Assembly: GCF_018305005.1 (NCBI RefSeq)
Contig: NZ_JAGQEG010000007.1
Span: 1 to 64,000, forward strand
Source of the DNA: Collimonas silvisoli
GTDB lineage: Bacteria; Pseudomonadota; Gammaproteobacteria; Burkholderiales; Burkholderiaceae_D
Length of the DNA stretch: 64,000 bases
Direction of reading: 5' to 3'
Part shown: positions 1 to 64,000 of the stretch, in pieces
How the letters are laid out: every line of letters starts with the position of its first letter
Numbering within the stretch: the stretch's first letter is position 1
Translations under genes and position numbers: made by a program
The notes under the pieces: model-generated
What the model was told of the DNA's origin: nothing
What the model saw: only the letters and a program-made list of their open reading frames with translations
Databases searched by the model: none

Positions 1-509
1 AGGATTTCCGGTTTGGTGGCAGCGGTCGGGATCAGTTCGACCAGGTGCATGTAGCGCGGCGGGTTGAAGAAGTGCACGCCGCAGAAGCGCGCTTTCAGTT
101 CAGCGTCGAAACCTTCCGACAAGGCAGTGATCGACAAACCCGAAGTGTTGGAAGCGAAGATCGCGTTTGGCGCAATATGCGGCGCGACTTTCTTGTACAG
201 GTCATGCTTCCAGTCCATGCGCTCGGCAATCGCTTCGATGATCAAATCGCAGCCGGCCAGCACATCCAGGTTGTCTTCGTAGTTGGCGACTTCGATCAGC
301 GCGGCATCGTCCTTGTTGCCCAGCGGCGCCGGGCTGAGTTTTTTCAGGTTCTCGATAGCGCGCAGGACGATGCCGTTTTTCGGACCTTCCTTGGCTGGCA
401 GATCGAACAGTACGACCGGCACCTTGGCGTTCAGACAGTGGGCGGCAATTTGGGCGCCCATCACGCCGGCACCCAGAACGGCGACTTTTTTAACGATGAA
501 ATTGGACAC
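1..509 (-). CDS. 3-hydroxyacyl-CoA dehydrogenase, N-terminal part (cut by window edge)
   Basis: NAD-dependent 3-hydroxyacyl-CoA dehydrogenase of beta-oxidation; it oxidises L-3-hydroxyacyl-CoA to 3-ketoacyl-CoA in the cytosol. The 169 visible residues hold the Rossmann start VLGAGVMGAQIA (about residues 11-22), an acidic residue ending the second strand (VVLFD), SNTSGLSIT, and the catalytic-histidine segment VHFFNPPRYMHLVELIPT near residue 147. The start is a GTG at 509, preceded by a clear AGGAGA site. The gene runs off the left edge, so a fused enoyl-CoA hydratase domain (FadB/FadJ type) cannot be judged. It lies 159 bp downstream of the acyl-CoA dehydrogenase on the same strand, consistent with a beta-oxidation operon. 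Confidence 0.9.
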   Translation of the reverse strand, partial: MSNFIVKKVAVLGAGVMGAQIAAHCLNAKVPVVLFDLPAKEGPKNGIVLRAIENLKKLSPAPLGNKDDAALIEVANYEDNLDVLAGCDLIIEAIAERMDWKHDLYKKVAPHIAPNAIFASNTSGLSITALSEGFDAELKARFCGVHFFNPPRYMHLVELIPTAATKPEI

Positions 510-668
510 TGTTGTCTCCTGGTTGGTTGAGGAAAGAGCGATTCGGATTAGATCGAATCAGGTATTGCGCTATCTCTTTCCCGCAAAAATAAAAATACAA
601 ATTCTGCTGCAAAGGCTGCACGATGAATTTTGGAAGCCTGGGCCTCCAGATTCATCTTGCAGTAAGAA

Positions 669-2459
669 TTAAAACAAGTCAGCGTCTAGCGCCATCAAGC
701 TGGCCGAACCGGAACGCGCCTGGCGAATCAGCATTGCCGTTTCCGGCAGCAGACGGGCGAAATAGAAACGTGCGGTCGCCAGCTTGGAAACGTAGAACTG
801 GTCGCCCGAGTCTTGCTTGGCGAGCGCGATCTTTGCCATTTGCGCAAAGAAGTAGGCATACACCAGATGGCCAACCACGCGCAGGTAAGGCACCGCTGCG
901 GCGCCAGCTTCGTCAGGATTCTGGAAAGCCTTCATACCGATTTCCATGGTCAGCTTGCTGACCTTGTCGCCCAGATCGGCCAGTGGCGTGATGAATTCCG
1001 ACAGCGCTTCGTCGGCGCCGTTCTCTTCGATGAAAGCCTGCACCTTGGCGCCGAATTTCTTCAGCTTGGCGCCGTTGTCCATCAACACCTTGCGGCCCAG
1101 CAGATCAAGCGATTGGATGGTGTTGGTGCCTTCGTAAATCATGTTGATGCGGGCGTCGCGTACATATTGCTCCATGCCCCATTCGGCGATGAAACCGTGG
1201 CCGCCGTACACCTGCATGCATTCCGAAGTTGCGGTCCAGGCGTTGTCGGTGATGAAAGCCTTGACCACCGGCGTCAGCAGCGCGACTTCATCAGCCGCAT
1301 CTTTGCGCACTGCTTCGTCCGGGTGGTTCAGTTCCTTGTCCAGCTGCAGCGCGACGTAAGAACAGAATGCGCGTGCGCCTTCTGCATACGCTTTTGCGGT
1401 CAGCAGCATGCGCCGCACGTCTGGGTGGACGATGATCGGATCGGCTGGCTTGTCCTTGGCCTTGATGCCGGACAGGCTGCGCATCTGGATCCGGTCTTTG
1501 GCGTAAACCAATGCGTTTTGGTAGGCGATTTCTGTCAGCCCCAGGCCTTGCATGCCGACCCCGAGACGGGCTGCGTTCATGAACACGAACATCGCGTTCA
1601 AACCCTTATGCGCATCGCCGATGATCCAGCCGGTAGCGCCGTCCAGATTCATCTGGCAAGTCGAATTGCCGTGGATGCCCATTTTTTCTTCGATCGCGCC
1701 GCAGGTGATCGGATTGCGTGCACCCAGCGAGCCGTCTGCATTCGGCAGGAATTTCGGCACCAGGAACAGCGAGATGCCTTTCGAACCTTCCGGTGCGCCT
1801 GGCAAACGCGCCAGCACCAGATGCAGGATGTTGGCCGACATGTCGTGTTCGCCGGCCGAGATGAAAATCTTGCTGCCGGTGATCTTGTAAGAACCGTCGT
1901 CCTGCGGCTCGGCTTTCGAGCGCAGCAGGCCGAGGTCAGTGCCGCAATGGGCTTCGGTCAGGCACATGGTGCCGGTCCATTCTCCGGACACCAGCTTCGG
2001 CAGGTACAGCGCTTGCTGCTCTGGCGTGCCATGGGCGTGCAGGCATTCGTAAGCGCCGTGCGACAAACCCGGGTACATGGTCCAGGCCTGGTTCGACGAA
2101 TTCATCATTTCATAGAATGAATTGTTCATCACCAGCGGCAGGCCCTGGCCACCGAATTCCGGATCGCATGACAATGAAGGCCAGCCGGCTTCCACATACT
2201 GCTTATAGGCTTCCTTGAAGCCCTTAGGCGTGGTCACGGTGTGCGTCGCCTTGTCGTGACGGCAGCCTTCGCGATCGCCGGAATGGTTCAGCGGGAACAG
2301 CACTTCAGAAGTGAACTTGCCGCCCTCTTCCAGCACCTGATTGATGATGTCGGCATCGATCTCGGCATGCTTTGGCAACTGCTTCAGTTCATCTTCTACA
2401 TGCAGCAACTCGTGCATGACGAATTGCATATCCCGCAGTGGCGCGACGTATTGACCCAT
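669..2459 (-). CDS. acyl-CoA dehydrogenase, 596-residue long form
   Basis: FAD-dependent acyl-CoA dehydrogenase that introduces the 2,3-double bond into an acyl-CoA. The protein has 596 residues against about 380 for the short family, so it belongs to the long subgroup with an extra C-terminal helical domain (the DmdC/AcdA-like group common in Betaproteobacteria). Visible are the FAD/substrate segment MCLTEAHCGTDLG (165-177), the flavin segment YKITGSKIFISAGEHDM, and YGGHGFIAEWGMEQYVRDARI followed by IYEGTN, in which E443 is the expected catalytic base. An AGGAGAG site precedes the ATG. The gene lies 39 bp after the TetR gene and ahead of a 3-hydroxyacyl-CoA dehydrogenase. The chain length of the substrate cannot be read from sequence. 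Confidence 0.93.
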   Translation of the reverse strand: MGQYVAPLRDMQFVMHELLHVEDELKQLPKHAEIDADIINQVLEEGGKFTSEVLFPLNHSGDREGCRHDKATHTVTTPKGFKEAYKQYVEAGWPSLSCDPEFGGQGLPLVMNNSFYEMMNSSNQAWTMYPGLSHGAYECLHAHGTPEQQALYLPKLVSGEWTGTMCLTEAHCGTDLGLLRSKAEPQDDGSYKITGSKIFISAGEHDMSANILHLVLARLPGAPEGSKGISLFLVPKFLPNADGSLGARNPITCGAIEEKMGIHGNSTCQMNLDGATGWIIGDAHKGLNAMFVFMNAARLGVGMQGLGLTEIAYQNALVYAKDRIQMRSLSGIKAKDKPADPIIVHPDVRRMLLTAKAYAEGARAFCSYVALQLDKELNHPDEAVRKDAADEVALLTPVVKAFITDNAWTATSECMQVYGGHGFIAEWGMEQYVRDARINMIYEGTNTIQSLDLLGRKVLMDNGAKLKKFGAKVQAFIEENGADEALSEFITPLADLGDKVSKLTMEIGMKAFQNPDEAGAAAVPYLRVVGHLVYAYFFAQMAKIALAKQDSGDQFYVSKLATARFYFARLLPETAMLIRQARSGSASLMALDADLF

Positions 2460-2498
2460 GGTGCTCTCCTGATGATTGGATTTATTGGATTGATTCGA

Positions 2499-3185
2499 TC
2501 AAGCCGCCGTTTTGGCAGCGATTTTTTGATTCGTTTGTGCGGATTTCTTTACAGCCGAAAGCGGCTTGGCGTTGCGATAACTGTCAATCAGGCGATCAAA
2601 GCCTTTTTGAGCGCGCTCCACGCTGCCGGCTTTTTTCAGGAAACGTGCATCGTGATGCAAGCCCAGGATCAAGCCGTACATCTCGTAGACCAGCTGGTCG
2701 GCGTCGGTATCGGCACGCAGATGACCGGCTTCGATTGCTTGCACCGCGCAACGATGCAAAGCCTGCTGCCAGGTCCGCACCATGGTCACCAGCTGCTCGC
2801 GGATTTCACCGGGACGGTCGTCGTACTCCACCGCGCCGCTGATATAGATGCAACCGGAGGCGATCTCAATCGTCACCTGCCGGATCCAGCGCGCAAACAT
2901 GGCTTCCAGGCGCGGCAGGCCGCGTGCTTCCTTGATGCTCGGATAGAACACTTCCTGTTCGAACTGGCGGTGGTACAGCTTCACCACTTCGATCTGCAGA
3001 TCTTCGCGCGAGCCGAAATGGGCAAACACGCCGGATTTGCTCATGTTCATCTTTTCGGCCAGCAAGCCAATCGTCAGACCTTCAAGGCCGTCCCGGCTCG
3101 CCAGCGTGATGGCGACGTCCAGAATCGCTGCGCGCGTCATTTCGCCTTTACGCATGAATTTCGGCGGCATGTCAGTATGTGCCAC
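2499..3185 (-). CDS. TetR/AcrR family transcriptional regulator of the beta-oxidation operon
   Basis: DNA-binding repressor of 228 residues. The N-terminal helix-turn-helix (about residues 14-60) reads RAAILDVAITLASRDGLEG, TIGLLAEKMNMSKSGVFAHF and GSREDLQIEVV, the standard TetR layout. The C-terminal domain is a TetR_C-like ligand domain that may sense acyl-CoA or a related lipid. The tail is rich in Lys/Ala. The likely start is the GTG at 3185; an ATG six codons in is an alternative. It is the first gene of the set TetR - acyl-CoA dehydrogenase - hydroxyacyl-CoA dehydrogenase, so it probably controls itself and these enzymes. The effector is unknown. Confidence 0.9.
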   Translation of the reverse strand: MAHTDMPPKFMRKGEMTRAAILDVAITLASRDGLEGLTIGLLAEKMNMSKSGVFAHFGSREDLQIEVVKLYHRQFEQEVFYPSIKEARGLPRLEAMFARWIRQVTIEIASGCIYISGAVEYDDRPGEIREQLVTMVRTWQQALHRCAVQAIEAGHLRADTDADQLVYEMYGLILGLHHDARFLKKAGSVERAQKGFDRLIDSYRNAKPLSAVKKSAQTNQKIAAKTAA

Positions 3186-3516
3186 GATAGTCCTGTCTCT
3201 GTCTGGTTATGTCTGAATAATAAGCCTGGATAAATTCAGCGTCGGCTTGCTTGACGGCTGATGCCAGCAATAATGCGAACGCTCGTACTATTATGCACCA
3301 GAATCCAAATGTCAAACAGCGACTTAGAGGGGCAGTTCTACCGAGAGCTGATTCGAAATTTAACGGAGGCTTAACGGAGGCTTAATAGACCACCAACAGG
3401 TCACGATTTATACGGCCTGGCTCAGAGAACCGGCGCTTGCAAATGTTCCGGGCATCTTCAAACTAGCGGGAAAATTGCGCGAAAGCGATATCAAATCGCC
3501 ATCAGATAATGGTTTG
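3186..3516. other. intergenic region upstream of the TetR operon
   Basis: No convincing gene is seen. The stretch holds the presumed promoter of the leftward TetR operon, an imperfect palindrome at 3277-3288, and an 11-bp direct repeat TTAACGGAGGC at 3360-3370 and 3371-3381. The repeat places two Shine-Dalgarno-like GGAGG cores beside each other, but no start codon with a useful frame follows. Confidence 0.6.
3277..3288. promoter_or_regulatory. possible TetR operator (GAACG-CT-CGTAC)
   Basis: Imperfect inverted repeat with half sites GAACG (3277-3281) and CGTAC (3284-3288), one mismatch, about 90 bp upstream of the TetR start. Short GC-centred palindromes of this kind are typical operators of fatty-acid TetR regulators. 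The assignment rests only on position and symmetry. Confidence 0.3.
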
Positions 3517-3903
3517 CTATGATTGCGTCTTATCCAGCAAACGGCGGTCGCGCTTGGTCGGCCGCCCTTTGATCTGCATCGTCGGTTCGCGGAAGAACTT
3601 GCGGTCTTCCGCCAGCGCAGCGCGGCGGGCCACGCTTTCTTCCGTTTCCTGATACAGCGTCTGCGCAATCGCCGCCGCACTGCGCTTATCGGCCAGTTGC
3701 AGCACCACCACCTGCCAGACGCTGGCGCCATTATCGATCGCCAGGATATCGCCGGTCTTGAGATTTCGCGCCGGCTTGGTACGCTCATCGTTCAACCTGA
3801 CCTTGCCGCTATCGATGGCGTCGCTCGCCAGCGTGCGGGTCTTGAAAAACCGCGCCGCCCAAAGCCATTTGTCGATACGTACTGCTTCGACTGTTTTACT
3901 CAT
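3517..3903 (-). CDS. hslR: Hsp15-type RNA-binding S4-domain heat-shock protein
   Basis: Heat-shock protein 15, which binds stalled 50S subunits carrying nascent chain-tRNA and helps recycle them. The 128-residue product begins MSKTVEAVRIDKWLWAARFF, the characteristic start of an S4 RNA-binding domain (KWLWAARFFKTR...A...GKVRLN). A basic, charged C-terminal tail (MQIKGRPTKRDRR) follows. The ATG at 3903 was chosen because the S4 signature begins six residues later; a longer open frame upstream in the same phase runs antisense to the next gene and is not coding. It reads leftward, 55 bp downstream of the Nif3-family gene. Confidence 0.92.
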   Translation of the reverse strand: MSKTVEAVRIDKWLWAARFFKTRTLASDAIDSGKVRLNDERTKPARNLKTGDILAIDNGASVWQVVVLQLADKRSAAAIAQTLYQETEESVARRAALAEDRKFFREPTMQIKGRPTKRDRRLLDKTQS

Positions 3904-3958
3904 GCTGTGATCTGCCGTCTGTATCAATGGTCCGCGCACAATGGTCCGCACCGTGCGT

Positions 3959-4711
3959 TTAAACCGGGTTATCGATATCGATGAATTGATGTTGCAAGCC
4001 GAAGCGCTCAGCCAGATGGCGGCCCAGGGCTTGCACGCCGTAACGTTCGGTGGCGTGATGGCCGGCCGCCAGGTAAGCCACGCCGGCTTCACGCGCCAGA
4101 TGCACGGTCGGTTCGGAAATCTCGCCGCTGATGTAGACCCCGGCGCCGGCGGCAATCGCATCGCCCAGCAAGTTTTGCGCAGCGCCGGTGCACCAGGCAA
4201 TTTGCGCCAAACGCTGGGACGGGTCGCCGATCAGGACCGGGGCACGATGCAGCTGGCGTTCGATCAGGCCCGCCAGCTCACCCACCGTGCTTACCTGCGG
4301 ATCGCTCACGCGTCCCAGCCAGCCCAGATTATCCTCGCCGAAGCGGCCGTTGGGCAGCAGCCCCAGCTGCTGTGCCAATTGCACATTGTTGCCGAACTCC
4401 GCATGGGCATCGAGCGGTAAATGATAGGCAAATAAATTGATATCGTGCGTTAACAACAATTTCAGACGCTTATATTTGGAACCGATGACACGCGCATCCT
4501 CGCCGCGCCAGAAATAGCCATGGTGCACCAGGACCGCGTCTGCGCCGCTGTCCACGGCGGCCTCCAGCAAAGCAAGGCTGGCGGTGACGCCGGTGACCAG
4601 ACGCCTGATTTCAGGCCGTCCTTCCACCTGCAAGCCATTTGGGCAATAATCACGGAACTGTGTAATATTTAATGCTTCGGCAAGATACTCTGCCAGTTTG
4701 ATACGACTCAC
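3959..4711 (-). CDS. Nif3-like dinuclear metal-centre protein (YbgI family)
   Basis: Member of the NIF3/YbgI (GTP cyclohydrolase I type 2-like) family: hexameric toroids with a two-metal site and no settled in vivo role. Key segments are [10 protein letters not shown] near the N terminus, [18 protein letters not shown] (metal ligands HH), HLPLDAH (ligands H and D), [27 protein letters not shown] (ligands H and E), and the ending FIDIDNPV. Three in-frame GTG starts exist at 4807, 4735 and 4711. The 4711 start gives 250 residues and aligns in length with E. coli YbgI (247); the upstream extension is only translated 7-bp repeat. It is divergent from the HtrA protease gene. Confidence 0.9.
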
Positions 4712-4735
4712 CGGATTTACCGATTTTTGGCTCAC

Positions 4736-4806
4736 GATTTTCGACTCCCGATTTTCGACTCCCGATTTCTGATTTCCGATTTTTTGATTCCCGACTTCCG
4801 ACCCCA
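4736..4806. repeat. degenerate 7-bp tandem repeat (GAYTYYC, ten units)
   Basis: On the + strand the tract reads as consecutive heptamers GATTTTC, GACTCCC, GATTTTC, GACTCCC, GATTTCT, GATTTCC, an eight-base GATTTTTT, GATTCCC, GACTTCC and GACCCCA. The first four units are two perfect copies of a 14-mer. It lies between the nif3 starts and the divergent protease start at 4821, where the promoters would be. Read leftward it stays open and would add a Gln/Glu/Ser/Lys-rich extension to nif3 from GTG 4807, which is probably not translated. Confidence 0.85.
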
Positions 4807-4820
4807 CTTAAGACTTCACT

Positions 4821-5987
4821 ATGCGACGTTTCTGGCTGTTATTTGCGCAAACCATCACCATCGGTTTAGCGATCTGGTTCATTGTAACGACCTTGAAGCC
4901 GGATTGGATAAACGGCGCCCTGACCAGCTCGCCCTTGCATATCTCCGCCTCCAAGATACCGCTGCAAGAAGCAGCGCCGGGAACCCCTGCGCCGGGTTCG
5001 TATCGTCAGGCCGCGCAACGGGCGATGCCGTCGGTGGTCAATGTGTTCACCAGCAAAGACGCCAAGCCGGTCAGCCCTGAAGTGCTGGAGGATCCTCTGC
5101 TCCGGAAGTTTTTCGGCGATCGCGGCGACGATGCGGAAGAGAAGCAGTCCAGCCTCGGCTCAGGCGTTATCGTCAGTTCGCAAGGCTATATCCTGACCAA
5201 TAACCATGTGGTCGAAGCTGCCGATGAAATCGAAGTGGCGCTGGCCGACGGCCGCACCGCCAACGCCAAGGTGGTCGGCACCGATCCGGAAACCGACTTG
5301 GCGGTGATCAAGATCGATATGCCGAACCTGCCTGCGATCACCCTGGGCCGTGCCGACCAGGCCAGCGTCGGCGACGTCGTGCTGGCCATCGGCAACCCGT
5401 TTGGGGTCGGTCAGACCGTCACGATGGGAATTATTTCGGCGCTGGGCAGAAGTCATCTTGGCATCAATCAGTTTGAAAACTTCATCCAGACCGACGCCGC
5501 GATCAATCCCGGCAATTCCGGCGGCGCCTTGATCGACACCAACGGCAACCTGATCGGCATCAATACCGCCATCTATTCACGCACCGGCGGCTCGCTCGGG
5601 ATCGGTTTCGCGGTGCCCATGACTACCGCAAAAGCCGTGATGGAATCCATCATCAACACCGGCCACATGGTGCGCGGCTACATTGGCGTAGAACCGCAGG
5701 ACATCACGCCGGAACTGGCGGAAAGCTTTGGCCTGAACAGAAGCACCGGCGCCATCATCGCCGGCGTGATCAAGAATGGCCCGGCCGACAAGGCGGGCTT
5801 GAAACCGGGCGATATCCTGGTGGCGATCGAAGGCAAGCCGATCGCCGACAGCACCGACATGACCAATCTGATTGCCCAATTGCAGCCTGGCAGCAAGGCA
5901 AAATTGACGGTATTGCGCAAAACCAAGGAAACTACGGTAGAAGCCATTATCGGCAAGCGGCCGCCGATGAAACGTGAGACAGAATAA
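4821..5987 (+). CDS. membrane-anchored HtrA/DegS-type serine endoprotease with one PDZ domain
   Basis: Periplasmic quality-control protease of the Deg/HtrA family. Residues 5-24 form a single N-terminal membrane anchor (LLFAQTITIGLAIWFIV) rather than a cleaved signal peptide. The trypsin-like domain has the triad H129 (ILTNNHVVE), D159 (DPETDLAVIKID) and S233 (GNSGGAL). One PDZ domain follows from about residue 285 (GYIGVEPQDITPELAESFGL ... GPADKAGLKPGDILVAI). At 388 residues with one PDZ it resembles DegS/AlgW more than two-PDZ DegP, although such genes are often named degQ. No strong ribosome site precedes ATG 4821. It is transcribed toward the tat genes. Whether it cleaves an anti-sigma factor is not shown here. 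Confidence 0.93.
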   Translation: MRRFWLLFAQTITIGLAIWFIVTTLKPDWINGALTSSPLHISASKIPLQEAAPGTPAPGSYRQAAQRAMPSVVNVFTSKDAKPVSPEVLEDPLLRKFFGDRGDDAEEKQSSLGSGVIVSSQGYILTNNHVVEAADEIEVALADGRTANAKVVGTDPETDLAVIKIDMPNLPAITLGRADQASVGDVVLAIGNPFGVGQTVTMGIISALGRSHLGINQFENFIQTDAAINPGNSGGALIDTNGNLIGINTAIYSRTGGSLGIGFAVPMTTAKAVMESIINTGHMVRGYIGVEPQDITPELAESFGLNRSTGAIIAGVIKNGPADKAGLKPGDILVAIEGKPIADSTDMTNLIAQLQPGSKAKLTVLRKTKETTVEAIIGKRPPMKRETE

Positions 5988-6031
5988 ATGGGCCAGGCTG
6001 CCCGCCCGCAATCGCACAAAGGAAACACGCA

Positions 6032-6718
6032 ATGCACGTACGTGATCTGACCCAATACCTCGCCGAACTGTCGGAGAACAACAACCGGGCCTGGTTTGTG
6101 ATGAACAAGCCGCGCTACGATATCTTGCGCGCAGAATTCCTCGAACTGGTGGTGCGCCTGATCGCGCAGATCAGCAAATTCGATCCGGCGATTGCCGGCT
6201 GCAATCCAAAAAAAGCACTGTTCCGGATTAACCGCGACATGCGCTTCTCGCACGACAAGAGTCCTTACAAGACCTATTTCTCGGCATCCATCACGGCCAG
6301 CGGCCTGAAGAAACCCAGCCAAGGCGGCGGCCCTGCTTATTATTTCCATATCGACGCCAGCGGCACCTTGCTTATCGCCGGCGGCGAATACATGCCGCCG
6401 GCCGACCGCTTGCGGGCGATCCGCCAGCAAGTGGTCGCCGATGCCAGCGGCTTTGGCAAGCTGTTGAAAAACAAGAAATTGATGGCGACTTACGGGAATT
6501 TGCAGACCGAGGGCCAGCTGACGCGTCCGCCCAAAGGCTTCGACGCGGACTCGCCGCACATCGAATATATCAAGCTGAAAAACTTTATCGTCTGGAAAGA
6601 GCAGGCGCTGAAGAAGATGTTGTCGGACGCGCTGGAGAAAGAACTGGTGGCGGGCTTTAAAGACGCCTACCCGCTGGTAAGCTGGTTACGGCAGATCAAG
6701 ACCCCGATCGCCGAGTGA
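6032..6718 (+). CDS. DUF2461 (TIGR02453) family protein
   Basis: Conserved protein of unknown function, 228 residues, about the usual length for the family. The family signature is present: NNRAWFVMNKPRYD near the N terminus, RINRDMRFSHDKSPYKTYFSA around residues 68-88, YYFHIDASGTLLIAGG around 106-121, and a C-terminal HIEYIKLKNFIVWKE. No signal peptide or membrane segment is visible, so it is presumably cytosolic. An AAAGGA site sits 9 bases before the ATG. It follows the HtrA gene by 44 bp on the same strand and may be cotranscribed; the pairing gives no functional clue by itself. Confidence 0.9.
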   Translation: MHVRDLTQYLAELSENNNRAWFVMNKPRYDILRAEFLELVVRLIAQISKFDPAIAGCNPKKALFRINRDMRFSHDKSPYKTYFSASITASGLKKPSQGGGPAYYFHIDASGTLLIAGGEYMPPADRLRAIRQQVVADASGFGKLLKNKKLMATYGNLQTEGQLTRPPKGFDADSPHIEYIKLKNFIVWKEQALKKMLSDALEKELVAGFKDAYPLVSWLRQIKTPIAE

Positions 6719-6725
6719 TGTTGGG

Positions 6726-6753
6726 CGCTGAGCGGCCAGGCAGCCGCTCAGCG
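6726..6753. terminator. 10-bp hairpin between convergent genes
   Basis: Perfect inverted repeat CGCTGAGCGG (6726-6735) / CCGCTCAGCG (6744-6753) with an 8-base loop. It lies between the stop of the DUF2461 gene and the convergent tatC stop at 6757. No U-run follows on either side, so it may act as a bidirectional stabilising or terminating hairpin rather than a classical intrinsic terminator. Confidence 0.6.
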
Positions 6754-6756
6754 GGT

Positions 6757-7542
6757 TCAGATGCTCTCTTCCGATTCAGCCGGCGCCTGCGTCGCTTTGA
6801 CGAACAGCGGCGCCACCAGCAAGCCGATCTCGTACAGCAGGCATAGCGGTACGGCCAGCAGCAACTGGCTCATGATGTCCGGCGGCGTCACCACTGCTGC
6901 TACCACGAAGGCGCCCACAATCACATATGGACGGATCGATTTCAGCTTTTCCAGCGAAACCAGGCCCATGCGCACCAGCACGATCACCACGATAGGCACT
7001 TCGAAAGTCATGCCGAAGGCGAGAAACATGGTCATCACGAAATCGAAATAACTATCGATATCCGGCGCCACCGAGACCGACTTCGGCGCAAAATTGTTAA
7101 TGAAGCGGAAGATCACGCCGAACACCAGGTAATAGCAAAAGGCGACGCCGGTGATGAACAATACAGACGATGAAATCACCAGCGGTGCGATCAGTTTCTT
7201 TTCATGCGCATACAAGCCTGGCGCAATAAACGCCCACAACTGGTACAGCACCCACGGCAGGGCGATGACAAAAGCCAGCAGCAGAGTCACCTTGACCGGG
7301 ATCAGGAACGGCGTGATGACGCCGGTGGCGATCATCTTGCTGCCCACCGGCAAAGCCGCCAGCATCGGCGCCGCCAGCAAATCGTAGATATGCGCGGCCC
7401 AAGGCATCAGGCACAGGAAGACCACGATCACCGCGATCGACGCCTTCATGATGCGGTTACGCAATTCCACCAGATGCGAAATGAACGTCTCTTCGACGCC
7501 GCCGGTTTTCTCGAAACCGCTGGTTTTCTGTTCTTCAGTCAT
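6757..7542 (-). CDS. tatC: Sec-independent protein translocase TatC
   Basis: Polytopic inner-membrane core of the twin-arginine translocase; with TatB it recognises the RR signal peptide. The 261-residue product has the TatC hallmarks: cytosolic N-terminal FISHLVELRNRIMKA, six hydrophobic segments, FLIPVKVTLLLAFVIALPWVLYQLW, and the conserved FGMTFEVPIV motif (Phe and Glu) around residue 165. The ATG at 7542 was chosen; a TTG at 7566 is an in-frame alternative with no better ribosome site. It is the last gene of hinT-tatA-tatB-tatC. At least one likely Tat substrate, the DUF882 protein at 42.6 kb, is encoded in this window. Confidence 0.97.
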   Translation of the reverse strand: MTEEQKTSGFEKTGGVEETFISHLVELRNRIMKASIAVIVVFLCLMPWAAHIYDLLAAPMLAALPVGSKMIATGVITPFLIPVKVTLLLAFVIALPWVLYQLWAFIAPGLYAHEKKLIAPLVISSSVLFITGVAFCYYLVFGVIFRFINNFAPKSVSVAPDIDSYFDFVMTMFLAFGMTFEVPIVVIVLVRMGLVSLEKLKSIRPYVIVGAFVVAAVVTPPDIMSQLLLAVPLCLLYEIGLLVAPLFVKATQAPAESEESI

Positions 7543-7620
7543 GGGAGCACGGTGTTTTGCAAACAAACGGATCTGCGGATATCAGCATTGGCCTCGATTG
7601 CCTTGAGGCGATGCGTGAAA

Positions 7621-8121
7621 TCATGAAAAAAATGAACCGGACGTCTTGCCTTGGCTGGCCGGGCGATATTTGGCAACGCGTGCGGCGCCGGACAAGACGC
7701 GCGCCTTTTGGCCGCTTTGTTGTTTGTACCAGGCGGGAATGGCGCTGGTGCGCGCCAGCTTTTTCTTGCGAAAACTCTTGGCCTTGATCGCCAGTTGCTC
7801 GACATTGAAACTGTCGGCGGAGGAGCTGACGCTGCTGCTATCGTTCCAGGCGGCGTGCAGCGAGTCTTTGGCATCTGACACGCTACTAGATATGCTTTGC
7901 TCGATATCGTTGGCGGCTTCCTGCACCTCTTGCTGCATCTTGCGCAATTCTTCCAGTTCAATCTCACGACTGACTTCCGATTTGACTTCATTGATGTAGC
8001 GTTGCGCACGGCCGAACAGAGACCCCGCCATGCGGGCTACGGTCGGCAATTTCTCCGGCCCGATGACAACCAGTGCAACGACGCCGATCAGAGCGAGTTT
8101 AGTAAGACCAATATCGATCAT
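7621..8121 (-). CDS. tatB: Sec-independent protein translocase TatB
   Basis: Single-span TatB subunit that forms the signal-peptide receptor with TatC. It starts MIDIGLTKLALIGVVALVVIGPEKLP, giving one membrane helix (residues 5-20), the conserved Gly-Pro-Glu hinge and an amphipathic helix (TVARMAGSLFGRAQRYINEV). A charged cytoplasmic tail of about 110 residues, rich in Ser, Lys and Arg and poorly conserved as usual, completes 166 residues. ATG 8121 was preferred over an upstream TTG because it gives the family N terminus. It is separated from tatC by 78 bp. Confidence 0.95.
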   Translation of the reverse strand: MIDIGLTKLALIGVVALVVIGPEKLPTVARMAGSLFGRAQRYINEVKSEVSREIELEELRKMQQEVQEAANDIEQSISSSVSDAKDSLHAAWNDSSSVSSSADSFNVEQLAIKAKSFRKKKLARTSAIPAWYKQQSGQKARVLSGAARVAKYRPASQGKTSGSFFS

Positions 8122-8182
8122 GGAGAGCTGCGGCAAACCTTAAGTCGGGCCGGCGTCATACGCATGCGCCGGCAACCATGAC

Positions 8183-8395
8183 TCAGTTGCCGGACTTGTC
8201 CTTTTCTTTGGCGGCGACATCAATCGTCGGCTTGTCAGTGGCGGCCGGCTTTTCTTCCTCGCCCTTGACGCCGTCCTTGAAGCCTTTGACTGCCTTGCCC
8301 AGATCGGAACCCATGTTGCTGATTTTCTTGGTGCCAAATACCAACATGACAATAACCAGCACGATCAACCAGTGCCAAATGCTGAACGAACCCAT
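8183..8395 (-). CDS. tatA: Sec-independent protein translocase TatA
   Basis: Pore-forming TatA subunit of the twin-arginine translocase, 70 residues. It begins [24 protein letters not shown]: one short membrane helix, the FGTKK hinge with its Phe-Gly, then an amphipathic helix ([19 protein letters not shown]) and a charged tail. The ATG at 8395 is preceded by AAGGAGA, and a longer in-frame start at 8416 would add residues foreign to the family. It is the first gene of tatABC, about 120 bp after hinT. Confidence 0.96.
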
Positions 8396-8516
8396 TTCTT
8401 TCTCCTTGTCGGACAATCGCCCGATCCTGCCAAATAAAATTAACCGTTAAGTTAACCGTTAAGCCCTTGCCAACCCTCTGCAGTTGTCGCTGCCGCTGAA
8501 CGCGAATCCAGCGGAT

Positions 8517-8888
8517 TCAGCGCTGTCCGCGCCACGGCCTTGGTCCGCCAATGACGTGCATATGCAAATGGTACACCTCTTGGCCGCCATCAGGCCCGAC
8601 GTTGAACATCGTCTTGTAGCCGCCGCTGGCGTGGCCTTGCCCGTCCAGCTGATAACCGCAGCCCTGTTCTTGCGCCAGACGCGGCGCCAGCAGCAGCATT
8701 TTACCCAACAAAGCAGCGTGCGCCTCATTACAATCGGCGAGAGTCGGGATGTGCTGCTTGGGCACAATCAGGAAATGGATAGGCGCGGCCGGATTAATGT
8801 CATGGAAGACGATCAGGTCATCGTCTTCATAGATCGCTTTTGTAGGAATCTGCTTGGCAGCAATTTTGCAAAAAATACAATTTTCCAA
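8517..8888 (-). CDS. hinT: HIT-family nucleotide-binding hydrolase (HinT)
   Basis: Histidine-triad purine nucleoside phosphoramidase. It starts (M)ENCIFCKIAAKQIPTKAIYEDDD, with the conserved CIFC zinc-site start. It continues VFHDINPAAPIHFLIVPKQHIPTLAD and ends with the catalytic triad HLHMHVIGG (H107, H109, H111) in a protein of about 123 residues. The best start is TTG 8888, which has GGAG six bases upstream and gives the usual N terminus; a start at 8918 is also open. The gene follows hisE by 45 bp, an arrangement common in Betaproteobacteria, so it may be expressed from the his operon. Confidence 0.93.
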   Translation of the reverse strand: MENCIFCKIAAKQIPTKAIYEDDDLIVFHDINPAAPIHFLIVPKQHIPTLADCNEAHAALLGKMLLLAPRLAQEQGCGYQLDGQGHASGGYKTMFNVGPDGGQEVYHLHMHVIGGPRPWRGQR

Positions 8889-8933
8889 ATTATCTCCGGG
8901 TCTTAGACGATTCTTCAACGCTGCTTAAACGAT

Positions 8934-9311
8934 TCAGATCTTGCCTTGATCAGTTTCCTGCTGCTCGCGCACCGTCAGCTTGCGATTGGCTTTCTCTTCG
9001 ATCCCGGACAAACCTTCGCGCCGCGCCAGTTCCTGCAGCACATCTTGCGGTGTCAGATTGAACTGGGCCAGCATGATCATCGAGTGGAACCACAGATCGG
9101 CGCATTCGTACAGCACATGGGAAACGTCGCCGTCCACCCGCGCGTCCTTGGCCGCCATCACGGTTTCCGTGGCTTCTTCGCCGATTTTTTTCAAAATCGC
9201 ATCGTCGCCCTTGGAGAACAGACGGGCGACATACGATGTTGCAGGGTCGCCGCCGTTTGCTGGTTTGCGCGATTCAATGACCGCAGCCAGGCGTTGTAGA
9301 GTTTCACTCAT
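8934..9311 (-). CDS. hisE: phosphoribosyl-ATP pyrophosphohydrolase
   Basis: Second step of histidine synthesis: hydrolysis of PR-ATP to PR-AMP and pyrophosphate in the cytosol. The 125-residue product is a stand-alone all-alpha MazG-like enzyme (separate from HisI, unlike the E. coli fusion). It shows [32 protein letters not shown], carrying the EExxE metal-binding helix, and [34 protein letters not shown], carrying the ExxD segment. It is the last his gene, 24 bp after hisI. Confidence 0.96.
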
Positions 9312-9335
9312 GATTGTTTCAGATCCGCTGATGGT

Positions 9336-9730
9336 TCAAGGTTGCTTGTAAATATCATCCGGCTCTTTCAACACCGGTTCGACCGCTTCCCAGCTCTTGC
9401 TATCGTTTTCAAATTTCTGAAAGAAGCAGGAATGGCGGCCGGTGTGGCAGGCGATGTCGCCGGCCTGGGTCACTTTCAGCAACACCACGTCCTCATCGCA
9501 ATCGAGGCGGATTTCATGCACTTTCTGCACATGGCCGGACTCTTCGCCCTTGTGCCACAGTTTCTTGCGCGAGCGGCTCCAGTAAACCGCCTCGCCCAAC
9601 GCCACGGTCTTCGCCAAAGCGTCGCGATTCATCCAGGCGAACATCAATACGTCATTCGACCCGAGCTCCTGGGCAATCACCGGCACCAGGCCATGCTCGT
9701 CCCATCTCACCTTGTTTAACCAGAGTGCGC

Positions 9731-9734
<4 letters not shown>
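9336..9734 (-). CDS. hisI: phosphoribosyl-AMP cyclohydrolase
   Basis: Third step of histidine synthesis: zinc-dependent opening of the adenine ring of PR-AMP. The 132-residue product is a single-domain HisI. Visible are [40 protein letters not shown], the metal-binding [13 protein letters not shown] (Cys-Asp-x-Asp), and the zinc ligands [10 protein letters not shown] near the C terminus. The ATG at 9734 overlaps the hisF stop by four bases (ATGA-type overlap), indicating translational coupling. Confidence 0.97.
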
Positions 9735-10491
<757 letters not shown>

Positions 10492-10495
<4 letters not shown>

Positions 10496-11316
10496 GGCTG
10501 GCCAGCGTCGGGCTGCTCCGATAAGTCTTCGTCGCTGAATTCGCCGCTCAGTTCGTCAGTCAGTTCATCGGCCCGTTCCTGCGCCGAACGCAAATCAAGC
10601 GTGCCTTCATAAATCGAACGACCGCAAATCACCGCCTCGATGCCTTCATCCTGCACCGCGCACAGGGCCTCGACATCCTTGACGTTATGCACGCCGCCGG
10701 AGGCGATCACCGGGATAGTCATGCTTTGCGCCAGCTTGACGGTGGCTTCGATGTTGACGCCGCCCATCATGCCGTCGCGGCCGATGTCGGTGTATACGAT
10801 CGAGGCGCAACCGTAGTCTTCGAATTTCTTGGCCAGGTCGATCACTTCGTGGCCCGACAATTTGCTCCAGCCGTCAGTCGCTACCTTGCCGTCCTTGGCG
10901 TCCAGGCCAACGATGATCTGACCTGGAAACGCGCTGCAGGCATCGTGCAAAAAGCCCGGATTCTTGACCGCGGCAGTACCGATGATGATGTAGCTCAGGC
11001 CGTCGTCGAGATAGCGTTCGATGGTGTCCAGGTCGCGGATGCCGCCGCCCAGTTGCACCGGAATTTCTTCGACGCCGTTGAGCACGGCGAACTCGCGCAC
11101 CGCCTTGATGATGGCCTTGACCGCCGGTTCGTTCTTTGGCTTGCCGGCAAACGCGCCGTTCAAGTCAACCAGATGCAGGCGACGTGCGCCCTGTGCCAGC
11201 CAATGGCGGGCCATTTCGCCCGGATCGTCGGAAAACACAGTGGCTTGGTCCATATCGCCTTGTTTCAGGCGTACGCAGTGACCGTCTTTGAGGTCGATGG
11301 CAGGTATGAGCAGCAT
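10492..11316 (-). CDS. hisA: ProFAR isomerase with an acidic C-terminal extension
   Basis: Phosphoribosylformimino-5-aminoimidazole carboxamide ribotide isomerase, the Amadori-type step before HisF/HisH. The barrel shows [21 protein letters not shown] (catalytic Asp in AIDL), [19 protein letters not shown], and [19 protein letters not shown] with the second catalytic Asp. [14 protein letters not shown] follows, then [12 protein letters not shown]. At 274 residues it is some 20-25 longer than usual because of a Glu/Asp/Ser-rich tail after residue 250 ([19 protein letters not shown]). The DNA there consists of near-repeats of CAGTTCGTCAG. The tail ends in a four-base overlap with hisF. Confidence 0.96.
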
Positions 11317-11392
11317 GGCTACAGTAGTATGAGGTCAGTTAAAAATCTGAATTAAGTATCGGAATAGATGCAGGAAAAAGCGCCGGAGAAAC

Positions 11393-12031
11393 TCAAGGTT
11401 TCCATTGCACAAAGTTCTTGTACAACTGCAAACCGGCACTGGCGCTTTTTTCCGGATGAAACTGTGTCGCAAAAATATTATCACGGCCAACCGCGCAGCT
11501 AAACGCCGCGCCGTATTCGGTCTCGCCGAAAGTATGTGCCGCATTGGCCGGTTCGGCGTAATAACTATGGACGAAATAAAAATAATCCTGGTCGGCAACG
11601 CCATTCCAGAGCGGGTGAGACTGCGCCTGGCGGACTCGGTTCCAGCCCATCTGCGGCACTTTGAAGCGCGAACCGTCGTCTTGCAACTGGCCGTCCAGGC
11701 GGAAGCGCACTACCTTGCCGGGCAACAAACCCAGACCGGCGGTATTGCCCTCCTCGCTCAGGTCGAACAACATCTGCTCGCCGACGCAGACACCCAACAG
11801 CGGCTTGTTGCGCGCCGCCTCCAGCAAGGCTTCCTGCAGCCCGGATTCGCGCAAGCTGCGCATGCAATCCGGCATCGCGCCCTGGCCTGGCAAGACCAGC
11901 CGGTCGGCTGCCTGGATATCGGCAATCGTACCCGAAATAAGGACCTCGGCTTCCGGCGCTACCTGGCGCAGCGCTTGCGCCACCGAGCGCAAGTTGCCCA
12001 TGCCATAGTCAACCACAACAATTTTGTTCAT
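11393..12031 (-). CDS. hisH: imidazole glycerol phosphate synthase, glutaminase subunit
   Basis: Class I glutamine amidotransferase that feeds ammonia to HisF. The 212-residue product begins [21 protein letters not shown]. It has the [10 protein letters not shown] oxyanion-strand region, the nucleophile in [11 protein letters not shown] (about C82), and the His and Glu of the triad in TQFHPEKS near the C terminus. PQMGWNRV and [12 protein letters not shown] are family motifs. It precedes hisA by 76 bp. No ORF lies between it and hisB, where some relatives carry a marC-family gene. Confidence 0.97.
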
Positions 12032-12189
12032 GATAAAGATTCAAATCCGGGGAAAAGTCCGGGTAAATAAGCTTTTGCGTAAGGGCCTTTGCGCCAAACA
12101 CATCGCCAGTGAAAACCTGCAACACGCAGACGGCGGCAAGGGATCGAAGCGTCACATTACTGATTAAACCAGTGATTAATCAACTCTGC

Positions 12190-12786
12190 TTAAAGACTGC
12201 CTTTAGTCGAAGGAATGGTGCCGGCGGAACGCGGATCCAGCTCCGCGGCCATGCGTAGCGCGCGGCCAAAGGCCTTGAATACGGTTTCGCATTGATGGTG
12301 GGCATTTTCGCCGCGCAGGTTGTCGATATGCAAAGACACCAGTGCATGATTGACAAAACCCTGGAAAAATTCGTGGGTCAGATCGACGTCGAAGCCGCCT
12401 ATCATGGCGCGCTTGAACGGTACGTGGAATTCAAGTCCGGGCCGGCCGGAAAAGTCGATCACCACGCGCGACAGCGCTTCATCCAGCGGTACATAACTGT
12501 GGCCATAGCGGCGGATACCCTTCTTGTCGCCGATCGCCTTGGCAAATGCTTGCCCCAAAGTAATGCCGACGTCTTCCACAGTGTGATGGGCATCGATGTG
12601 CAGGTCGCCATTGGCTTCGATATCCAGATCGATCAGGCCGTGCCGCGCAATCTGATCCAGCATATGGTCCAGGAACGGCACGCCGGTATTCAGTTTTTGC
12701 TGGCCGCTGCCGTCCAGATTGATGGAGACGCGGATTTGCGTTTCGTTGGTATTGCGCGTAATCGATGCAGTTCGAGGCGTAGACAT
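12190..12786 (-). CDS. hisB: imidazoleglycerol-phosphate dehydratase (monofunctional)
   Basis: Dehydrates IGP to imidazole acetol phosphate, in the cytosol, with Mn. The 198-residue product has only the dehydratase domain, without the phosphatase domain of E. coli HisB. The duplicated metal motifs are visible: [13 protein letters not shown] and [20 protein letters not shown], then [14 protein letters not shown]-like (here [11 protein letters not shown]) and [26 protein letters not shown]. The next pathway step would need HisC, which is not encoded anywhere in this window. A 185-bp gap and a hairpin separate it from the methyltransferase gene upstream. Confidence 0.97.
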
Positions 12787-12949
12787 GTTGAGCTTGAGAC
12801 TAAAGTTGCTATGTGATGACGCACAGGCGTCGTGGAGGTAAGTGTACTAAATATTACCGCTTCTCCGCTATTGAAGCTTTGGGGCCGCACCGCCATTTTA
12901 CCGGCATTTTCTGGCTTTCCAGCAAAGAGCCGCCCTTATAATCTTTATC

Positions 12950-12973
12950 GATGTTGCCATCTAAGGCAACATC
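12950..12973 (-). terminator. perfect 9-bp hairpin at the end of the methyltransferase gene
   Basis: Inverted repeat GATGTTGCC (12950-12958) / GGCAACATC (12965-12973) with a six-base loop, overlapping the methyltransferase stop codon at 12972-12974. It is about 165 bp upstream of hisB. No U-run follows in the leftward direction, so it may be a Rho-linked, processing or attenuation structure rather than an intrinsic terminator. Confidence 0.5.
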
Positions 12974-13760
12974 AGGCCAGCGCCCGTTGGTCCGGCTCTT
13001 GACTATCCAGTTGCGCCAGCCGCTGTTCAATCAGCGCGCAATACTCCGGATTCAGTTCAAAACCGACAAACCGACGGCCGCAGCGGCGTGCCGCCACCGC
13101 AGTGGTGCCGCTGCCCATGAAGGGATCCAGCACAATTCCGCCCGGCGGACAGGATGCCTTGATCATGCGCTCGACGATTTCCAGCGGCTTCTGGGTCGGA
13201 TGATCGGCCCGTTCGCGATGTTCGCGGTGCAGGCGCGAGACGCTCCAGACATCCTTCGGGTTGTACCCCAGCTCCAGCCATTTGGCGCCGACAAAAATCG
13301 AACGCGAACGGGCTTTCTTGGTTTCCGCGTCGTAAGGAATGCGGATGGCGTCAAGGTCGAAATAATAGTCTTTGGCGCAGGCAAAGAAACCAATCGTGTC
13401 GTGCACCGACGAAAAGCGCCGGGTGCCGCCGCCCATCGACGGCACCCGCCGGTCCCAGATGATTTCGTTATTCATGATCATGCGCTGCTTCAGCATGACG
13501 AAAATCTCGGGCGAGAAACGCCAGGTCAAAAAGATGTAGAGGCTGCCGTTCGGTTTCAGTTTCGGCAAGGCGGCGTCTATCCATTCTTCGCTCCAGCGCA
13601 GGTAGGCCGCCGTGTCGAGCTTGTCGGAATCGTTGCCGTAATCCTTGCCCAGGCCGTAGGGCGGATCGGCCAGCAGCAGGTCGACCGAACCGTCCGGGAT
13701 ACGCTGCAAACCTTGCAGCGCATCCTCACCATAGACGCGATCGATCCAGTCGTTGCTCAT
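12972..13760 (-). CDS. beta-class N4/N6 DNA methyltransferase, no restriction partner seen
   Basis: S-adenosylmethionine-dependent DNA amino-methyltransferase (N6-adenine or N4-cytosine), 262 residues. The catalytic motif IV ADPPYGLG (31-38) lies near the N terminus. The SAM-binding motif I DPFMGSGTT (212-220) and the following FVGFELNPEYCALIEQRL are C-terminal. This order (IV, target region, I) defines the beta group. HPTQKP (187-192) is a further family motif. The central region about 95-180 should set the target sequence, which cannot be read by eye. No endonuclease gene is adjacent. It sits between hisD (31 bp away) and hisB on the same strand, where relatives usually carry hisC. The ATG at 13760 was chosen; a GTG three codons upstream is possible. 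Confidence 0.9.
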   Translation of the reverse strand: MSNDWIDRVYGEDALQGLQRIPDGSVDLLLADPPYGLGKDYGNDSDKLDTAAYLRWSEEWIDAALPKLKPNGSLYIFLTWRFSPEIFVMLKQRMIMNNEIIWDRRVPSMGGGTRRFSSVHDTIGFFACAKDYYFDLDAIRIPYDAETKKARSRSIFVGAKWLELGYNPKDVWSVSRLHREHRERADHPTQKPLEIVERMIKASCPPGGIVLDPFMGSGTTAVAARRCGRRFVGFELNPEYCALIEQRLAQLDSQEPDQRALA

Positions 13761-13791
13761 AGCTGCCACGTAGGCCCAACTGCAGCCGCTG

Positions 13792-15117
13792 TCATTGAGA
13801 ACTATCTTTCAAGCGGTATTCTGCGGAGCGGGCATGGGCCTGCAAACCTTCACCGTACGCCAGTTCTGCCGCGACCTTGCCCAGTGTCTGGGCGCCGGCC
13901 TCGCTGATGTTGATGATGCTGGAACGCTTCTGGAAATCGTAGACGCCGAGCGGCGACGAGAAACGCGCCGTGCGCGAAGTCGGCAACACGTGATTCGGTC
14001 CGGCGCAGTAATCGCCCAGTGCTTCCGATGAAAAACGGCCCAGGAACATGGCGCCGGCGTGACGAATCTGCTCAGCCCAGCGCTGCGGATTTTCGGCAGA
14101 GATTTCCAGATGCTCAGCCGCGATGTAGTTGGCGATTTCGCAAGCTTGCGCCATGTCGCGCACCTGCACCAGCGCACCGCGATTGGTGAGCGAAGTGCGG
14201 ATCACTTCATGCCGCGGCATCAGCGGCAACTGCCGGTTGATGCTGGCTTCGACGGCGGCGATATATGCGGCGTCCGGGCACAGCAGAATCGACTGCGCCA
14301 GTTCATCGTGCTCTGCTTGCGAAAACAGATCCATCGCGATCCAGTCAGGATCGGTAGTACCGTCGCACAGCACCAGGATTTCAGACGGCCCGGCAATCAT
14401 GTCGATGCCCACCGTGCCGAATACCCGGCGCTTGGCAGCGGCGACATAAGCATTGCCAGGCCCGACAATCTTGTCGACCTGGGGAATGGTGGCAGTGCCG
14501 TAGGCCAGCGCAGCAACCGCTTGCGCGCCGCCGATGGTAAACACGCGGTCGACGCCGGCGATGGCGGCCGCCGCCAGCACCAGCGGATTTTTAATCCCGT
14601 CCGGGGTTGGCACCACCATGATGATTTCCTGCACGCCGGCGACCTTGGCCGGAATCGCATTCATCAATACCGATGAGGGATAAGCCGCCTTGCCGCCGGG
14701 GACGTAGATGCCGACACGGTCCAGCGGGGTGACTTTTTGTCCCAGCACGGTGCCGTCGGCTTCGGTGTAGCTGAAGCCGACGGAGCCGCACTCGATTTTC
14801 TGGCGCTGGTGATAGCTGCGCACGCGGTCAGCGGCGGTCTGCAAGGCGCTGCGGCGTTCAGGAGAAAGCTCGGCCAGCGCCGCCTGCAATTCCTGCCGGC
14901 CGATTTCCAGCAAGCTGACGCTGTTTGCGCTGAGGCGGTCGAAACGATTGGTGTATTCCAGCACGGCGGCGTCGCCACGTGCCTTGACGTCGGCCAGGAT
15001 GCGCGCTGCGGCCTGGTCGATGGCTTCGTCTTCGCTCGCCTCGAACGCCAGCAGCGCAGTCAGTTGCGCCTGGAAATTCGGCAGTCCTGCATCGAGTTTT
15101 CTGATTGCTATGCTCAT
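13792..15117 (-). CDS. hisD: histidinol dehydrogenase
   Basis: Last two steps of histidine synthesis: NAD-linked, zinc-dependent oxidation of L-histidinol to L-histidine. The 441-residue product shows [25 protein letters not shown], the NAD/zinc segment [45 protein letters not shown] (Zn ligands Gln/His), AAEHLEI, and the C-terminal [24 protein letters not shown] short SD-like GGAAG precedes the ATG. It lies 43 bp after hisG in transcription order. Confidence 0.98.
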
Positions 15118-15160
15118 GTTGCTTCCAGTTTGCTATGTGCGGTTCCGTAACGGCGGCGTC

Positions 15161-17091
<1,931 letters not shown>

Positions 17092-17137
17092 TCAGTTGGC
17101 GGCGGAATAATTCGCCGCAAGGTTAGCTGGACTGCTC

Positions 17138-17389
17138 TTAAATTTTGTCCTGCGACGAATCGAACTCTTCAGGGGTCAGTGTCTTCATCGACAAGGCATG
17201 AATTTCTTCGCGCATGCGGTCGCCCAGCGCCGCATAGACGATTTGATGGCGCTGTATCGGGCGTTTGCCGGCAAATGCCGCGGACACTATCACCGCCTTG
17301 AAATGCTGGCCGTCGCCTTCGACGTCCAGATGCGAACATTCGAGGCCGGCGGCGATGTAACTTTTAACGAGATCGGGTGTAGGGAACAT
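17138..17389 (-). CDS. BolA/IbaG family protein
   Basis: Small BolA-fold protein, 83 residues. Such proteins pair with monothiol glutaredoxins in iron-sulfur trafficking. The core is HLDVEGDGQHFKAVIVSAAFAGKRPIQRHQIVYAALGDRMREEIHALSMKT. The GDGxHF and FxGKxxxxRHxxVY motifs and the invariant His-Ala-Leu-Ser segment are all present. Its place immediately before murA matches E. coli ibaG (yrbA), so it is the IbaG-type paralogue rather than BolA itself. It is 61 bp after the ABC permease in transcription order. Confidence 0.94.
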   Translation of the reverse strand: MFPTPDLVKSYIAAGLECSHLDVEGDGQHFKAVIVSAAFAGKRPIQRHQIVYAALGDRMREEIHALSMKTLTPEEFDSSQDKI

Positions 17390-17450
17390 AATCTTTTCTT
17401 ACTTCTCTTTAAATTCAGTGGCGTATTCGGTGGCTTGCCCAGCGGCGTAC

Positions 17451-18209
17451 TCAGTGTCTCAATTTATAGCCGCGTTTCAGCATCTGCACCGCCAGTATCG
17501 ACAACAACACCAGAAACGCGCCGATCACCAGCAGGCTGATCAGCGGATTGACGTCGGACTGACCGAAAAAGCCGTAGCGGAAGCCATCGATCATATAAAA
17601 GAACGGATTCAAATGCGAGACGGTTTGCCAAAACGGCGGCAAGGAATGTATCGAATAAAACACGCCGGCAAGAAAGGTGGCAGGCATGATCAGGAAATTC
17701 TGGAACGCGGCCAGCTGGTCGAATTTGTCAGCCCAGATTCCCGCGATCAGACCCATGGTGCCCAGCATGGCAGCTCCCAACAGTGCGAAGATCACGATCC
17801 ACCAAGGCGCTACAAACGACAAATCGACAAACCAGGCGGTAATCGCAAATACGCCCAGACCGACCGCCACGCCGCGTACCACTGCGGCCAGCACGTAACC
17901 GCCGAACAATTCCCAATGCGACAAGGGAGGCAACAGGACGAACACCAGATTGCCGGTCATTTTGGACTGTGTCAACGATGACGACGTATTGGCGAAGGCA
18001 TTTTGCAACACGCTCATCATCACCAGGCCGGGAATCAGGAACGCGGTGTACTGCACGCCGGGATAGACTTCAACGTGATCTTTCAGGGTATGGCCGAAAA
18101 TCAGCAGATACAACATCGCAGTCAGAATCGGGGCGCAAATGGTTTGCGTCGCGACTTTCCAGAAACGCAGTACTTCCTTGTAAAACAGGGTTTGAAAACC
18201 AACCATCAT
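17451..18209 (-). CDS. ABC-2 type transporter permease
   Basis: Inner-membrane permease of an ABC-2 exporter, 252 residues with about six hydrophobic segments (for example ICAPILTAMLYLLIFGHTL, YTAFLIPGLVMMSVLQNAF, WWIVIFALLGAAMLG). The family segment FLAGVFYSIHSLPPFWQ followed by LNPFFYMIDGFRYGFFG is near the C terminus, as in YadH-like permeases. Its ATG overlaps the stop of the ATPase gene upstream by four bases, so the two form one transporter. The substrate is not identifiable; its place between mlaB and bolA is typical of this lineage. Confidence 0.93.
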   Translation of the reverse strand: MMVGFQTLFYKEVLRFWKVATQTICAPILTAMLYLLIFGHTLKDHVEVYPGVQYTAFLIPGLVMMSVLQNAFANTSSSLTQSKMTGNLVFVLLPPLSHWELFGGYVLAAVVRGVAVGLGVFAITAWFVDLSFVAPWWIVIFALLGAAMLGTMGLIAGIWADKFDQLAAFQNFLIMPATFLAGVFYSIHSLPPFWQTVSHLNPFFYMIDGFRYGFFGQSDVNPLISLLVIGAFLVLLSILAVQMLKRGYKLRH

Positions 18210-19159
18210 TTGACACCGCCCGCGCTGTATTCATCGGCAAAAACATTAAAGCCATTGGCGCTGACCTTGCTGTCCATGATCTGCAAAAACACATCTTCCA
18301 GATCGGCCTGCTGCAGCTGCATGTCTTCAATCACCGCGCCGGCCTGGCGCAAGGCGCCGAGAATGGGCTCGACATCGCCGTATTCATTGACCCGCAGCGA
18401 AAACCTGCCGCCGTCCGCATGCAATACCAGCGGCTGCAGCGCTGCCGGCAAACTGCCGCTGGACAGATGTATCAGCAGTTGCGAACCGGCGATGCGCTTG
18501 ATCAGCGCCGAGGTCGAATCGAGCGCCACCACCTGGCCCAGCTTGAGCATGGCAATCCGGTTGCACTGCTCTTGCGCTTCTTCCAGATAGTGGGTGGTCA
18601 AGACCACGGTGTGGCCTTCGCGATTCAGGCGCGAAATGAAACGCCACAGGGTCTGCCGCAATTCGACGTCGACGCCGGCGGTCGGCTCATCCAGCACGAT
18701 CACCGGCGGTTTGTGCACCAAGGCTTGCGCCACCAGCACGCGCCGTTTCATGCCGCCCGACAGGGCGCGCATATTGGTGTCGGCCTTGCTGGTCAGATCG
18801 AGGTTTTCCATCACCTCGTCGATCCACTTGTCATTGTTTTTCAAACCGTAATAGCCGGATTGCATGCGCAGCGTTTCGCGCACCGTGAAAAACGGATCGA
18901 ACACCAGCTCTTGCGGCACCACGCCGAGATTGCGGCGCGCGGCGCGATAATCGCTGACGACATCGTGGCCATGAATCGTGACGTTGCCGGAATCGGGCCG
19001 GTTGAGGCCGGCGATGATCGAAATCAAGGTGGTCTTACCTGCGCCGTTTGGGCCCAGCAGACCAAAGAATTCGCCCTCTTCGATGGTCAGGGAAACGCCG
19101 CCCAGAGCCTGCAGGGACTGGTAACGCTTCTTGACATTGGTGATTTGAATGGCCGCCAT
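18206..19159 (-). CDS. ABC transporter ATP-binding protein (YadG-like)
   Basis: ATPase of the ABC-2 exporter, 317 residues. Walker A is GPNGAGKTTLIS (about 36-47), the Q-loop region is LGVVPQEL, the ABC signature is LSGGMKRRVLVAQAL, and Walker B is PPVIVLDEPTAGVDVELR, followed by VVLTTHYLEEAQEQ with the switch histidine. After residue 225 comes a C-terminal domain of the DUF4162 type often found in CcmA/DrrA-like ATPases. It is translationally coupled to the permease. A 176-bp gap separates it from mlaB, so it may have its own promoter. Confidence 0.95.
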   Translation of the reverse strand: MAAIQITNVKKRYQSLQALGGVSLTIEEGEFFGLLGPNGAGKTTLISIIAGLNRPDSGNVTIHGHDVVSDYRAARRNLGVVPQELVFDPFFTVRETLRMQSGYYGLKNNDKWIDEVMENLDLTSKADTNMRALSGGMKRRVLVAQALVHKPPVIVLDEPTAGVDVELRQTLWRFISRLNREGHTVVLTTHYLEEAQEQCNRIAMLKLGQVVALDSTSALIKRIAGSQLLIHLSSGSLPAALQPLVLHADGGRFSLRVNEYGDVEPILGALRQAGAVIEDMQLQQADLEDVFLQIMDSKVSANGFNVFADEYSAGGVK

Positions 19160-19335
19160 AGTGCCTTGCTAAATATTCTTCAATTGGGGACGCCGCGGCA
19201 ACGCTGCCGATTCCTCCGCTGGCGCCTTGCTGGCCCAGACCGGTGGCGTAACCCTTGATTATATTGGATTTTTGCTGCGGGGGCCGGGCGGCAACGACAA
19301 ACCCGGCAAGCTGCTAGGAAGGGGAAAGGGAGAGC

Positions 19336-19629
19336 TCAATGATGCAGTGTACTGACGACAACAGTCGCAGCGGCGGGTGCTAGCAATTCGGTGACGCCGT
19401 ACAACTCGATCAGGCTTTCCAGATTGGCCGGCAAGCTGGAAAAATGCAGGGTCAGCCCTTGATTGAGGGCGGCGCATTGCCATGCCAGCAAGGTAGCAAC
19501 GGCGGCCGAGTCGACCGCCACCACATCGCCCAGATCGATCTCGGTCTCGCCCCCGGCGATCGCGCGCAAGCCCTCTTCCAGAGTGACTTTGGCGTTACCG
19601 ACAGTAAGCGAGTGAGATGGTCTGAACAT
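19336..19629 (-). CDS. mlaB: STAS-domain protein, MlaB-type subunit
   Basis: STAS-domain accessory subunit of the MlaFEDB phospholipid transporter, bound to the MlaF ATPase on the cytosolic side. The 97-residue product has the anti-sigma-antagonist-like core EIDLGDVVAVDSAAVATLLAWQCAALNQG, whose conserved serine-containing loop (VDSAAVATLL) aligns with MlaB. ATG 19629 lies 17 bp after the mlaC stop. It is the last gene of the mla set. Identification leans on position as much as on sequence, since STAS domains are divergent. Confidence 0.85.
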   Translation of the reverse strand: MFRPSHSLTVGNAKVTLEEGLRAIAGGETEIDLGDVVAVDSAAVATLLAWQCAALNQGLTLHFSSLPANLESLIELYGVTELLAPAAATVVVSTLHH

Positions 19630-19646
19630 GATAGTCAATCAACTAA

Positions 19647-20276
19647 TTATTTAAGGCCACGGGCAGCGCGCTGCTTGTTCTTGTCCGTCAGCACCTTGAT
19701 CAGGCCGTCAATGCCGGATCTGCCGATTTCCGAGGCGAAAGTACCCTTGTATGATTCAACGAGCCAGGCGCCCAATACGTTGACATCATAAATCTTCCAG
19801 CTTGTGCCGGCTTTTTCCATACGATAATTCAACTGGATCGGCTCGCCGCGCGGCTGAATCACCTGCGAACGCACTTCGACGTCAGCATCAGCCGGATCGC
19901 CGCGCATTGGCTTGAAATCGATCTTCTGGTCGCGCACTTGCGACAACGCGCCGGAATAGGTGTAGATCAGCAAGCTGCGGAACTGGGTGATCAGCTGTTT
20001 CTTCTGATCATCAGTCGCATCGCGCCAATAGCGGCCGGCCGCCAGCGAAGTCATGCGCTCAAAGTCGACGTAAGGAATGATTTTTTCTTCGACCAAAGTC
20101 AGGATGTGCTTTTGATCGCCGCCCTGAATGCTTTTATCGTTCTTGGCGGTATCCAGCACGTCCTGGCTGATGCGCTTGACCAGCGCGTCGGGCGCTTCTT
20201 GCGCATGAGCAGCTGCGGTGAATAAGAGGCTGCCGACAGTCAGCGACAGCGCCAGGTATTTTTTCAGAATTTTCAT
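19647..20276 (-). CDS. mlaC: periplasmic phospholipid-binding protein MlaC
   Basis: Soluble carrier that shuttles phospholipid between MlaA at the outer membrane and MlaD at the inner membrane. It has a signal peptide MKILKKYLALSLTVGSLLFTAAAHA (residues 1-25), then the Tol_Tol_Ttg2 domain: LVEEKIIPYVDFERMTSLAAGRYWRDATDDQKKQLITQFRSLLIYTYSGAL. The closing segment is WKIYDVNVLGAWLVESYKGTFASEIGRSGIDGLIKVL. The 209 residues match E. coli MlaC (211). It lies between mlaA and mlaB. Confidence 0.96.
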   Translation of the reverse strand: MKILKKYLALSLTVGSLLFTAAAHAQEAPDALVKRISQDVLDTAKNDKSIQGGDQKHILTLVEEKIIPYVDFERMTSLAAGRYWRDATDDQKKQLITQFRSLLIYTYSGALSQVRDQKIDFKPMRGDPADADVEVRSQVIQPRGEPIQLNYRMEKAGTSWKIYDVNVLGAWLVESYKGTFASEIGRSGIDGLIKVLTDKNKQRAARGLK

Positions 20277-20381
20277 GTATGTTTTAACAATCTCAATAGT
20301 TGTCAGAAGATGCCTTAGATGCGGCGTGTATGCAGCCCTAAGACGACAATTTCAAGCGCCGGTTCCAACCGGCGCCGATAA

Positions 20382-21113
20382 TCATTCCGGTTTGGTCTTG
20401 GCCGGCTTGTCCGCCTTATCCCCGGTATCGTTGTCGTCGCTATTGCCGCGAATCTGGCTTTGACGGCGCTGGGTGTAGGCATCGCGCACAAATTCATACT
20501 TGTCCAGGGCTGCGTCCTCCAGCAACTCACCGGCATCCAGCAGATTGGCGCGCTTGTCGATCAAACGTACCACCGAACCGGTATTACGCCAACGCACCGG
20601 GTATTTGTATGACCATATGTCGCCGTAGAAATCGACCGGCAAGGCGGCAGCATCACGAATATTCGACGATCCGAACAGCGGCAGCACCAGGTAAGGACCG
20701 GAGCCGACGCCCCACTTGCCTAGCGTCTGGCCGAAATCCTTGTTGTGTTTTTGCAAGCCGGCTTCCGAGCCGATATCCAGCAAACCGCCCAGGCCAAGCG
20801 TGGAGTTCACTGCAACCCGCATCACGTCCGACGTGCCGTCTGCAACATTTCCTTGCAAAAAACCGTTTACCGAACTCCAGACATCGCCCAGATTACCGAA
20901 GAAGTTGTTGATGCCGGTCTGGACGAAGCTTGGCAGCCAGGACCGGTAAGCGGTGGCAACCGGTTTCAGGGCAACCTTGTCAAGCGTGTCGTTGAAGCTG
21001 AACATGGCGCGGTTGAAGCCCTCCAGCGGGTCTTGCGGATTGTTGGCCGTAGTGGCGCAGCCGGCCAGCGCTGCAACCAGGGCCAGCGAACCCAGGCGAG
21101 TCATGATTTTCAT
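20382..21113 (-). CDS. mlaA: outer-membrane lipoprotein MlaA (VacJ)
   Basis: Outer-membrane lipoprotein that removes misplaced phospholipids from the outer leaflet, normally with a porin. The signal peptide MKIMTRLGSLALVAALAGCA ends in a lipobox LAGC with Cys19. The VacJ core follows: DPLEGFNRAMFSFNDTLDKVALKPVATAYR, NFFGNLGDVWSSVNGFLQGN, and GPYLVLPLFGSSNIRDA. The C-terminal 30 residues are Lys/Asp-rich. Its ATG overlaps the mlaD stop (ATGA). In E. coli mlaA is unlinked; here it is inside the operon, as in many Betaproteobacteria. Confidence 0.96.
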   Translation of the reverse strand: MKIMTRLGSLALVAALAGCATTANNPQDPLEGFNRAMFSFNDTLDKVALKPVATAYRSWLPSFVQTGINNFFGNLGDVWSSVNGFLQGNVADGTSDVMRVAVNSTLGLGGLLDIGSEAGLQKHNKDFGQTLGKWGVGSGPYLVLPLFGSSNIRDAAALPVDFYGDIWSYKYPVRWRNTGSVVRLIDKRANLLDAGELLEDAALDKYEFVRDAYTQRRQSQIRGNSDDNDTGDKADKPAKTKPE

Positions 21114-21583
21114 TGTTCCGTGTCCTTTACATCCGCAGCTTTGCTGTACAAGAACTGACTGATCAGATTCTCCAGCACAATCGCGGATTGCGTTAATTTA
21201 ATACGATCGCCGGCAACCAGATTTTTGGTGGCGCCGCCCGGTTCGATACCGATATATTGCTCGCCTAACAAGCCTGCCGTCAGAATCTTAGCCGAACTGT
21301 CTTCTGGAAACTGATAGCGCTGGTCCAGATTCAAGGTCACCACCGCCTGGAAATTCTTGTCGTCGAAATTAATCGAAGCAACGCGTCCGACCACCACGCC
21401 GGCGCTTCTGACCGAAGCGCGTACCTTGAGGCCGCCGATATTGTCGAACTTGGTGGTTACCGGATAGGTTTTGTTGAAAGTCGAGCTGCTCAGGTTGCCG
21501 GCTTTCAGCGCCAAAAAGCCCAAAGCCAGTATCCCGACCAGAACAAATATGCCCACCCATACGTCTACGGTTTTTTGTTGCAT
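21110..21583 (-). CDS. mlaD: MCE-domain lipid-binding subunit MlaD
   Basis: Inner-membrane-anchored MCE protein; a hexameric ring passes phospholipid to or from MlaC. It begins MQQKTVDVWVGIFVLVGILALGFLALKAG, a single N-terminal membrane helix (residues 9-27). The MCE domain follows (YPVTTKFDNIGGLKVRASVRSAGVVVGRVASI, then GEQYIGIEPGG near residue 110). At 157 residues it is somewhat shorter than E. coli MlaD (183), the difference being at the C terminus. It overlaps mlaA by four bases and lies 124 bp after mlaE. Confidence 0.95.
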   Translation of the reverse strand: MQQKTVDVWVGIFVLVGILALGFLALKAGNLSSSTFNKTYPVTTKFDNIGGLKVRASVRSAGVVVGRVASINFDDKNFQAVVTLNLDQRYQFPEDSSAKILTAGLLGEQYIGIEPGGATKNLVAGDRIKLTQSAIVLENLISQFLYSKAADVKDTEQ

Positions 21584-21707
21584 GATTCATCACCTTAAAA
21601 ATACCACCGCGAATAAAATCCCGGGAAGAAAATAGTAACGAGAAGTAAACGCGCTGCAGCGCTCAGTCCACGTCTAATTCACCACGCCTAATTCGCCGCG
21701 CAAATAA

Positions 21708-22508
21708 TTAATTAAACATCAAAGCGGTCAGCAGGAAGTCCAGCCCCAATACCGCCAGCGACGCGATCACCACGGTGCTGGTAGTTGCCCTGGAAACCCC
21801 TTCCGGCGTCGGTTTCGCCTCATATCCCTGCCATACCGCAACGAAAGTCACGGCGACGCCAAATACGATACTCTTCAACACACCATTGGCGACATCTTGC
21901 CAGACATCCACTCCGCCCTGCATTTGCGACCAGAACGCCCCTTCGTCGACCCCGATCAGCTGCACCCCGACCAGGTAGCCGCCAAAGATACCCAAGGCGC
22001 TGAACAAGGCCGCCAACACCGGCATCGCCACCACGCCGGCCCAGAAACGCGGCGCCACCACTCTTTGCAGCGGGTCGACCGCCATCATTTCCATCGCCGA
22101 CAATTGCTCGCCGGCTTTCATCAAGCCGATTTCCGCAGTCAGGGAAGTACCGGCGCGGCCAGCGAACAAAAGAGCCGTCACTACCGGCCCCAGTTCACGC
22201 ACCAGCGATAGCGCCACCAGCAAACCCAGCGCCTGCTCGGAACCATATTTATTGAGCGTGTAATACCCTTGCAGACCCAGCACGAAACCGACAAACAAGC
22301 CCGATACGCCAATGATGATCAGCGAGTAATTGCCAATGAAATGGATCTGGTCGGTAATCAGCCGAGGACGCCGCCACAGGCCGAGCGAGGCGCGCAAGAT
22401 CGCAAAGAACATGCGCGCAGCCATCCCCAGGCCGGTGACCGACTCGCGCAAGGTGCGCCCTATCGCAGCCAGGCAATTGCTTACAAACTTAGTTACGCCA
22501 TTACGCAT
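21708..22508 (-). CDS. mlaE: lipid asymmetry transporter permease MlaE
   Basis: Integral membrane permease of the MlaFEDB complex (MlaE/DUF140 family), 266 residues. Visible are QIHFIGNYSLIIIGVSGLFVGFVLGLQGYYTL, LVRELGPVVTALLFAGRAGTSLTAEIGLMKAGEQLSAMEMM, and the closing TSTVVIASLAVLGLDFLLTALMF. The coupling helix EIGLMKAGEQLSAMEMMAVDP contacts MlaF in the family. The ATG overlaps the mlaF stop by one base (TAATG), so translation is coupled. Confidence 0.97.
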   Translation of the reverse strand: MRNGVTKFVSNCLAAIGRTLRESVTGLGMAARMFFAILRASLGLWRRPRLITDQIHFIGNYSLIIIGVSGLFVGFVLGLQGYYTLNKYGSEQALGLLVALSLVRELGPVVTALLFAGRAGTSLTAEIGLMKAGEQLSAMEMMAVDPLQRVVAPRFWAGVVAMPVLAALFSALGIFGGYLVGVQLIGVDEGAFWSQMQGGVDVWQDVANGVLKSIVFGVAVTFVAVWQGYEAKPTPEGVSRATTSTVVIASLAVLGLDFLLTALMFN

Positions 22509-23311
22509 TAAGCCTGCCCCTTCAATCCCATATCCTCGGCCAGCGACTTGCCCGGATAATGGAATGGCACCGGACCATCGGGTTCGGCGTTGACGAATTG
22601 TTTCACGTACGGATGGGTCGACGCCTGCATCTCTGCCGGCGTGCCTTGCGCCACGATTTCTCCCTGCGACAGGAAATACACATAGTCGGCAATGCCGAAC
22701 GATTCATGGACGTCGTGCGACACCAGGACGCTGGTCGAACCCAGCGCGTCATTCAGCTTGCGAATCAGATTAGCCGTCACGCCCATGGAAATCGGATCGA
22801 GGCCGGCGAACGGCTCGTCATACATGATCAGCGACGGATCCAGCGCGATGGCCCGCGCCAGCGCTACCCGCCTGGCCATGCCGCCGGAAATCTCGGACGG
22901 CTTCAGTTGCGCCGCATTGCGCAAACCTACCGCATTCAATTTCAACAGCACCAGCCTGTTTAATAACTCTGGCGACAAATCGGTATGCTCGCGCAGCGGA
23001 AACGCTACATTCTCAAATGCAGTGAGGTCGGTAAACAACGCCCCGCTCTGAAACAACATGCCCATCTTGCGCCGCAGCGCATACAAGGCAGGGGTCGACA
23101 GTGTGTGCACCGTTTCGCCGTCGACCTTGACGCTACCAGCCTGCGGACTCAACTGGCCGCCGATCAGCCGCAATATAGTGGTCTTGCCGGAACCTGAACC
23201 GCCCATGACGGCGATCACTTTGCCACGCGCAAAGTCCATGTTGAGACCCGATAAAATCGACCTCTCTCCATAGCTAAATTGCAGATCACGAATTTCGACG
23301 ATATTTGCCAC
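22508..23311 (-). CDS. mlaF: lipid asymmetry transporter ATPase MlaF
   Basis: ATPase of the MlaFEDB phospholipid transporter. With the GTG start at 23311 the protein (267 residues) begins (M)ANIVEIRDLQFSYGERSILSGL, the usual MlaF N terminus; an in-frame TTG at 23332 would add seven residues. Walker A is GGSGSGKTTILRLIGG, the signature EISGGMARRVALARAI, and Walker B LIMYDEPFAGLDPISMGV, with the switch His in VLVSHDVHESF. It is the first gene of the mla operon. About 240 bp with no gene lie upstream before gltD, and its promoter is expected there. Confidence 0.96.
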   Translation of the reverse strand: MANIVEIRDLQFSYGERSILSGLNMDFARGKVIAVMGGSGSGKTTILRLIGGQLSPQAGSVKVDGETVHTLSTPALYALRRKMGMLFQSGALFTDLTAFENVAFPLREHTDLSPELLNRLVLLKLNAVGLRNAAQLKPSEISGGMARRVALARAIALDPSLIMYDEPFAGLDPISMGVTANLIRKLNDALGSTSVLVSHDVHESFGIADYVYFLSQGEIVAQGTPAEMQASTHPYVKQFVNAEPDGPVPFHYPGKSLAEDMGLKGQA

Positions 23312-23456
23312 ACCATCCACCGAATAAATCAAAGGGGCTATTGTAGTGCAAATGCGACAATCGTTCAGAGCCAGGCAATAGTAGATAGTCTGACATGTGC
23401 CGCCATTACAACAGTTTGACTATTGCCTGAATGCATGAGCAAAACATCCGTTGCAG

Positions 23457-23495
23457 AAAAAAGAGCACGCCGGTGTTGCCACTGACATGCTCTTT
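23457..23495 (-). terminator. intrinsic terminator of gltBD
   Basis: Read leftward, AAAGAGCA (23495-23488) pairs with TGCTCTTT (23467-23460). The T-run extends three bases further, to six Ts, ending at about 23457. The loop contains a second short stem capped by a GCAA tetraloop (GTG-GCAA-CAC). It lies some 55-95 bp after the gltD stop. Confidence 0.8.
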
Positions 23496-23550
23496 CTTTA
23501 GGTGCAGCAAGACCGCTGCGGTAATTGCTTTGGCTATCGTTGCGACAACA

Positions 23551-25014
23551 TTAACGCGGCAATACGGAGGCCCCCATCAGGAACTCATCGACTGCGCGTG
23601 CGCATTGGCGGCCTTCGCGGATGGCCCAGACCACCAGCGACTGGCCGCGCCGCATGTCGCCGGCTGCGAACACTTTATCGGCTGAGGTCTTGTAGCAGGC
23701 GTCGCCGTCGGTAGTAGCCTTGGCGTTGCCGCGCGCATCCTTGTCGACGCCAAACGCTTCCAGCACCTGCGCCACCGGCGACACGAAACCCATGGCCAGG
23801 AACACCAGGTCGGCCTTCATTTCGAATTCGGAATTGGGCACTTCCTGCATCTTGCCGTCTTTCCATTCGACGCGGGCGGCGATCAGTTTCTCGACCTTGC
23901 CGTTCTTGCCTTCCAACCGCTTGGTGGCCACTGCCCAATCACGATCGCAACCTTCTTCATGCGAGGACGAAGTGCGCAGCTTGGTCGGCCAGTAAGGCCA
24001 TACCAGCGGCTTGTTTTCCTGCTCAGGCGGCTGCGGCATCAGTTCAAACTGCTGGATCGATAGCGCGCCCTGGCGGTTGGAAGTGCCGACGCAATCGGAA
24101 CCGGTATCGCCGCCGCCGATCACCACCACGTGCTTGCCGCCGGCCAGGATCTGATCCTTGACCTTGTCGCCGGCGTTGATCTTGTTTTGCTGCGGCAGGA
24201 AATCCATGGCGAAATGCACGCCCTTCAGTTCACGCCCCGGCACCGGCAGGTCGCGCGGCTGCTCAGCGCCGCCGGCAATCACCACGGCGTCGAATTCAGC
24301 CTTCAATTCTTCCGGAGAAACGGTCTTCTTGGCCCAGTTGTTCACATTGGCAGGGAAATCCTTGCCGACCAGAACGCCGGTGCGGAAAGTCACGCCTTCT
24401 GCTTCCATCTGCTCGACGCGGCGGTCGATATGCGATTTCTCCATCTTGAAATCGGGAATCCCGTAACGCAGCAAACCGCCGACGCGATCGCTCTTTTCAA
24501 ATACGGTGACATCGTGGCCGATACGCGCCAGCTGCTGCGCCGCCGCCAAGCCGGCAGGGCCGGAACCTACCACGGCGACCTTCTTGCCGGTTTTGACCAA
24601 GGCCGGTTGCGGCACGATCCAGCCGTTTTCCCAGCCCTTGTCGACAATGAAATGCTCGATCGACTTGATGCCCACCGGGTCGCTATTGATGCCCAAGGTA
24701 CAGGCGCTTTCGCAGGGCGCCGGACAGATACGGCCGGTGAACTCCGGAAAATTATTGGTCGAGTGCAGAGTCTCCAGCGCCTCGTGATAAGCGCCGCGAT
24801 ACACCAGATCGTTCCAGTCCGGAATGATGTTATTCACCGGGCAACCGTTGTTGCAGAAAGGAATCCCGCAATCCATGCAGCGCGCGCCCTGGGTCTTGGC
24901 TTCGTCATTGCTCAGACTCAGGATGAACTCCTTGTAATGCTTCTTGCGCGTCAGCGGCGCTTCATACGTTTCGCCGACCCGCTCAAACTCCATAAAACCC
25001 GTTACTTTTCCCAT
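23551..25014 (-). CDS. gltD: glutamate synthase (NADPH) small subunit
   Basis: Beta subunit of GOGAT: takes electrons from NADPH through FAD to the large subunit. The 487-residue product has N-terminal [4Fe-4S] cysteines in [22 protein letters not shown] and [12 protein letters not shown]. The FAD site is [28 protein letters not shown], and the NADPH site [56 protein letters not shown] ends the flavin fold. It lies 102 bp after gltB and is followed by a terminator, so gltBD is a two-gene operon. Confidence 0.98.
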
Positions 25015-25116
25015 TTCTCACTCGCATTCTGGCTACAGAATGCAGAGGATCCGGCACTGCCAGGTCCTCCGCGATTCTTATCGTTACTTGGCTTAATCGC
25101 TTGTTTCCGGCGCCTA

Positions 25117-28100
25117 TTAGGCAGCGACTTTTTCTTTGGCTGGCGCAGCACTGCGGGCCGCATTCAACTCGCCCAGCGCCCGTTTGTATTCAGTCGGGAA
25201 CACTTTGACAAATTTGCTGCGCGAGGCAACCCAGTTGTCCAGCAAGTTGCGGGCACGCGTGCTGCCGGTGTACTTGAAGTGACGCTCGATCAAGCCTTTC
25301 AAGATCGCCTCGTCAGCCTGTACCTCGCCGCCGCGTACGGTGCTGTGCCAGATCGCTTTATCGATCGTGGCTTCCTGCTCGCCCTGGCTCAGCACCGGTT
25401 CCAGCGTCACCATCGCCATATTGCATTGCGCCGCAAATGTGCCGTCCGGATCGTAGACATAGGCCAGGCCGCCAGACATGCCGGCGCCGAAGTTACGGCC
25501 GGTGTCGCCCAGCACCACAACCGTGCCGCCGGTCATGTATTCGCAGCCATGATCGCCGGTGCCCTCCACCACTGCAATCGCGCCTGAATTACGCACCGCG
25601 AAGCGCTCGCCGGCGACGCCGTTGAGGAAGGCCTCACCGGCAATCGCACCGTACAGCACCGTATTGCCGGCGATGATGTTGTCGACCGCACGGCCGCGGA
25701 ATTCGGTATTCGGACGCACGATAATGCGGCCGCCCGACAAGCCCTTGCCGACGTAGTCATTGCCCTCGCCGACCAGATCCAATGTCACGCCCTGCGCCAG
25801 GAACGCGCCTGCCGACTGGCCCGCCGTTCCTTGCAACTGGATGTGGATGGTGTCGTCGGGCAGACCCTCGTGACCGTATTTTTTCGCCACTTCGCCTGAC
25901 AGCATGGCGCCGACGGTACGGTTCAGATTCTTGATCGGCGAAATGAACGAGACGCGCTCGCCCTTATCCAGCGCGGCTTTGGCTTGCGCGATCAATTTGT
26001 GATCGAGCGCCTTGTTCAGACCGTGATCCTGTTCTTCGGTGTGGTAATACACGCCGCCTTCAGGCAGTGCCGGTTGATAGAAGATGCGGCTGAAATCCAG
26101 GCCTTGCGCCTTCCAGTGCGTGATTGCGCGCGACTTGTCGAGCAGGTCGGCGCGGCCGATCAGTTCGTTGAAACTGCGGATGCCCAGCTGCGCCATGATC
26201 TGCCGCACTTCTTCGGCGATGAAGAAGAAGAAGTTGACCACATGCTCCGGTTTGCCGGAGAACTTGGCGCGCAGCACCGGATCTTGCGTGGCGACGCCGA
26301 CCGGGCAGGTGTTCAGATGGCATTTGCGCATCATGATGCAGCCTTCGACCACCAGCGGTGCGGTAGCAAAACCGAACTCATCCGCGCCCAGCAAAGCGCC
26401 GATTACAACGTCGCGGCCGGTCTTCATCTGGCCATCGGCCTGAACCCGGATACGATTCCGCAAACCGTTCAGCACCAGCGTTTGCTGGGTTTCCGCCAGA
26501 CCCAGTTCCCAAGGCGTGCCGGCATGCTTGATCGACGACAGCGGCGAAGCGCCGGTACCGCCGTCATGGCCGGCGATCACCACGTGATCCGATTTGGCCT
26601 TGGCAACACCCGCAGCCACGGTGCCGACACCGACTTCGGACACCAGCTTGACTGAAATCGAAGCACGCGGGTTGACGTTTTTCAGATCGTGAATCAGCTG
26701 CGCCAAATCTTCGATCGAATAAATATCGTGATGCGGCGGCGGCGAAATCAAGCCGACGCCCGGCACCGAGAAACGTAGCTTGGCGATGTACTCGGACACT
26801 TTATGTCCCGGCAACTGGCCGCCCTCGCCCGGCTTTGCGCCCTGCGCCATCTTGATCTGGATCTGGTCGGCGGAAATCAGGTATTCGGCAGTCACGCCGA
26901 AACGGCCGGACGCCACTTGCTTGATCTTCGAGCGCAGCGAATCACCCGCCAGCAACGGAATGTCGACTTCGATACGATCCTTGCCGATCACCGATGCCAG
27001 GGTTTCACCCTGCTTGATCGGGATGCCCTTCAGCTCCTGGCGATAACGGTTCTCGTCTTCGCCGCCTTCGCCGGTGTTGGATTTGCCGCCGATGCGGTTC
27101 ATCGCCACTGCCAGCGTCGCATGCGCTTCGGTCGAAATCGAGCCGAGCGACATCGCGCCAGTAGCAAAACGCTTGACGATTTCCTTGGCCGGCTCGACTT
27201 CATCCAACGGAATCGCCTTGCTTGGATCGATCTTGAATTCAAACAAGCCGCGCAAAGTCATGTGGCGCTTCGATTGATCATTGATCAGCTGCGCGTATTC
27301 CTTGTAGCTGTTGAAATTGTTGGCGCGGGTCGAGTGCTGCAATTTGGCGATCGCATCCGGCGTCCACATATGCTCTTCACCGCGGATGCGGAACGCATAT
27401 TCGCCGCCGGCGTCGAGCGCGTTGGCCAGCACCGGATCGTCGCTGAATGCAGCGCGGTGCAGGCGCAAGGCTTCTTCCGCCACTTCAAATACGCCGATGC
27501 CTTCAACATTCGATGCGGTACCCTTGAAGTATTTCTGGGTCATGCTCTTGTTGAGACCGATCGCTTCGAAAATCTGCGCGCCGCAATACGACATGTAAGT
27601 CGAAATGCCCATCTTCGACATGACCTTCAGCAAGCCCTTGCCGATCGCCTTCTGGAAATTGTAGATTGCCTTTTCCGGCGACAATGCGCCCGGCAAGCCG
27701 TGCGCCAGTTCGGTCAGGGTATCCATCGCCAGGTAGGGGTGGATCGCTTCGGCGCCGTAACCTGCCAGCAACGCAAAGTGATGGGTCTCGCGCGCCGAAC
27801 CGGTTTCGACCACCAGGCCGGTTGACGTGCGCAGACCCTTGCTCACCAAGTGCTGGTGAATCGCGGAAGTGGCCAGCAATGCCGGGATCGCCACCTGTTC
27901 GGCGTCGACCTTGCGGTCCGACACGATCAGGATGTTATGACCGGATTTGACCGCATCGACCGCCTTGGCGCACAGCGACGCCAGGCGCGCTTCGATGCCT
28001 TCCTTGCCCCAGGCAACCGGATAGCAGATGTTCAGTTCGTACGACTTGAACTTGCCGCCGGTGTGGGCGCCGATGTTGCGCAGCTTGGCGATATCGTCGT

Positions 28101-29805
28101 AGTTCAAAATCGGCTGCGACACTTCCAGACGCATCGGCGGGTTGATGTTGTTGGTGTCCAGCATGTTCGGCTTCGGTCCGATAAAGGACACCAGCGACAT
28201 CACCATCGCCTCGCGAATCGGATCGATAGGCGGGTTGGTGACTTGCGCGAACAGTTGCTTGAAATAGTTGTACAGCGTCTTGTTCTTGCTGGACATGACC
28301 GCTAGCGGCGAGTCGTTACCCATCGAGCCGATCGCTTCTTCAGCGGCGGCCGCCATCGGCGACATCAGGAACTTGATGTCTTCTTGCGTGTAACCGAACA
28401 GCTGCTGGCGATCCAGCAGCGGGATGGTCGAACCCGATTCCGACGGCTCCGACTCCAGCTCGTCCAGCTTGACCCGCACCGACTCAATCCATTGCTTGTA
28501 TGGCTTGGCGTTGGCGAAAGTGTCTTTCAATTCCTTGTCGTCGATGATGCGACCGGCGTCGAGGTCGATCAGGAACATCTTGCCTGGCTGCAGACGCCAT
28601 TTCTGGATGATCTTGGATTCCGGGATCGGCAACACGCCAGATTCGGAAGCCATCACCACGAAATCGTCGTCGGTGACGATATAACGCGCCGGACGCAAGC
28701 CGTTACGATCCAGCGTGCCGCCGATATGACGGCCGTCGGTAAACGCCATCGCTGCCGGGCCGTCCCACGGCTCCATCATCGCAGCGTGATATTCGTAGAA
28801 AGCGCGGCGGTTGTCATCCATGGTCGCGTGGTTTTCCCACGCTTCCGGAATCATCATCATCATCGCTTGCGCAATCGGATAGCCCGCCATCAGCAACAGT
28901 TCGAGCGCATTGTCGAAACAGGCGGTGTCGGACTGGCCTTCATAAATCAGCGGGAACAGCTTGCGCAGATCGTCGCCCAGCACGTGCGACTTCATCACGC
29001 CTTCGCGTGCGCGCATCCAGTTGAAGTTACCTTTGACGGTGTTGATTTCACCGTTATGCGCCAGCAGGCGATACGGGTGGGCCAGCGGCCACTCGGGGAA
29101 AGTATTGGTAGAGAAGCGTTGGTGCACCAGCGCCAGCGCCGACAGGCAACGCGGATCTTGCAGATCCTTGTAGTACACGCCGACCTGGTCAGCCAGCAGC
29201 AAGCCCTTGTAGACCACGGTGCGCGCCGACATCGACGGCACAAAGAATTCCTTGCCATGCAACAGGTTCAGCGCCTGGATCGCGTGGCCTGACGATTTAC
29301 GGATCACGTATAACTTACGCTCCAGCGCATCGGTCACCATGATGTCAGGACCGCGGCCGATGAAGATCTGGCGGATCACCGGTTCCTTGTCACGCACGGT
29401 CGGCGACATCGGCATCTCGATATCCACCGGCACATCGCGCCAGCCCAGCACGACCTGGCCTTCAGCCAGCACTGCGCGCTCGATTTCCTGTTCGCAAGCA
29501 ATGCGCGAAGCATTCTCCTTCGGCAGGAACACCATGCCGACGCCGAACTCGCCCGGCGGCGGCAAGATCACGCCCAGCTTCGCCATTTCTTCGCGATAGA
29601 ACTGGTCCGGCACCTGAATCAGTATCCCGGCGCCGTCGCCCATCAGCTTATCCGCCCCGACCGCACCCCGATGATCCAGATTCTTCAGGATCAGCAAACC
29701 CTGCTCAATCGCCGAGTGGCTCTTCTTGCCTTTGATATGAGCAATAAAACCGACGCCACAGGCATCATGTTCATTAGCCGGATCGTATAAACCTTGCGCA
29801 TGCAT
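25117..29805 (-). CDS. gltB: glutamate synthase (NADPH) large subunit
   Basis: Alpha subunit of GOGAT: glutamine amide nitrogen to 2-oxoglutarate, giving glutamate. With ATG 29805 (GGAG eight bases upstream) the protein has 1562 residues and begins [20 protein letters not shown]; Cys16 is the expected N-terminal nucleophile after propeptide removal. The class II amidotransferase domain continues with [29 protein letters not shown]. The central and FMN synthase domains include [16 protein letters not shown] and [21 protein letters not shown]. The 3Fe-4S cysteines are in [17 protein letters not shown]. The C-terminal beta-helix has repeated GGxxxxxGxxG turns. An in-frame start at 29838 is less likely. 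Confidence 0.98.
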
Positions 29806-29880
29806 AACGTTGCTCCACCACTTTGAGAGTAAGGACATTAAGAATAATGCAGACAGATCCAGACTTCAATCACAACAAAT

Positions 29881-29940
29881 GGGGTCAGAGTCAAATTAAC
29901 CAGGTTAATTTCTGCACAAAAATTAAATAGGGACAGAGTC
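29881..29940 (+). repeat. REP-like motifs on the gltB side of the RAYT gene
   Basis: Two related motifs, GGGGTCAGAGTC at 29881-29892 and GGGACAGAGTC at 29930-29940, each followed by an A/T-rich stretch. They match, in opposite orientation, the GACTCTGACCCC cores on the other side of the transposase gene (30753-30764 and 30788-30799). Confidence 0.75.
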
Positions 29941-29983
29941 AATTTGGTGCATTTGATGGTGTTGCTGCCCTGCTGGTGATTTT

Positions 29984-30706
29984 TTATTTGTGCTTCGCTA
30001 AAGGATCGGCCACTTCAGGCAGCGCCTTAAAAGGGCGCCCACGCCTGGCCGGGCGCACTCTTTGATTGCCCTGCTTCTCAAGATGCGATTTGAATTTTTC
30101 CGAGCCCAGCGGCCAGCCCTTGTTGGTAGCCTCTATCAGTTGACGCGACTGGTCAGAAGTAAGTGCCTGCTCCGCCATTTGCTTATACGCAGCTTCACGG
30201 TCGAATGGCGTGTTGCCCAAGGCCCAATACAGGGCATGGTCCACCACCAGCGGGTCCGGCTTGACCCCAACATGGTGCAAATAGCTCGACCATGGGTACT
30301 CGCCCGGAGTCGCAACTATGCCTGCGCGCACCGGATTCTGGTCGATATAGCAGCTGCACAACATGAAATATGGCTCTGAATCTATCACCGTCGCCCTGTA
30401 GCGTCCTTGCCACAGAGTCCCGACTCGCCCATATTTTTGATTGAAATAAGGCACGTAGAAGCGCCCCACCCATTGCATCATCTTTGCCAAACCTTCGGCG
30501 TCGGAGGGCGTCGCCAGCAAATGCACATGGTTGCTCATCAGCACATACGCATGGATGGCTACCTTGAATTGCTTGGCAGCGTCGCGCAAGCGGCCGAGAA
30601 AATTCACGTAGTCTTCCGTCTCACGAAAAATTGCCTGGCGATCGACGCCACGCTGAATCAGGTGATGCGGCTGGTTGGGAATGACGAGTCGAGGCAGGCG
30701 GGCCAT
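29984..30706 (-). CDS. REP-associated tyrosine transposase (RAYT)
   Basis: Single-strand DNA transposase of the IS200/IS605-related Y1 family, specialised for REP sequences. The 240-residue product begins MARLPRLVIPNQPHHLIQRG. The HUH metal motif is at H60-V-H62 (LMSNHVHLLATP), WQGRYRATVI follows, and the catalytic tyrosine is probably Y120 in CYIDQNPVRAGI. The C terminus is basic (RVRPARRGRPF). REP-like GACTCTGACCCC cores flank it on both sides in inverted orientation, the usual genomic setting of these domesticated genes. It reads toward gltB and ends 179 bp upstream of the gltB start. The frame is intact, so it is probably functional. Confidence 0.92.
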   Translation of the reverse strand: MARLPRLVIPNQPHHLIQRGVDRQAIFRETEDYVNFLGRLRDAAKQFKVAIHAYVLMSNHVHLLATPSDAEGLAKMMQWVGRFYVPYFNQKYGRVGTLWQGRYRATVIDSEPYFMLCSCYIDQNPVRAGIVATPGEYPWSSYLHHVGVKPDPLVVDHALYWALGNTPFDREAAYKQMAEQALTSDQSRQLIEATNKGWPLGSEKFKSHLEKQGNQRVRPARRGRPFKALPEVADPLAKHK

Positions 30707-30739
30707 AGGGCAAGAGAGTGACTATTGGTGTGCTTATTT

Positions 30740-30809
30740 TACCGAATAAATCGACTCTGACCCCAATTATTCCCTACCGAATAAATCGACTCTGACCCCA
30801 ATTATTCCC
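30740..30809 (+). repeat. 35-bp perfect tandem duplication carrying REP-like cores
   Basis: Two identical 35-bp units, 30740-30774 and 30775-30809. Each starts TACCGAATAAATCGACTCTG and ends with CCCCAATTATTCCC, and each contains GACTCTGACCCC. They lie 34 bp upstream of the RAYT start and 160 bp before the nitronate-monooxygenase-like gene. The absence of any mismatch suggests a recent duplication. Confidence 0.9.
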
Positions 30810-30969
30810 AGAGATAACAAATCCATAATTCATCTCAATTAAAGATGAATGACATTTTTATTATTCATTTTTCAGAATAACGCTGTCAAGGTAGCATAAA
30901 CAATAATGGCTGAAAGCAGTCACCCGCTTCAGCCCACCGGGTCACTCACCTATTTTCAGGAGGATCAGC

Positions 30970-32043
30970 ATGTCCGACACCAATACAGGCCCCAAGGCAT
31001 TCACTGCAACGCTCGGCATCCGCTATCCGATCGTGCAAGGGCCGATGAATGGCGGCTCGCCGGTTGAGCTGGTGACTGCCGTCAGCAATGCCGGAGGCCT
31101 GGGGTCATTTGCCGCCGCCCTGTTGTCGCCCAAGGCAATCATTGATGCGGTGAAGAAAATCCGCGCCCTCACCTCACGGCCGTTCAACGTCAATCTATTC
31201 GTTCTGGAGTCAATCCAGACAAGTGCGGCCGAACTCGACGCCGCGCAAGCTCTGCTGCTGCCGTTCCGCACTGCGCTCGGTCTTGGCCCGGCAACCACAC
31301 CGCAGAAATTCAGCGAAAGCTTCCAGGAGCAACTGGCCGCCCTGCTGGAGGCCGCGCCGCCGGTGGTCAGTTTCACCTTCGGCATACTCGATGCCGAAAC
31401 GGTGGCGCAGTTTCAACGCAAGGGCTGCAAGGTCATCGGCACGGTGACCAATGTTGCCGAAGCGCTGGCCTGGGAACAAGCTGGCGCCGATTTCATCTGC
31501 GTCCAAGGTAGCGAAGCCGGCGGCCACAGAGCGACATTTATCGGCGATATCGAGCAATCCTGCATTGGCTTGATGACGTTGATTCCACAGGTTGTTGCAG
31601 CAGTGAAAGTGCCGGTGATCGCCGCCGGCGGCATCATGGACGGGCGCGGCATCGCCGCCGCCATGCTGCTGGGCGCACAGGCTGCGCAACTTGGCACGGC
31701 TTTCCTGGCGAGCCCGGAATCGGGCATAGCGCCGGCCTGGCGAGAACAGCTGGCAAGTGCGAAAAGCGACAGCACACGCCTGACCCGTAGCTTCTCCGGC
31801 AGATACGCACGCGGCATCGTCAATCCGTTCATGGAGCAGATGCGGACGCATGAAAGTGCGGTGCCGCCCTACCCGATTCAAAATGCGCTGAGCGCCGAAA
31901 TACGCCAAACCGCAGCCAAACTCGGGCGTCCGGAATTCATGTCGCTATGGGCTGGCCAAGGGGTGGCGATGTCGCGCCCCATGCCGGCGGCTCAACTGGT
32001 AGCAACGCTGGCAACTGAACTGCAAGCTGTCGGCAATTGCTAG
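30970..32043 (+). CDS. NAD(P)H-dependent flavin oxidoreductase / nitronate monooxygenase family
   Basis: FMN-binding TIM-barrel enzyme of the 2-nitropropane dioxygenase family, 357 residues. It opens with LGIRYPIVQGPMNGGSPVELVTAVSNAGGLGSFAAAL. The FMN/active-site segment FICVQGSEAGGHRATF is near residue 180 and contains the GGHR motif of class I nitronate monooxygenases. PVIAAGGIMDGRGIAAAMLLGAQAAQLGTAFLASPES follows near residue 215. A strong AGGAGG site precedes the ATG. It stands alone, so the substrate (alkyl nitronate, quinone or other) is not settled by context. Members mostly detoxify propionate-3-nitronate. Confidence 0.9.
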   Translation: MSDTNTGPKAFTATLGIRYPIVQGPMNGGSPVELVTAVSNAGGLGSFAAALLSPKAIIDAVKKIRALTSRPFNVNLFVLESIQTSAAELDAAQALLLPFRTALGLGPATTPQKFSESFQEQLAALLEAAPPVVSFTFGILDAETVAQFQRKGCKVIGTVTNVAEALAWEQAGADFICVQGSEAGGHRATFIGDIEQSCIGLMTLIPQVVAAVKVPVIAAGGIMDGRGIAAAMLLGAQAAQLGTAFLASPESGIAPAWREQLASAKSDSTRLTRSFSGRYARGIVNPFMEQMRTHESAVPPYPIQNALSAEIRQTAAKLGRPEFMSLWAGQGVAMSRPMPAAQLVATLATELQAVGNC

Positions 32044-32301
32044 CCGCGAAGAGAAGCGACGTGCGTAAAGATCGGAAAACTGCAGCCGCCATGATTGAGC
32101 CAATATCGACCAGGGCCGCGAAGCCTGGCGCACGGCGTTGGCCGGCGCCTTATTATTCGGATGGATGTTTCAGGCCAGTCGGCATGCACGACAGATACAC
32201 GAGGGTGATATCTCGGCATAAAACATCTTTCCGTCACACCGAAAATCACCCCCATCCCTGAACGGGACGGAGGCTCAAAAGTCCGCTAATGCGGAGCCGG
32301 C

Positions 32302-34476
32302 TCAATACTTGAAATTCGCCGTCAGCAAAGCGGAACGGCCGGGTGCGATGGTGGCGTAGATGCCGACATGTGAAGCGTCATAAATCGTGGCATTGCTCAG
32401 ATTCAAAAGATTGAGCCTGAAATCCAGATGTTTGCTGACCTTGTAACTGACCATCGCATCGTAGCGCCAGTAAGACGGCAATTTGCGCGCATTGCTGTCG
32501 TCGACAAAACGTTCCGACATATAGTTGCCGCCGCCGCCAACAGTCAGCTGGCTCGTCAATTTATACGTTGTCCATGCGCTGAAGCTGTTTGGCGCTACAT
32601 ATTTGAGCTGCTTGCCGCTGTTGCCGCCCGCGCCGTCGGCACGCAAGACCGGGCGCAAATAGGTATAGCCGCCGAACACCGTCCAGGCTGGCGTGAGGTT
32701 CCCGGCGGCGCCCACCTCAATGCCGTCGACCCGGCTGTTGCCGATCAGCTCGACCAGGCCGGTAGTCGGTTCAATTGCGCGGCCGTTGACTTTTTCAGTG
32801 CGGAACACCGCTGCGGTCAGCATCAGCCGGTCGTCCAGCACATTCCATTTGGTGCCCACTTCGACACTGCGGTTCGATTCCGGCGGTGTCGGCGGTTGGC
32901 GCAGGCCGCCGCCGGCGACACCGTCAGCACCGCCAATTTGACCTTCTGCCTCGCCCGAAGGATTGGATGACGTTCCGTACGATGCATAGATACTGGCATT
33001 GGGCAGCGGCTTAAAGACAATCCCGGCCTGATAGTTCACGAAATCCCAGCTGCCGCGTCTTCCGGAACTGGTTGACACATCATATGCGTCGTAGCGCAAC
33101 CCGCCGTTGAGCTCCCATTTCGGCGTCAGGCGCATCGTATCGAACACGTAGGCTGCGCGAGTATTGTGTTTGGTCCGAACTGCCAGCGCATCCTTGACGA
33201 TGGTCCCGATGAAGGGCTGCCCGGGGTCAGGCCGGTACAGATCGGCAATCGGCGCGGTATTGCTTATGCTGAAACCCTTGTTGTAAGTGATCTCGCGGCT
33301 GAACTCAAGCCCGGCCGCATAGCTATGCTCAATGCCGCCAGTGTGCAACTTGCCGGTCAATTCGGTTTGATTGAGCAGCGTAGTGTTTTCCAGCGCCCGT
33401 CCTACGCCACGCCGGGTCACCATGCCATAGCCGGGTAGCTTAGGAGCGTTTTGCATGGTTGGCCGCGACACCACGTATTCGTTGCTGCTTTTACTGTAGC
33501 GCGTGACGTTGCGCAGCTTGCCGCCTCCTTCCATCTGATGAGATACATCCACCGTGGCAAGATCGGCGCCGGTGCGGCGGTAGTCGCGGCCGGTCAGTCC
33601 GTAAAAATTCCTGCGATCGACCTGCGCCGGCAAGCCGGTATTGTTGACGGTGTCGAACGGGATTCCCTGATCGGGAATGTCGTCGGTGCGCAAGGCGTAA
33701 TAGCTCAACGTTGCCTGGGTCTTGCCGTGCAGTCCGAACGTCAGCGACGGCGCCACGCCCCAGCGGCTGACCGTGGGGCCATCGCGGCCAGCCACATTGG
33801 CTTCGTGCTTCATCAGGTTCAGGCGCAACGCAGCTTGATCTCCCAGCAGCCAGTTGGCGTCGCCAGTCAGGCGTCGGGTCTGATCGGTGCCAAGCATGGC
33901 GCTGCCGGCATAAAAATTTTCTTTTTTCGGTGCCTTGCTGACCAGGTTGATGCTGCCGCCGGTCGATCCGCGGCCGGTATAGGCAGAGCCCGGGCCTTTG
34001 ACGATCTCGATCTGCTCGATGTTGAATGCCTCGTGCGAAACACGGCCAAGGTCGCGCATGCCGTCGACCATCAGATCGGTACTGGCATCGTAGCCGCGGA
34101 TGAAAGGCCGGTCGCCAATCGGCGTACCGCCTTCGCCGGCGCCCAGCGTAATCCCGGGCGTGGTTCGCAGCACCTCGACAAGTGAAGTCGCGCCGCGTTC
34201 CTCGATCAGCTCCTGGTTGATCACTGTGATTGTCTTGGGCGTATCCAGCAGCGGCGCGGTAAATTTATCGGACGCGGAGCGGTCGACCTTATAGCTTCCT
34301 TCGCGCTCGCTGCGGACGTTGACTGAAGGCAGCTCGGCCTCAGGCACGCCGGCGGCGGTTATAGCCGGGGCAAACAGGCTGCTGAAAGCAATGCTGAGCG
34401 CCATATTTCTACCTTGCCTGGAAGGCTGTTCGGCAGCGTCGGCAGATTGCGGGGTGGGTGTGGATGAGGTATCCAT
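32302..34476 (-). CDS. TonB-dependent siderophore receptor
   Basis: Outer-membrane ligand-gated channel, 724 residues. After a signal region (ALSIAFSSLFAPAITAAG) comes a TonB-box-like segment LPSVNVR. The plug domain follows (TPKTITVINQELIEERGATSLVEVLRTTPGITLGAGEGG, RPFIRGYDASTDLMVDGMRD, VEIVKGPGS-type EIVKGPGSAYTGRGSTGGSINLVSK), and then a 22-strand barrel ending in aromatic F-K-Y. The plug is closest in style to catecholate receptors such as Fiu. A Fur-like box lies 126-144 bp upstream. No siderophore synthesis genes are nearby, so it probably takes up a foreign siderophore. Confidence 0.93.
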   Translation of the reverse strand: MDTSSTPTPQSADAAEQPSRQGRNMALSIAFSSLFAPAITAAGVPEAELPSVNVRSEREGSYKVDRSASDKFTAPLLDTPKTITVINQELIEERGATSLVEVLRTTPGITLGAGEGGTPIGDRPFIRGYDASTDLMVDGMRDLGRVSHEAFNIEQIEIVKGPGSAYTGRGSTGGSINLVSKAPKKENFYAGSAMLGTDQTRRLTGDANWLLGDQAALRLNLMKHEANVAGRDGPTVSRWGVAPSLTFGLHGKTQATLSYYALRTDDIPDQGIPFDTVNNTGLPAQVDRRNFYGLTGRDYRRTGADLATVDVSHQMEGGGKLRNVTRYSKSSNEYVVSRPTMQNAPKLPGYGMVTRRGVGRALENTTLLNQTELTGKLHTGGIEHSYAAGLEFSREITYNKGFSISNTAPIADLYRPDPGQPFIGTIVKDALAVRTKHNTRAAYVFDTMRLTPKWELNGGLRYDAYDVSTSSGRRGSWDFVNYQAGIVFKPLPNASIYASYGTSSNPSGEAEGQIGGADGVAGGGLRQPPTPPESNRSVEVGTKWNVLDDRLMLTAAVFRTEKVNGRAIEPTTGLVELIGNSRVDGIEVGAAGNLTPAWTVFGGYTYLRPVLRADGAGGNSGKQLKYVAPNSFSAWTTYKLTSQLTVGGGGNYMSERFVDDSNARKLPSYWRYDAMVSYKVSKHLDFRLNLLNLSNATIYDASHVGIYATIAPGRSALLTANFKY

Positions 34477-34601
34477 GCGATATCCTTTCGTTTGAAAAAT
34501 GACGATGCACGTAGGCCGCCAGTGCTAGGCCTGTAAATCAAGTTCTTTACGCGCACGCTTTTCAATGGCGCGGATAAAGTTATCAATTTATACATGTAAT
34601 T

Positions 34602-34620
34602 ACAAATGATAACCGTTCTC
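34602..34620 (-). promoter_or_regulatory. Fur-box-like site upstream of the siderophore receptor
   Basis: ACAAATGATAACCGTTCTC agrees with the 19-bp Fur consensus at 13 positions, with the AATGATAA core intact. It lies in an A/T-rich stretch upstream of the leftward TonB receptor gene, as expected for iron-repressed transcription. Confidence 0.5.
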
Positions 34621-34709
34621 ATCCAGTTTTGGTAGAGAATACTTGTTTATTTTTCAATCGCTCAGAAAGAGAGAGGCAAGGAACCGTAAATCAATCGACG
34701 GCGTGGGAG

Positions 34710-34728
34710 ACGCCCTCGCAGAGGGCGT
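34710..34728. other. 8-bp hairpin between amn and the TonB receptor promoter
   Basis: Perfect stem ACGCCCTC (34710-34717) / GAGGGCGT (34721-34728) with a three-base loop, extendable by a GGG/CCC pairing with one bulge. It lies 35 bp beyond the AMP nucleosidase stop. There is no U-run in either direction. It could end amn transcription with Rho or insulate the receptor promoter. Confidence 0.45.
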
Positions 34729-34762
34729 TCCCAAAGATGGCGCTACTGTTTTACAGACACTC

Positions 34763-36256
34763 TTATCGGAAAGCCGGCTCGCTGAAACTGCGCAGTTTGC
34801 GGCTATGCAATTGCTCTACGCCCTGATTGCGCAGCAATTCCAGCGCCTTGATGCCGATCTTCAAATGCTGGTTGACGCGTTGCTCGTAAAAGCGATTCGC
34901 CATCCCGGGCAATTTTATTTCGCCGTGCAGCGGCTTGTCCGAGACGCACAGCAAAGTGCCGTAAGGGACGCGGAAGCGGAAACCGTTGGCCGCCACCGTC
35001 GCGCTTTCCATATCCAGCGCGATAGCCCGGCTTTGATTGAAGCGCAGCAAAGGCTTGCGATGATCGCGCAGTTCCCAGTTGCGATCGTCGATCGACGCCA
35101 CTGTGCCGGTACGCATGATGCGCTTCAGTTCATAGCCCTCCAGCTGGGTGATGGCGGCCACCGCATCTTGCAAAGCCAGTTGCACCTCGGCCAGCGCAGG
35201 CACCGGCACCCACAGCGGCAAGTCGTCGTCCAGCACATGATCGTCGCGCACATAAGCATGCGCCAGCACGTAGTCGCCCATCCGCTGCGAGGTCGACAAG
35301 CCGGCGCAATGGCCCAGCATGATCCAGCCGTGCGGGCGCAGCACAGCAACATGGTCGGTAATGGTTTTGGCATTCGACGGGCCGACGCCGATATTGATCA
35401 GCGTGATGCCGGAACCATCGGCGCGTTGCAAATGATAGGCCGGCATCTGCGGCTGCCGCGCCGGCGCAATGCCGGTGAGTGCGCGATCGGACGGCAGATC
35501 GTCGAGGTTGGCGTTCCAGGTGGTCAGATCGCCCGGCTCGACAAATGCCGTGTATTGCTGGCGATATTCGCGCTGCACCGGATCGCTGCTGGCTTGCATC
35601 AGCTCGCGCCCCATGCGGATGAATTCGTCGACGTAGAACGCGTAGTTGGTAAACAACACATAGCGCTGGAAACGATCGGGCGAGGTCGCCGTATAGTGCT
35701 TCAGCCGGTGCAGCGAATAATCGATGCGCGGCGCGGTAAACAAGGACAGCGGATGCGGATCGCCCGGCAGCTCTTCAAACGTGCCGTTGACGATGCGGTC
35801 GTCCATGGTCGCCAGGTTGGGCAGGTCGAACACATCCGGCAGCGTACGCAAATGATCGGGATCGAGATTACCTTCGACATGGATGCCTTCGGGGAAGGCG
35901 AAGTGCACCGGGATCGGCATGTCGCTGACGCCGATTTCGAGCGGTACGTCGTGGTTATCGCGCAGCAGTTTGAACTGGCTGACCAGGTAATTGGTGTACA
36001 GCTCCGGCCGGGTCAGCGTAGTTTCGTAGACGCCGGGACCAGAGACAAAACCAAAGGAATGGCGGGTATCGGCCCGGGTATTGAACTCGGTCGTGACGCG
36101 TACAAACGGATAGCAGGCGCGCACTCGTTCCGGCATCGAAGCGCCATTTGCAAAGCGCTTGAAAGCTTCACGCAACAAGGCGGTGTGGTGTTCGTAAATT
36201 TCTTGCACGCGGACGACGGCGGCGTGGGGATCGGTAAATTGCTCAGTCGGGAACAT
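34763..36256 (-). CDS. amn: AMP nucleosidase
   Basis: Hydrolyses AMP to adenine and ribose 5-phosphate, adjusting adenylate pools in the cytosol. The 497-residue product, starting at ATG 36256 with GGAG upstream, has the N-terminal AMP nucleosidase domain (RVRACYPFVRVTTEFNTRADTRHSFGFVSGPGVYETTLTRP). The C-terminal phosphorylase-like domain includes GSGITLINIGVGPSNAKTITDHVAVLRPHGWIMLGHCAGL and the late VDMES-like segment LDMESATVAANGFRFRVPYGTLLCVSDKPLHGEIKLPG. The length agrees with E. coli Amn (484). The start at 36283 is less likely. Confidence 0.95.
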   Translation of the reverse strand: MFPTEQFTDPHAAVVRVQEIYEHHTALLREAFKRFANGASMPERVRACYPFVRVTTEFNTRADTRHSFGFVSGPGVYETTLTRPELYTNYLVSQFKLLRDNHDVPLEIGVSDMPIPVHFAFPEGIHVEGNLDPDHLRTLPDVFDLPNLATMDDRIVNGTFEELPGDPHPLSLFTAPRIDYSLHRLKHYTATSPDRFQRYVLFTNYAFYVDEFIRMGRELMQASSDPVQREYRQQYTAFVEPGDLTTWNANLDDLPSDRALTGIAPARQPQMPAYHLQRADGSGITLINIGVGPSNAKTITDHVAVLRPHGWIMLGHCAGLSTSQRMGDYVLAHAYVRDDHVLDDDLPLWVPVPALAEVQLALQDAVAAITQLEGYELKRIMRTGTVASIDDRNWELRDHRKPLLRFNQSRAIALDMESATVAANGFRFRVPYGTLLCVSDKPLHGEIKLPGMANRFYEQRVNQHLKIGIKALELLRNQGVEQLHSRKLRSFSEPAFR

Positions 36257-36417
36257 TGAATCTCCATAGCGGTATCGACACATAGCGGGACGCCAGACGC
36301 GCTGGCGTCATGGTCCGGACTTTTTATCCGGACCTTACAGTTCAATTCTACTGGGATTGGCGCGAGAGCGGGAGCCGAAAGCTATGGCAAGTTATAGCAA
36401 GTGCAGCAAGTACGGCA

Positions 36418-37098
36418 TTACTTCAGCAAATCGTACTTGCCGCCCTTTTCGATTGCGCGCTGATACGCCGGCCGCTCGTGGATACGCTGCAAAAAGGCAA
36501 GCAAGCGCGGCCGGCTGGCGTCCAGGCCGCCGCGCGATTGCGAGGCTTCCAGCGGGAAGCTCATCTGGATGTCGGCAGCGCTGAATTCTTCACCGGCAAA
36601 CCAGGTCGATTTGCCTAGCTCGCCTTCCATGAAATCCAGATGCGTCTTGAGTTGCGGATCGATGTAGTTGCGCTGCACGCCGTCAGCGATCATGCGCGCC
36701 AGCGGCCGCAGAATAGCAGGCATGGGCGGCCGCGCCAGGCGGCCGAAGATCAGCTTCATCAGTAATGGCGGCATGGCCGAACCTTCGGCGTAATGCAGCC
36801 AGTAGGTGTAGCGCCGGCGGTCCTTGCTGCCCGCCGCCGGGATCAGGCGGCCGCCGCCATATTGCTGCAGCAGGTATTCGACAATCGCGCCGGATTCGGC
36901 GATCGTGTTATCGCCGTCCGTGATCACCGGCGCTTTGCCCAGGGGATGAACTGCCTTCAGCGCAGCCGGCGCCAGCATGGTTTTTGGATCGCGCCGATAG
37001 GGCTTGATCTCATAATCCAGCCCCAGCTCTTCGAGCAGCCACAGCACGCGCTGCGAACGGGAATTGTTGAGATGGTGAACGATGATCATGGTCGGCAA
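36418..37098 (-). CDS. glutathione S-transferase family protein
   Basis: Cytosolic glutathione transferase of 226 residues. The thioredoxin-fold N-terminal domain is IIVHHLNNSRSQRVLWLLEELGLDYEIKPYRRDPKTMLAPAALKAVHPLGKAPVI. It carries the cis-proline in GKAPVI and the glutathione-binding ESGAIVEYLLQQYG. An all-helical C-terminal domain with the FSAADIQMSFPLEAS capping motif follows. The likely catalytic Ser/Asn is in NNSRSQRVLW. The first three residues may be dispensable (ATG at 37089). Substrate unknown; it stands alone downstream of the thioredoxin-fold gene. Confidence 0.92.
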   Translation of the reverse strand: MPTMIIVHHLNNSRSQRVLWLLEELGLDYEIKPYRRDPKTMLAPAALKAVHPLGKAPVITDGDNTIAESGAIVEYLLQQYGGGRLIPAAGSKDRRRYTYWLHYAEGSAMPPLLMKLIFGRLARPPMPAILRPLARMIADGVQRNYIDPQLKTHLDFMEGELGKSTWFAGEEFSAADIQMSFPLEASQSRGGLDASRPRLLAFLQRIHERPAYQRAIEKGGKYDLLK

Positions 37099-37171
37099 GT
37101 CCGGTCAGGTAGCAGGAGAAATTACAGTCCTGCTAGCGTAACCGATTTACCGGGGGATGATCCCGTCTTTG

Positions 37172-38737
37172 CTAAACCCGGGTTGGACTCAGCAAACCTT
37201 GGCAAGTTGCGCGCTGTGCGTCTGCCGCCGGCAGCTTGCCGCACACCGTATCGAGTTGCTGCCGCAAACGCCCCAGCACCGCTTGATGCTTGCCGTCGCC
37301 ATTCCAGGCGTTGAGCTTTTTCGCCAGGCGTTCCAGCACCGTGCGGTTACGTTCGTAAAACGCATTCTGAGTGCCGCCCAGTTCTTGCAGCACAGTACGC
37401 GCAACCTTCTCTATCCGCCCTTCGTCTTGCGGCGTCAGTTCCAGCAAGCCCGACAAATACGCCGCGCCCCATTGCAAGCGCGTCGCCGGCCCCTGCGCCG
37501 CCTGATAAGCTTGCTCATACCAATTGATGGCGCCGGTTTTATCGCCGCGCTTCTTGGCGTTCGAAGCCAGGCTGAGCATGAAATAGTAAGGCGCATGCGA
37601 GCGCTTCAACTCCGCCTTGAGCAAACTATCCGAATCGTCCAGCAAGCCGGCGTCGCTCAAGGCATGGGCGCCGGCATTGATCACCGATTGCCGTTCATAG
37701 GCATCGGTAGTTGCACTGTCGGCTTGCGCCACGCTTTGCCGCACATCTTTGAGCAAGGCTGGCGCCAGCGCACCGTCCGGCGTGTCGATACGCGCCAGCG
37801 ATACTTGCGCTGCCGTTGCCTGCAAGCGATCAGTCTTGGATAAAGTGCGGTCGCCGGACAGGCGCTGCATGGCGAGATTCCAGGCCGCGATCAATTTGGC
37901 GCGGGCCGGCGATTTCGGCGAGGTCGCCAGTTGCACCAGTTCAGCCGGATAGTTGGTCAAGATATCCATGTTCTCGCGCGCAACACGCGCATCCGCCACT
38001 GCTTTCGTCAATTGCGCTGCCGCCGACGTTTTATCAACGCCGGCGGTCTCGCCCGGCTTGGCAGCGGCTACCAGCGCGCTTAAGGCCAGGCGATTGGCGC
38101 TATCGCCAGCCGGACAAGCTGCCGCCAAACGCTTCAGCGTAGACCATAATTCCTTGCTGCCGACCAGCTGCTGTTCATCCGTATCCCATGAGTAGTAGGC
38201 CAGCAAACGCCATTCGTCCGCAGTCAGCTTGGCGCCGGCCAGCGCTGCCTGCAAAGTCTGCTTGACCGGGCGGTTGGCGCTGATGCCGAGCGTCAGCGTC
38301 TGCAGATAACGGTCGGCGTCGATCTCTCCCGGCAAACGGGTGATTTCAGTGCCGTCCGGCTTGAACAGGATCATGGTCGGATAACCGCGCACCTTGAAAC
38401 GCTCGCCGAGTTTTTGCGCACCGGCGCTATCGCCGTCGATGTGTACCGGCACAAAAAAACGCGAGCGCTCGATAAATCCCTGCCGATTGAAAATCGTGGC
38501 TTTTACCTGATTGCAAGGCGGACACCAGCTCGCGCCCCAATACAGGAACAAGGGCTTGTTATGCGCCTTGGCAAAAGCGAAGGCGGCGTCGACATCGCCG
38601 TCATACCAGTTGATGCCCTCGGCAGTTGTGGTCGCATCGGCCGCTGCGGGCTTGGCGGTGGCGGTCAGGGCCGTGGCCGGCGCGGTGGCGCACATCAGCG
38701 TGGCAAACATGGCGGCGGCAGCTGATAAGGTCTTCAT
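37172..38737 (-). CDS. exported thioredoxin-fold protein with a long helical C-terminal region
   Basis: The product (521 residues) has a signal peptide (residues 1-23, ending ATALTA or nearby). A thioredoxin-like domain at about 42-155 follows, with the redox motif C72-P-P-C75 in YWGASWCPPCNQVKATIF and cis-Pro at 120 (GYPTMILFKPDG). The remaining 350 residues are helix-rich and Ala/Leu-rich, resembling TPR-type repeats (NWYEQAYQAAQGPATRLQWGAAYLSG). Such proteins act in the periplasm as thiol oxidoreductases. It lies 75 bp downstream of a large TonB receptor gene on the same strand, suggesting linked roles. The partner of the CPPC site is unknown. Confidence 0.85.
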   Translation of the reverse strand: MKTLSAAAAMFATLMCATAPATALTATAKPAAADATTTAEGINWYDGDVDAAFAFAKAHNKPLFLYWGASWCPPCNQVKATIFNRQGFIERSRFFVPVHIDGDSAGAQKLGERFKVRGYPTMILFKPDGTEITRLPGEIDADRYLQTLTLGISANRPVKQTLQAALAGAKLTADEWRLLAYYSWDTDEQQLVGSKELWSTLKRLAAACPAGDSANRLALSALVAAAKPGETAGVDKTSAAAQLTKAVADARVARENMDILTNYPAELVQLATSPKSPARAKLIAAWNLAMQRLSGDRTLSKTDRLQATAAQVSLARIDTPDGALAPALLKDVRQSVAQADSATTDAYERQSVINAGAHALSDAGLLDDSDSLLKAELKRSHAPYYFMLSLASNAKKRGDKTGAINWYEQAYQAAQGPATRLQWGAAYLSGLLELTPQDEGRIEKVARTVLQELGGTQNAFYERNRTVLERLAKKLNAWNGDGKHQAVLGRLRQQLDTVCGKLPAADAQRATCQGLLSPTRV

Positions 38738-38765
38738 TTTTTGCTCACGTCAACGGTTGAAACCG

Positions 38766-38794
38766 CATAGGGATAGGCAAAGTCCATCCCTATG
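38766..38794. other. 9-bp inverted repeat between TonB receptor and thioredoxin-fold gene
   Basis: CATAGGGAT (38766-38774) and ATCCCTATG (38786-38794) form a perfect stem with an 11-base loop, just after the TonB receptor stop at 38813. No U-run follows leftward, so partial termination or mRNA 3'-end protection is more likely than a strong stop. Confidence 0.5.
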
Positions 38795-38812
38795 CAGCCA
38801 TGAAAATATCTT

Positions 38813-41536
38813 CTACGAACCAAAGTGATAATTGAATTCCAGCCATCCCTGACGGCCATAGGGATTGTAGTTACCGGTAGGATAATACGGCCAGCCGCCG
38901 GTATTGTCTTGCTTCACCGAGTTAAACACATTGTTGACGATCAGCGCCACCGATGCGCGTGGGTTGATCTGATAGCTGGCGCTCAGATTAACCAGTGCAA
39001 AGGGCGAGATGCGGCGGGTCTGGTCGGCGCTGGGCAAGCTGCCGTAACGCGTGACTTGCACCGTGCCGGTCCACTTGTCGCGCAGCCAGGTCACGCTGGC
39101 GTTGACCTTGGAACCCCAGTCCGGATTGGTCAGCGCATTCAACAAGTCCTGATCGGGATCGCTGGCAAACTGCCGGTAATGATGGCTGAGCACCTTGGTG
39201 TAATTCGCCTTCAGCAGGAAATCGCCGATAGCGCCGGCCTTGATGCGCCACTTGCCGCTCACATCGAGACCGCTGGTGCGTTCTTGCGCAGCATTGATCG
39301 GATTCACAAGAATTTCCTGGATGGCGTTCGGATTGAGCGGCGCATTGGCCGGATTGCGGTGCACCCGGGCCAGCGCATCGACGCAGGTCGGCGAATTGAT
39401 GTCGAGCTGGCCGGCGCGGCAATTGGCCTCGTTGTGCAAAATAATATCGGAGTCGAGATTGGTGACCAGGTTATCGATCTGGATCCGCCAGAAATCGGCC
39501 GAAATATCGAAGTTGGAACTTGGCGACCACACCACGCCGTAACTCCACGATTTACCGTTTTCGGATTTCAGATCCTTGCTGCCGGTCTGGATATAATTCG
39601 CGCCCGGCGAATAATTGTTGAACTCACAGCCGGCCAACGCCTGTCCCGCCAGCTGGCAGCGGTAATAGTCGGTGGTCGACGCATAATAGCCGCGAGTGGT
39701 GCTCGAATAGATGTAGTTCATGTCGGGTGCGCGGAAACTGGTCGCATAGTTACCACGGAACAGCAAGGTCTTGGCGGGCCGGAATTCGAGCCCGGTGTTA
39801 TAGGTGAATTTGCCGTCGTTGCGGCCGGCAAAGCTGTACTCGTCGTAACGTCCGGCGACGGTGGCGATCAACTGTTTGATGATCGGAATATTCAACTCTG
39901 CGCCCAAGGCGTAGCGTTTGCGCGATCCGCTAGCGCCTTCGGCAGCTGCCTGGTTGAAGAACACGCCTTGATTGAATTGCGGGTCCGGCGTGTTGCTGAA
40001 ACCCTGGCTGCCGAACTCAGTCACCGCCGCCAGCCGCACCGGCCCGGCCGGCAAATTGAACAGATCGCCGTTAGCGCTCAGGCTCAAGGTCTGGGTCCAG
40101 GATTTGTTGCGGCTGGTTGCTTCGCCGGTGATGGAGTTGAACTGATCCGGGGTCAGCGGCTGGTACAGTCTTTTCGGATCCGGCGCATAGATGGCGACAC
40201 CGTCGGCGTCGTAGCCCAGACGCGGACCGAGGAAAAAGCTGTCGACATTCTTCAGCAGCAAAGGCGTGGTTCTGCGGCTGGTATAGGCGGAGATATTGTA
40301 AGCCGCTTCATAATTCCAGCTGCTGGTCGACGGCACATCGCCGCGTACGCCTAGCGTCAGATTAGCCGCAACGTCATGCCATTTGCTGTTGTAACGAGTG
40401 ACTCCGCCAATTTCTTCAGGCGAAATCCGGCGTGCCCAGCTTTCGTTACGGCCGCTATTCTGGTTATAGAAATAGCTGCTGCCGGCGGCTTCCGAGGTCC
40501 AGTTAGGGCCGCGCGTATTATTTTCCGTGGAGTTAAATCCCAGCATCAGATCGCTGAACAATTCGGTCTTGCCGCTCAGTTGATAGCTCAAGCTGCCGAA
40601 CAGATTCTCGCTTTGGTTCTGAGTCATGGTGGTCCAATACGCCGGCCTCGCCTTGCCGCTGCCGCAATACACGCCTTTTTTTGCCTGCATCCTTACCACG
40701 CTGTCGTAGAACAGGTTGCCGAGCTGGCCGCAAGTATCGGCGCCCGGATCGATGTATTTATTGCTGTCGACATTGAGCCGTGAAAATACCGCTGTCGGCG
40801 TCGTGCCGTCGGATGAAACCGATGACATGAAATCGCGCTGGCGGGCCCAGATCGGCTGGGTCCGGCTCAGCTCTATGCCAAACACCCCGCTCAAATTCCC
40901 GCTGCTGCCGCCACCGGTGAACTGGATCCGCTGGTTAGCGCCGCCGTCTTTAGTGCCACCGGCCTTGATGTTGAAGTCGAAACCGCTGATTTGCTTTTTC
41001 GTAATGATGTTGACCACGCCGGCAATCGCATCCGATCCATACACCGCCGAGGCGCCGCTGTTCAATATCTCGATCCGCTCCACCAGCGCCGAAGGAATAT
41101 TCGCCAGATTGACGAAATTGACCGAACCTTCATAAGCCACCGGATAGTCGGCAATCCGCCTGCCGTTCAGCAGGATCAGCGTGTGATTCGGACCGAGGCC
41201 GCGCAAGCTGATGGTATTCGCCGCAGGCGTGAAGGTGTTGCCGTAGTCGGCGCCCTGGGTCATGCCGGTATTCTGGGTCTGCGCACTGAGGGCTTCAAAC
41301 ACATTGCGATAACCCTGCTTTTCGATATCCTCGCCGGTGATCACCGTAACGCTGGTCGGCCCTTCCTTGCTGGCGCGTGGAATCCGCGAGCCGGTGACCA
41401 CCACCGCTTTGGTGTCGCCGGCTGCCGCGTTATCTTCCGCGGCTTGGGCATTAGCTGTTTGATAGAAGTTTGGTATTACATAAGCAATCAACAGCGACAG
41501 CGCAGTCTGCGCAGGCAGGGTTTTGAATCTCAGCAT
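38813..41536 (-). CDS. large TonB-dependent receptor (907 residues)
   Basis: Outer-membrane TonB-dependent transporter. A signal peptide (ending ANAQA near residue 33) is followed by a TonB box region AVVVTGSRIPRAS. The plug domain is next (SVTVITGEDIEKQGYRNVFEALSAQTQNTG, TISLRGLGPNHTLILLNGRRIADYP, RIEILNSGASAVYGSDAIAGVVNIITKK), then a long barrel ending in an aromatic-rich strand (YGRQGWLEFNYHFGS). The GSRIxR/NGRR style belongs to receptors often linked to carbohydrate, peptide or aromatic uptake rather than siderophores. No Fur box was seen. It is followed by the exported thioredoxin-fold gene. Substrate unknown. Confidence 0.92.
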   Translation of the reverse strand: MLRFKTLPAQTALSLLIAYVIPNFYQTANAQAAEDNAAAGDTKAVVVTGSRIPRASKEGPTSVTVITGEDIEKQGYRNVFEALSAQTQNTGMTQGADYGNTFTPAANTISLRGLGPNHTLILLNGRRIADYPVAYEGSVNFVNLANIPSALVERIEILNSGASAVYGSDAIAGVVNIITKKQISGFDFNIKAGGTKDGGANQRIQFTGGGSSGNLSGVFGIELSRTQPIWARQRDFMSSVSSDGTTPTAVFSRLNVDSNKYIDPGADTCGQLGNLFYDSVVRMQAKKGVYCGSGKARPAYWTTMTQNQSENLFGSLSYQLSGKTELFSDLMLGFNSTENNTRGPNWTSEAAGSSYFYNQNSGRNESWARRISPEEIGGVTRYNSKWHDVAANLTLGVRGDVPSTSSWNYEAAYNISAYTSRRTTPLLLKNVDSFFLGPRLGYDADGVAIYAPDPKRLYQPLTPDQFNSITGEATSRNKSWTQTLSLSANGDLFNLPAGPVRLAAVTEFGSQGFSNTPDPQFNQGVFFNQAAAEGASGSRKRYALGAELNIPIIKQLIATVAGRYDEYSFAGRNDGKFTYNTGLEFRPAKTLLFRGNYATSFRAPDMNYIYSSTTRGYYASTTDYYRCQLAGQALAGCEFNNYSPGANYIQTGSKDLKSENGKSWSYGVVWSPSSNFDISADFWRIQIDNLVTNLDSDIILHNEANCRAGQLDINSPTCVDALARVHRNPANAPLNPNAIQEILVNPINAAQERTSGLDVSGKWRIKAGAIGDFLLKANYTKVLSHHYRQFASDPDQDLLNALTNPDWGSKVNASVTWLRDKWTGTVQVTRYGSLPSADQTRRISPFALVNLSASYQINPRASVALIVNNVFNSVKQDNTGGWPYYPTGNYNPYGRQGWLEFNYHFGS

Positions 41537-41808
41537 GTATTGCCATTCCTTCGCATATATTCTTTTGTAAAGAACTGTGTCGCTCTTTAATGGGGAACGA
41601 GAATATAGTAGGCAGACGGCAATACGAACTGATGGTTTTACATATCTATATGCGCTACATGTTGGAAGGCACTTTCCGCAAACTTGAATGCAGCAGCCAC
41701 GCTCAAAGCATCCTTGCTCAGCTTGCTTTAGACTGAGTATTTTTTTCGCCTGCTAATGGCGGTTAGTAAATTTCCAGACAGACCGATACCAACAAAAAAG
41801 GAGCTTGC

Positions 41809-42513
41809 ATGACTGATCTTTCCCTCTTCCCTATCACCAAGAAATGGCCGGCCCGCCATCCCGAACGGATCCAGCTGTATTCCTTGCCAACTCCCAACGG
41901 CGTCAAAGTATCTATCATGCTGGAGGAAACCGGCCTGCCTTACGAGCCGCACCTGGTCAGCTTCGACAGCAACGACCAGACCTCGCCCGAGTTCCTGTCG
42001 CTCAATCCGAATAACAAGATCCCGGCCATCCTCGATCCCAATGGGCCGGACGGCAAACCGCTGCCGCTGTTTGAATCAGGCGCGATCCTGATTTATCTGG
42101 CGGACAAAAGCGAGCGCTTCTTGCCGCATGACCGCGCCGGACGCTACCAGACGATCCAGTGGCTGATGTTCCAGATGGGCGGCATCGGGCCGATGTTCGG
42201 CCAGCTTGGATTTTTCAATAAATTCGCTGGCAAGGATTACGAAGACAAGCGCCCGCGCGACCGCTACGTCGCAGAATCGAAGCGCCTGCTGGCGGTACTC
42301 AACCAACGCCTTGCGGACAGCCACTGGATCATGGGGGATACCTATACCATCGCCGACATCGCCACCTTCCCCTGGGTACGCAACCTGATCGGTTTCTACG
42401 AGGCAGGCGATCTGGTGGGCATTGCCGATTTCCCGCATGTCACGCGGGCGCTCGATGCGTTTGTTGCGCGGCCGGCGGTGGCAAAAGGCCTGACGATTCC
42501 AAAGCGCGGCTGA
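41809..42513 (+). CDS. Nu-class glutathione transferase (YfcG/YghU-like)
   Basis: Glutathione-dependent disulfide-bond oxidoreductase type, 234 residues. The N-terminal domain has IQLYSLPTPNGVKVSIMLEETGLPYEPHLVSFD with the Thr-Pro-Asn-Gly catalytic segment characteristic of YfcG. PEFLSLNPNNKIPAILDPNGPDG and LFESGAILIYLADKSERFLP follow. The helical domain includes WLMFQMGGIGPMFGQLGFFNKF and the capping motif YTIADIATFPWVRNL. These closely follow YfcG/YghU landmarks. AAGGAG precedes the ATG by seven bases. It appears monocistronic, with a 95-bp gap to the DUF882 gene. Confidence 0.93.
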   Translation: MTDLSLFPITKKWPARHPERIQLYSLPTPNGVKVSIMLEETGLPYEPHLVSFDSNDQTSPEFLSLNPNNKIPAILDPNGPDGKPLPLFESGAILIYLADKSERFLPHDRAGRYQTIQWLMFQMGGIGPMFGQLGFFNKFAGKDYEDKRPRDRYVAESKRLLAVLNQRLADSHWIMGDTYTIADIATFPWVRNLIGFYEAGDLVGIADFPHVTRALDAFVARPAVAKGLTIPKRG

Positions 42514-42608
42514 TGTTGAGATAAGCCGAATCAAGGAACCGCTCCCGGCGGCTACTCAAGCCGGGGACGGTGCGATAAAATTGCGCATCCCACCACATTT
42601 GGATCTCC

Positions 42609-43274
42609 ATGTCTTCGCGCCGAAAATTCCTGCAAAAGAGCTTGTTCCTGACCGCCTCCGGCCTCTTTTCCAGCCAGCTCCCATTTGCAGCGCAGACAGC
42701 GCTCGCCAAGGAAGCGCCCGCCACCTCTTCTGACGCCTTGCCGGCGATGGACCCGCCGCCGGACATCTTTGACGCGCAACTGGTCGACATGGAATTCTGG
42801 CTCAAACCGCGAGTGATCGAAGTGACGCGCCCTGCCAGCGGCGAACGCGCCAAGCTTCTGTATTGGAAAGATGGGGAAGTGCAAGAGTCCGCCTATCAGC
42901 AGCTATGCCATCTGCTGCGGGATGTCCAGGGCAAGCAAACCGCGCCGATAGATCCCAAGCTGCTTGAGACCCTGTGGGGCACCCAGGCTTTTATTGCGCG
43001 CTACGGCATTGTCCAGCCTCTGGAAATCCTGTCGGGATTCCGTACCGCCGCGACCAACCAGCACCTGATCGAAACCGGCGTGCCGGCGGCGCGCAAATCC
43101 TTGCATTTGGAAGGCCGCGCAGCCGACATCCGCCTCACGCAGTTAGATGCGGACGTGCTGGGCGGCTTGATCCGCAGCTTCCGCCAGGGCGGAGTCGGCT
43201 TCTATTACCGGCCAGGGAAAAATGGCGGCTGGATTCACGCCGACACGGGGCTGCAACGCACCTGGAAAGGGTGA
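42609..43274 (+). CDS. Tat-exported DUF882 (YcbK-like, peptidase M15 fold) protein
   Basis: Probable periplasmic cell-wall protein, 221 residues. The N terminus MSSRRKFLQKSLFLTASGLFSS carries an SRRKFLQ twin-arginine signal, cleaved after about AAQTALA, so it should use the TatABC system encoded at 6.7-8.4 kb. The catalytic-fold region has PLEILSGFRTAATNQHLIETGVPAARKSLHLEGRAADIRL and GGVGFYYRPGKNGGWIHADTG. The SxHxxGxAxD motif (SLHLEGRAADI) and the final H in WIHAD are the zinc-ligand pattern of M15/DUF882 proteins. Family members such as YcbK (MepK) are murein endopeptidases; activity here is inferred. Confidence 0.9.
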   Translation: MSSRRKFLQKSLFLTASGLFSSQLPFAAQTALAKEAPATSSDALPAMDPPPDIFDAQLVDMEFWLKPRVIEVTRPASGERAKLLYWKDGEVQESAYQQLCHLLRDVQGKQTAPIDPKLLETLWGTQAFIARYGIVQPLEILSGFRTAATNQHLIETGVPAARKSLHLEGRAADIRLTQLDADVLGGLIRSFRQGGVGFYYRPGKNGGWIHADTGLQRTWKG

Positions 43275-43395
43275 TTGCGTTTCGGCGCTGCGTAATTTCA
43301 GGCGAATCAATGTGGCTTGTCTGCCGCATTGATTCGCCGCATTGACGCGCTTTTTCAGCTCGACAGTGTTGCTCCCTGCTGAGAAAAAATCACCT

Positions 43396-44586
43396 TCAAA
43401 TACGCTCGATGATCATGGCTATGCCTTGACCACCGCCAATGCACATGGTGATCAAACCATAGCGCTTATTAGTGCGTATCAACTCATACAGGCATTTGAT
43501 TGCGATGATGCCGCCGCTCGCACCCAGAGGATGGCCGAGCGCGATGGCGCCGCCGTTGACATTGGTGCGCGCCGGATCAAGGCCCAAGCCTTTGCACACA
43601 CCCAGCGACTGCGCGGCAAAGGCTTCGTTGGATTCGATCACATCCATATCGTCAAGATTGAGACCGGCGCGCTTCAAGGCCAGCTGAACCGCCGGAATCG
43701 GGCCGGTTCCCATAATCGTTGGATCAACCCCGGCCACCCCATAAGAAACCACACGCGCCAATGGCGTCAGTCCGGCGCGCGCCGCAGCCTCAGCCGCCAT
43801 CAAGACGCAGGCTGCCGCACCGTCGTTGATGCCGGAGGCATTGCCGGCGGTGACCGTGCCGCCCTCTTTCTTGAATGCCGGCTTCAGCTTAGCCAGCGAT
43901 TCCATGGTGGCGTCGGCCTTCGGATATTCGTCGGTGTCGAATAATGTGACGCCTTTACGCGTCTTGATTTCGACCGGCACGATCTGCGATTTGAAGTAAC
44001 CGGCGGCGATGGCCGCAGTCGCGCGTCTCTGGCTTTCCAGTGCGAAGGCGTCCTGCTCTTGGCGCGAGATGCCGTATTTCTCAGCCACGTTTTCAGCAGT
44101 GACACCCATGTGACCGGCGCCGAAAGGGTCCGACAAAGCGCCGACCATCATGTCGATCATCTTGATATCGCCCATGCGCGCACCAAAGCGAGCGGCTTGC
44201 GTGGCGTACAGCGAACGGCTCATGCTTTCGACGCCGCCGCCGACTGCAATATCGGTCTCTTCGAGCTGGATGGCGTTGGCGGCCGTGATGATGGCTTGCA
44301 GGCCCGAGCCGCACAGGCGGTTCAGCGTCAGCGCCGTGGAATCCTTGCCCATGCCGGCATTCAGACCGACCACGCGCGACACATACATATCGCGCGCTTC
44401 AGTGTGGATGACGTTGCCGAATATGATCTGTCCAGCTTGGGTCGGCTCGATCCTGGCACGCGCAAATGCTTCCTTGACCGCAATCGCGCCCAGTTCGCCT
44501 GGCGCCAGATCCTTCAATGCGCCGCCATATGCGCCAATCGCAGTGCGGGCAGCGCCGACAATTACTACGTCTCTGATGTTAGCCAT
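43396..44586 (-). CDS. acetyl-CoA acyltransferase / beta-ketothiolase, BktB-like
   Basis: Thiolase II of 396 residues, condensing or cleaving short 3-ketoacyl-CoAs. Nucleophile C92 lies in [71 protein letters not shown] (His) and [15 protein letters not shown] (second Cys) complete the active site. The sequence follows Cupriavidus BktB closely through [12 protein letters not shown] and [39 protein letters not shown] terminal beta-ketoadipyl-CoA thiolase role is possible because the pob genes are next door, but BktB-type beta-ketothiolase is the better fit. It stands alone. Confidence 0.93.
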
Positions 44587-44720
44587 GTTTATCTCCTGGT
44601 TGGTTTGCGGTTTAGCGATGTGATATCAATCCGTACGGGCGACCTTGCAGCGGCCTGACAGCGCCGCTGAATGCAGACAATCATATTAGCGCAGACGCGC
44701 TTGCGAAGTTCAAACTCTAT

Positions 44721-45650
44721 CTAGTGAAAGTCGCCTCCTTCAGGCGTCGTCTGTAAACGGAATTGCTTCGGTGTCAGGCCGGTATGCCGTTTAAAGACAC
44801 GGCTGAAGTAAGCCGGATCCTGAAAGCCTAACTCGTACGCAATGCTGGCCACGGCGGACGGCACGTAAGTCAGTTTGCGCCTGGCTTCCAGCATCAGGCG
44901 GTGCTGCATCATGTCAAACGCCGATTTACCGGTGAGCCTGACGCACAGGCGGTTCAGGCGGCTCTCGGTAACGCGCAACTGTGCCGCACAACGGCCTACC
45001 TGCCATTGTTCTTTGTAATGCTCTTCAACCAACACCCGGAAACGGCTGAACAATTCGAAATCGTGACGGCCGGTGCGGTCCGCCGAGCGATGATCGGAAT
45101 GCAGGCGCACCAGCAGCAGCAACACGCTGCGCGCCAGCCATTCCAGCATAAGGGTATGCCCGGCGCGCGGCCAGGACGATTCGGTCATCAGTTGTTTTAG
45201 CAAGATTTCGATGCGTTGCCGGCTTTCATCGACCGCAGTCAGAGCTATCGCCAGCGGCTCCACGAAGATGGTGGAAAACAAGGCTGCATCAACGCCCAGT
45301 TTGTCGCCAAACAACAAATTCTGGTCGACCGTCAAGACAAAACCCTGTGCTTCCTTTGAGAAATCGAAACCATGCACTACCGATGGGTGGATGGTGAGCG
45401 CCACCGGCCCCTCGCATTCCCATAACCCGGCGTCGATCTCGGCGCGGACGTGGCCGCCGAACAAAAAGAGGATCTGAAACAAGCCGCGGTGCGTGTGGCT
45501 TTGAATATGCCAGTCGTGCAGCCGGCTGCGCGTTTCTATCAACTCGATATGGACAAATTCGGCGTTCTCAGCCGCCGTGTTTTCGCCATATAAAGCGAAT
45601 TGCGGAATCTCTTTTTTTATGACTTTTTTAATTGCATGCCGAGCGCCCAT
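44721..45650 (-). CDS. AraC-family regulator, probable PobR/PobC activator of pobA
   Basis: Transcription activator of 309 residues. The N-terminal half is a cupin-like sensing domain (HDWHIQSHTHRGLFQILFLFGGHVRAEIDAGLWECEGPVALTIHPSVVHGFDF). The C-terminal AraC/XylS domain has two helix-turn-helix units (QVGRCAAQLRVTESRLNRLCVRLTGKSAFDMM and SVASIAYELGFQDPAYFSRVFKRHTGLTPKQFR). It is divergent from pobA with 137 bp between the starts, the typical layout for an AraC-type PobR/PobC that responds to 4-hydroxybenzoate. ATG 45650 (MGARHAIKKV) is preferred over an upstream start at 45707. Confidence 0.9.
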   Translation of the reverse strand: MGARHAIKKVIKKEIPQFALYGENTAAENAEFVHIELIETRSRLHDWHIQSHTHRGLFQILFLFGGHVRAEIDAGLWECEGPVALTIHPSVVHGFDFSKEAQGFVLTVDQNLLFGDKLGVDAALFSTIFVEPLAIALTAVDESRQRIEILLKQLMTESSWPRAGHTLMLEWLARSVLLLLVRLHSDHRSADRTGRHDFELFSRFRVLVEEHYKEQWQVGRCAAQLRVTESRLNRLCVRLTGKSAFDMMQHRLMLEARRKLTYVPSAVASIAYELGFQDPAYFSRVFKRHTGLTPKQFRLQTTPEGGDFH

Positions 45651-45772
45651 GGTTTGCTTCCCAAAACAAGTGACTGTCAAAATAGTACAAGTTATTCTGC
45701 GTTTCATCCATTTTTAACTGAGCCCGTCTGGACTAGCATCTATAGCCATCGGTGTTACACAAAAATCATTAA

Positions 45773-46966
<1,194 letters not shown>

Positions 46967-47285
46967 CGACAAGCTTATTGTATTTCCTGTAATCAACACC
47001 GATCCGCAGTCCTGAAAAACATGTGGATTTGGGCGTCTATCGCACAATACGGGCGATAAACGCTTACTGCGCAACATCGGCGTCTTGTTACGAGGTAGTG
47101 CAAGCCCTAGTATTCAGCGAACCGGTAGTACGCTCGACCGTGCTCTGGCGACTTAAATATAAAAATATAAAATCAGGAGACAATGCAATGCCTACCACCA
47201 TCCGTTCGCGGCGGCCGCGTGCCGTCCCTATCTTTCATGCTGTTCGCAACCTGACGGTTTTCCAGCCGTGCGCCAGGAGTCCAGC
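46967..47285 (+). other. leader region between pobA and the PcaK-type transporter
   Basis: About 320 bp without a recognised gene. It contains a small inverted repeat TATCGC (47038-47043) / GCGATA (47053-47058), then an A/T-rich box TTAAATATAAAAATATAAAA near 47153-47172 that could hold a promoter. A ribosome site AGGAG (47175-47179) follows, ahead of a short ORF that ends inside the transporter start codon. Confidence 0.6.
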
Positions 47286-47289
47286 ATGA
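47188..47289 (+). CDS. possible 33-residue leader ORF coupled to the transporter gene
   Basis: Short ORF starting ATG 47188, eight bases after AGGAG. It encodes a strongly basic peptide beginning MPTTIRSRRPRAVPIFHAVR. Its TGA stop overlaps the transporter ATG (ATGA at 47286-47289), the arrangement of translational coupling. No homology is recognised and there is no codon-usage test by eye, so it may be fortuitous. A second ATG at 47183 opens a different frame of about 23 codons. Confidence 0.35.
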   Translation: MPTTIRSRRPRAVPIFHAVRNLTVFQPCARSPA

Positions 47290-48629
47290 CGGCCAAACAG
47301 ACCATCGACGTACAACAGTTCATCGACGACAAACCGTTTTCTCTCTATCAATGGCTGATCCTGGGGCTGTGTTTCCTGATCATCGCGATTGACGGTTTTG
47401 ACACTGCAATCATCGGCTTCCTGGCGCCGGCCTTGAGCCAGGAATGGGGTGTCGAGAAAGCGGCTCTAGTGCCGGTGTTGAGCGCGGCGCTGGTGGGATT
47501 GGCGATCGGCGCGCTGCTGGCAGGACCGCTGGCGGACCGCATCGGCCGCAAGAAAGTGTTGCTGGCGTCGGTCTTGCTGTTCGGTTTCTGGACGCTGATG
47601 TCAGCCTTCGCCGGCTCGATCCAGATCCTCACTGCCTTGCGCTTTCTGACCGGCCTGGGATTGGGCGCAGCGATGCCGAATGCGGTCACGCTGATGTCGG
47701 AATATGCGCCGCAACGCAAGCGCTCGATGATCGTCAATACCATGTTTTGCGGCTTCACCCTGGGCTCGGCGCTGGGCGGCTTTGTCGCGGCCTGGATGAT
47801 TCCGCATTACGGCTGGCACAGCATGTTCATCGTCGGCGGCTGCTTGCCGCTGCTGCTCGCACTACTGTTGCTGCAACTGCCGGAATCGCCACGGTTCATG
47901 GTGGTGCGGCGCTGGCCGGATAAAAAAATCGCCGACGTATTGAACCGGATTGCTCCTGGCTCGATTACCACCGAGACGCGCTTTACCGTTCCTGAGCTGG
48001 TCGCCCTGGCGGGAAAAACCGCGCTGGCGGTGATTTTTTCGGCGCGCTATCGGTTTGGCACGCTGATGCTGTGGCTGACGTATTTCATGGGTTTGCTGAT
48101 TTTTTATCTGCTGACCAGCTGGATGCCGACACTCATCAAGAACGCCGGATTTTCATTGTCGCAAGCCAGCACCATCACCGCCTTGTTTCCCTTGGGCGGA
48201 GTGATCGGCACCTTGGCGGTCGGCTGGCTGATGGATCGCATGAGTGCGCATAAGGCGATTGCGATTACCTATGTGCTGACCGGGATTTTTGTCTACGCCA
48301 TCGGCCGCGGCACCGGCGACGCCGTGCTGCTCGGCGTGTTGATGTTCATTGCCGGCTTGTGCATGAACGGCGCGCAATCCTCGATGCCGGCGCTGGCCGC
48401 CGGTTTTTATCCAACCCAGGGGCGCGCTACCGGCGTCGCCTGGATGCTCGGCATCGGCCGTCCCGGCGGCATCCTGGGCGCAACCATCGGCGGCCAGCTG
48501 CTGCAATTCGGCTGGAGTTTGAGCGCCATCTTCAGCCTGCTGGCGCTGCCGGCTTTCGTTGCCGCCGCCGCGCTGCTATTCAAGCATCTCCATTTGAGAT
48601 CGCGCGGGCAACTCAGCATGGCAGTCTGA
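47286..48629 (+). CDS. MFS aromatic-acid/H+ symporter, PcaK-like
   Basis: Inner-membrane major-facilitator transporter of the aromatic acid:H+ symporter family, probably importing 4-hydroxybenzoate (or protocatechuate). The 447-residue product has twelve predicted helices. It shows CFLIIAIDGFDTAIIGFLAPAL with the family DGFD motif in helix 1, the loop 2-3 signature GPLADRIGRKKVLL, RFLTGLGLGAAMPNAVTLMSEYAPQRKR, and the loop 8-9 counterpart GWLMDRMSAHKA. ATG 47286 has CAGGAG upstream; a GTG at 47268 is in frame. It is downstream of pobA and upstream of a porin. Confidence 0.92.
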   Translation: MTAKQTIDVQQFIDDKPFSLYQWLILGLCFLIIAIDGFDTAIIGFLAPALSQEWGVEKAALVPVLSAALVGLAIGALLAGPLADRIGRKKVLLASVLLFGFWTLMSAFAGSIQILTALRFLTGLGLGAAMPNAVTLMSEYAPQRKRSMIVNTMFCGFTLGSALGGFVAAWMIPHYGWHSMFIVGGCLPLLLALLLLQLPESPRFMVVRRWPDKKIADVLNRIAPGSITTETRFTVPELVALAGKTALAVIFSARYRFGTLMLWLTYFMGLLIFYLLTSWMPTLIKNAGFSLSQASTITALFPLGGVIGTLAVGWLMDRMSAHKAIAITYVLTGIFVYAIGRGTGDAVLLGVLMFIAGLCMNGAQSSMPALAAGFYPTQGRATGVAWMLGIGRPGGILGATIGGQLLQFGWSLSAIFSLLALPAFVAAAALLFKHLHLRSRGQLSMAV

Positions 48630-48774
48630 GCAACTCTACCTAGCGGCGAAGATCACGCTTCGCTAAGACCCGGTATCGCCCTTTACGCCGATTGAATGGC
48701 GGGATGCAGCATGCCCGCCGATTCTTGAGGTATCGCAGCAGCACCTGACTATAAAAATATCTGGAGACATATTT

Positions 48775-49821
48775 ATGAAAAAGGCAATTGTCATCTTGTC
48801 CGTTCTCGCCGCAGCTACCAGCACGGTGCGCGCCCAAAGCAGCAACGTCACTATCTACGGCATTGTCGATGCCGCCATTGAGTCCGCCAACAACGGCAAG
48901 GATAAATTGAACCGCGTACAAAGCGGCAATCTGAGCCAGAGCCGGATCGGGTTTACCGGCACTGAAGATCTGGGCGGCGGATTGAAAGCCTTATTCACGC
49001 TTGAAAACGGCTTCAACGTCGACAATGGCGCGTTGGCCCAGAGCGGCCTGTTGTTCGGCCGCCAGGCCTTCGTCGGCTTGAGCTCCGCGGCCGGCGCCGT
49101 CACGCTGGGGCGTCAATATGAGCCGCTGCATTCGATGCACGTCAAGTTCAGCACGCACGCAGTCGGTTTCGGCGATGCCGCCGCCGCCTACGTGCCGGCG
49201 CTCGAAGATGTGCGGCTGGACAATTCGGTCAAGTATGTATCGCCGGTCTTCGCGGGTGTCACGCTGTCGCTGTTCTATGCGTTCGGCGAAAATACGACCG
49301 TGCCGAACGTTAGCCAGTCCTACGGCAATCTGTTCAACATCCACGCCAATTACGACAACGGCCCCTTGTCTGCCGCGCTCAGCTACGCCTCCAAGAGAAA
49401 GACGCCGTCGGTACCGGATAACCTGACCAAAAATCTGGCGGCGGCCGTGTCCTACGATTTTTCTTTCATGAAACCGTATCTGGTGCTCGAAACGGTGCGC
49501 AATGATTTCAGCAGTGCGGCGATTCCGGATTACGATTTCTGGTCGGTGGCGCTGGATGTTCCGCTGGGCGGCGGCAGGATCAATTTCAGCTACGGCAGCC
49601 TGAAAAATAAAAGCGCTGCCAATGCCAATTCGCGCAGTTACGGCCTGGTGTATGACTACGATCTGTCCAAACGGACTACCTTGTACACCGGCTACTCTCG
49701 GGTCAATAACGATGCGAAAGCGAGTTTTGGCGTCGGCTCGGCAAATGGCAACGAAGTCGCAGCCGCCAATCCAGGCGCCGATCCGCGCGCCGTCGTGTTC
49801 GGCATACGTCACAAGTTCTAG
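48775..49821 (+). CDS. general (OmpC-type, 16-strand) betaproteobacterial porin
   Basis: Outer-membrane trimeric porin of 348 residues. A signal peptide (MKKAIVILSVLAAATSTVRAQ) precedes the typical first strand SSNVTIYGIVDAAIE. QSRIGFTGTEDLGGGLKALFTLENGF, LLFGRQAFVGLSSAAGAVTLGRQYEPLHS (with the L3 constriction loop following) and the terminal RAVVFGIRHKF with C-terminal Phe are all family landmarks. A GGAG site precedes the ATG. Its position after the PcaK-like gene suggests outer-membrane entry for aromatic acids. A terminator follows. Confidence 0.94.
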   Translation: MKKAIVILSVLAAATSTVRAQSSNVTIYGIVDAAIESANNGKDKLNRVQSGNLSQSRIGFTGTEDLGGGLKALFTLENGFNVDNGALAQSGLLFGRQAFVGLSSAAGAVTLGRQYEPLHSMHVKFSTHAVGFGDAAAAYVPALEDVRLDNSVKYVSPVFAGVTLSLFYAFGENTTVPNVSQSYGNLFNIHANYDNGPLSAALSYASKRKTPSVPDNLTKNLAAAVSYDFSFMKPYLVLETVRNDFSSAAIPDYDFWSVALDVPLGGGRINFSYGSLKNKSAANANSRSYGLVYDYDLSKRTTLYTGYSRVNNDAKASFGVGSANGNEVAAANPGADPRAVVFGIRHKF

Positions 49822-49836
49822 CAAGAAATTATGCAA

Positions 49837-49859
49837 GACGGAGCCGCAACGGCTCCGTC
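49837..49859 (+). terminator. intrinsic terminator of the porin gene
   Basis: Stem GACGGAGCC (49837-49845) / GGCTCCGTC (49851-49859), five-base loop, followed by CGGTTTGTTC. It starts 16 bp after the porin stop. The T-tract is weak but the stem is perfect and GC-rich. Confidence 0.75.
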
Positions 49860-49907
49860 CGGTTTGTTCGCGCTTTATAAAAACAGATCCGACTTACCAG
49901 ATTATTC

Positions 49908-50098
49908 CTATAGAAAATCTTCCCCGCCCAACGGATGGTTTGATGTCGATGGGCGGTGTTTTGCGCGGGATAACACGGCATTGAGCAATACATCGCGGCC
50001 GGCGCCGCTGACGATATCCTGATGCGGATAACCCAGCGTTTCCACCGCCGTGCGTACCGCTGCAATACAGTTGGCGCCGAACGGGGTGGCATGACTAA
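49908..50098 (-). pseudogene. remnant of an M20-family Zn-dependent amidohydrolase
   Basis: Reading leftward directly after the RND pump stop, one frame encodes about 63 residues up to a TAG at 49908. It contains the stretch AVRTAVETLGYPHQDIVSGA followed by GRDVLL. This matches the conserved C-terminal region of N-carbamoyl-amino-acid/allantoate amidohydrolases (usually ...DIVSGAGHDA...), with the metal-region His replaced by Arg. There is no start codon with a ribosome site, the rest of the enzyme is missing, and the frame meets the RND stop codon upstream. It is best read as a deletion relic, not a gene. Confidence 0.6.
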
Positions 50099-50114
50099 AA
50101 TTGCGAACTGGCCG

Positions 50115-53100
50115 CTAGACGACCTGGACATCGCGCTTCCGTGCAAACAGGTTTTTGAACCAATGCTCGAACTCATCGATATAGGTAAATACCACCGGCA
50201 CCACCAATAAACTCAAGGCTGTCGAAGTCAGCAAACCGCCGATGACGGCAACCGCCATTGGTTGCCGAAAGCTTGCGTCAGCGCCAAACCCCAAGGCAAT
50301 CGGCGCCATGCCGGCGATCATGGCGACGGTTGTCATCACGATCGGCCGGGCTCGTTTATGACAGGCGTCCATCAATGCATCGAACACCGACAAGCCGCGG
50401 TCGCGCTTGCCGACGATGGTGTATTCGACCAGCAGTATCGAGTTCTTGGTCACGATGCCCATCAGCATGACCAGACCGATCATCGATGGAATATCCAGTT
50501 CGCTATGCGCCATAAGCAGCGCCAGGAAGGCGCCGCCGAGCGACAAGGGGATGGCGGACAGAATGGTGACCGGCTGCAGGAAATCCCGGAATAGCAGCAC
50601 CAGCACGCAGAACACGCACAGCACGCCGATAATGATCGCCATGATAAAGCCGGCGCCCAGCTCCGCCGCTATTTCCGCATCGCCGGTCTGGATCAGCTGC
50701 ACGCTGGACGGCATCTGCTTGACCGCCGGCAGCGCCTTCGCTGCCGCCAGGGCTTCGCCCAAAGGCATGCCGCCGAGATCGGCGCTGACCGTGACGTAGC
50801 GCCGGCGGTCGTATCTTTCGATTTTCGACGGCCCGCTTTCCACCGATAAACTTGCCACCGAGGCCAGCGGCACCAGGCCGTTACGGCCCAGCACATGCAG
50901 ATTGGCAAAGGTACTCACGCTCTGGCGGTCGGCGTCCGGCATGCTGACATTGATATCAACCTGCCGGTTGTCCAGGTTCAGCTTGGCAAGATTTGCCGAG
51001 AAATCGCCGGCTGTGGCGATGCGCACCACCTGGCCGATGGCGGCGGTCGACACGCCCAGTTCGCTGGCGCGCTGGAGGTCGGGCCGGACGATGATTTCCG
51101 GGCGTTCCAGGCTGGCGGTGGAACTGATATTCGACAGCGTGCCGACGCCGCGCAGCTGGCGCTCCATCGCCTGGGCAGTGGCCTTCAGCGCATTTTCATT
51201 GTCGCCGGCAAGGATCAGCTGCATCTTCTCGCCGGGGCCGCCCGCGCCCACCGTGAAACGGGCGCCCGGAACATTCAGCAAGGCCCGCCGCACAGCCCTT
51301 TCGATTTCGGTCTGGACCGGACGTTTGGCGCGATCCGCCAAGGAAAGTGTGAGCGATCCGTTGCGTACTTCGCCGGCCTGAAGCTGGCCGCCGCCGACCA
51401 CCTGCGACACGCCCACCGTCGTAAAAATATTATCGATGCCGCCGACGCTGCCCAGCGCGCCGCGCGCCCTCTCGGCAGCCGCCAGCGTATTTTTCAGTGA
51501 GCTGCCTGGCGGCAGTTCGACATTGACCGTCGTATACCCGCGGTCGGCCGGCGGCATCAAGCCGCTGGAAATGAAGGGAATCAGCGCGACCGAACCGACA
51601 AAGAACAGCGTTGCAGCCAGCATGGTGGTCTTGCGGTGTGCGAGACACCAGCGCACCGCATGCAGATACCTGCGCATGATCTTGCCGTCCTGCTGCTCGA
51701 CCGCATGCTTAGCCTTCAGCAGATAGGCGGCCATCATCGGCGTCAGGATACGCGCCACCAGCAGCGACGTCAGGACAGCGATGACCGCGGTCCAGCCGAA
51801 CTGCTTGAAGAACAGGCCCGGAATGCCGCTCATCATGGCCGTCGGCAGAAACACCACGACCAGGGTCATGGTGGTGGCAATCACGGCCAGTGCGATTTCC
51901 GTCACCGCATCGCCGGCAGCCTGCAGGATAGGCTTGCCCATATGCGCATGGCGCTCGATATTTTCGACCTCGACAATCGCATCGTCGACCAGGATGCCGA
52001 CGATCACCGCCAGCGCCAGCAAGGTCAAGGTGTTCAGGGAAAAACCGAACCATGCCATGGCGGCAAAGGCCGGCAGGATCGACAAGGGCAGCGCCGAGGC
52101 GGCGACCAAGGTCGCGCGCCAGTCGCGCAGGAACCACCACACCACCAGCACCGCCAGGATGGAGCCCTCGTACAGCATATCCATCGAGCCTTCATATTGC
52201 TCCTTGGTATAGCCGACGGTTCCCGAAATGCGCGTAAATTTCAAGGCATGGTTGTTGACTTGCAGCTTTTCCAGCGCGGCGGCGACGTTTTTCGCAATCA
52301 CGGTTTCGTCGTAGCCCTTGGCGCGGAACACCTTGAAGCCAACCACCGGCTTGCCGTCCAATAATGCAATCTGGGCCCGCTCTGCGCTGGCGTCGCTGAT
52401 GGTCGCGATTTGATCGAGCCTGAGTTTGCGGCCGTTGGCCAGGGTCACCGGAAATGCCGCCAGCTCGGAAGCCTGGCGCACTGTCGCGATCACGCGCGCC
52501 GATTGTTCTTCCAGGCCGAACTGGCCGCGGCCGCCCGACGATTCCTGCTGCATATTGCGTAACGCCTGCGAGACGTCGGCGGCAGTCACTCCCTGCGCCG
52601 CCATGCGGACCGGATCGACGGCGACACGGACCTGACGCGTCAAGCCGCCCACCCGGTCCATGCGGCCGACGCCTGGCACCGCCAGGATTGCCTTGCCGAC
52701 CGTATCGTCGACGAACCAGGACAGCGACTCTTCGTCCATATCGCCGGCGCCGATGGCATACACCAGCACCGCATCGCCGCCGACGGTCACCGCGCTGACG
52801 GTCGGTTGCTGCAGATCCGTCGGCAATTGGGAGCGCACGCTGTCGACCGCGTTCTTGGCGTCGATCAGGGCATCCGAGATATTTTTCTCCAGCACGAATT
52901 CCACCGTGATCTGCACCTGGCCGTCGGTAATCGAGGTACGCAGATGCTTGAGCCCGCTCATGGTGGCCAGCGCGTTTTCTACTTTCCGCGCCACCTCGGT
53001 TTCCAGCTGCGCCGGCGCCGCGCCCGGCTGCGTCAAGGTGATATTGACGGTTGGCAGATCGATGTCCGGCAGATTTTGAATCGGCAGTTTATGGAAACCC

Positions 53101-53180
53101 ATGATGCCGGCTATCGTCAACAAGGCAAACAGCAGGATCGCCGGAATCGGATTGCGGATGGACCAGGTTGCGAAATTCAT
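50115..53180 (-). CDS. RND efflux pump inner-membrane transporter (HAE1 family)
   Basis: Proton-driven tripartite efflux pump subunit, 1021 residues, with twelve membrane helices and two large periplasmic loops. The N terminus is FATWSIRNPIPAILLFALLTIAGI. LPIQNLPDIDLPTVNITLTQPGAAPAQLETEVARKVENAL follows. The proton-relay helix 4 reads LTLLALAVIVGILVDDAIVEVENIERH with the Asp-Asp pair, and the helix 11 region reads MIGLVMLMGIVTKNSILLVEY. Its start overlaps the adaptor stop (ATGA). The operon order is OM lipoprotein - adaptor - pump. The substrate is unknown; the sequence is HAE1-like (hydrophobic/amphiphilic compounds) rather than metal-type. Confidence 0.95.
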   Translation of the reverse strand: MNFATWSIRNPIPAILLFALLTIAGIMGFHKLPIQNLPDIDLPTVNITLTQPGAAPAQLETEVARKVENALATMSGLKHLRTSITDGQVQITVEFVLEKNISDALIDAKNAVDSVRSQLPTDLQQPTVSAVTVGGDAVLVYAIGAGDMDEESLSWFVDDTVGKAILAVPGVGRMDRVGGLTRQVRVAVDPVRMAAQGVTAADVSQALRNMQQESSGGRGQFGLEEQSARVIATVRQASELAAFPVTLANGRKLRLDQIATISDASAERAQIALLDGKPVVGFKVFRAKGYDETVIAKNVAAALEKLQVNNHALKFTRISGTVGYTKEQYEGSMDMLYEGSILAVLVVWWFLRDWRATLVAASALPLSILPAFAAMAWFGFSLNTLTLLALAVIVGILVDDAIVEVENIERHAHMGKPILQAAGDAVTEIALAVIATTMTLVVVFLPTAMMSGIPGLFFKQFGWTAVIAVLTSLLVARILTPMMAAYLLKAKHAVEQQDGKIMRRYLHAVRWCLAHRKTTMLAATLFFVGSVALIPFISSGLMPPADRGYTTVNVELPPGSSLKNTLAAAERARGALGSVGGIDNIFTTVGVSQVVGGGQLQAGEVRNGSLTLSLADRAKRPVQTEIERAVRRALLNVPGARFTVGAGGPGEKMQLILAGDNENALKATAQAMERQLRGVGTLSNISSTASLERPEIIVRPDLQRASELGVSTAAIGQVVRIATAGDFSANLAKLNLDNRQVDINVSMPDADRQSVSTFANLHVLGRNGLVPLASVASLSVESGPSKIERYDRRRYVTVSADLGGMPLGEALAAAKALPAVKQMPSSVQLIQTGDAEIAAELGAGFIMAIIIGVLCVFCVLVLLFRDFLQPVTILSAIPLSLGGAFLALLMAHSELDIPSMIGLVMLMGIVTKNSILLVEYTIVGKRDRGLSVFDALMDACHKRARPIVMTTVAMIAGMAPIALGFGADASFRQPMAVAVIGGLLTSTALSLLVVPVVFTYIDEFEHWFKNLFARKRDVQVV

Positions 53181-54346
53181 TTGGTCTCCTTCGCTGCCGG
53201 CGTTGCACCGGCACTTGGATCGGTACTTGGATCGGTACTGGGATCAGCGCTGGCAACCCGCACGGTATCGCCCTCATTGAGGAAGCCGGCGCCGAGCACG
53301 ACCACCTGATCCGCTTGCGCAACGCCTTTCACAATCTCGATGTCGGTCCCTTGCCGGCGCCCGGTGACGACCGCCAGCCGCTCCACCTTGTTGCTGCCGT
53401 CGCTGCGCAGCTTGAGCACATAAGCATGACCGTCGCGGATGACGATGCTCTGCGCCGGAACCACTAGCGCCGGCGTTGGATCGAGCGCAATCGAACCGTT
53501 TGCATACATCCCGGCCCGCACCGCCTGGCCGTCGGCGATATCGGCATAGACCGTGCCGAGCCGCAATGCGCTGTCCAGCGACGGCGCCGTCTGGCGCACC
53601 ACGGCAGACGCCGTGGCGCCGTCCGGCAACGCCAGCGCCACCCGCTGGCTGGCCGCAATGCGAGCCAGCTGTTCCGCCGTCACTTCGCCGCGCCACTCCA
53701 GGCGCCCTTTCAAGATCATCCTGAATAATTCCTGTCCGGTCGACACCACGGAACCGGGGGTGGCGGAGCGCGCGCTGATGACGCCGTCGTCGGCGGCGGT
53801 CACATCGGTATAACGCAACTGCAACTGTTTGAACGCAAGTTGCGCGCGCGCCGTCTTCGCCAGCGTGGTCGATTGCAGCACATCCTGGTCGCTGATGCCG
53901 CCGCTGCCCTGCAGGGAGATAGCGCGTTTGGCGTTGGCTTCGGCTTGCTCGTAAGCGGCGACCAGTTGCGCCTCTTCGGCGCGCAGCAGATCGGGATTGA
54001 GGCGTGCCAGGATCTGCCCTTTTTTGACATGGTCGCCGACATTGACGCGTACCTGGTCCAGTTGATAGCCGCCGATCTGACTGCCTATGATCGCTTCCTG
54101 CCAGGGCGCAACGGCGCCGGATGCGTTCAGGGTCTCGGCCCAGCTGACCTGGACCGGCCGGGCGATTGTCACTGTCAGTGCCGGCGTGGTCTGGACCGGC
54201 TTTGCTTCGGCTTTTCCGGACTTCACCGTCATGATCACGCCAGCGCCGATCGCAGCAACGGCAAAAGCGATGGCGACGACGACGGCGATGTTCTTGCGCC
54301 GTGGGGAGGATTTGACTTGCACTATCGATGGTTCAGACGCATTCAT
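53177..54346 (-). CDS. RND efflux periplasmic adaptor (membrane fusion protein)
   Basis: Membrane fusion protein linking pump and outer-membrane channel, 389 residues. It has one N-terminal membrane segment (IAVVVAIAFAVAAIGAGVIMTV, about 19-40) and no lipobox. The split lipoyl motif is GAVAPWQEAIIGSQIGGYQLDQVRVNVGDHVKKGQILARL and, after the helical hairpin, YTDVTAADDGVISARSATPGSVVSTGQELFRM. Beta-barrel and membrane-proximal domains follow. The last 25 residues contain a Asp-Pro-Ser-Thr repeat encoded by three 12-bp units (53212-53247). It lies 88 bp after the OM lipoprotein gene and overlaps the pump gene. Confidence 0.94.
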   Translation of the reverse strand: MNASEPSIVQVKSSPRRKNIAVVVAIAFAVAAIGAGVIMTVKSGKAEAKPVQTTPALTVTIARPVQVSWAETLNASGAVAPWQEAIIGSQIGGYQLDQVRVNVGDHVKKGQILARLNPDLLRAEEAQLVAAYEQAEANAKRAISLQGSGGISDQDVLQSTTLAKTARAQLAFKQLQLRYTDVTAADDGVISARSATPGSVVSTGQELFRMILKGRLEWRGEVTAEQLARIAASQRVALALPDGATASAVVRQTAPSLDSALRLGTVYADIADGQAVRAGMYANGSIALDPTPALVVPAQSIVIRDGHAYVLKLRSDGSNKVERLAVVTGRRQGTDIEIVKGVAQADQVVVLGAGFLNEGDTVRVASADPSTDPSTDPSAGATPAAKETK

Positions 54347-54434
54347 GGATGAGTTCCTGGTGTATGGCTATCGTATTGTTGTGGATTACGGTTGCATGAG
54401 TTGCATGAGTCGCGTGAAGAGGCACAGCCGGACG

Positions 54435-55913
54435 CTAGCTCGGGTTATCGATTTGTCCGGTCGCCTGCATCAGGCTGATCCAGGCTTGTCCCTGGTCGCG
54501 TTTGGCGGCAATGAAATTCTCTTCGGCAGTCTGGCGCTGCCGCCTGGCGTCTTCCAGCTCGAACATGCTGATGGCCCCGGCCCGCCACTGCGCCTGGCTG
54601 GCGCGGAAACTGCGCTGCGCGGCGTCTACCGCATCCTGCGACGATTTCACGCGCTCTTCGGCCGATGTCTGGAAGGCCAGCGCATCCTCCACGTTCTGCA
54701 CGACGGTGCGTAAAGTTGCCTGCAATGTCGCGGCCGCTTCCTGGTAGCGCCCGGTCGCGGCATCCACATTGGCCGCTCCGGCGCCGCCGTCGAACAAAGG
54801 AACGGTCAACGCCGGCCCTGCCGACCAGCTGGTGAAACCGACGGAATTGCCGACGGCGCGCAGCCACTGGCCGGACAAGGCTGCGCTGAGGCTGATTGCC
54901 GGCAGCCGCTGCGCCCTCGCCACGGCGATATCCGACCATGCCGCCGCCAGCGACCGTTCGGCCGACACCAGGCTCGGGTGGTCGCGCAGCACGGTTGCCG
55001 GCAGCACCGGCTGGATTGCCGGCGGAGTCGGCATGACATGCGCGACATCGTCAAGAATCTCGCTGCTTTCCTTCGGATCGGCGCTGGTCGCTGGCGGCAG
55101 CAGCAGGCCGCGCACCGCTGCCGCCGGCTGTCCGGTCAGCGCCACCAACGCATCGACATTGCGCGTGCACTGCTCCTGCTGGCTGATCCGTGCGGTACGC
55201 GCGTTGGCCAGGTTGGTCAGCGCGCTGAATTCCGCCGAAGGTGCGATATAGCCGACCTCACGCCGCTTGCGTGTGAGGGCCAGTTCGGTTTCCCTCGAAG
55301 CGATGTCGGCGTCGCGCACTTGCAGCGAATAGGCGCAAGCGCGCAGGGAGAGACTGGTATTGGCGACTTGTGCCGCCAGCGAAAGACGGGCGCCTTGCGC
55401 ATCCGCTGTCCGTGCATCCAGCCGTCGTTGCGCGGCGGCGACGGACTCCCTTATGCGTCCCCAAAGGTCGATCTCCCAGCTGAAGTCGGCGCCGATGGAC
55501 GAGGAACTCTCGATCATGGTGGTAGAGCTGCCGACACCCGCGGTGTTCTGGGTTTGTGCCCGCGTAGCATTTGCGCTGCCATTTACCGCAGGCAAGCGCT
55601 GTGCATTTGCCACACCGGCTGCGGCCTTGGCCTGGTCTACCCTGGCAACGGCCTGGGCCAATGTAGGGTTGTCGGCAAACGCGGATGCGATCAGGCTATC
55701 GATAGCCTGATCGCCCAATTGCGTCCACCACTGACCGGTCGCGGCGACACTGTCCGGCTTTCCGCGGAGCGGCATATTTTCCCAGTCGGCAGGAAGCCGC
55801 GACTTGGGCGGCGAATACGCGGGCTGGGTCGCGCACGCCGTCAAGGCCAGAGCAATCGCCGCGACGGCGAACAATCTCATGCGAGATCCGGGTAGTGCAA
55901 ATAATTTCGGCAT
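54435..55913 (-). CDS. NodT-family RND outer-membrane factor lipoprotein
   Basis: TolC-like outer-membrane channel of the efflux system. A lipoprotein signal MRLFAVAAIALALTACATQ ends in the lipobox LTAC. The mature protein has two OEP repeats: WWTQLGDQAIDSLIASAFADNPTLAQAVARVDQAKAA near the start, and the second repeat around VLRDHPSLVSAERSLAAAWSDIAVARAQRLPAISLSA. The start may be ATG 55913 (as given), 55880 (directly at MRLF) or 55964; none has a strong ribosome site. It is the first gene of the three-gene efflux operon, facing the TetR gene across the 11-bp inverted repeat. Confidence 0.92.
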   Translation of the reverse strand: MPKLFALPGSRMRLFAVAAIALALTACATQPAYSPPKSRLPADWENMPLRGKPDSVAATGQWWTQLGDQAIDSLIASAFADNPTLAQAVARVDQAKAAAGVANAQRLPAVNGSANATRAQTQNTAGVGSSTTMIESSSSIGADFSWEIDLWGRIRESVAAAQRRLDARTADAQGARLSLAAQVANTSLSLRACAYSLQVRDADIASRETELALTRKRREVGYIAPSAEFSALTNLANARTARISQQEQCTRNVDALVALTGQPAAAVRGLLLPPATSADPKESSEILDDVAHVMPTPPAIQPVLPATVLRDHPSLVSAERSLAAAWSDIAVARAQRLPAISLSAALSGQWLRAVGNSVGFTSWSAGPALTVPLFDGGAGAANVDAATGRYQEAAATLQATLRTVVQNVEDALAFQTSAEERVKSSQDAVDAAQRSFRASQAQWRAGAISMFELEDARRQRQTAEENFIAAKRDQGQAWISLMQATGQIDNPS

Positions 55914-55972
55914 ATTCGTAGCAATCCATTCCCGCTTTAGCTGGAGCCAATCGGCTCCGGTCATGCCGATCT

Positions 55973-56004
55973 ATATAATAGATCGAACAATCTATCTATT
56001 ATAT
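55973..56004. promoter_or_regulatory. probable TetR operator: perfect 11-bp inverted repeat
   Basis: ATATAATAGAT (55973-55983) and ATCTATTATAT (55994-56004) are exact reverse complements, ten bases apart. A nested palindrome TAGAT (55979-55983) / ATCTA (55990-55994) overlaps it. It lies between the divergent efflux operon and TetR gene and includes TATAAT-like elements, so a bound repressor would block both promoters. Confidence 0.75.
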
Positions 56005-56079
56005 GCAGGAATGAGCAGCCGTCAAATTATGTTAGATTGATCACTCTATTTTGTATCTATTTGGTTATCAGGAGACGGC

Positions 56080-56709
56080 ATGCGTAAAATCGACCCGGTT
56101 AAACACGAGCAAAAGCGGCGCGATATTCTCGAAGCCGCAGGCCGTTGTTTTGCCAAAGACGGGTTCCGCGGCGCCAGCATTTCAAATATATGCTCTGAAG
56201 CGAAAATCAGTTCCGGGCATCTCTATCATTATTTCGTCAGCAAGGAAGCGATCATCGAGGCCATGGCCGAAGTCGGCCTGGAACATGCGGAAGTGCGCTT
56301 TCATCATCTGATGAAAAGCGACAATCCCATCGAAGGAGTCATAGCGGAAATCGAGCAAGCCAGCAGCCAGAGTTGCATCGAGCAACGACATCACGCCGAC
56401 ATGCGCGCCAAGAAACAACTGCATCTGGACATGCTTGCCGAAGCCGGCCGCAATCCTGCAATGGCAGAAATTGTAAGAAAGCATTCTGCAAAAATAAACG
56501 GCATGCTGGCAACTCTTCTGAGAGCTGCCCAGGAACGTGGGCAGATCGATCAGGCGCTCGATGCAGATGTCGCCGCCGCCCTTTTGCTGGGCACATTTGA
56601 AGGCGTCGGCAAGATGACGATCCGCGATCCCGGCCACGATATGAAAAAGGAACTGGATATGCTGACCACGCTGATCAAGCGCTTTCTGGCGCCCGGCTCA
56701 AGTAAATAA
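56080..56709 (+). CDS. TetR-family repressor of the RND efflux operon
   Basis: TetR/AcrR-type regulator of 209 residues. The N-terminal helix-turn-helix is KRRDILEAAGRCFAKDGFRGASISNICSEAKISSGHLYHYFVSKEAIIEAM (about residues 12-62). A ligand-binding C-terminal helical domain follows with no recognised subfamily motif. AGGAGA lies seven bases before the ATG. It is divergent from the OM lipoprotein-adaptor-pump operon, with a perfect palindrome in between, so local repression of the pump and autoregulation are the natural reading. The inducer is unknown. Confidence 0.93.
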   Translation: MRKIDPVKHEQKRRDILEAAGRCFAKDGFRGASISNICSEAKISSGHLYHYFVSKEAIIEAMAEVGLEHAEVRFHHLMKSDNPIEGVIAEIEQASSQSCIEQRHHADMRAKKQLHLDMLAEAGRNPAMAEIVRKHSAKINGMLATLLRAAQERGQIDQALDADVAAALLLGTFEGVGKMTIRDPGHDMKKELDMLTTLIKRFLAPGSSK

Positions 56710-56786
56710 ATCACCGAAAGCCTTGCAACGCATGATTAGCATGGCAGAGGCCGCCGGCAAGGTGCACGGAGACTCAGCCTCAAAAA

Positions 56787-57197
56787 TCACTTGATCGGGA
56801 TCAAAGTCCCTTTGAGTCTTTCAGCAGTGCCGTCCGGTAAAAAGATATTGGAATACGCGACGTTGTTTTCGAAATCCTCGACATGCACCACATGTTGACC
56901 GGCCCGGCGCGACCAATACACCATGAACATCTTCGGACCGACCTGCGTGACGACAATTTGTACCGACTGTGTGTTTTTTCCATCAGGCGAGGTGAACGTC
57001 ATCTCCGTCTCGGATTTGAAATCGAGCCGAAATTTCTGCTTCCCGAAATCGACTGCATAGGAATGCCCCACCGCAGGAAATGCGCCAACAGCTACGGTTG
57101 GCACCGCATGTTCATCCACCGTCACCTGTGCGTGCACCATTGGCAATAACGAGAAGCTGCTTGCTGCCACGAGAGCGGCGGCTGCCATTTTTTTCAT
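56787..57197 (-). CDS. small exported protein, MoaF-like fold
   Basis: Secreted or periplasmic protein of 136 residues. The signal peptide MKKMAAAALVAASSFSLLPMVHA is clear, and ATG 57197 fits it; a longer upstream frame is not supported. The mature part (about 112 residues) reads AVGHSYAVDFGKQKFRLDFKSETEMTFTSPDG, then a segment with MVYWSRRAGQHVVHVEDFENNVAYSNIFLPDG. This pattern of short antiparallel strands resembles the lipocalin-like MoaF-related family. Function unknown. It is 44 bp downstream of the NmrA-like gene and may be the last gene of that cluster. Confidence 0.7.
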   Translation of the reverse strand: MKKMAAAALVAASSFSLLPMVHAQVTVDEHAVPTVAVGAFPAVGHSYAVDFGKQKFRLDFKSETEMTFTSPDGKNTQSVQIVVTQVGPKMFMVYWSRRAGQHVVHVEDFENNVAYSNIFLPDGTAERLKGTLIPIK

Positions 57198-57241
57198 GTT
57201 TAATCCTCGATTTGAATGCGTTATTACGTATAAACAGACTC

Positions 57242-58129
57242 TTAACTGCTGCGATAAGCAGCAGCGAATACGGATGACCAGGTTTCCAGCGATGTCGTCG
57301 TACTGTTGCCGGCGGTGCGGGTCACGCAATCCTGAATCCGGCGACTGCTCAATGCCATGGCCATTTCTTCAAACTTGTTCGCCACGTCGATAGAAAAACC
57401 ATTCGCCACCAGCGCTGCCTTGGCATCGGCCGGCGCAGCTTGTACGTAGGGGATGTCCGGTCGCCCGACCGCAGCAGCAAGAATCGATGCACTCTCGCGC
57501 ATGGTGTAATCGCGATTGCCGAGCAAGTATTGCGCCGACTTGCCGCTGAAGTCCGGTTGCATCAAGGCAGTAGCTGCTGCGAGAGCAATATCCGCCGTAC
57601 AAACCATAGGAAATGGAACGTCGCCGTCCATCATGTCCGGGAAGACGCCGAAATGCTGCATTGGGCCGATCTTGAACAGCAGGTTTTCCATGAACGACGC
57701 CGGTCGCAAATGCAGTACGTCAACGTCGGCCAGGCTATTCAAGCGTTGCTCTTGGCGGTACAAACCTTCAATCGGCCCAGTGCCGTGCGCCAACGTGGCA
57801 GCCGCGCTGGAAAGATTGACTACCTTGCTCACGCCGCTAGCTGCAATCGCCGCCGTCACCGCACTACCGAAGCGGTCCACTGCAATCGAGTGACTGGGAG
57901 CAGCAAAATTCGGCGGTGTCAACGTGAACAAGACGTGCGTACCTTCCAGTGATTTTGTGAGAAAGGTAACGTCGGCGGCATCGCCAATGCGTGCATCAAC
58001 GCCAACGCCCGTCAGATTGGCAAATGCGTCGGCGTTTTGTGTGATGGCCCGTACAGGTGCGCCCTGCTTGACAAGATGTGCGAGCAGTTTGCGACCGATC
58101 TGCCCATTGGCTCCGATAATGACGTACAT
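57242..58129 (-). CDS. NmrA-like NAD(P)-binding atypical short-chain dehydrogenase
   Basis: Cytosolic Rossmann-fold protein of 295 residues. MYVIIGANGQIGRKLLAHLVKQGAPVRAITQ carries the GxxGxxG dinucleotide motif of the NmrA/QOR2 group (residues 7-12). ARIGDAADVTFLTKSLEGTHVLFTLTPPNF follows, then VSKVVNLSSAA and the substrate-side LHLRPASFMENLL. The YxxxK catalytic motif of classical SDRs is absent, as in NmrA-like redox sensors and quinone reductases. GGAG precedes the ATG. It is 66 bp downstream of the binding-protein gene. Confidence 0.88.
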   Translation of the reverse strand: MYVIIGANGQIGRKLLAHLVKQGAPVRAITQNADAFANLTGVGVDARIGDAADVTFLTKSLEGTHVLFTLTPPNFAAPSHSIAVDRFGSAVTAAIAASGVSKVVNLSSAAATLAHGTGPIEGLYRQEQRLNSLADVDVLHLRPASFMENLLFKIGPMQHFGVFPDMMDGDVPFPMVCTADIALAAATALMQPDFSGKSAQYLLGNRDYTMRESASILAAAVGRPDIPYVQAAPADAKAALVANGFSIDVANKFEEMAMALSSRRIQDCVTRTAGNSTTTSLETWSSVFAAAYRSS

Positions 58130-58195
58130 GATGCTGGCTGGCTCCTAGATTGTTGAAGAAAGTAGTGAAGAAACAGTGGCCTACCTCCTTGACAA

Positions 58196-59380
58196 TCAAT
58201 CGTAAGGAAAACTAAGCCCGCCGGAGATCAGGTCTGGCGGCGACACCACGATTTGCCTCGACCCGTTCTGGAATTGACCAACCTCATGGCCCGATATTCC
58301 CTGGAATTGGACCTGCAAGACCCGTGGCTCTGCCCACTCACCATTGACGCCAAAGCTGATAGCGCCCATGACGGTGTGAAAGGTAGTGTCTCGTGCGTAC
58401 GCCGAGAGGCTTGCGTCGTCGAAGCCGCCGGTGGCTTCGACAGCCTGAGCCACCACCTGCATTTGAGCGTAGGCGAGCGGCGCCATGTAATGTCCGAGGA
58501 GGTCGACGCCAGCCTCGCTAGCTCGCGCTTGATAGGTATCCAGCAGTTCCTGCACGCCTGGGAACATCATCTTAGGGACTGGCGCCCAATATTCGTAGTT
58601 CACGAATCCATTGAGCAGCGGGCCGAGCGTGGTTTTCACTGCAGCGTTCTGAGGACCGATCATGGCGCCGCCGACCATCTTCGGGCGGAACCGATGTTCT
58701 CGGATGGTTCGTACGAGACCGATCGAGTCAGCCAGGTAGGAGCAGAGAAACAGCAAATCGCAAGCGCTTTCGGCGACTGCGTCGATGACAGGCGCAAAAT
58801 CTTCGGTCGTCAGCGGATAAGTGGCTTCATGGACGATCTGGAAGCCATACTTCTCGGCATTGGCCTTCCCGCCGAGTATGGGATTGCGCGAGAATTCAGC
58901 GTCCGCAGACACGAGCGCCACGGTTACCGGCCGGGGGCTCTGCTCTGCGGCGAGGGCAAAGAATCCCTCGGTAAGCGCGGCATTCGGGTCCGGTCCTGTC
59001 GGGATCATGGCGAAGTAGTTCGGATAGGCAAGCGCGTTGTTGACGCCGAGGCCCATTAACCCGACGAAAAAGCGCTGCCGCTCCATGATCAACGGCATCG
59101 CCGGCAAAATGGTGTTGGTGCCGTAACCGCCGATGACGAGATCGACCTTATCTTCATCCATCAGCCGCTTGTAGAGGCCGGGAACAAGTGAAGCGTCCGC
59201 ATGATCGTCATAGCAGACCAGTTCGACCGGTCGGCCGAGCAGCCCGCCCCGGCGGTTGATGTCCTGCCGCCAAATAGCATGGGCAAGCCGCGCCGACAGG
59301 CTGTTGCCCGCGACCGGACCGGTCAGCGACAGGCAGTACCCGATACGGATGGGCGCTGACGCAGCAGGCACCTTAGGCAC
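58196..59380 (-). CDS. LivK-type ligand-binding protein without a signal peptide
   Basis: Type I periplasmic-binding-fold protein (branched-chain amino acid/amide group), about 394 residues. The core starts almost at once: PIRIGYCLSLTGPVAGNSLSARLAHAIWRQDINRRGGLLGRPVELVCYDD, then DLVIGGYGTNTILPAMPLIMERQRFFV and RPVTVALVSADAEFSRNPILGGKANAEKYGFQIV. From the GTG at 59380, which overlaps the isochorismatase stop, only about nine residues precede the domain. There is no signal peptide and no linked ABC permease or ATPase. It may act as a cytosolic sensor like AmiC, or be mislocated. A longer frame to 59641 is antisense-phase overlap with the hydrolase and is not credible. Confidence 0.8.
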   Translation of the reverse strand: MPKVPAASAPIRIGYCLSLTGPVAGNSLSARLAHAIWRQDINRRGGLLGRPVELVCYDDHADASLVPGLYKRLMDEDKVDLVIGGYGTNTILPAMPLIMERQRFFVGLMGLGVNNALAYPNYFAMIPTGPDPNAALTEGFFALAAEQSPRPVTVALVSADAEFSRNPILGGKANAEKYGFQIVHEATYPLTTEDFAPVIDAVAESACDLLFLCSYLADSIGLVRTIREHRFRPKMVGGAMIGPQNAAVKTTLGPLLNGFVNYEYWAPVPKMMFPGVQELLDTYQARASEAGVDLLGHYMAPLAYAQMQVVAQAVEATGGFDDASLSAYARDTTFHTVMGAISFGVNGEWAEPRVLQVQFQGISGHEVGQFQNGSRQIVVSPPDLISGGLSFPYD

Positions 59381-60020
59381 CCGATCCAGCGCGGCTGGCG
59401 AGAAGCTGCAATTCCCAGGCCAAGGCGACACCGCTGGCGCCGCCATGCTCGAGAACGACGCTCGCGACGCCAGCGGCTGTATTCTCGCGCGCCCAATCAC
59501 GCTGCCATTCGCCCAACACGGCAAGCCAGGTGATCGGCACCGCACCGGCGGCGACCATGCGGCGCACGGCCATGTCATGGGCTTCCAGCGTGACTCCGCC
59601 CGAGGCGTCGGTGACGATGAACACGTCATATCCATCGGCAAGCGCCTGGATCGCTGGCATGGCGAGGCAGATCTCGGTATAGAGCGCAGCCAGCACGAGC
59701 TGCTTGCGTCCGCTCTTCTTCACGATGTCGACGACTTTCTCGTCCTGCCAGGTGTTGATGAAGGTGCGGTCAATTGGCTTCTGGTCAGGGAAAACATCCT
59801 GGAGCCCCTTGATCAGATAGCCTCCGCGTTCCTCGATCACCGTGGTCAGGATCGTCGGCACATTAAAGACTTTTGCCGTCTTGGCAAGGCCGATGACGTT
59901 ATTGACGATCGTCGCCGGTTCGTGGCTGTTCAGATTGGCGAACTGGTAGGGTTGATGGTCGATCAGTACGAGGATACTGTCTTCGGGGCGAAGCAGGGCT
60001 TCGAGGCCGGTCTTAGGCAT
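59373..60020 (-). CDS. isochorismatase-fold cysteine hydrolase (YcaC-like)
   Basis: Cytosolic cysteine hydrolase of 215 residues. ILVLIDHQPYQFANLNSHEP carries catalytic Asp21, DRTFINTWQDEKVVD the basic region, and ALYTEICLAMPAIQALADGYDVFIVTDASGGVTLEAHDMAVRRM the nucleophile Cys118. This is the YcaC/nicotinamidase-like arrangement with WT/YTExC. AAGGA precedes the ATG. Family members hydrolyse amides or isochorismate-like esters; the substrate here is unknown. It lies 24 bp after the NTF2-like gene and overlaps the start of the binding-protein gene, so the three are one operon. Confidence 0.9.
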   Translation of the reverse strand: MPKTGLEALLRPEDSILVLIDHQPYQFANLNSHEPATIVNNVIGLAKTAKVFNVPTILTTVIEERGGYLIKGLQDVFPDQKPIDRTFINTWQDEKVVDIVKKSGRKQLVLAALYTEICLAMPAIQALADGYDVFIVTDASGGVTLEAHDMAVRRMVAAGAVPITWLAVLGEWQRDWARENTAAGVASVVLEHGGASGVALAWELQLLASRAGSGA

Positions 60021-60044
60021 GAGGTTCCTTTGGTGAGCAGGCGC

Positions 60045-60491
60045 TTAAGCGCCAATGGGATCGAGAAAAACATAGAGGGCGTGGATGAGGCCGCCCTCGA
60101 AAAAGGCGACATCCGTACCGGTGACGACAACCTTGCCATCGGGCGGACCGGAGCACCATTGCAGGCGCCCGGCACCATGGTGACCGACAGCCCTGCCAGC
60201 CGCGCTGAAGACGAAGTCCCGCGGCAAGCTGGCAAGCAGCTCAGTCACCGCTTCGGAGATCGCGGCATGGCCTTTGACAGAGGCCTGCGGTTCGTACAGC
60301 ACGGCGTCTTCGGCATAGAGTTTGCGAATCGCCTTGATGCGCTGCTCTGCGTCGCGCTCGCCGAACACCCGTGCGAGGTTTGTCTGCATCAAGCTGTCAT
60401 AGTCGATGGCGGCGTCCGATGCCGTCCGACTGGCCGCAGTTTGCACTGCGGCTTCGTCCGGTGCAGGTACGGACTTCTGTTGATTGATCAT
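60045..60491 (-). CDS. NTF2-like/SnoaL-type small protein
   Basis: Cone-shaped alpha+beta protein of the NTF2-like superfamily, about 148 residues. Its core includes DYDSLMQTNLARVFGERDAEQRIKAIRKLYAEDAVLYEPQASVKGHAAISEAVTELLASLPRDFVF, with the AEDAVLYEP...GHAAI pattern usual for SnoaL-like proteins. GAGRLQWCSGPPDGKVVVTGTDVAFFEGGLIHALYVFLD follows. ATG 60491 follows AAGGTGG closely; a GTG at 60497 is possible. It could bind or isomerise a small molecule. It heads the operon NTF2 - isochorismatase - binding protein. Confidence 0.85.
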   Translation of the reverse strand: MINQQKSVPAPDEAAVQTAASRTASDAAIDYDSLMQTNLARVFGERDAEQRIKAIRKLYAEDAVLYEPQASVKGHAAISEAVTELLASLPRDFVFSAAGRAVGHHGAGRLQWCSGPPDGKVVVTGTDVAFFEGGLIHALYVFLDPIGA

Positions 60492-60658
60492 ATCCACCTT
60501 TCAGGATGAGGATTCCGGAAGGCGCGTGTCGTGAAACGCTCAATACGGTTTCACTCGCCTGCCTGGAGGTGAATATGATGTCATGCCGCTTTGTGGAAGG
60601 CACTGTTCGATTCTGCGATTGCCAGTCTGAATCTGCTACAAGGAGGTGATGGAGGCGA

Positions 60659-61540
60659 TCAATTTTTCCGGTCGTACCGCCATGCTGCCGGCGTTGCGCC
60701 AGTGAACTTGCGGAACGTCCGCCCGAAATGCACTGCATCGGCAAAGCCGGTGGCTTCGGCCACTTGGTCGAGCGAAGCGCGGGTGTCGATCAGCATCATC
60801 TGCGCACGCCGGATGCGGGCGTCGAGCTGCCAGCGATAGGGCGCCATCCCGGTCGAGGCCTTGAACGCCCGGCTGAAGTGCGCCTGCGACAGACCTGCCA
60901 TCGTCGCCAGGTGGGCGAGCTCGACACGCTGAGGCAGGTGCGCGTCCATATACTCGACGATACGCCTGAGCTGCCAAGGGGCGAGACCCCTGACGTTTGC
61001 GCCGGCTTCCAATGGGTGGGCGAAGAGTCGCGCCGTGATCGCGGCGGTCAGTCCGTCGCCATAGAGTTGCGTCGACGGATCAAGGTCGTCCATCACTTCA
61101 GAGAGCAGCCTTACCAGCGTCCAGACGCGATCATCGGCAAAACGCAGCCGCGGCGTGGCGACCGCATCGGCGTCGAATTCGGTGGCCAGCCGCTCGCTCA
61201 GCGCCGGGAGATCGAAGGTCAGGGTGGCGTCCTTCACGAAGCGCGTATTGGCGCCGTAGCCCCATACCTCCATACCGGCCGGCGCGAAGTCCATGTGCCT
61301 GGGCGTGTAGCCGATCGGGCAGGGTTGGTTCTCGCGCAGACGCGGCTCGCAGTGACTCCCGACCTCTTCCAGCAGGACGCTAAGACGGGTTTCAGTCTCG
61401 TGACCCAGGTGATGAACCACTCGGCCCGCGCAATGAAATTCGGCGACATCAATGTGCACGCCATTCCATGTGCGCTGCGACACCGACAGGTTCAGCACGT
61501 TCTCGGGCAAGGGGGTCAGGCGGTCGACGCGGGTCGGCAT
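60659..61540 (-). CDS. AraC-family regulator
   Basis: Transcription factor of 293 residues with a variable sensing N-terminal half. The C-terminal AraC domain reads RRIVEYMDAHLPQRVELAHLATMAGLSQAHFSRAFKASTGMAPYRWQLDARI, then MLIDTRASLDQVAEATGFADAVHFGRTFRKFTGATPAAWR. Both helix-turn-helix units are complete. It lies on the same strand, 167 bp upstream of the NTF2-like gene, so it is the likely regulator of the NTF2/isochorismatase/binding-protein operon. A 6-bp palindrome lies just upstream of its own start. Confidence 0.9.
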   Translation of the reverse strand: MPTRVDRLTPLPENVLNLSVSQRTWNGVHIDVAEFHCAGRVVHHLGHETETRLSVLLEEVGSHCEPRLRENQPCPIGYTPRHMDFAPAGMEVWGYGANTRFVKDATLTFDLPALSERLATEFDADAVATPRLRFADDRVWTLVRLLSEVMDDLDPSTQLYGDGLTAAITARLFAHPLEAGANVRGLAPWQLRRIVEYMDAHLPQRVELAHLATMAGLSQAHFSRAFKASTGMAPYRWQLDARIRRAQMMLIDTRASLDQVAEATGFADAVHFGRTFRKFTGATPAAWRYDRKN

Positions 61541-61895
61541 GAATGGTTGCTCCGAATGCTAAGGGGAGATCGCGTATCGCGATTTGCAGTCCAATGAACT
61601 AATATTTTAAGCGCTGTTCCAGCGAGCAGCATGCGAATTGTCATCGGCCATGCTTAATGTCTTGAAACCATGGAGATATCTTTCGTTAATCATACCGTGA
61701 TTGAATATTTGACGAACGACGATTCATAAATCGCCGAGACTCCTTTGTGATGACTAGACATCTGATTCCCTTTAATGAGGGACGGCATGTTAACTTGGTC
61801 CTCACGAGTGATCAAATTGACTGGGTCAAAATTTCACGCAAACGGACAGAGGTATGCCTTAAGGAAAGAAATAACAACTTCAAAAAAACAAAAAA
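61541..61895. other. intergenic region between AraC gene and ssb
   Basis: No gene is supported. It holds ATCGCG-TAT-CGCGAT (61569-61583), a perfect inverted repeat about 30 bp upstream of the AraC start and a possible operator. Base composition is visibly more A/T-rich than the neighbours. A rightward open frame from 61747 runs through the ssb terminator and antisense into ssb and is not credible. Confidence 0.6.
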
Positions 61896-61917
61896 CGCAG
61901 CCTTTTCAGGGGCTGCG
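61896..61917 (-). terminator. intrinsic terminator of ssb
   Basis: Read leftward, CGCAGCC / GGCTGCG form a 7-bp GC-rich stem (61911-61917 with 61896-61902) with an 8-base loop. It is followed immediately by TTTTTGTTTTTTT. It lies 34 bp after the ssb stop and is a textbook Rho-independent terminator. Confidence 0.9.
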
Positions 61918-61950
61918 CTCATTTTGTTTACAAATATAAAAACGTATATC

Positions 61951-62448
61951 CTAGAACGGAATATCGTCATCCATATCCGAGAAATTCGGCGCCGGCCGCG
62001 ACGCTGGCGCCTGCTGGCGGGCTGGAGCCGCCGGGGCGCCGGTATTTTGCTGGCGTGCCGGCGGCGCGCTGCTGTAACCGCCGTCGTCCATAGGCGCACT
62101 GCCACCCGCGCCTTGACGGCTGCCGAGCATCTGCATGGTGTCGGCGATGATTTCGGTGGTGTAGCGTTCAGCGCCATCCTTGTCTTGCCATTTGCGGGTC
62201 TGCAGACGGCCTTCGATGTAGATCTGCGAACCTTTTTTCAGGTACTGGCCGGCGATCTCCGCCAGCTTGCGATAAAAGGTAATGCGGTGCCACTCGGTTA
62301 ATTCTTTTTTCTCGCCGCTATTCTTGTCTTTCCAGCTTTCCGTAGTGGCTACGGCGATGTTGGTGACTGCTTCGCCGTTCGGCATGTAGCGTGTTTCCGG
62401 GTCGCGGCCGAGATTGCCGACGATGATGACTTTGTTGACCGATGCCAT
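61951..62448 (-). CDS. ssb: single-stranded DNA-binding protein
   Basis: SSB tetramer subunit protecting ssDNA in replication, repair and recombination. The OB fold begins [99 protein letters not shown] follows. A Gly/Pro/Ala/Gln-rich linker leads to the acidic partner-binding tip DMDDDIPF at the C terminus. The 165 residues are about the usual length (E. coli 178). It is 123 bp downstream of the MFS gene and is followed by a strong terminator. Confidence 0.98.
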
Positions 62449-62571
62449 GTGATGCTCTCCTAAATGCTCATATCTTGAAAATGCGTTGAAAACCGCGCTT
62501 GCTGTACCGTGCCCAAGGCGCTTGCTGTCTGATGTTGCTCGATGTGGCCTATCGGTGTTGCACGTTGTGCA

Positions 62572-63813
62572 CTACGCTGCCGCCGTAGCCGATGAATGGC
62601 CCCGACGCGGCAAATTTTTCATGCTGGATGCGATTATAAGCCAGCACAGGGTCGCTGCCGCGCCTAATATGAAAACCGAAGGCGCACCCGCATGCTGTTT
62701 AAGCAATCCGCCTAGCGCGCCGCCGCAGAACAAGCCCAGGGCTTGCATGGTGTTGTAGACGCCCAGCGCCGCACCTTTGGCAGCCGGCGGCGCGATGCGC
62801 GACACCAGCGACGGCAGGCTGGCTTCCAGTACGTTGAAAGCAATGAAAAATCCCAGCAGCAGCACGACCAGCCACTGCCAATGGATTGTTGCCATGGAGA
62901 ACGTCAGCAGCAGGCCGAGTTGCACAGCCAGCAACAAAGCCACGGCGGCCACCATCACTTGCTTCATCTTGCCCTGCTTCTCGCCGACAAATACCGGCGG
63001 CAGCATCAGTACAAAAGAAGCCAGCACCACCGGCAGATAGATTTTCCAGTGCGACTCCAGCGGCAAATCGGCGTATTTGACCAGCGTCGCCGGCATCACC
63101 ACGAACATCGCCATTTGCGTCATATGCAAGGCGAATACGCCGTAGCTCAGCCGCATCAATTCGCCGTTGCGCAAGATCTCCGACCATGCCACGCGCCTGG
63201 CCTTGACCATTGGCGCCGAGGGCACCAGCCAAACCACCACTGCAATCGCAGCCAGCGACAACGCACCGGTCATGGCAAAGATACCGCCCATGCCGACCCA
63301 TTCGTACAGCAGCGGCGAAATGATCAGCGACAAGGCAAACGTCAAACCGATCGAGCCGCCAACCATTGCCATCGCCTTGGTGCGATGCTCTTCCCGGGTG
63401 GAATCGGCGATAAAGGCGGTCACCGCGGCCGAAATCGCGCCCGCGCCTTGTATCGCGCGGCCGATGATGACCCAGTAGATATTGCCGGCGGCGGCGGCAA
63501 TGAACGATCCCAGCGCAAATAAAATCAGGCCGATGACGATGATCTTCTTGCGGCCGTATTTGTCGGAGGCGACGCCAAACGGGATTTGTCCGAACGATTG
63601 CGCCAGGCCGTAAATTCCCATGGCGAGGCCGACCAGGGCCGCGCTGTCGCCGCCGGGCAAGGTTTTAGCATGCACTGAAAACACCGGCAAAATCAAAAAC
63701 AGGCCGAGCATGCGCAATGCAAATATCGAGGCCAAAGCGCCGCTGGCCTTGACTTCGGCGCGGCTCATGCGGCTGCCGGCGTCATTATCGAGAGTGGGGG
63801 ATGAACTATTCAT
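62572..63813 (-). CDS. MFS transporter, YajR-like
   Basis: Inner-membrane major-facilitator protein of 413 residues with twelve predicted helices. Landmarks are SIFALRMLGLFLILPVFSVHAKTLPGGD, LAMGIYGLAQSFGQIPFGVASDKYGRKKIIVIGLILFALGSF (motif A, DKYGRKK), GRAIQGAGAISAAVTAFIADSTREEHRTKAMAMVGGSIGLTFALSLI and LPSLVSRIAPPAAKGAALGVYNTMQALGLFCGGALGG. These follow E. coli YajR closely, but the protein ends after helix 12 and lacks YajR's C-terminal YAM domain. Substrate unknown. It precedes ssb, an order common in Betaproteobacteria. Confidence 0.92.
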   Translation of the reverse strand: MNSSSPTLDNDAGSRMSRAEVKASGALASIFALRMLGLFLILPVFSVHAKTLPGGDSAALVGLAMGIYGLAQSFGQIPFGVASDKYGRKKIIVIGLILFALGSFIAAAAGNIYWVIIGRAIQGAGAISAAVTAFIADSTREEHRTKAMAMVGGSIGLTFALSLIISPLLYEWVGMGGIFAMTGALSLAAIAVVVWLVPSAPMVKARRVAWSEILRNGELMRLSYGVFALHMTQMAMFVVMPATLVKYADLPLESHWKIYLPVVLASFVLMLPPVFVGEKQGKMKQVMVAAVALLLAVQLGLLLTFSMATIHWQWLVVLLLGFFIAFNVLEASLPSLVSRIAPPAAKGAALGVYNTMQALGLFCGGALGGLLKQHAGAPSVFILGAAATLCWLIIASSMKNLPRRGHSSATAAA

Positions 63814-64000
63814 ATTGAATATTTACAGGTCATGAAATCAGAACTAATGCAAACCAGTTGAGGACAGAGTAATTACGCTTGTCGTGAAGGCGGTACGACG
63901 ACGAAGATCGAAGCCCGTTATAGTATCAGGGAATAGAATGGCCGGAACCCGCATGGGTATTGGGTCTACGCAAAATTTCCCTAATATCGATGCTGAATAC
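63814..64000. other. intergenic region at the right edge
   Basis: No gene is visible. It should contain the promoter of the leftward MFS-ssb pair. In related genomes uvrA is divergent from this pair and would start just beyond the window; nothing of its coding sequence is seen here. Confidence 0.4.

Follow-up and report, generated by a model that had tools for sequence, protein, structure and literature searches.

Solitary adenine methyltransferases and the GTWWAC family

Dam of Escherichia coli and CcrM of Caulobacter are solitary m6A DNA methyltransferases, as the enzyme considered here appears to be; their targets differ from the one proposed for it. The closest described system is that of Burkholderia cenocepacia, in which the GTWWAC specificity of BCAM0992 was assigned by deletion and SMRT sequencing, the fifth base of the motif being the methylated one; the gene is flanked by trpB and trpA and apparently has no restriction gene next to it, and in Burkholderia the enzyme is described as affecting both motility and gene expression (PMC7364216). 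According to the same source, the dam gene of most enterobacteria is a close neighbour of trpS (PMC7364216). Every completely sequenced Ralstonia genome is reported to encode an orphan GTWWAC enzyme, which reciprocal BLAST traced across the Burkholderiaceae (PMC5390034), and GTWWAC methylation has been reported in Cupriavidus necator (PMC6742796). Differential GTWWAC methylation in Ralstonia is said to correlate only seldom with expression, one promoter excepted, and methylation at one promoter to affect adaptation (PMC11460718).

This article concerns a methyltransferase (MTase) gene in the histidine operon of Collimonas silvisoli, which lies in a 64,000-nucleotide stretch of contig NZ_JAGQEG010000007.1, referred to below as the window. 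In the account that follows, which we consider quite likely as a whole, the solitary GTWWAC N6-adenine enzyme, known as BCAM0992 in Burkholderia and as RSc1982 in Ralstonia, would have its Oxalobacteraceae orthologue in the product of this gene. The gene would be read with the his operon, and the enzyme would mark GTWWAC sites chromosome-wide without a matching endonuclease. The gene would have come once from between trpB and trpA into the hisD/hisC junction of an early member of the Oxalobacteraceae, by relocation or by transfer, and hisC would have been lost from the operon later, in several lineages that include Collimonas, without having been displaced by the MTase.

The histidine operon and its additional gene

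The operon lies on the (-) strand, and its order of transcription, which the first-pass annotation had read from hisG onward, is confirmed as murA-hisG-hisD-MTase-hisB-hisH-hisA-hisF-hisI-hisE. The murA-like ORF (15805..17055, named by reading) overlaps hisG by 4 bp and is a conserved neighbour in the Oxalobacteraceae. NCBIfam models confirm hisG (15161..15808; TIGR00070), hisD (13792..15117; TIGR00069) and hisB (12190..12786); the names of hisH (11393..12031), hisA (10492..11316), hisF (9731..10495), hisI (9336..9734) and hisE (8934..9311) come from reading of the proteins and from an order that is conserved in relatives. The MTase ORF (12972..13769, on the same strand) has hisD directly upstream, at a distance of 22 bp from its GTG codon (265 aa) or 31 bp from the ATG at 13760 (262 aa), and is separated from hisB by a gap of 185 bp (12787..12971), where most of the relatives examined have hisC. 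The operon strand, from the end of hisD to the start of hisB, showed nothing like a promoter or a terminator, and transcriptional read-through is therefore likely; the spacing of the genes also suggests that the MTase is co-transcribed with the his operon.

The ORF is intact and, as proposed, encodes a beta-class MTase between hisD and hisB where no hisC is present. PF01555 (N6_N4_Mtase) covers it with an E value of 1.5e-58 over profile positions 1-220 of 221. The motifs DPPYG (residues 32-36) and FMGSGTT (214-220) are at the positions originally given for them when numbering starts at the ATG, and DPPY thus precedes the SAM motif, as in the beta-class N6/N4 domain of the GTWWAC orphan family.

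Whether the gene is an orthologue of the conserved orphan enzymes of Burkholderia and Ralstonia had been left as something that could not be told by eye; comparison with the B. cenocepacia GTWWAC MTase, to which the Collimonas protein is 68-69% identical, says that it is. Solved structures (8urk, 9c3s and 9c3t) have a sequence that is 69% identical to the Collimonas MTase (residues 3-239 of 242 compared). Over 240 residues this sequence also shares 98% identity with the product of a B. cenocepacia gene in NZ_CP091013, and that gene stands between trpB and trpA. We take the enzyme of these structures to be M.BceJIV. The orthology extends over the whole domain, and a clear gap of identity sets the GTWWAC group apart from the next relatives found for the Collimonas protein, which are 39-42% identical to it (42% at most). 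By this orthology, the Collimonas enzyme is predicted to mark GTWWAC sites.

A methyltransferase without a nearby partner

That no endonuclease is encoded nearby is borne out: none was recognised by eye among the ORFs of at least 80 aa at 5-22 kb and of at least 230 aa at 22.5-40 kb of the window. The enzyme might nonetheless form one half, the modification half, of a restriction-modification system with its endonuclease gene at another place in the genome. The PADLOC models that match it best are those of Type II methyltransferases, and the genome has four PF01555 matches besides the MTase and may therefore have restriction systems. Against this, the MTase of relatives is directly flanked by his or trp genes, with two exceptions that are described below, and its orthologues have been published as orphans (PMC7364216, PMC5390034); we regard a distant restriction partner as very unlikely. 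The Collimonas enzyme is thus probably solitary, judging by orthology and neighbours; for the enzymes of relatives, it is their direct neighbours that speak for such a state.

Two amino-acid operons

Within the family of the window, the Oxalobacteraceae, the MTase is found in 201 of 245 genomes and in 33 of 44 genera, the other 11 genera being without a match. In a sample of the order it is confined to this family and to two others, f31 and f10 (18 of 399 genomes); f31, which includes Caballeronia and, judging by g168 rows that are up to 100% identical to the solved sequence, Burkholderia, has it in 111 of 150 genomes, and f10 has it in 22 of 61.

The genomic place of the gene divides these families. 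(Genes in relatives were labelled by tblastn with the Collimonas genome's own proteins and, for hisC, also with the protein of one relative.) The arrangement in f31 and f10 is trpB-MTase-trpA at all 40 loci (25 and 15, respectively), which span all 14 and 8 genera of these families that have the gene. In the Oxalobacteraceae, where the place was examined in 31 of the 33 genera that have the gene (all except g10 and g42), the arrangement is hisD-MTase: it was found in each of the 37 genomes first drawn and in 41 of the 42 placed altogether (the 37 together with G197, G001, G059 and G087). The sole exception is G043, with a copy between trpB and trpA. A further set of 80 loci (the best 80 of 564 relatives, and therefore biased to the Oxalobacteraceae, with species that overlap much with those of the 37) has hisD-MTase at 79, followed by hisC at 58, by hisB at 20 and by the end of the contig at one. 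The conservation of position in close relatives, the lack of which had been named as a refuting result, is accordingly extensive.

Two copies of the gene lie outside both operons. One, in a metagenome-assembled Janthinobacterium genome (L261, 3998-4891), is the remaining one of the 80 loci and has no his gene near it. The other (L179, 1465-2355) belongs to G087, an incomplete genome that also has a his-located copy, and it adjoins an ORF whose translation resembles a topoisomerase B subunit. Both have a longer C-terminal tail.

The missing hisC

On first reading, the MTase had been taken to occupy the position of hisC, its insertion possibly coinciding with loss of the aminotransferase gene. 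The geometry lends itself to this interpretation: the Collimonas MTase does stand between hisD and hisB, the 20 further loci from whose operon hisC is gone all bear the MTase, and 8 of 11 Oxalobacteraceae genomes without the MTase (one per genus) retain hisC at that place, as hisD-hisC-hisB (of the remaining three, one has a different, inverted hisC, and in two hisD is followed by no his genes in the stretch compared). But the two genes coexist in most relatives examined. The order hisD-MTase-hisC(-hisB) is found in 30 of the 37 loci first drawn (the seven without hisC being three of the genus Collimonas and four others) and, at 58 of the further 80, it is the commonest order among the Oxalobacteraceae loci examined; hisD-MTase-hisC-hisB is the arrangement in most genera examined. 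Comparison of the his loci also separates the two events in time. Absence of hisC from the operon amounts to four changes on the his-gene tree when four rows with unclear or replaced hisC are left out of the count, all of them in MTase-bearing rows (with a frameshifted MTase in one), and the tree sets the MTase-bearing clade deeper than these four changes. That the MTase was inserted in place of hisC, its gain causing the loss of hisC, therefore has next to no likelihood. The hisC slot is real as geometry and wrong as history, because MTase and hisC coexist in most relatives examined and loss of hisC came later and repeatedly.

The window had also been said to encode no aminotransferase at all. 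This holds for the class I/II family, PF00155, which has 33 matches in the genome, none of them on the contig of the window, and it is to be read as limited to that family. The search of the genome for hisC that had been recommended yielded two unlinked homologues that score 351 and 291 bits, where the curated cut-off is 276.55, one in a cluster gyrA-serC-pheA-hisC-tyrA-aroA and the other alone (neighbours named by reading). With two homologues over the cut-off, loss of histidine synthesis is not indicated; presumably, the aminotransferase step is supplied by an unlinked hisC.

The lone hisC (L052, 9118-10203) shares only ~31% identity with the hisC that relatives have in the operon and 34% with the aro-cluster copy, and may, judging by these sequence comparisons, be a foreign replacement. 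Two family members have an inverted hisC of a different type between hisB and hisD, at the usual place of hisC or the MTase (L162, 5991-7046, and L166, 7423-8475), and these are 65-66% identical to the lone hisC of the Collimonas genome (contig C18). In two other members, with genomes of 2.2 and 2.6 Mb (L161 and L163), no his genes were found after hisD in the stretch that was compared; this junction is the one at which the MTase sits in relatives.

A probable passage from trp to his

How did related MTases come to lie in two amino-acid operons? In a tree of the MTase (69 of 164 extracted copies and that of the window; the outgroup row L181, whose branch is very long, was in the first tree only), the his-located copies form one clade (support 96/99). 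Monophyly of the trp-located copies is not rejected (p-AU 0.497), and the MTase tree alone therefore gives no direction. Trees of the his genes (66 rows, none dropped, with two identical pairs, in that used for the hisC count) are more informative, although they come from quick searches with one support value: every his-located row falls into one clade (100), with two rows just outside: G043, which has the trp-located copy, and its sister G029, in which the MTase is absent. This placement is the same with a root of divergent Oxalobacteraceae, which do not form one side of a branch, and with an E. coli root, whose branch is very long. The deepest Oxalobacteraceae rows on the his-gene tree lack the MTase. 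A trpB-trpA tree puts G043 outside f31 and f10, with its place otherwise not settled, which means that its trp copy could be a transfer.

The most likely reading is that there was one early trp-to-his event in the Oxalobacteraceae, by relocation or transfer, followed by several losses of the MTase. Because the gene is missing from deep members of the family, transfer into the his operon out of another lineage accounts for the data no less well than relocation inside a single genome. The trpF-trpB-trpA genes of the Collimonas genome itself (trpB and trpF named by reading) have no MTase inside; trpB and trpA adjoin, and no convincing relic of the MTase gene was found in the gap between them.

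The his and trp settings could instead represent two independent acquisitions of related MTases from outside. Eleven genera of the Oxalobacteraceae that were examined are without the gene and six of their rows lie at the base of the his-gene tree, which, with the unrejected monophyly of the trp clade, is what separate acquisitions might leave behind. Against this, only the three families hold the gene in the order sample; no relative outside the group exceeds 42% identity in 398 genomes of the phylum or in phages; and the plasmid matches of >60% identity are 8 Burkholderia and Caballeronia records. One member of the Oxalobacteraceae, G043, moreover has the gene in the trp setting. We therefore think two acquisitions unlikely. 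A single event remains the preferred reading: the MTase probably passed from one amino-acid operon to another and did not take the place of hisC.

Maintenance and possible regulatory function

The gene is under purifying selection, with dN/dS of 0.02-0.09 across 11 pairs with relatives (dS being >1, and hence near saturation, in four pairs outside Collimonas) as compared with 0.05-0.13 for hisD. It is kept for its product, yet it is dispensable over time, because two genomes of the genus have a frameshift or an in-frame stop in it and 44 of 245 genomes of the family are without it. The frameshift splits the MTase of G197, a single-contig assembly (L158, 5899-6686); the in-frame stop, a single TAG, is in G102, a much smaller genome (1.7 Mb) that still has the gene.

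Two sequence-based tests of a possible regulatory role had negative outcomes. The density ratio of GTWWAC upstream of genes to that within genes is 2.21 in 0.86 Mb of the Collimonas genome (genes having been called crudely, as ORFs), and seven control palindromes of the same composition range from 0.74 to 2.72 (CTWWAG, 2.72; ACWWGT, 2.18); one genome without the enzyme has a GTWWAC ratio of 2.93 (0.4 Mb). There is thus no upstream preference in Collimonas beyond that of control words or of an enzyme-less genome. Nor does a GTWWAC site recur at the start of the his operon: among 117 loci, the intergenic interval that has the motif most often, anywhere between murA and the edge of the locus, has it at 16, and no other intergenic place has it at more than 4.

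A link between DNA methylation and nutrition had been suggested for this locus, and coupling of the MTase to amino-acid supply is a hypothesis. In its full form, the MTase would have stayed in amino-acid operons because its dose must follow amino-acid supply, GTWWAC methylation would record the nutritional state of the cell and the switch of operons would have changed the controlling amino acid. We consider that chain distinctly improbable, but the two operon settings make nutritional coupling testable. Should expression respond to histidine in one family but to tryptophan in the other, the methylomes would be expected to answer different starvation signals, and the change of operon, kept in most of the genera of the family that were examined, offers a ready-made natural comparison.

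Relation to described systems

What we have here is a known enzyme in an operon that is not reported for it in the papers searched. The search found no description of an MTase in the his operon; subscription papers and REBASE, which were mostly outside it, may record the setting. Going by titles, none of the GTWWAC papers found is on the Oxalobacteraceae, and none of the papers found for that family reports a bacterial methylome. The arrangement is real and conserved and its history is corrected: the missing hisC, which tempts one to think of replacement, is a later and repeated loss. The MTase itself belongs among conserved bacterial makers of epigenetic marks.

Its place among these can be stated as follows. 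CcrM is only a distant relative, the Collimonas MTase scoring 114.7 bits with the NCBIfam CcrM equivalog model, against a cut-off of 830 bits. The Ralstonia solanacearum enzyme (RSc1982/RS_RS09960) is described as an orphan of GTWWAC specificity, conserved across the Burkholderiaceae as well as within its genus (PMC5390034, PMC11460718); its marks are reported to prefer regions upstream of genes (PMC5390034), whereas GTWWAC sites in Collimonas have no such preference beyond that of control words. BCAM0992 is the closest match, with the same Pfam domain, 68-69% identity over it, a solitary state and a gene that lies within an amino-acid biosynthesis operon. That operon is trp (trpB-MTase-trpA) for BCAM0992, the specificity of which was determined directly, and his (hisD-MTase) for the Collimonas enzyme, to which orthology assigns the same target.
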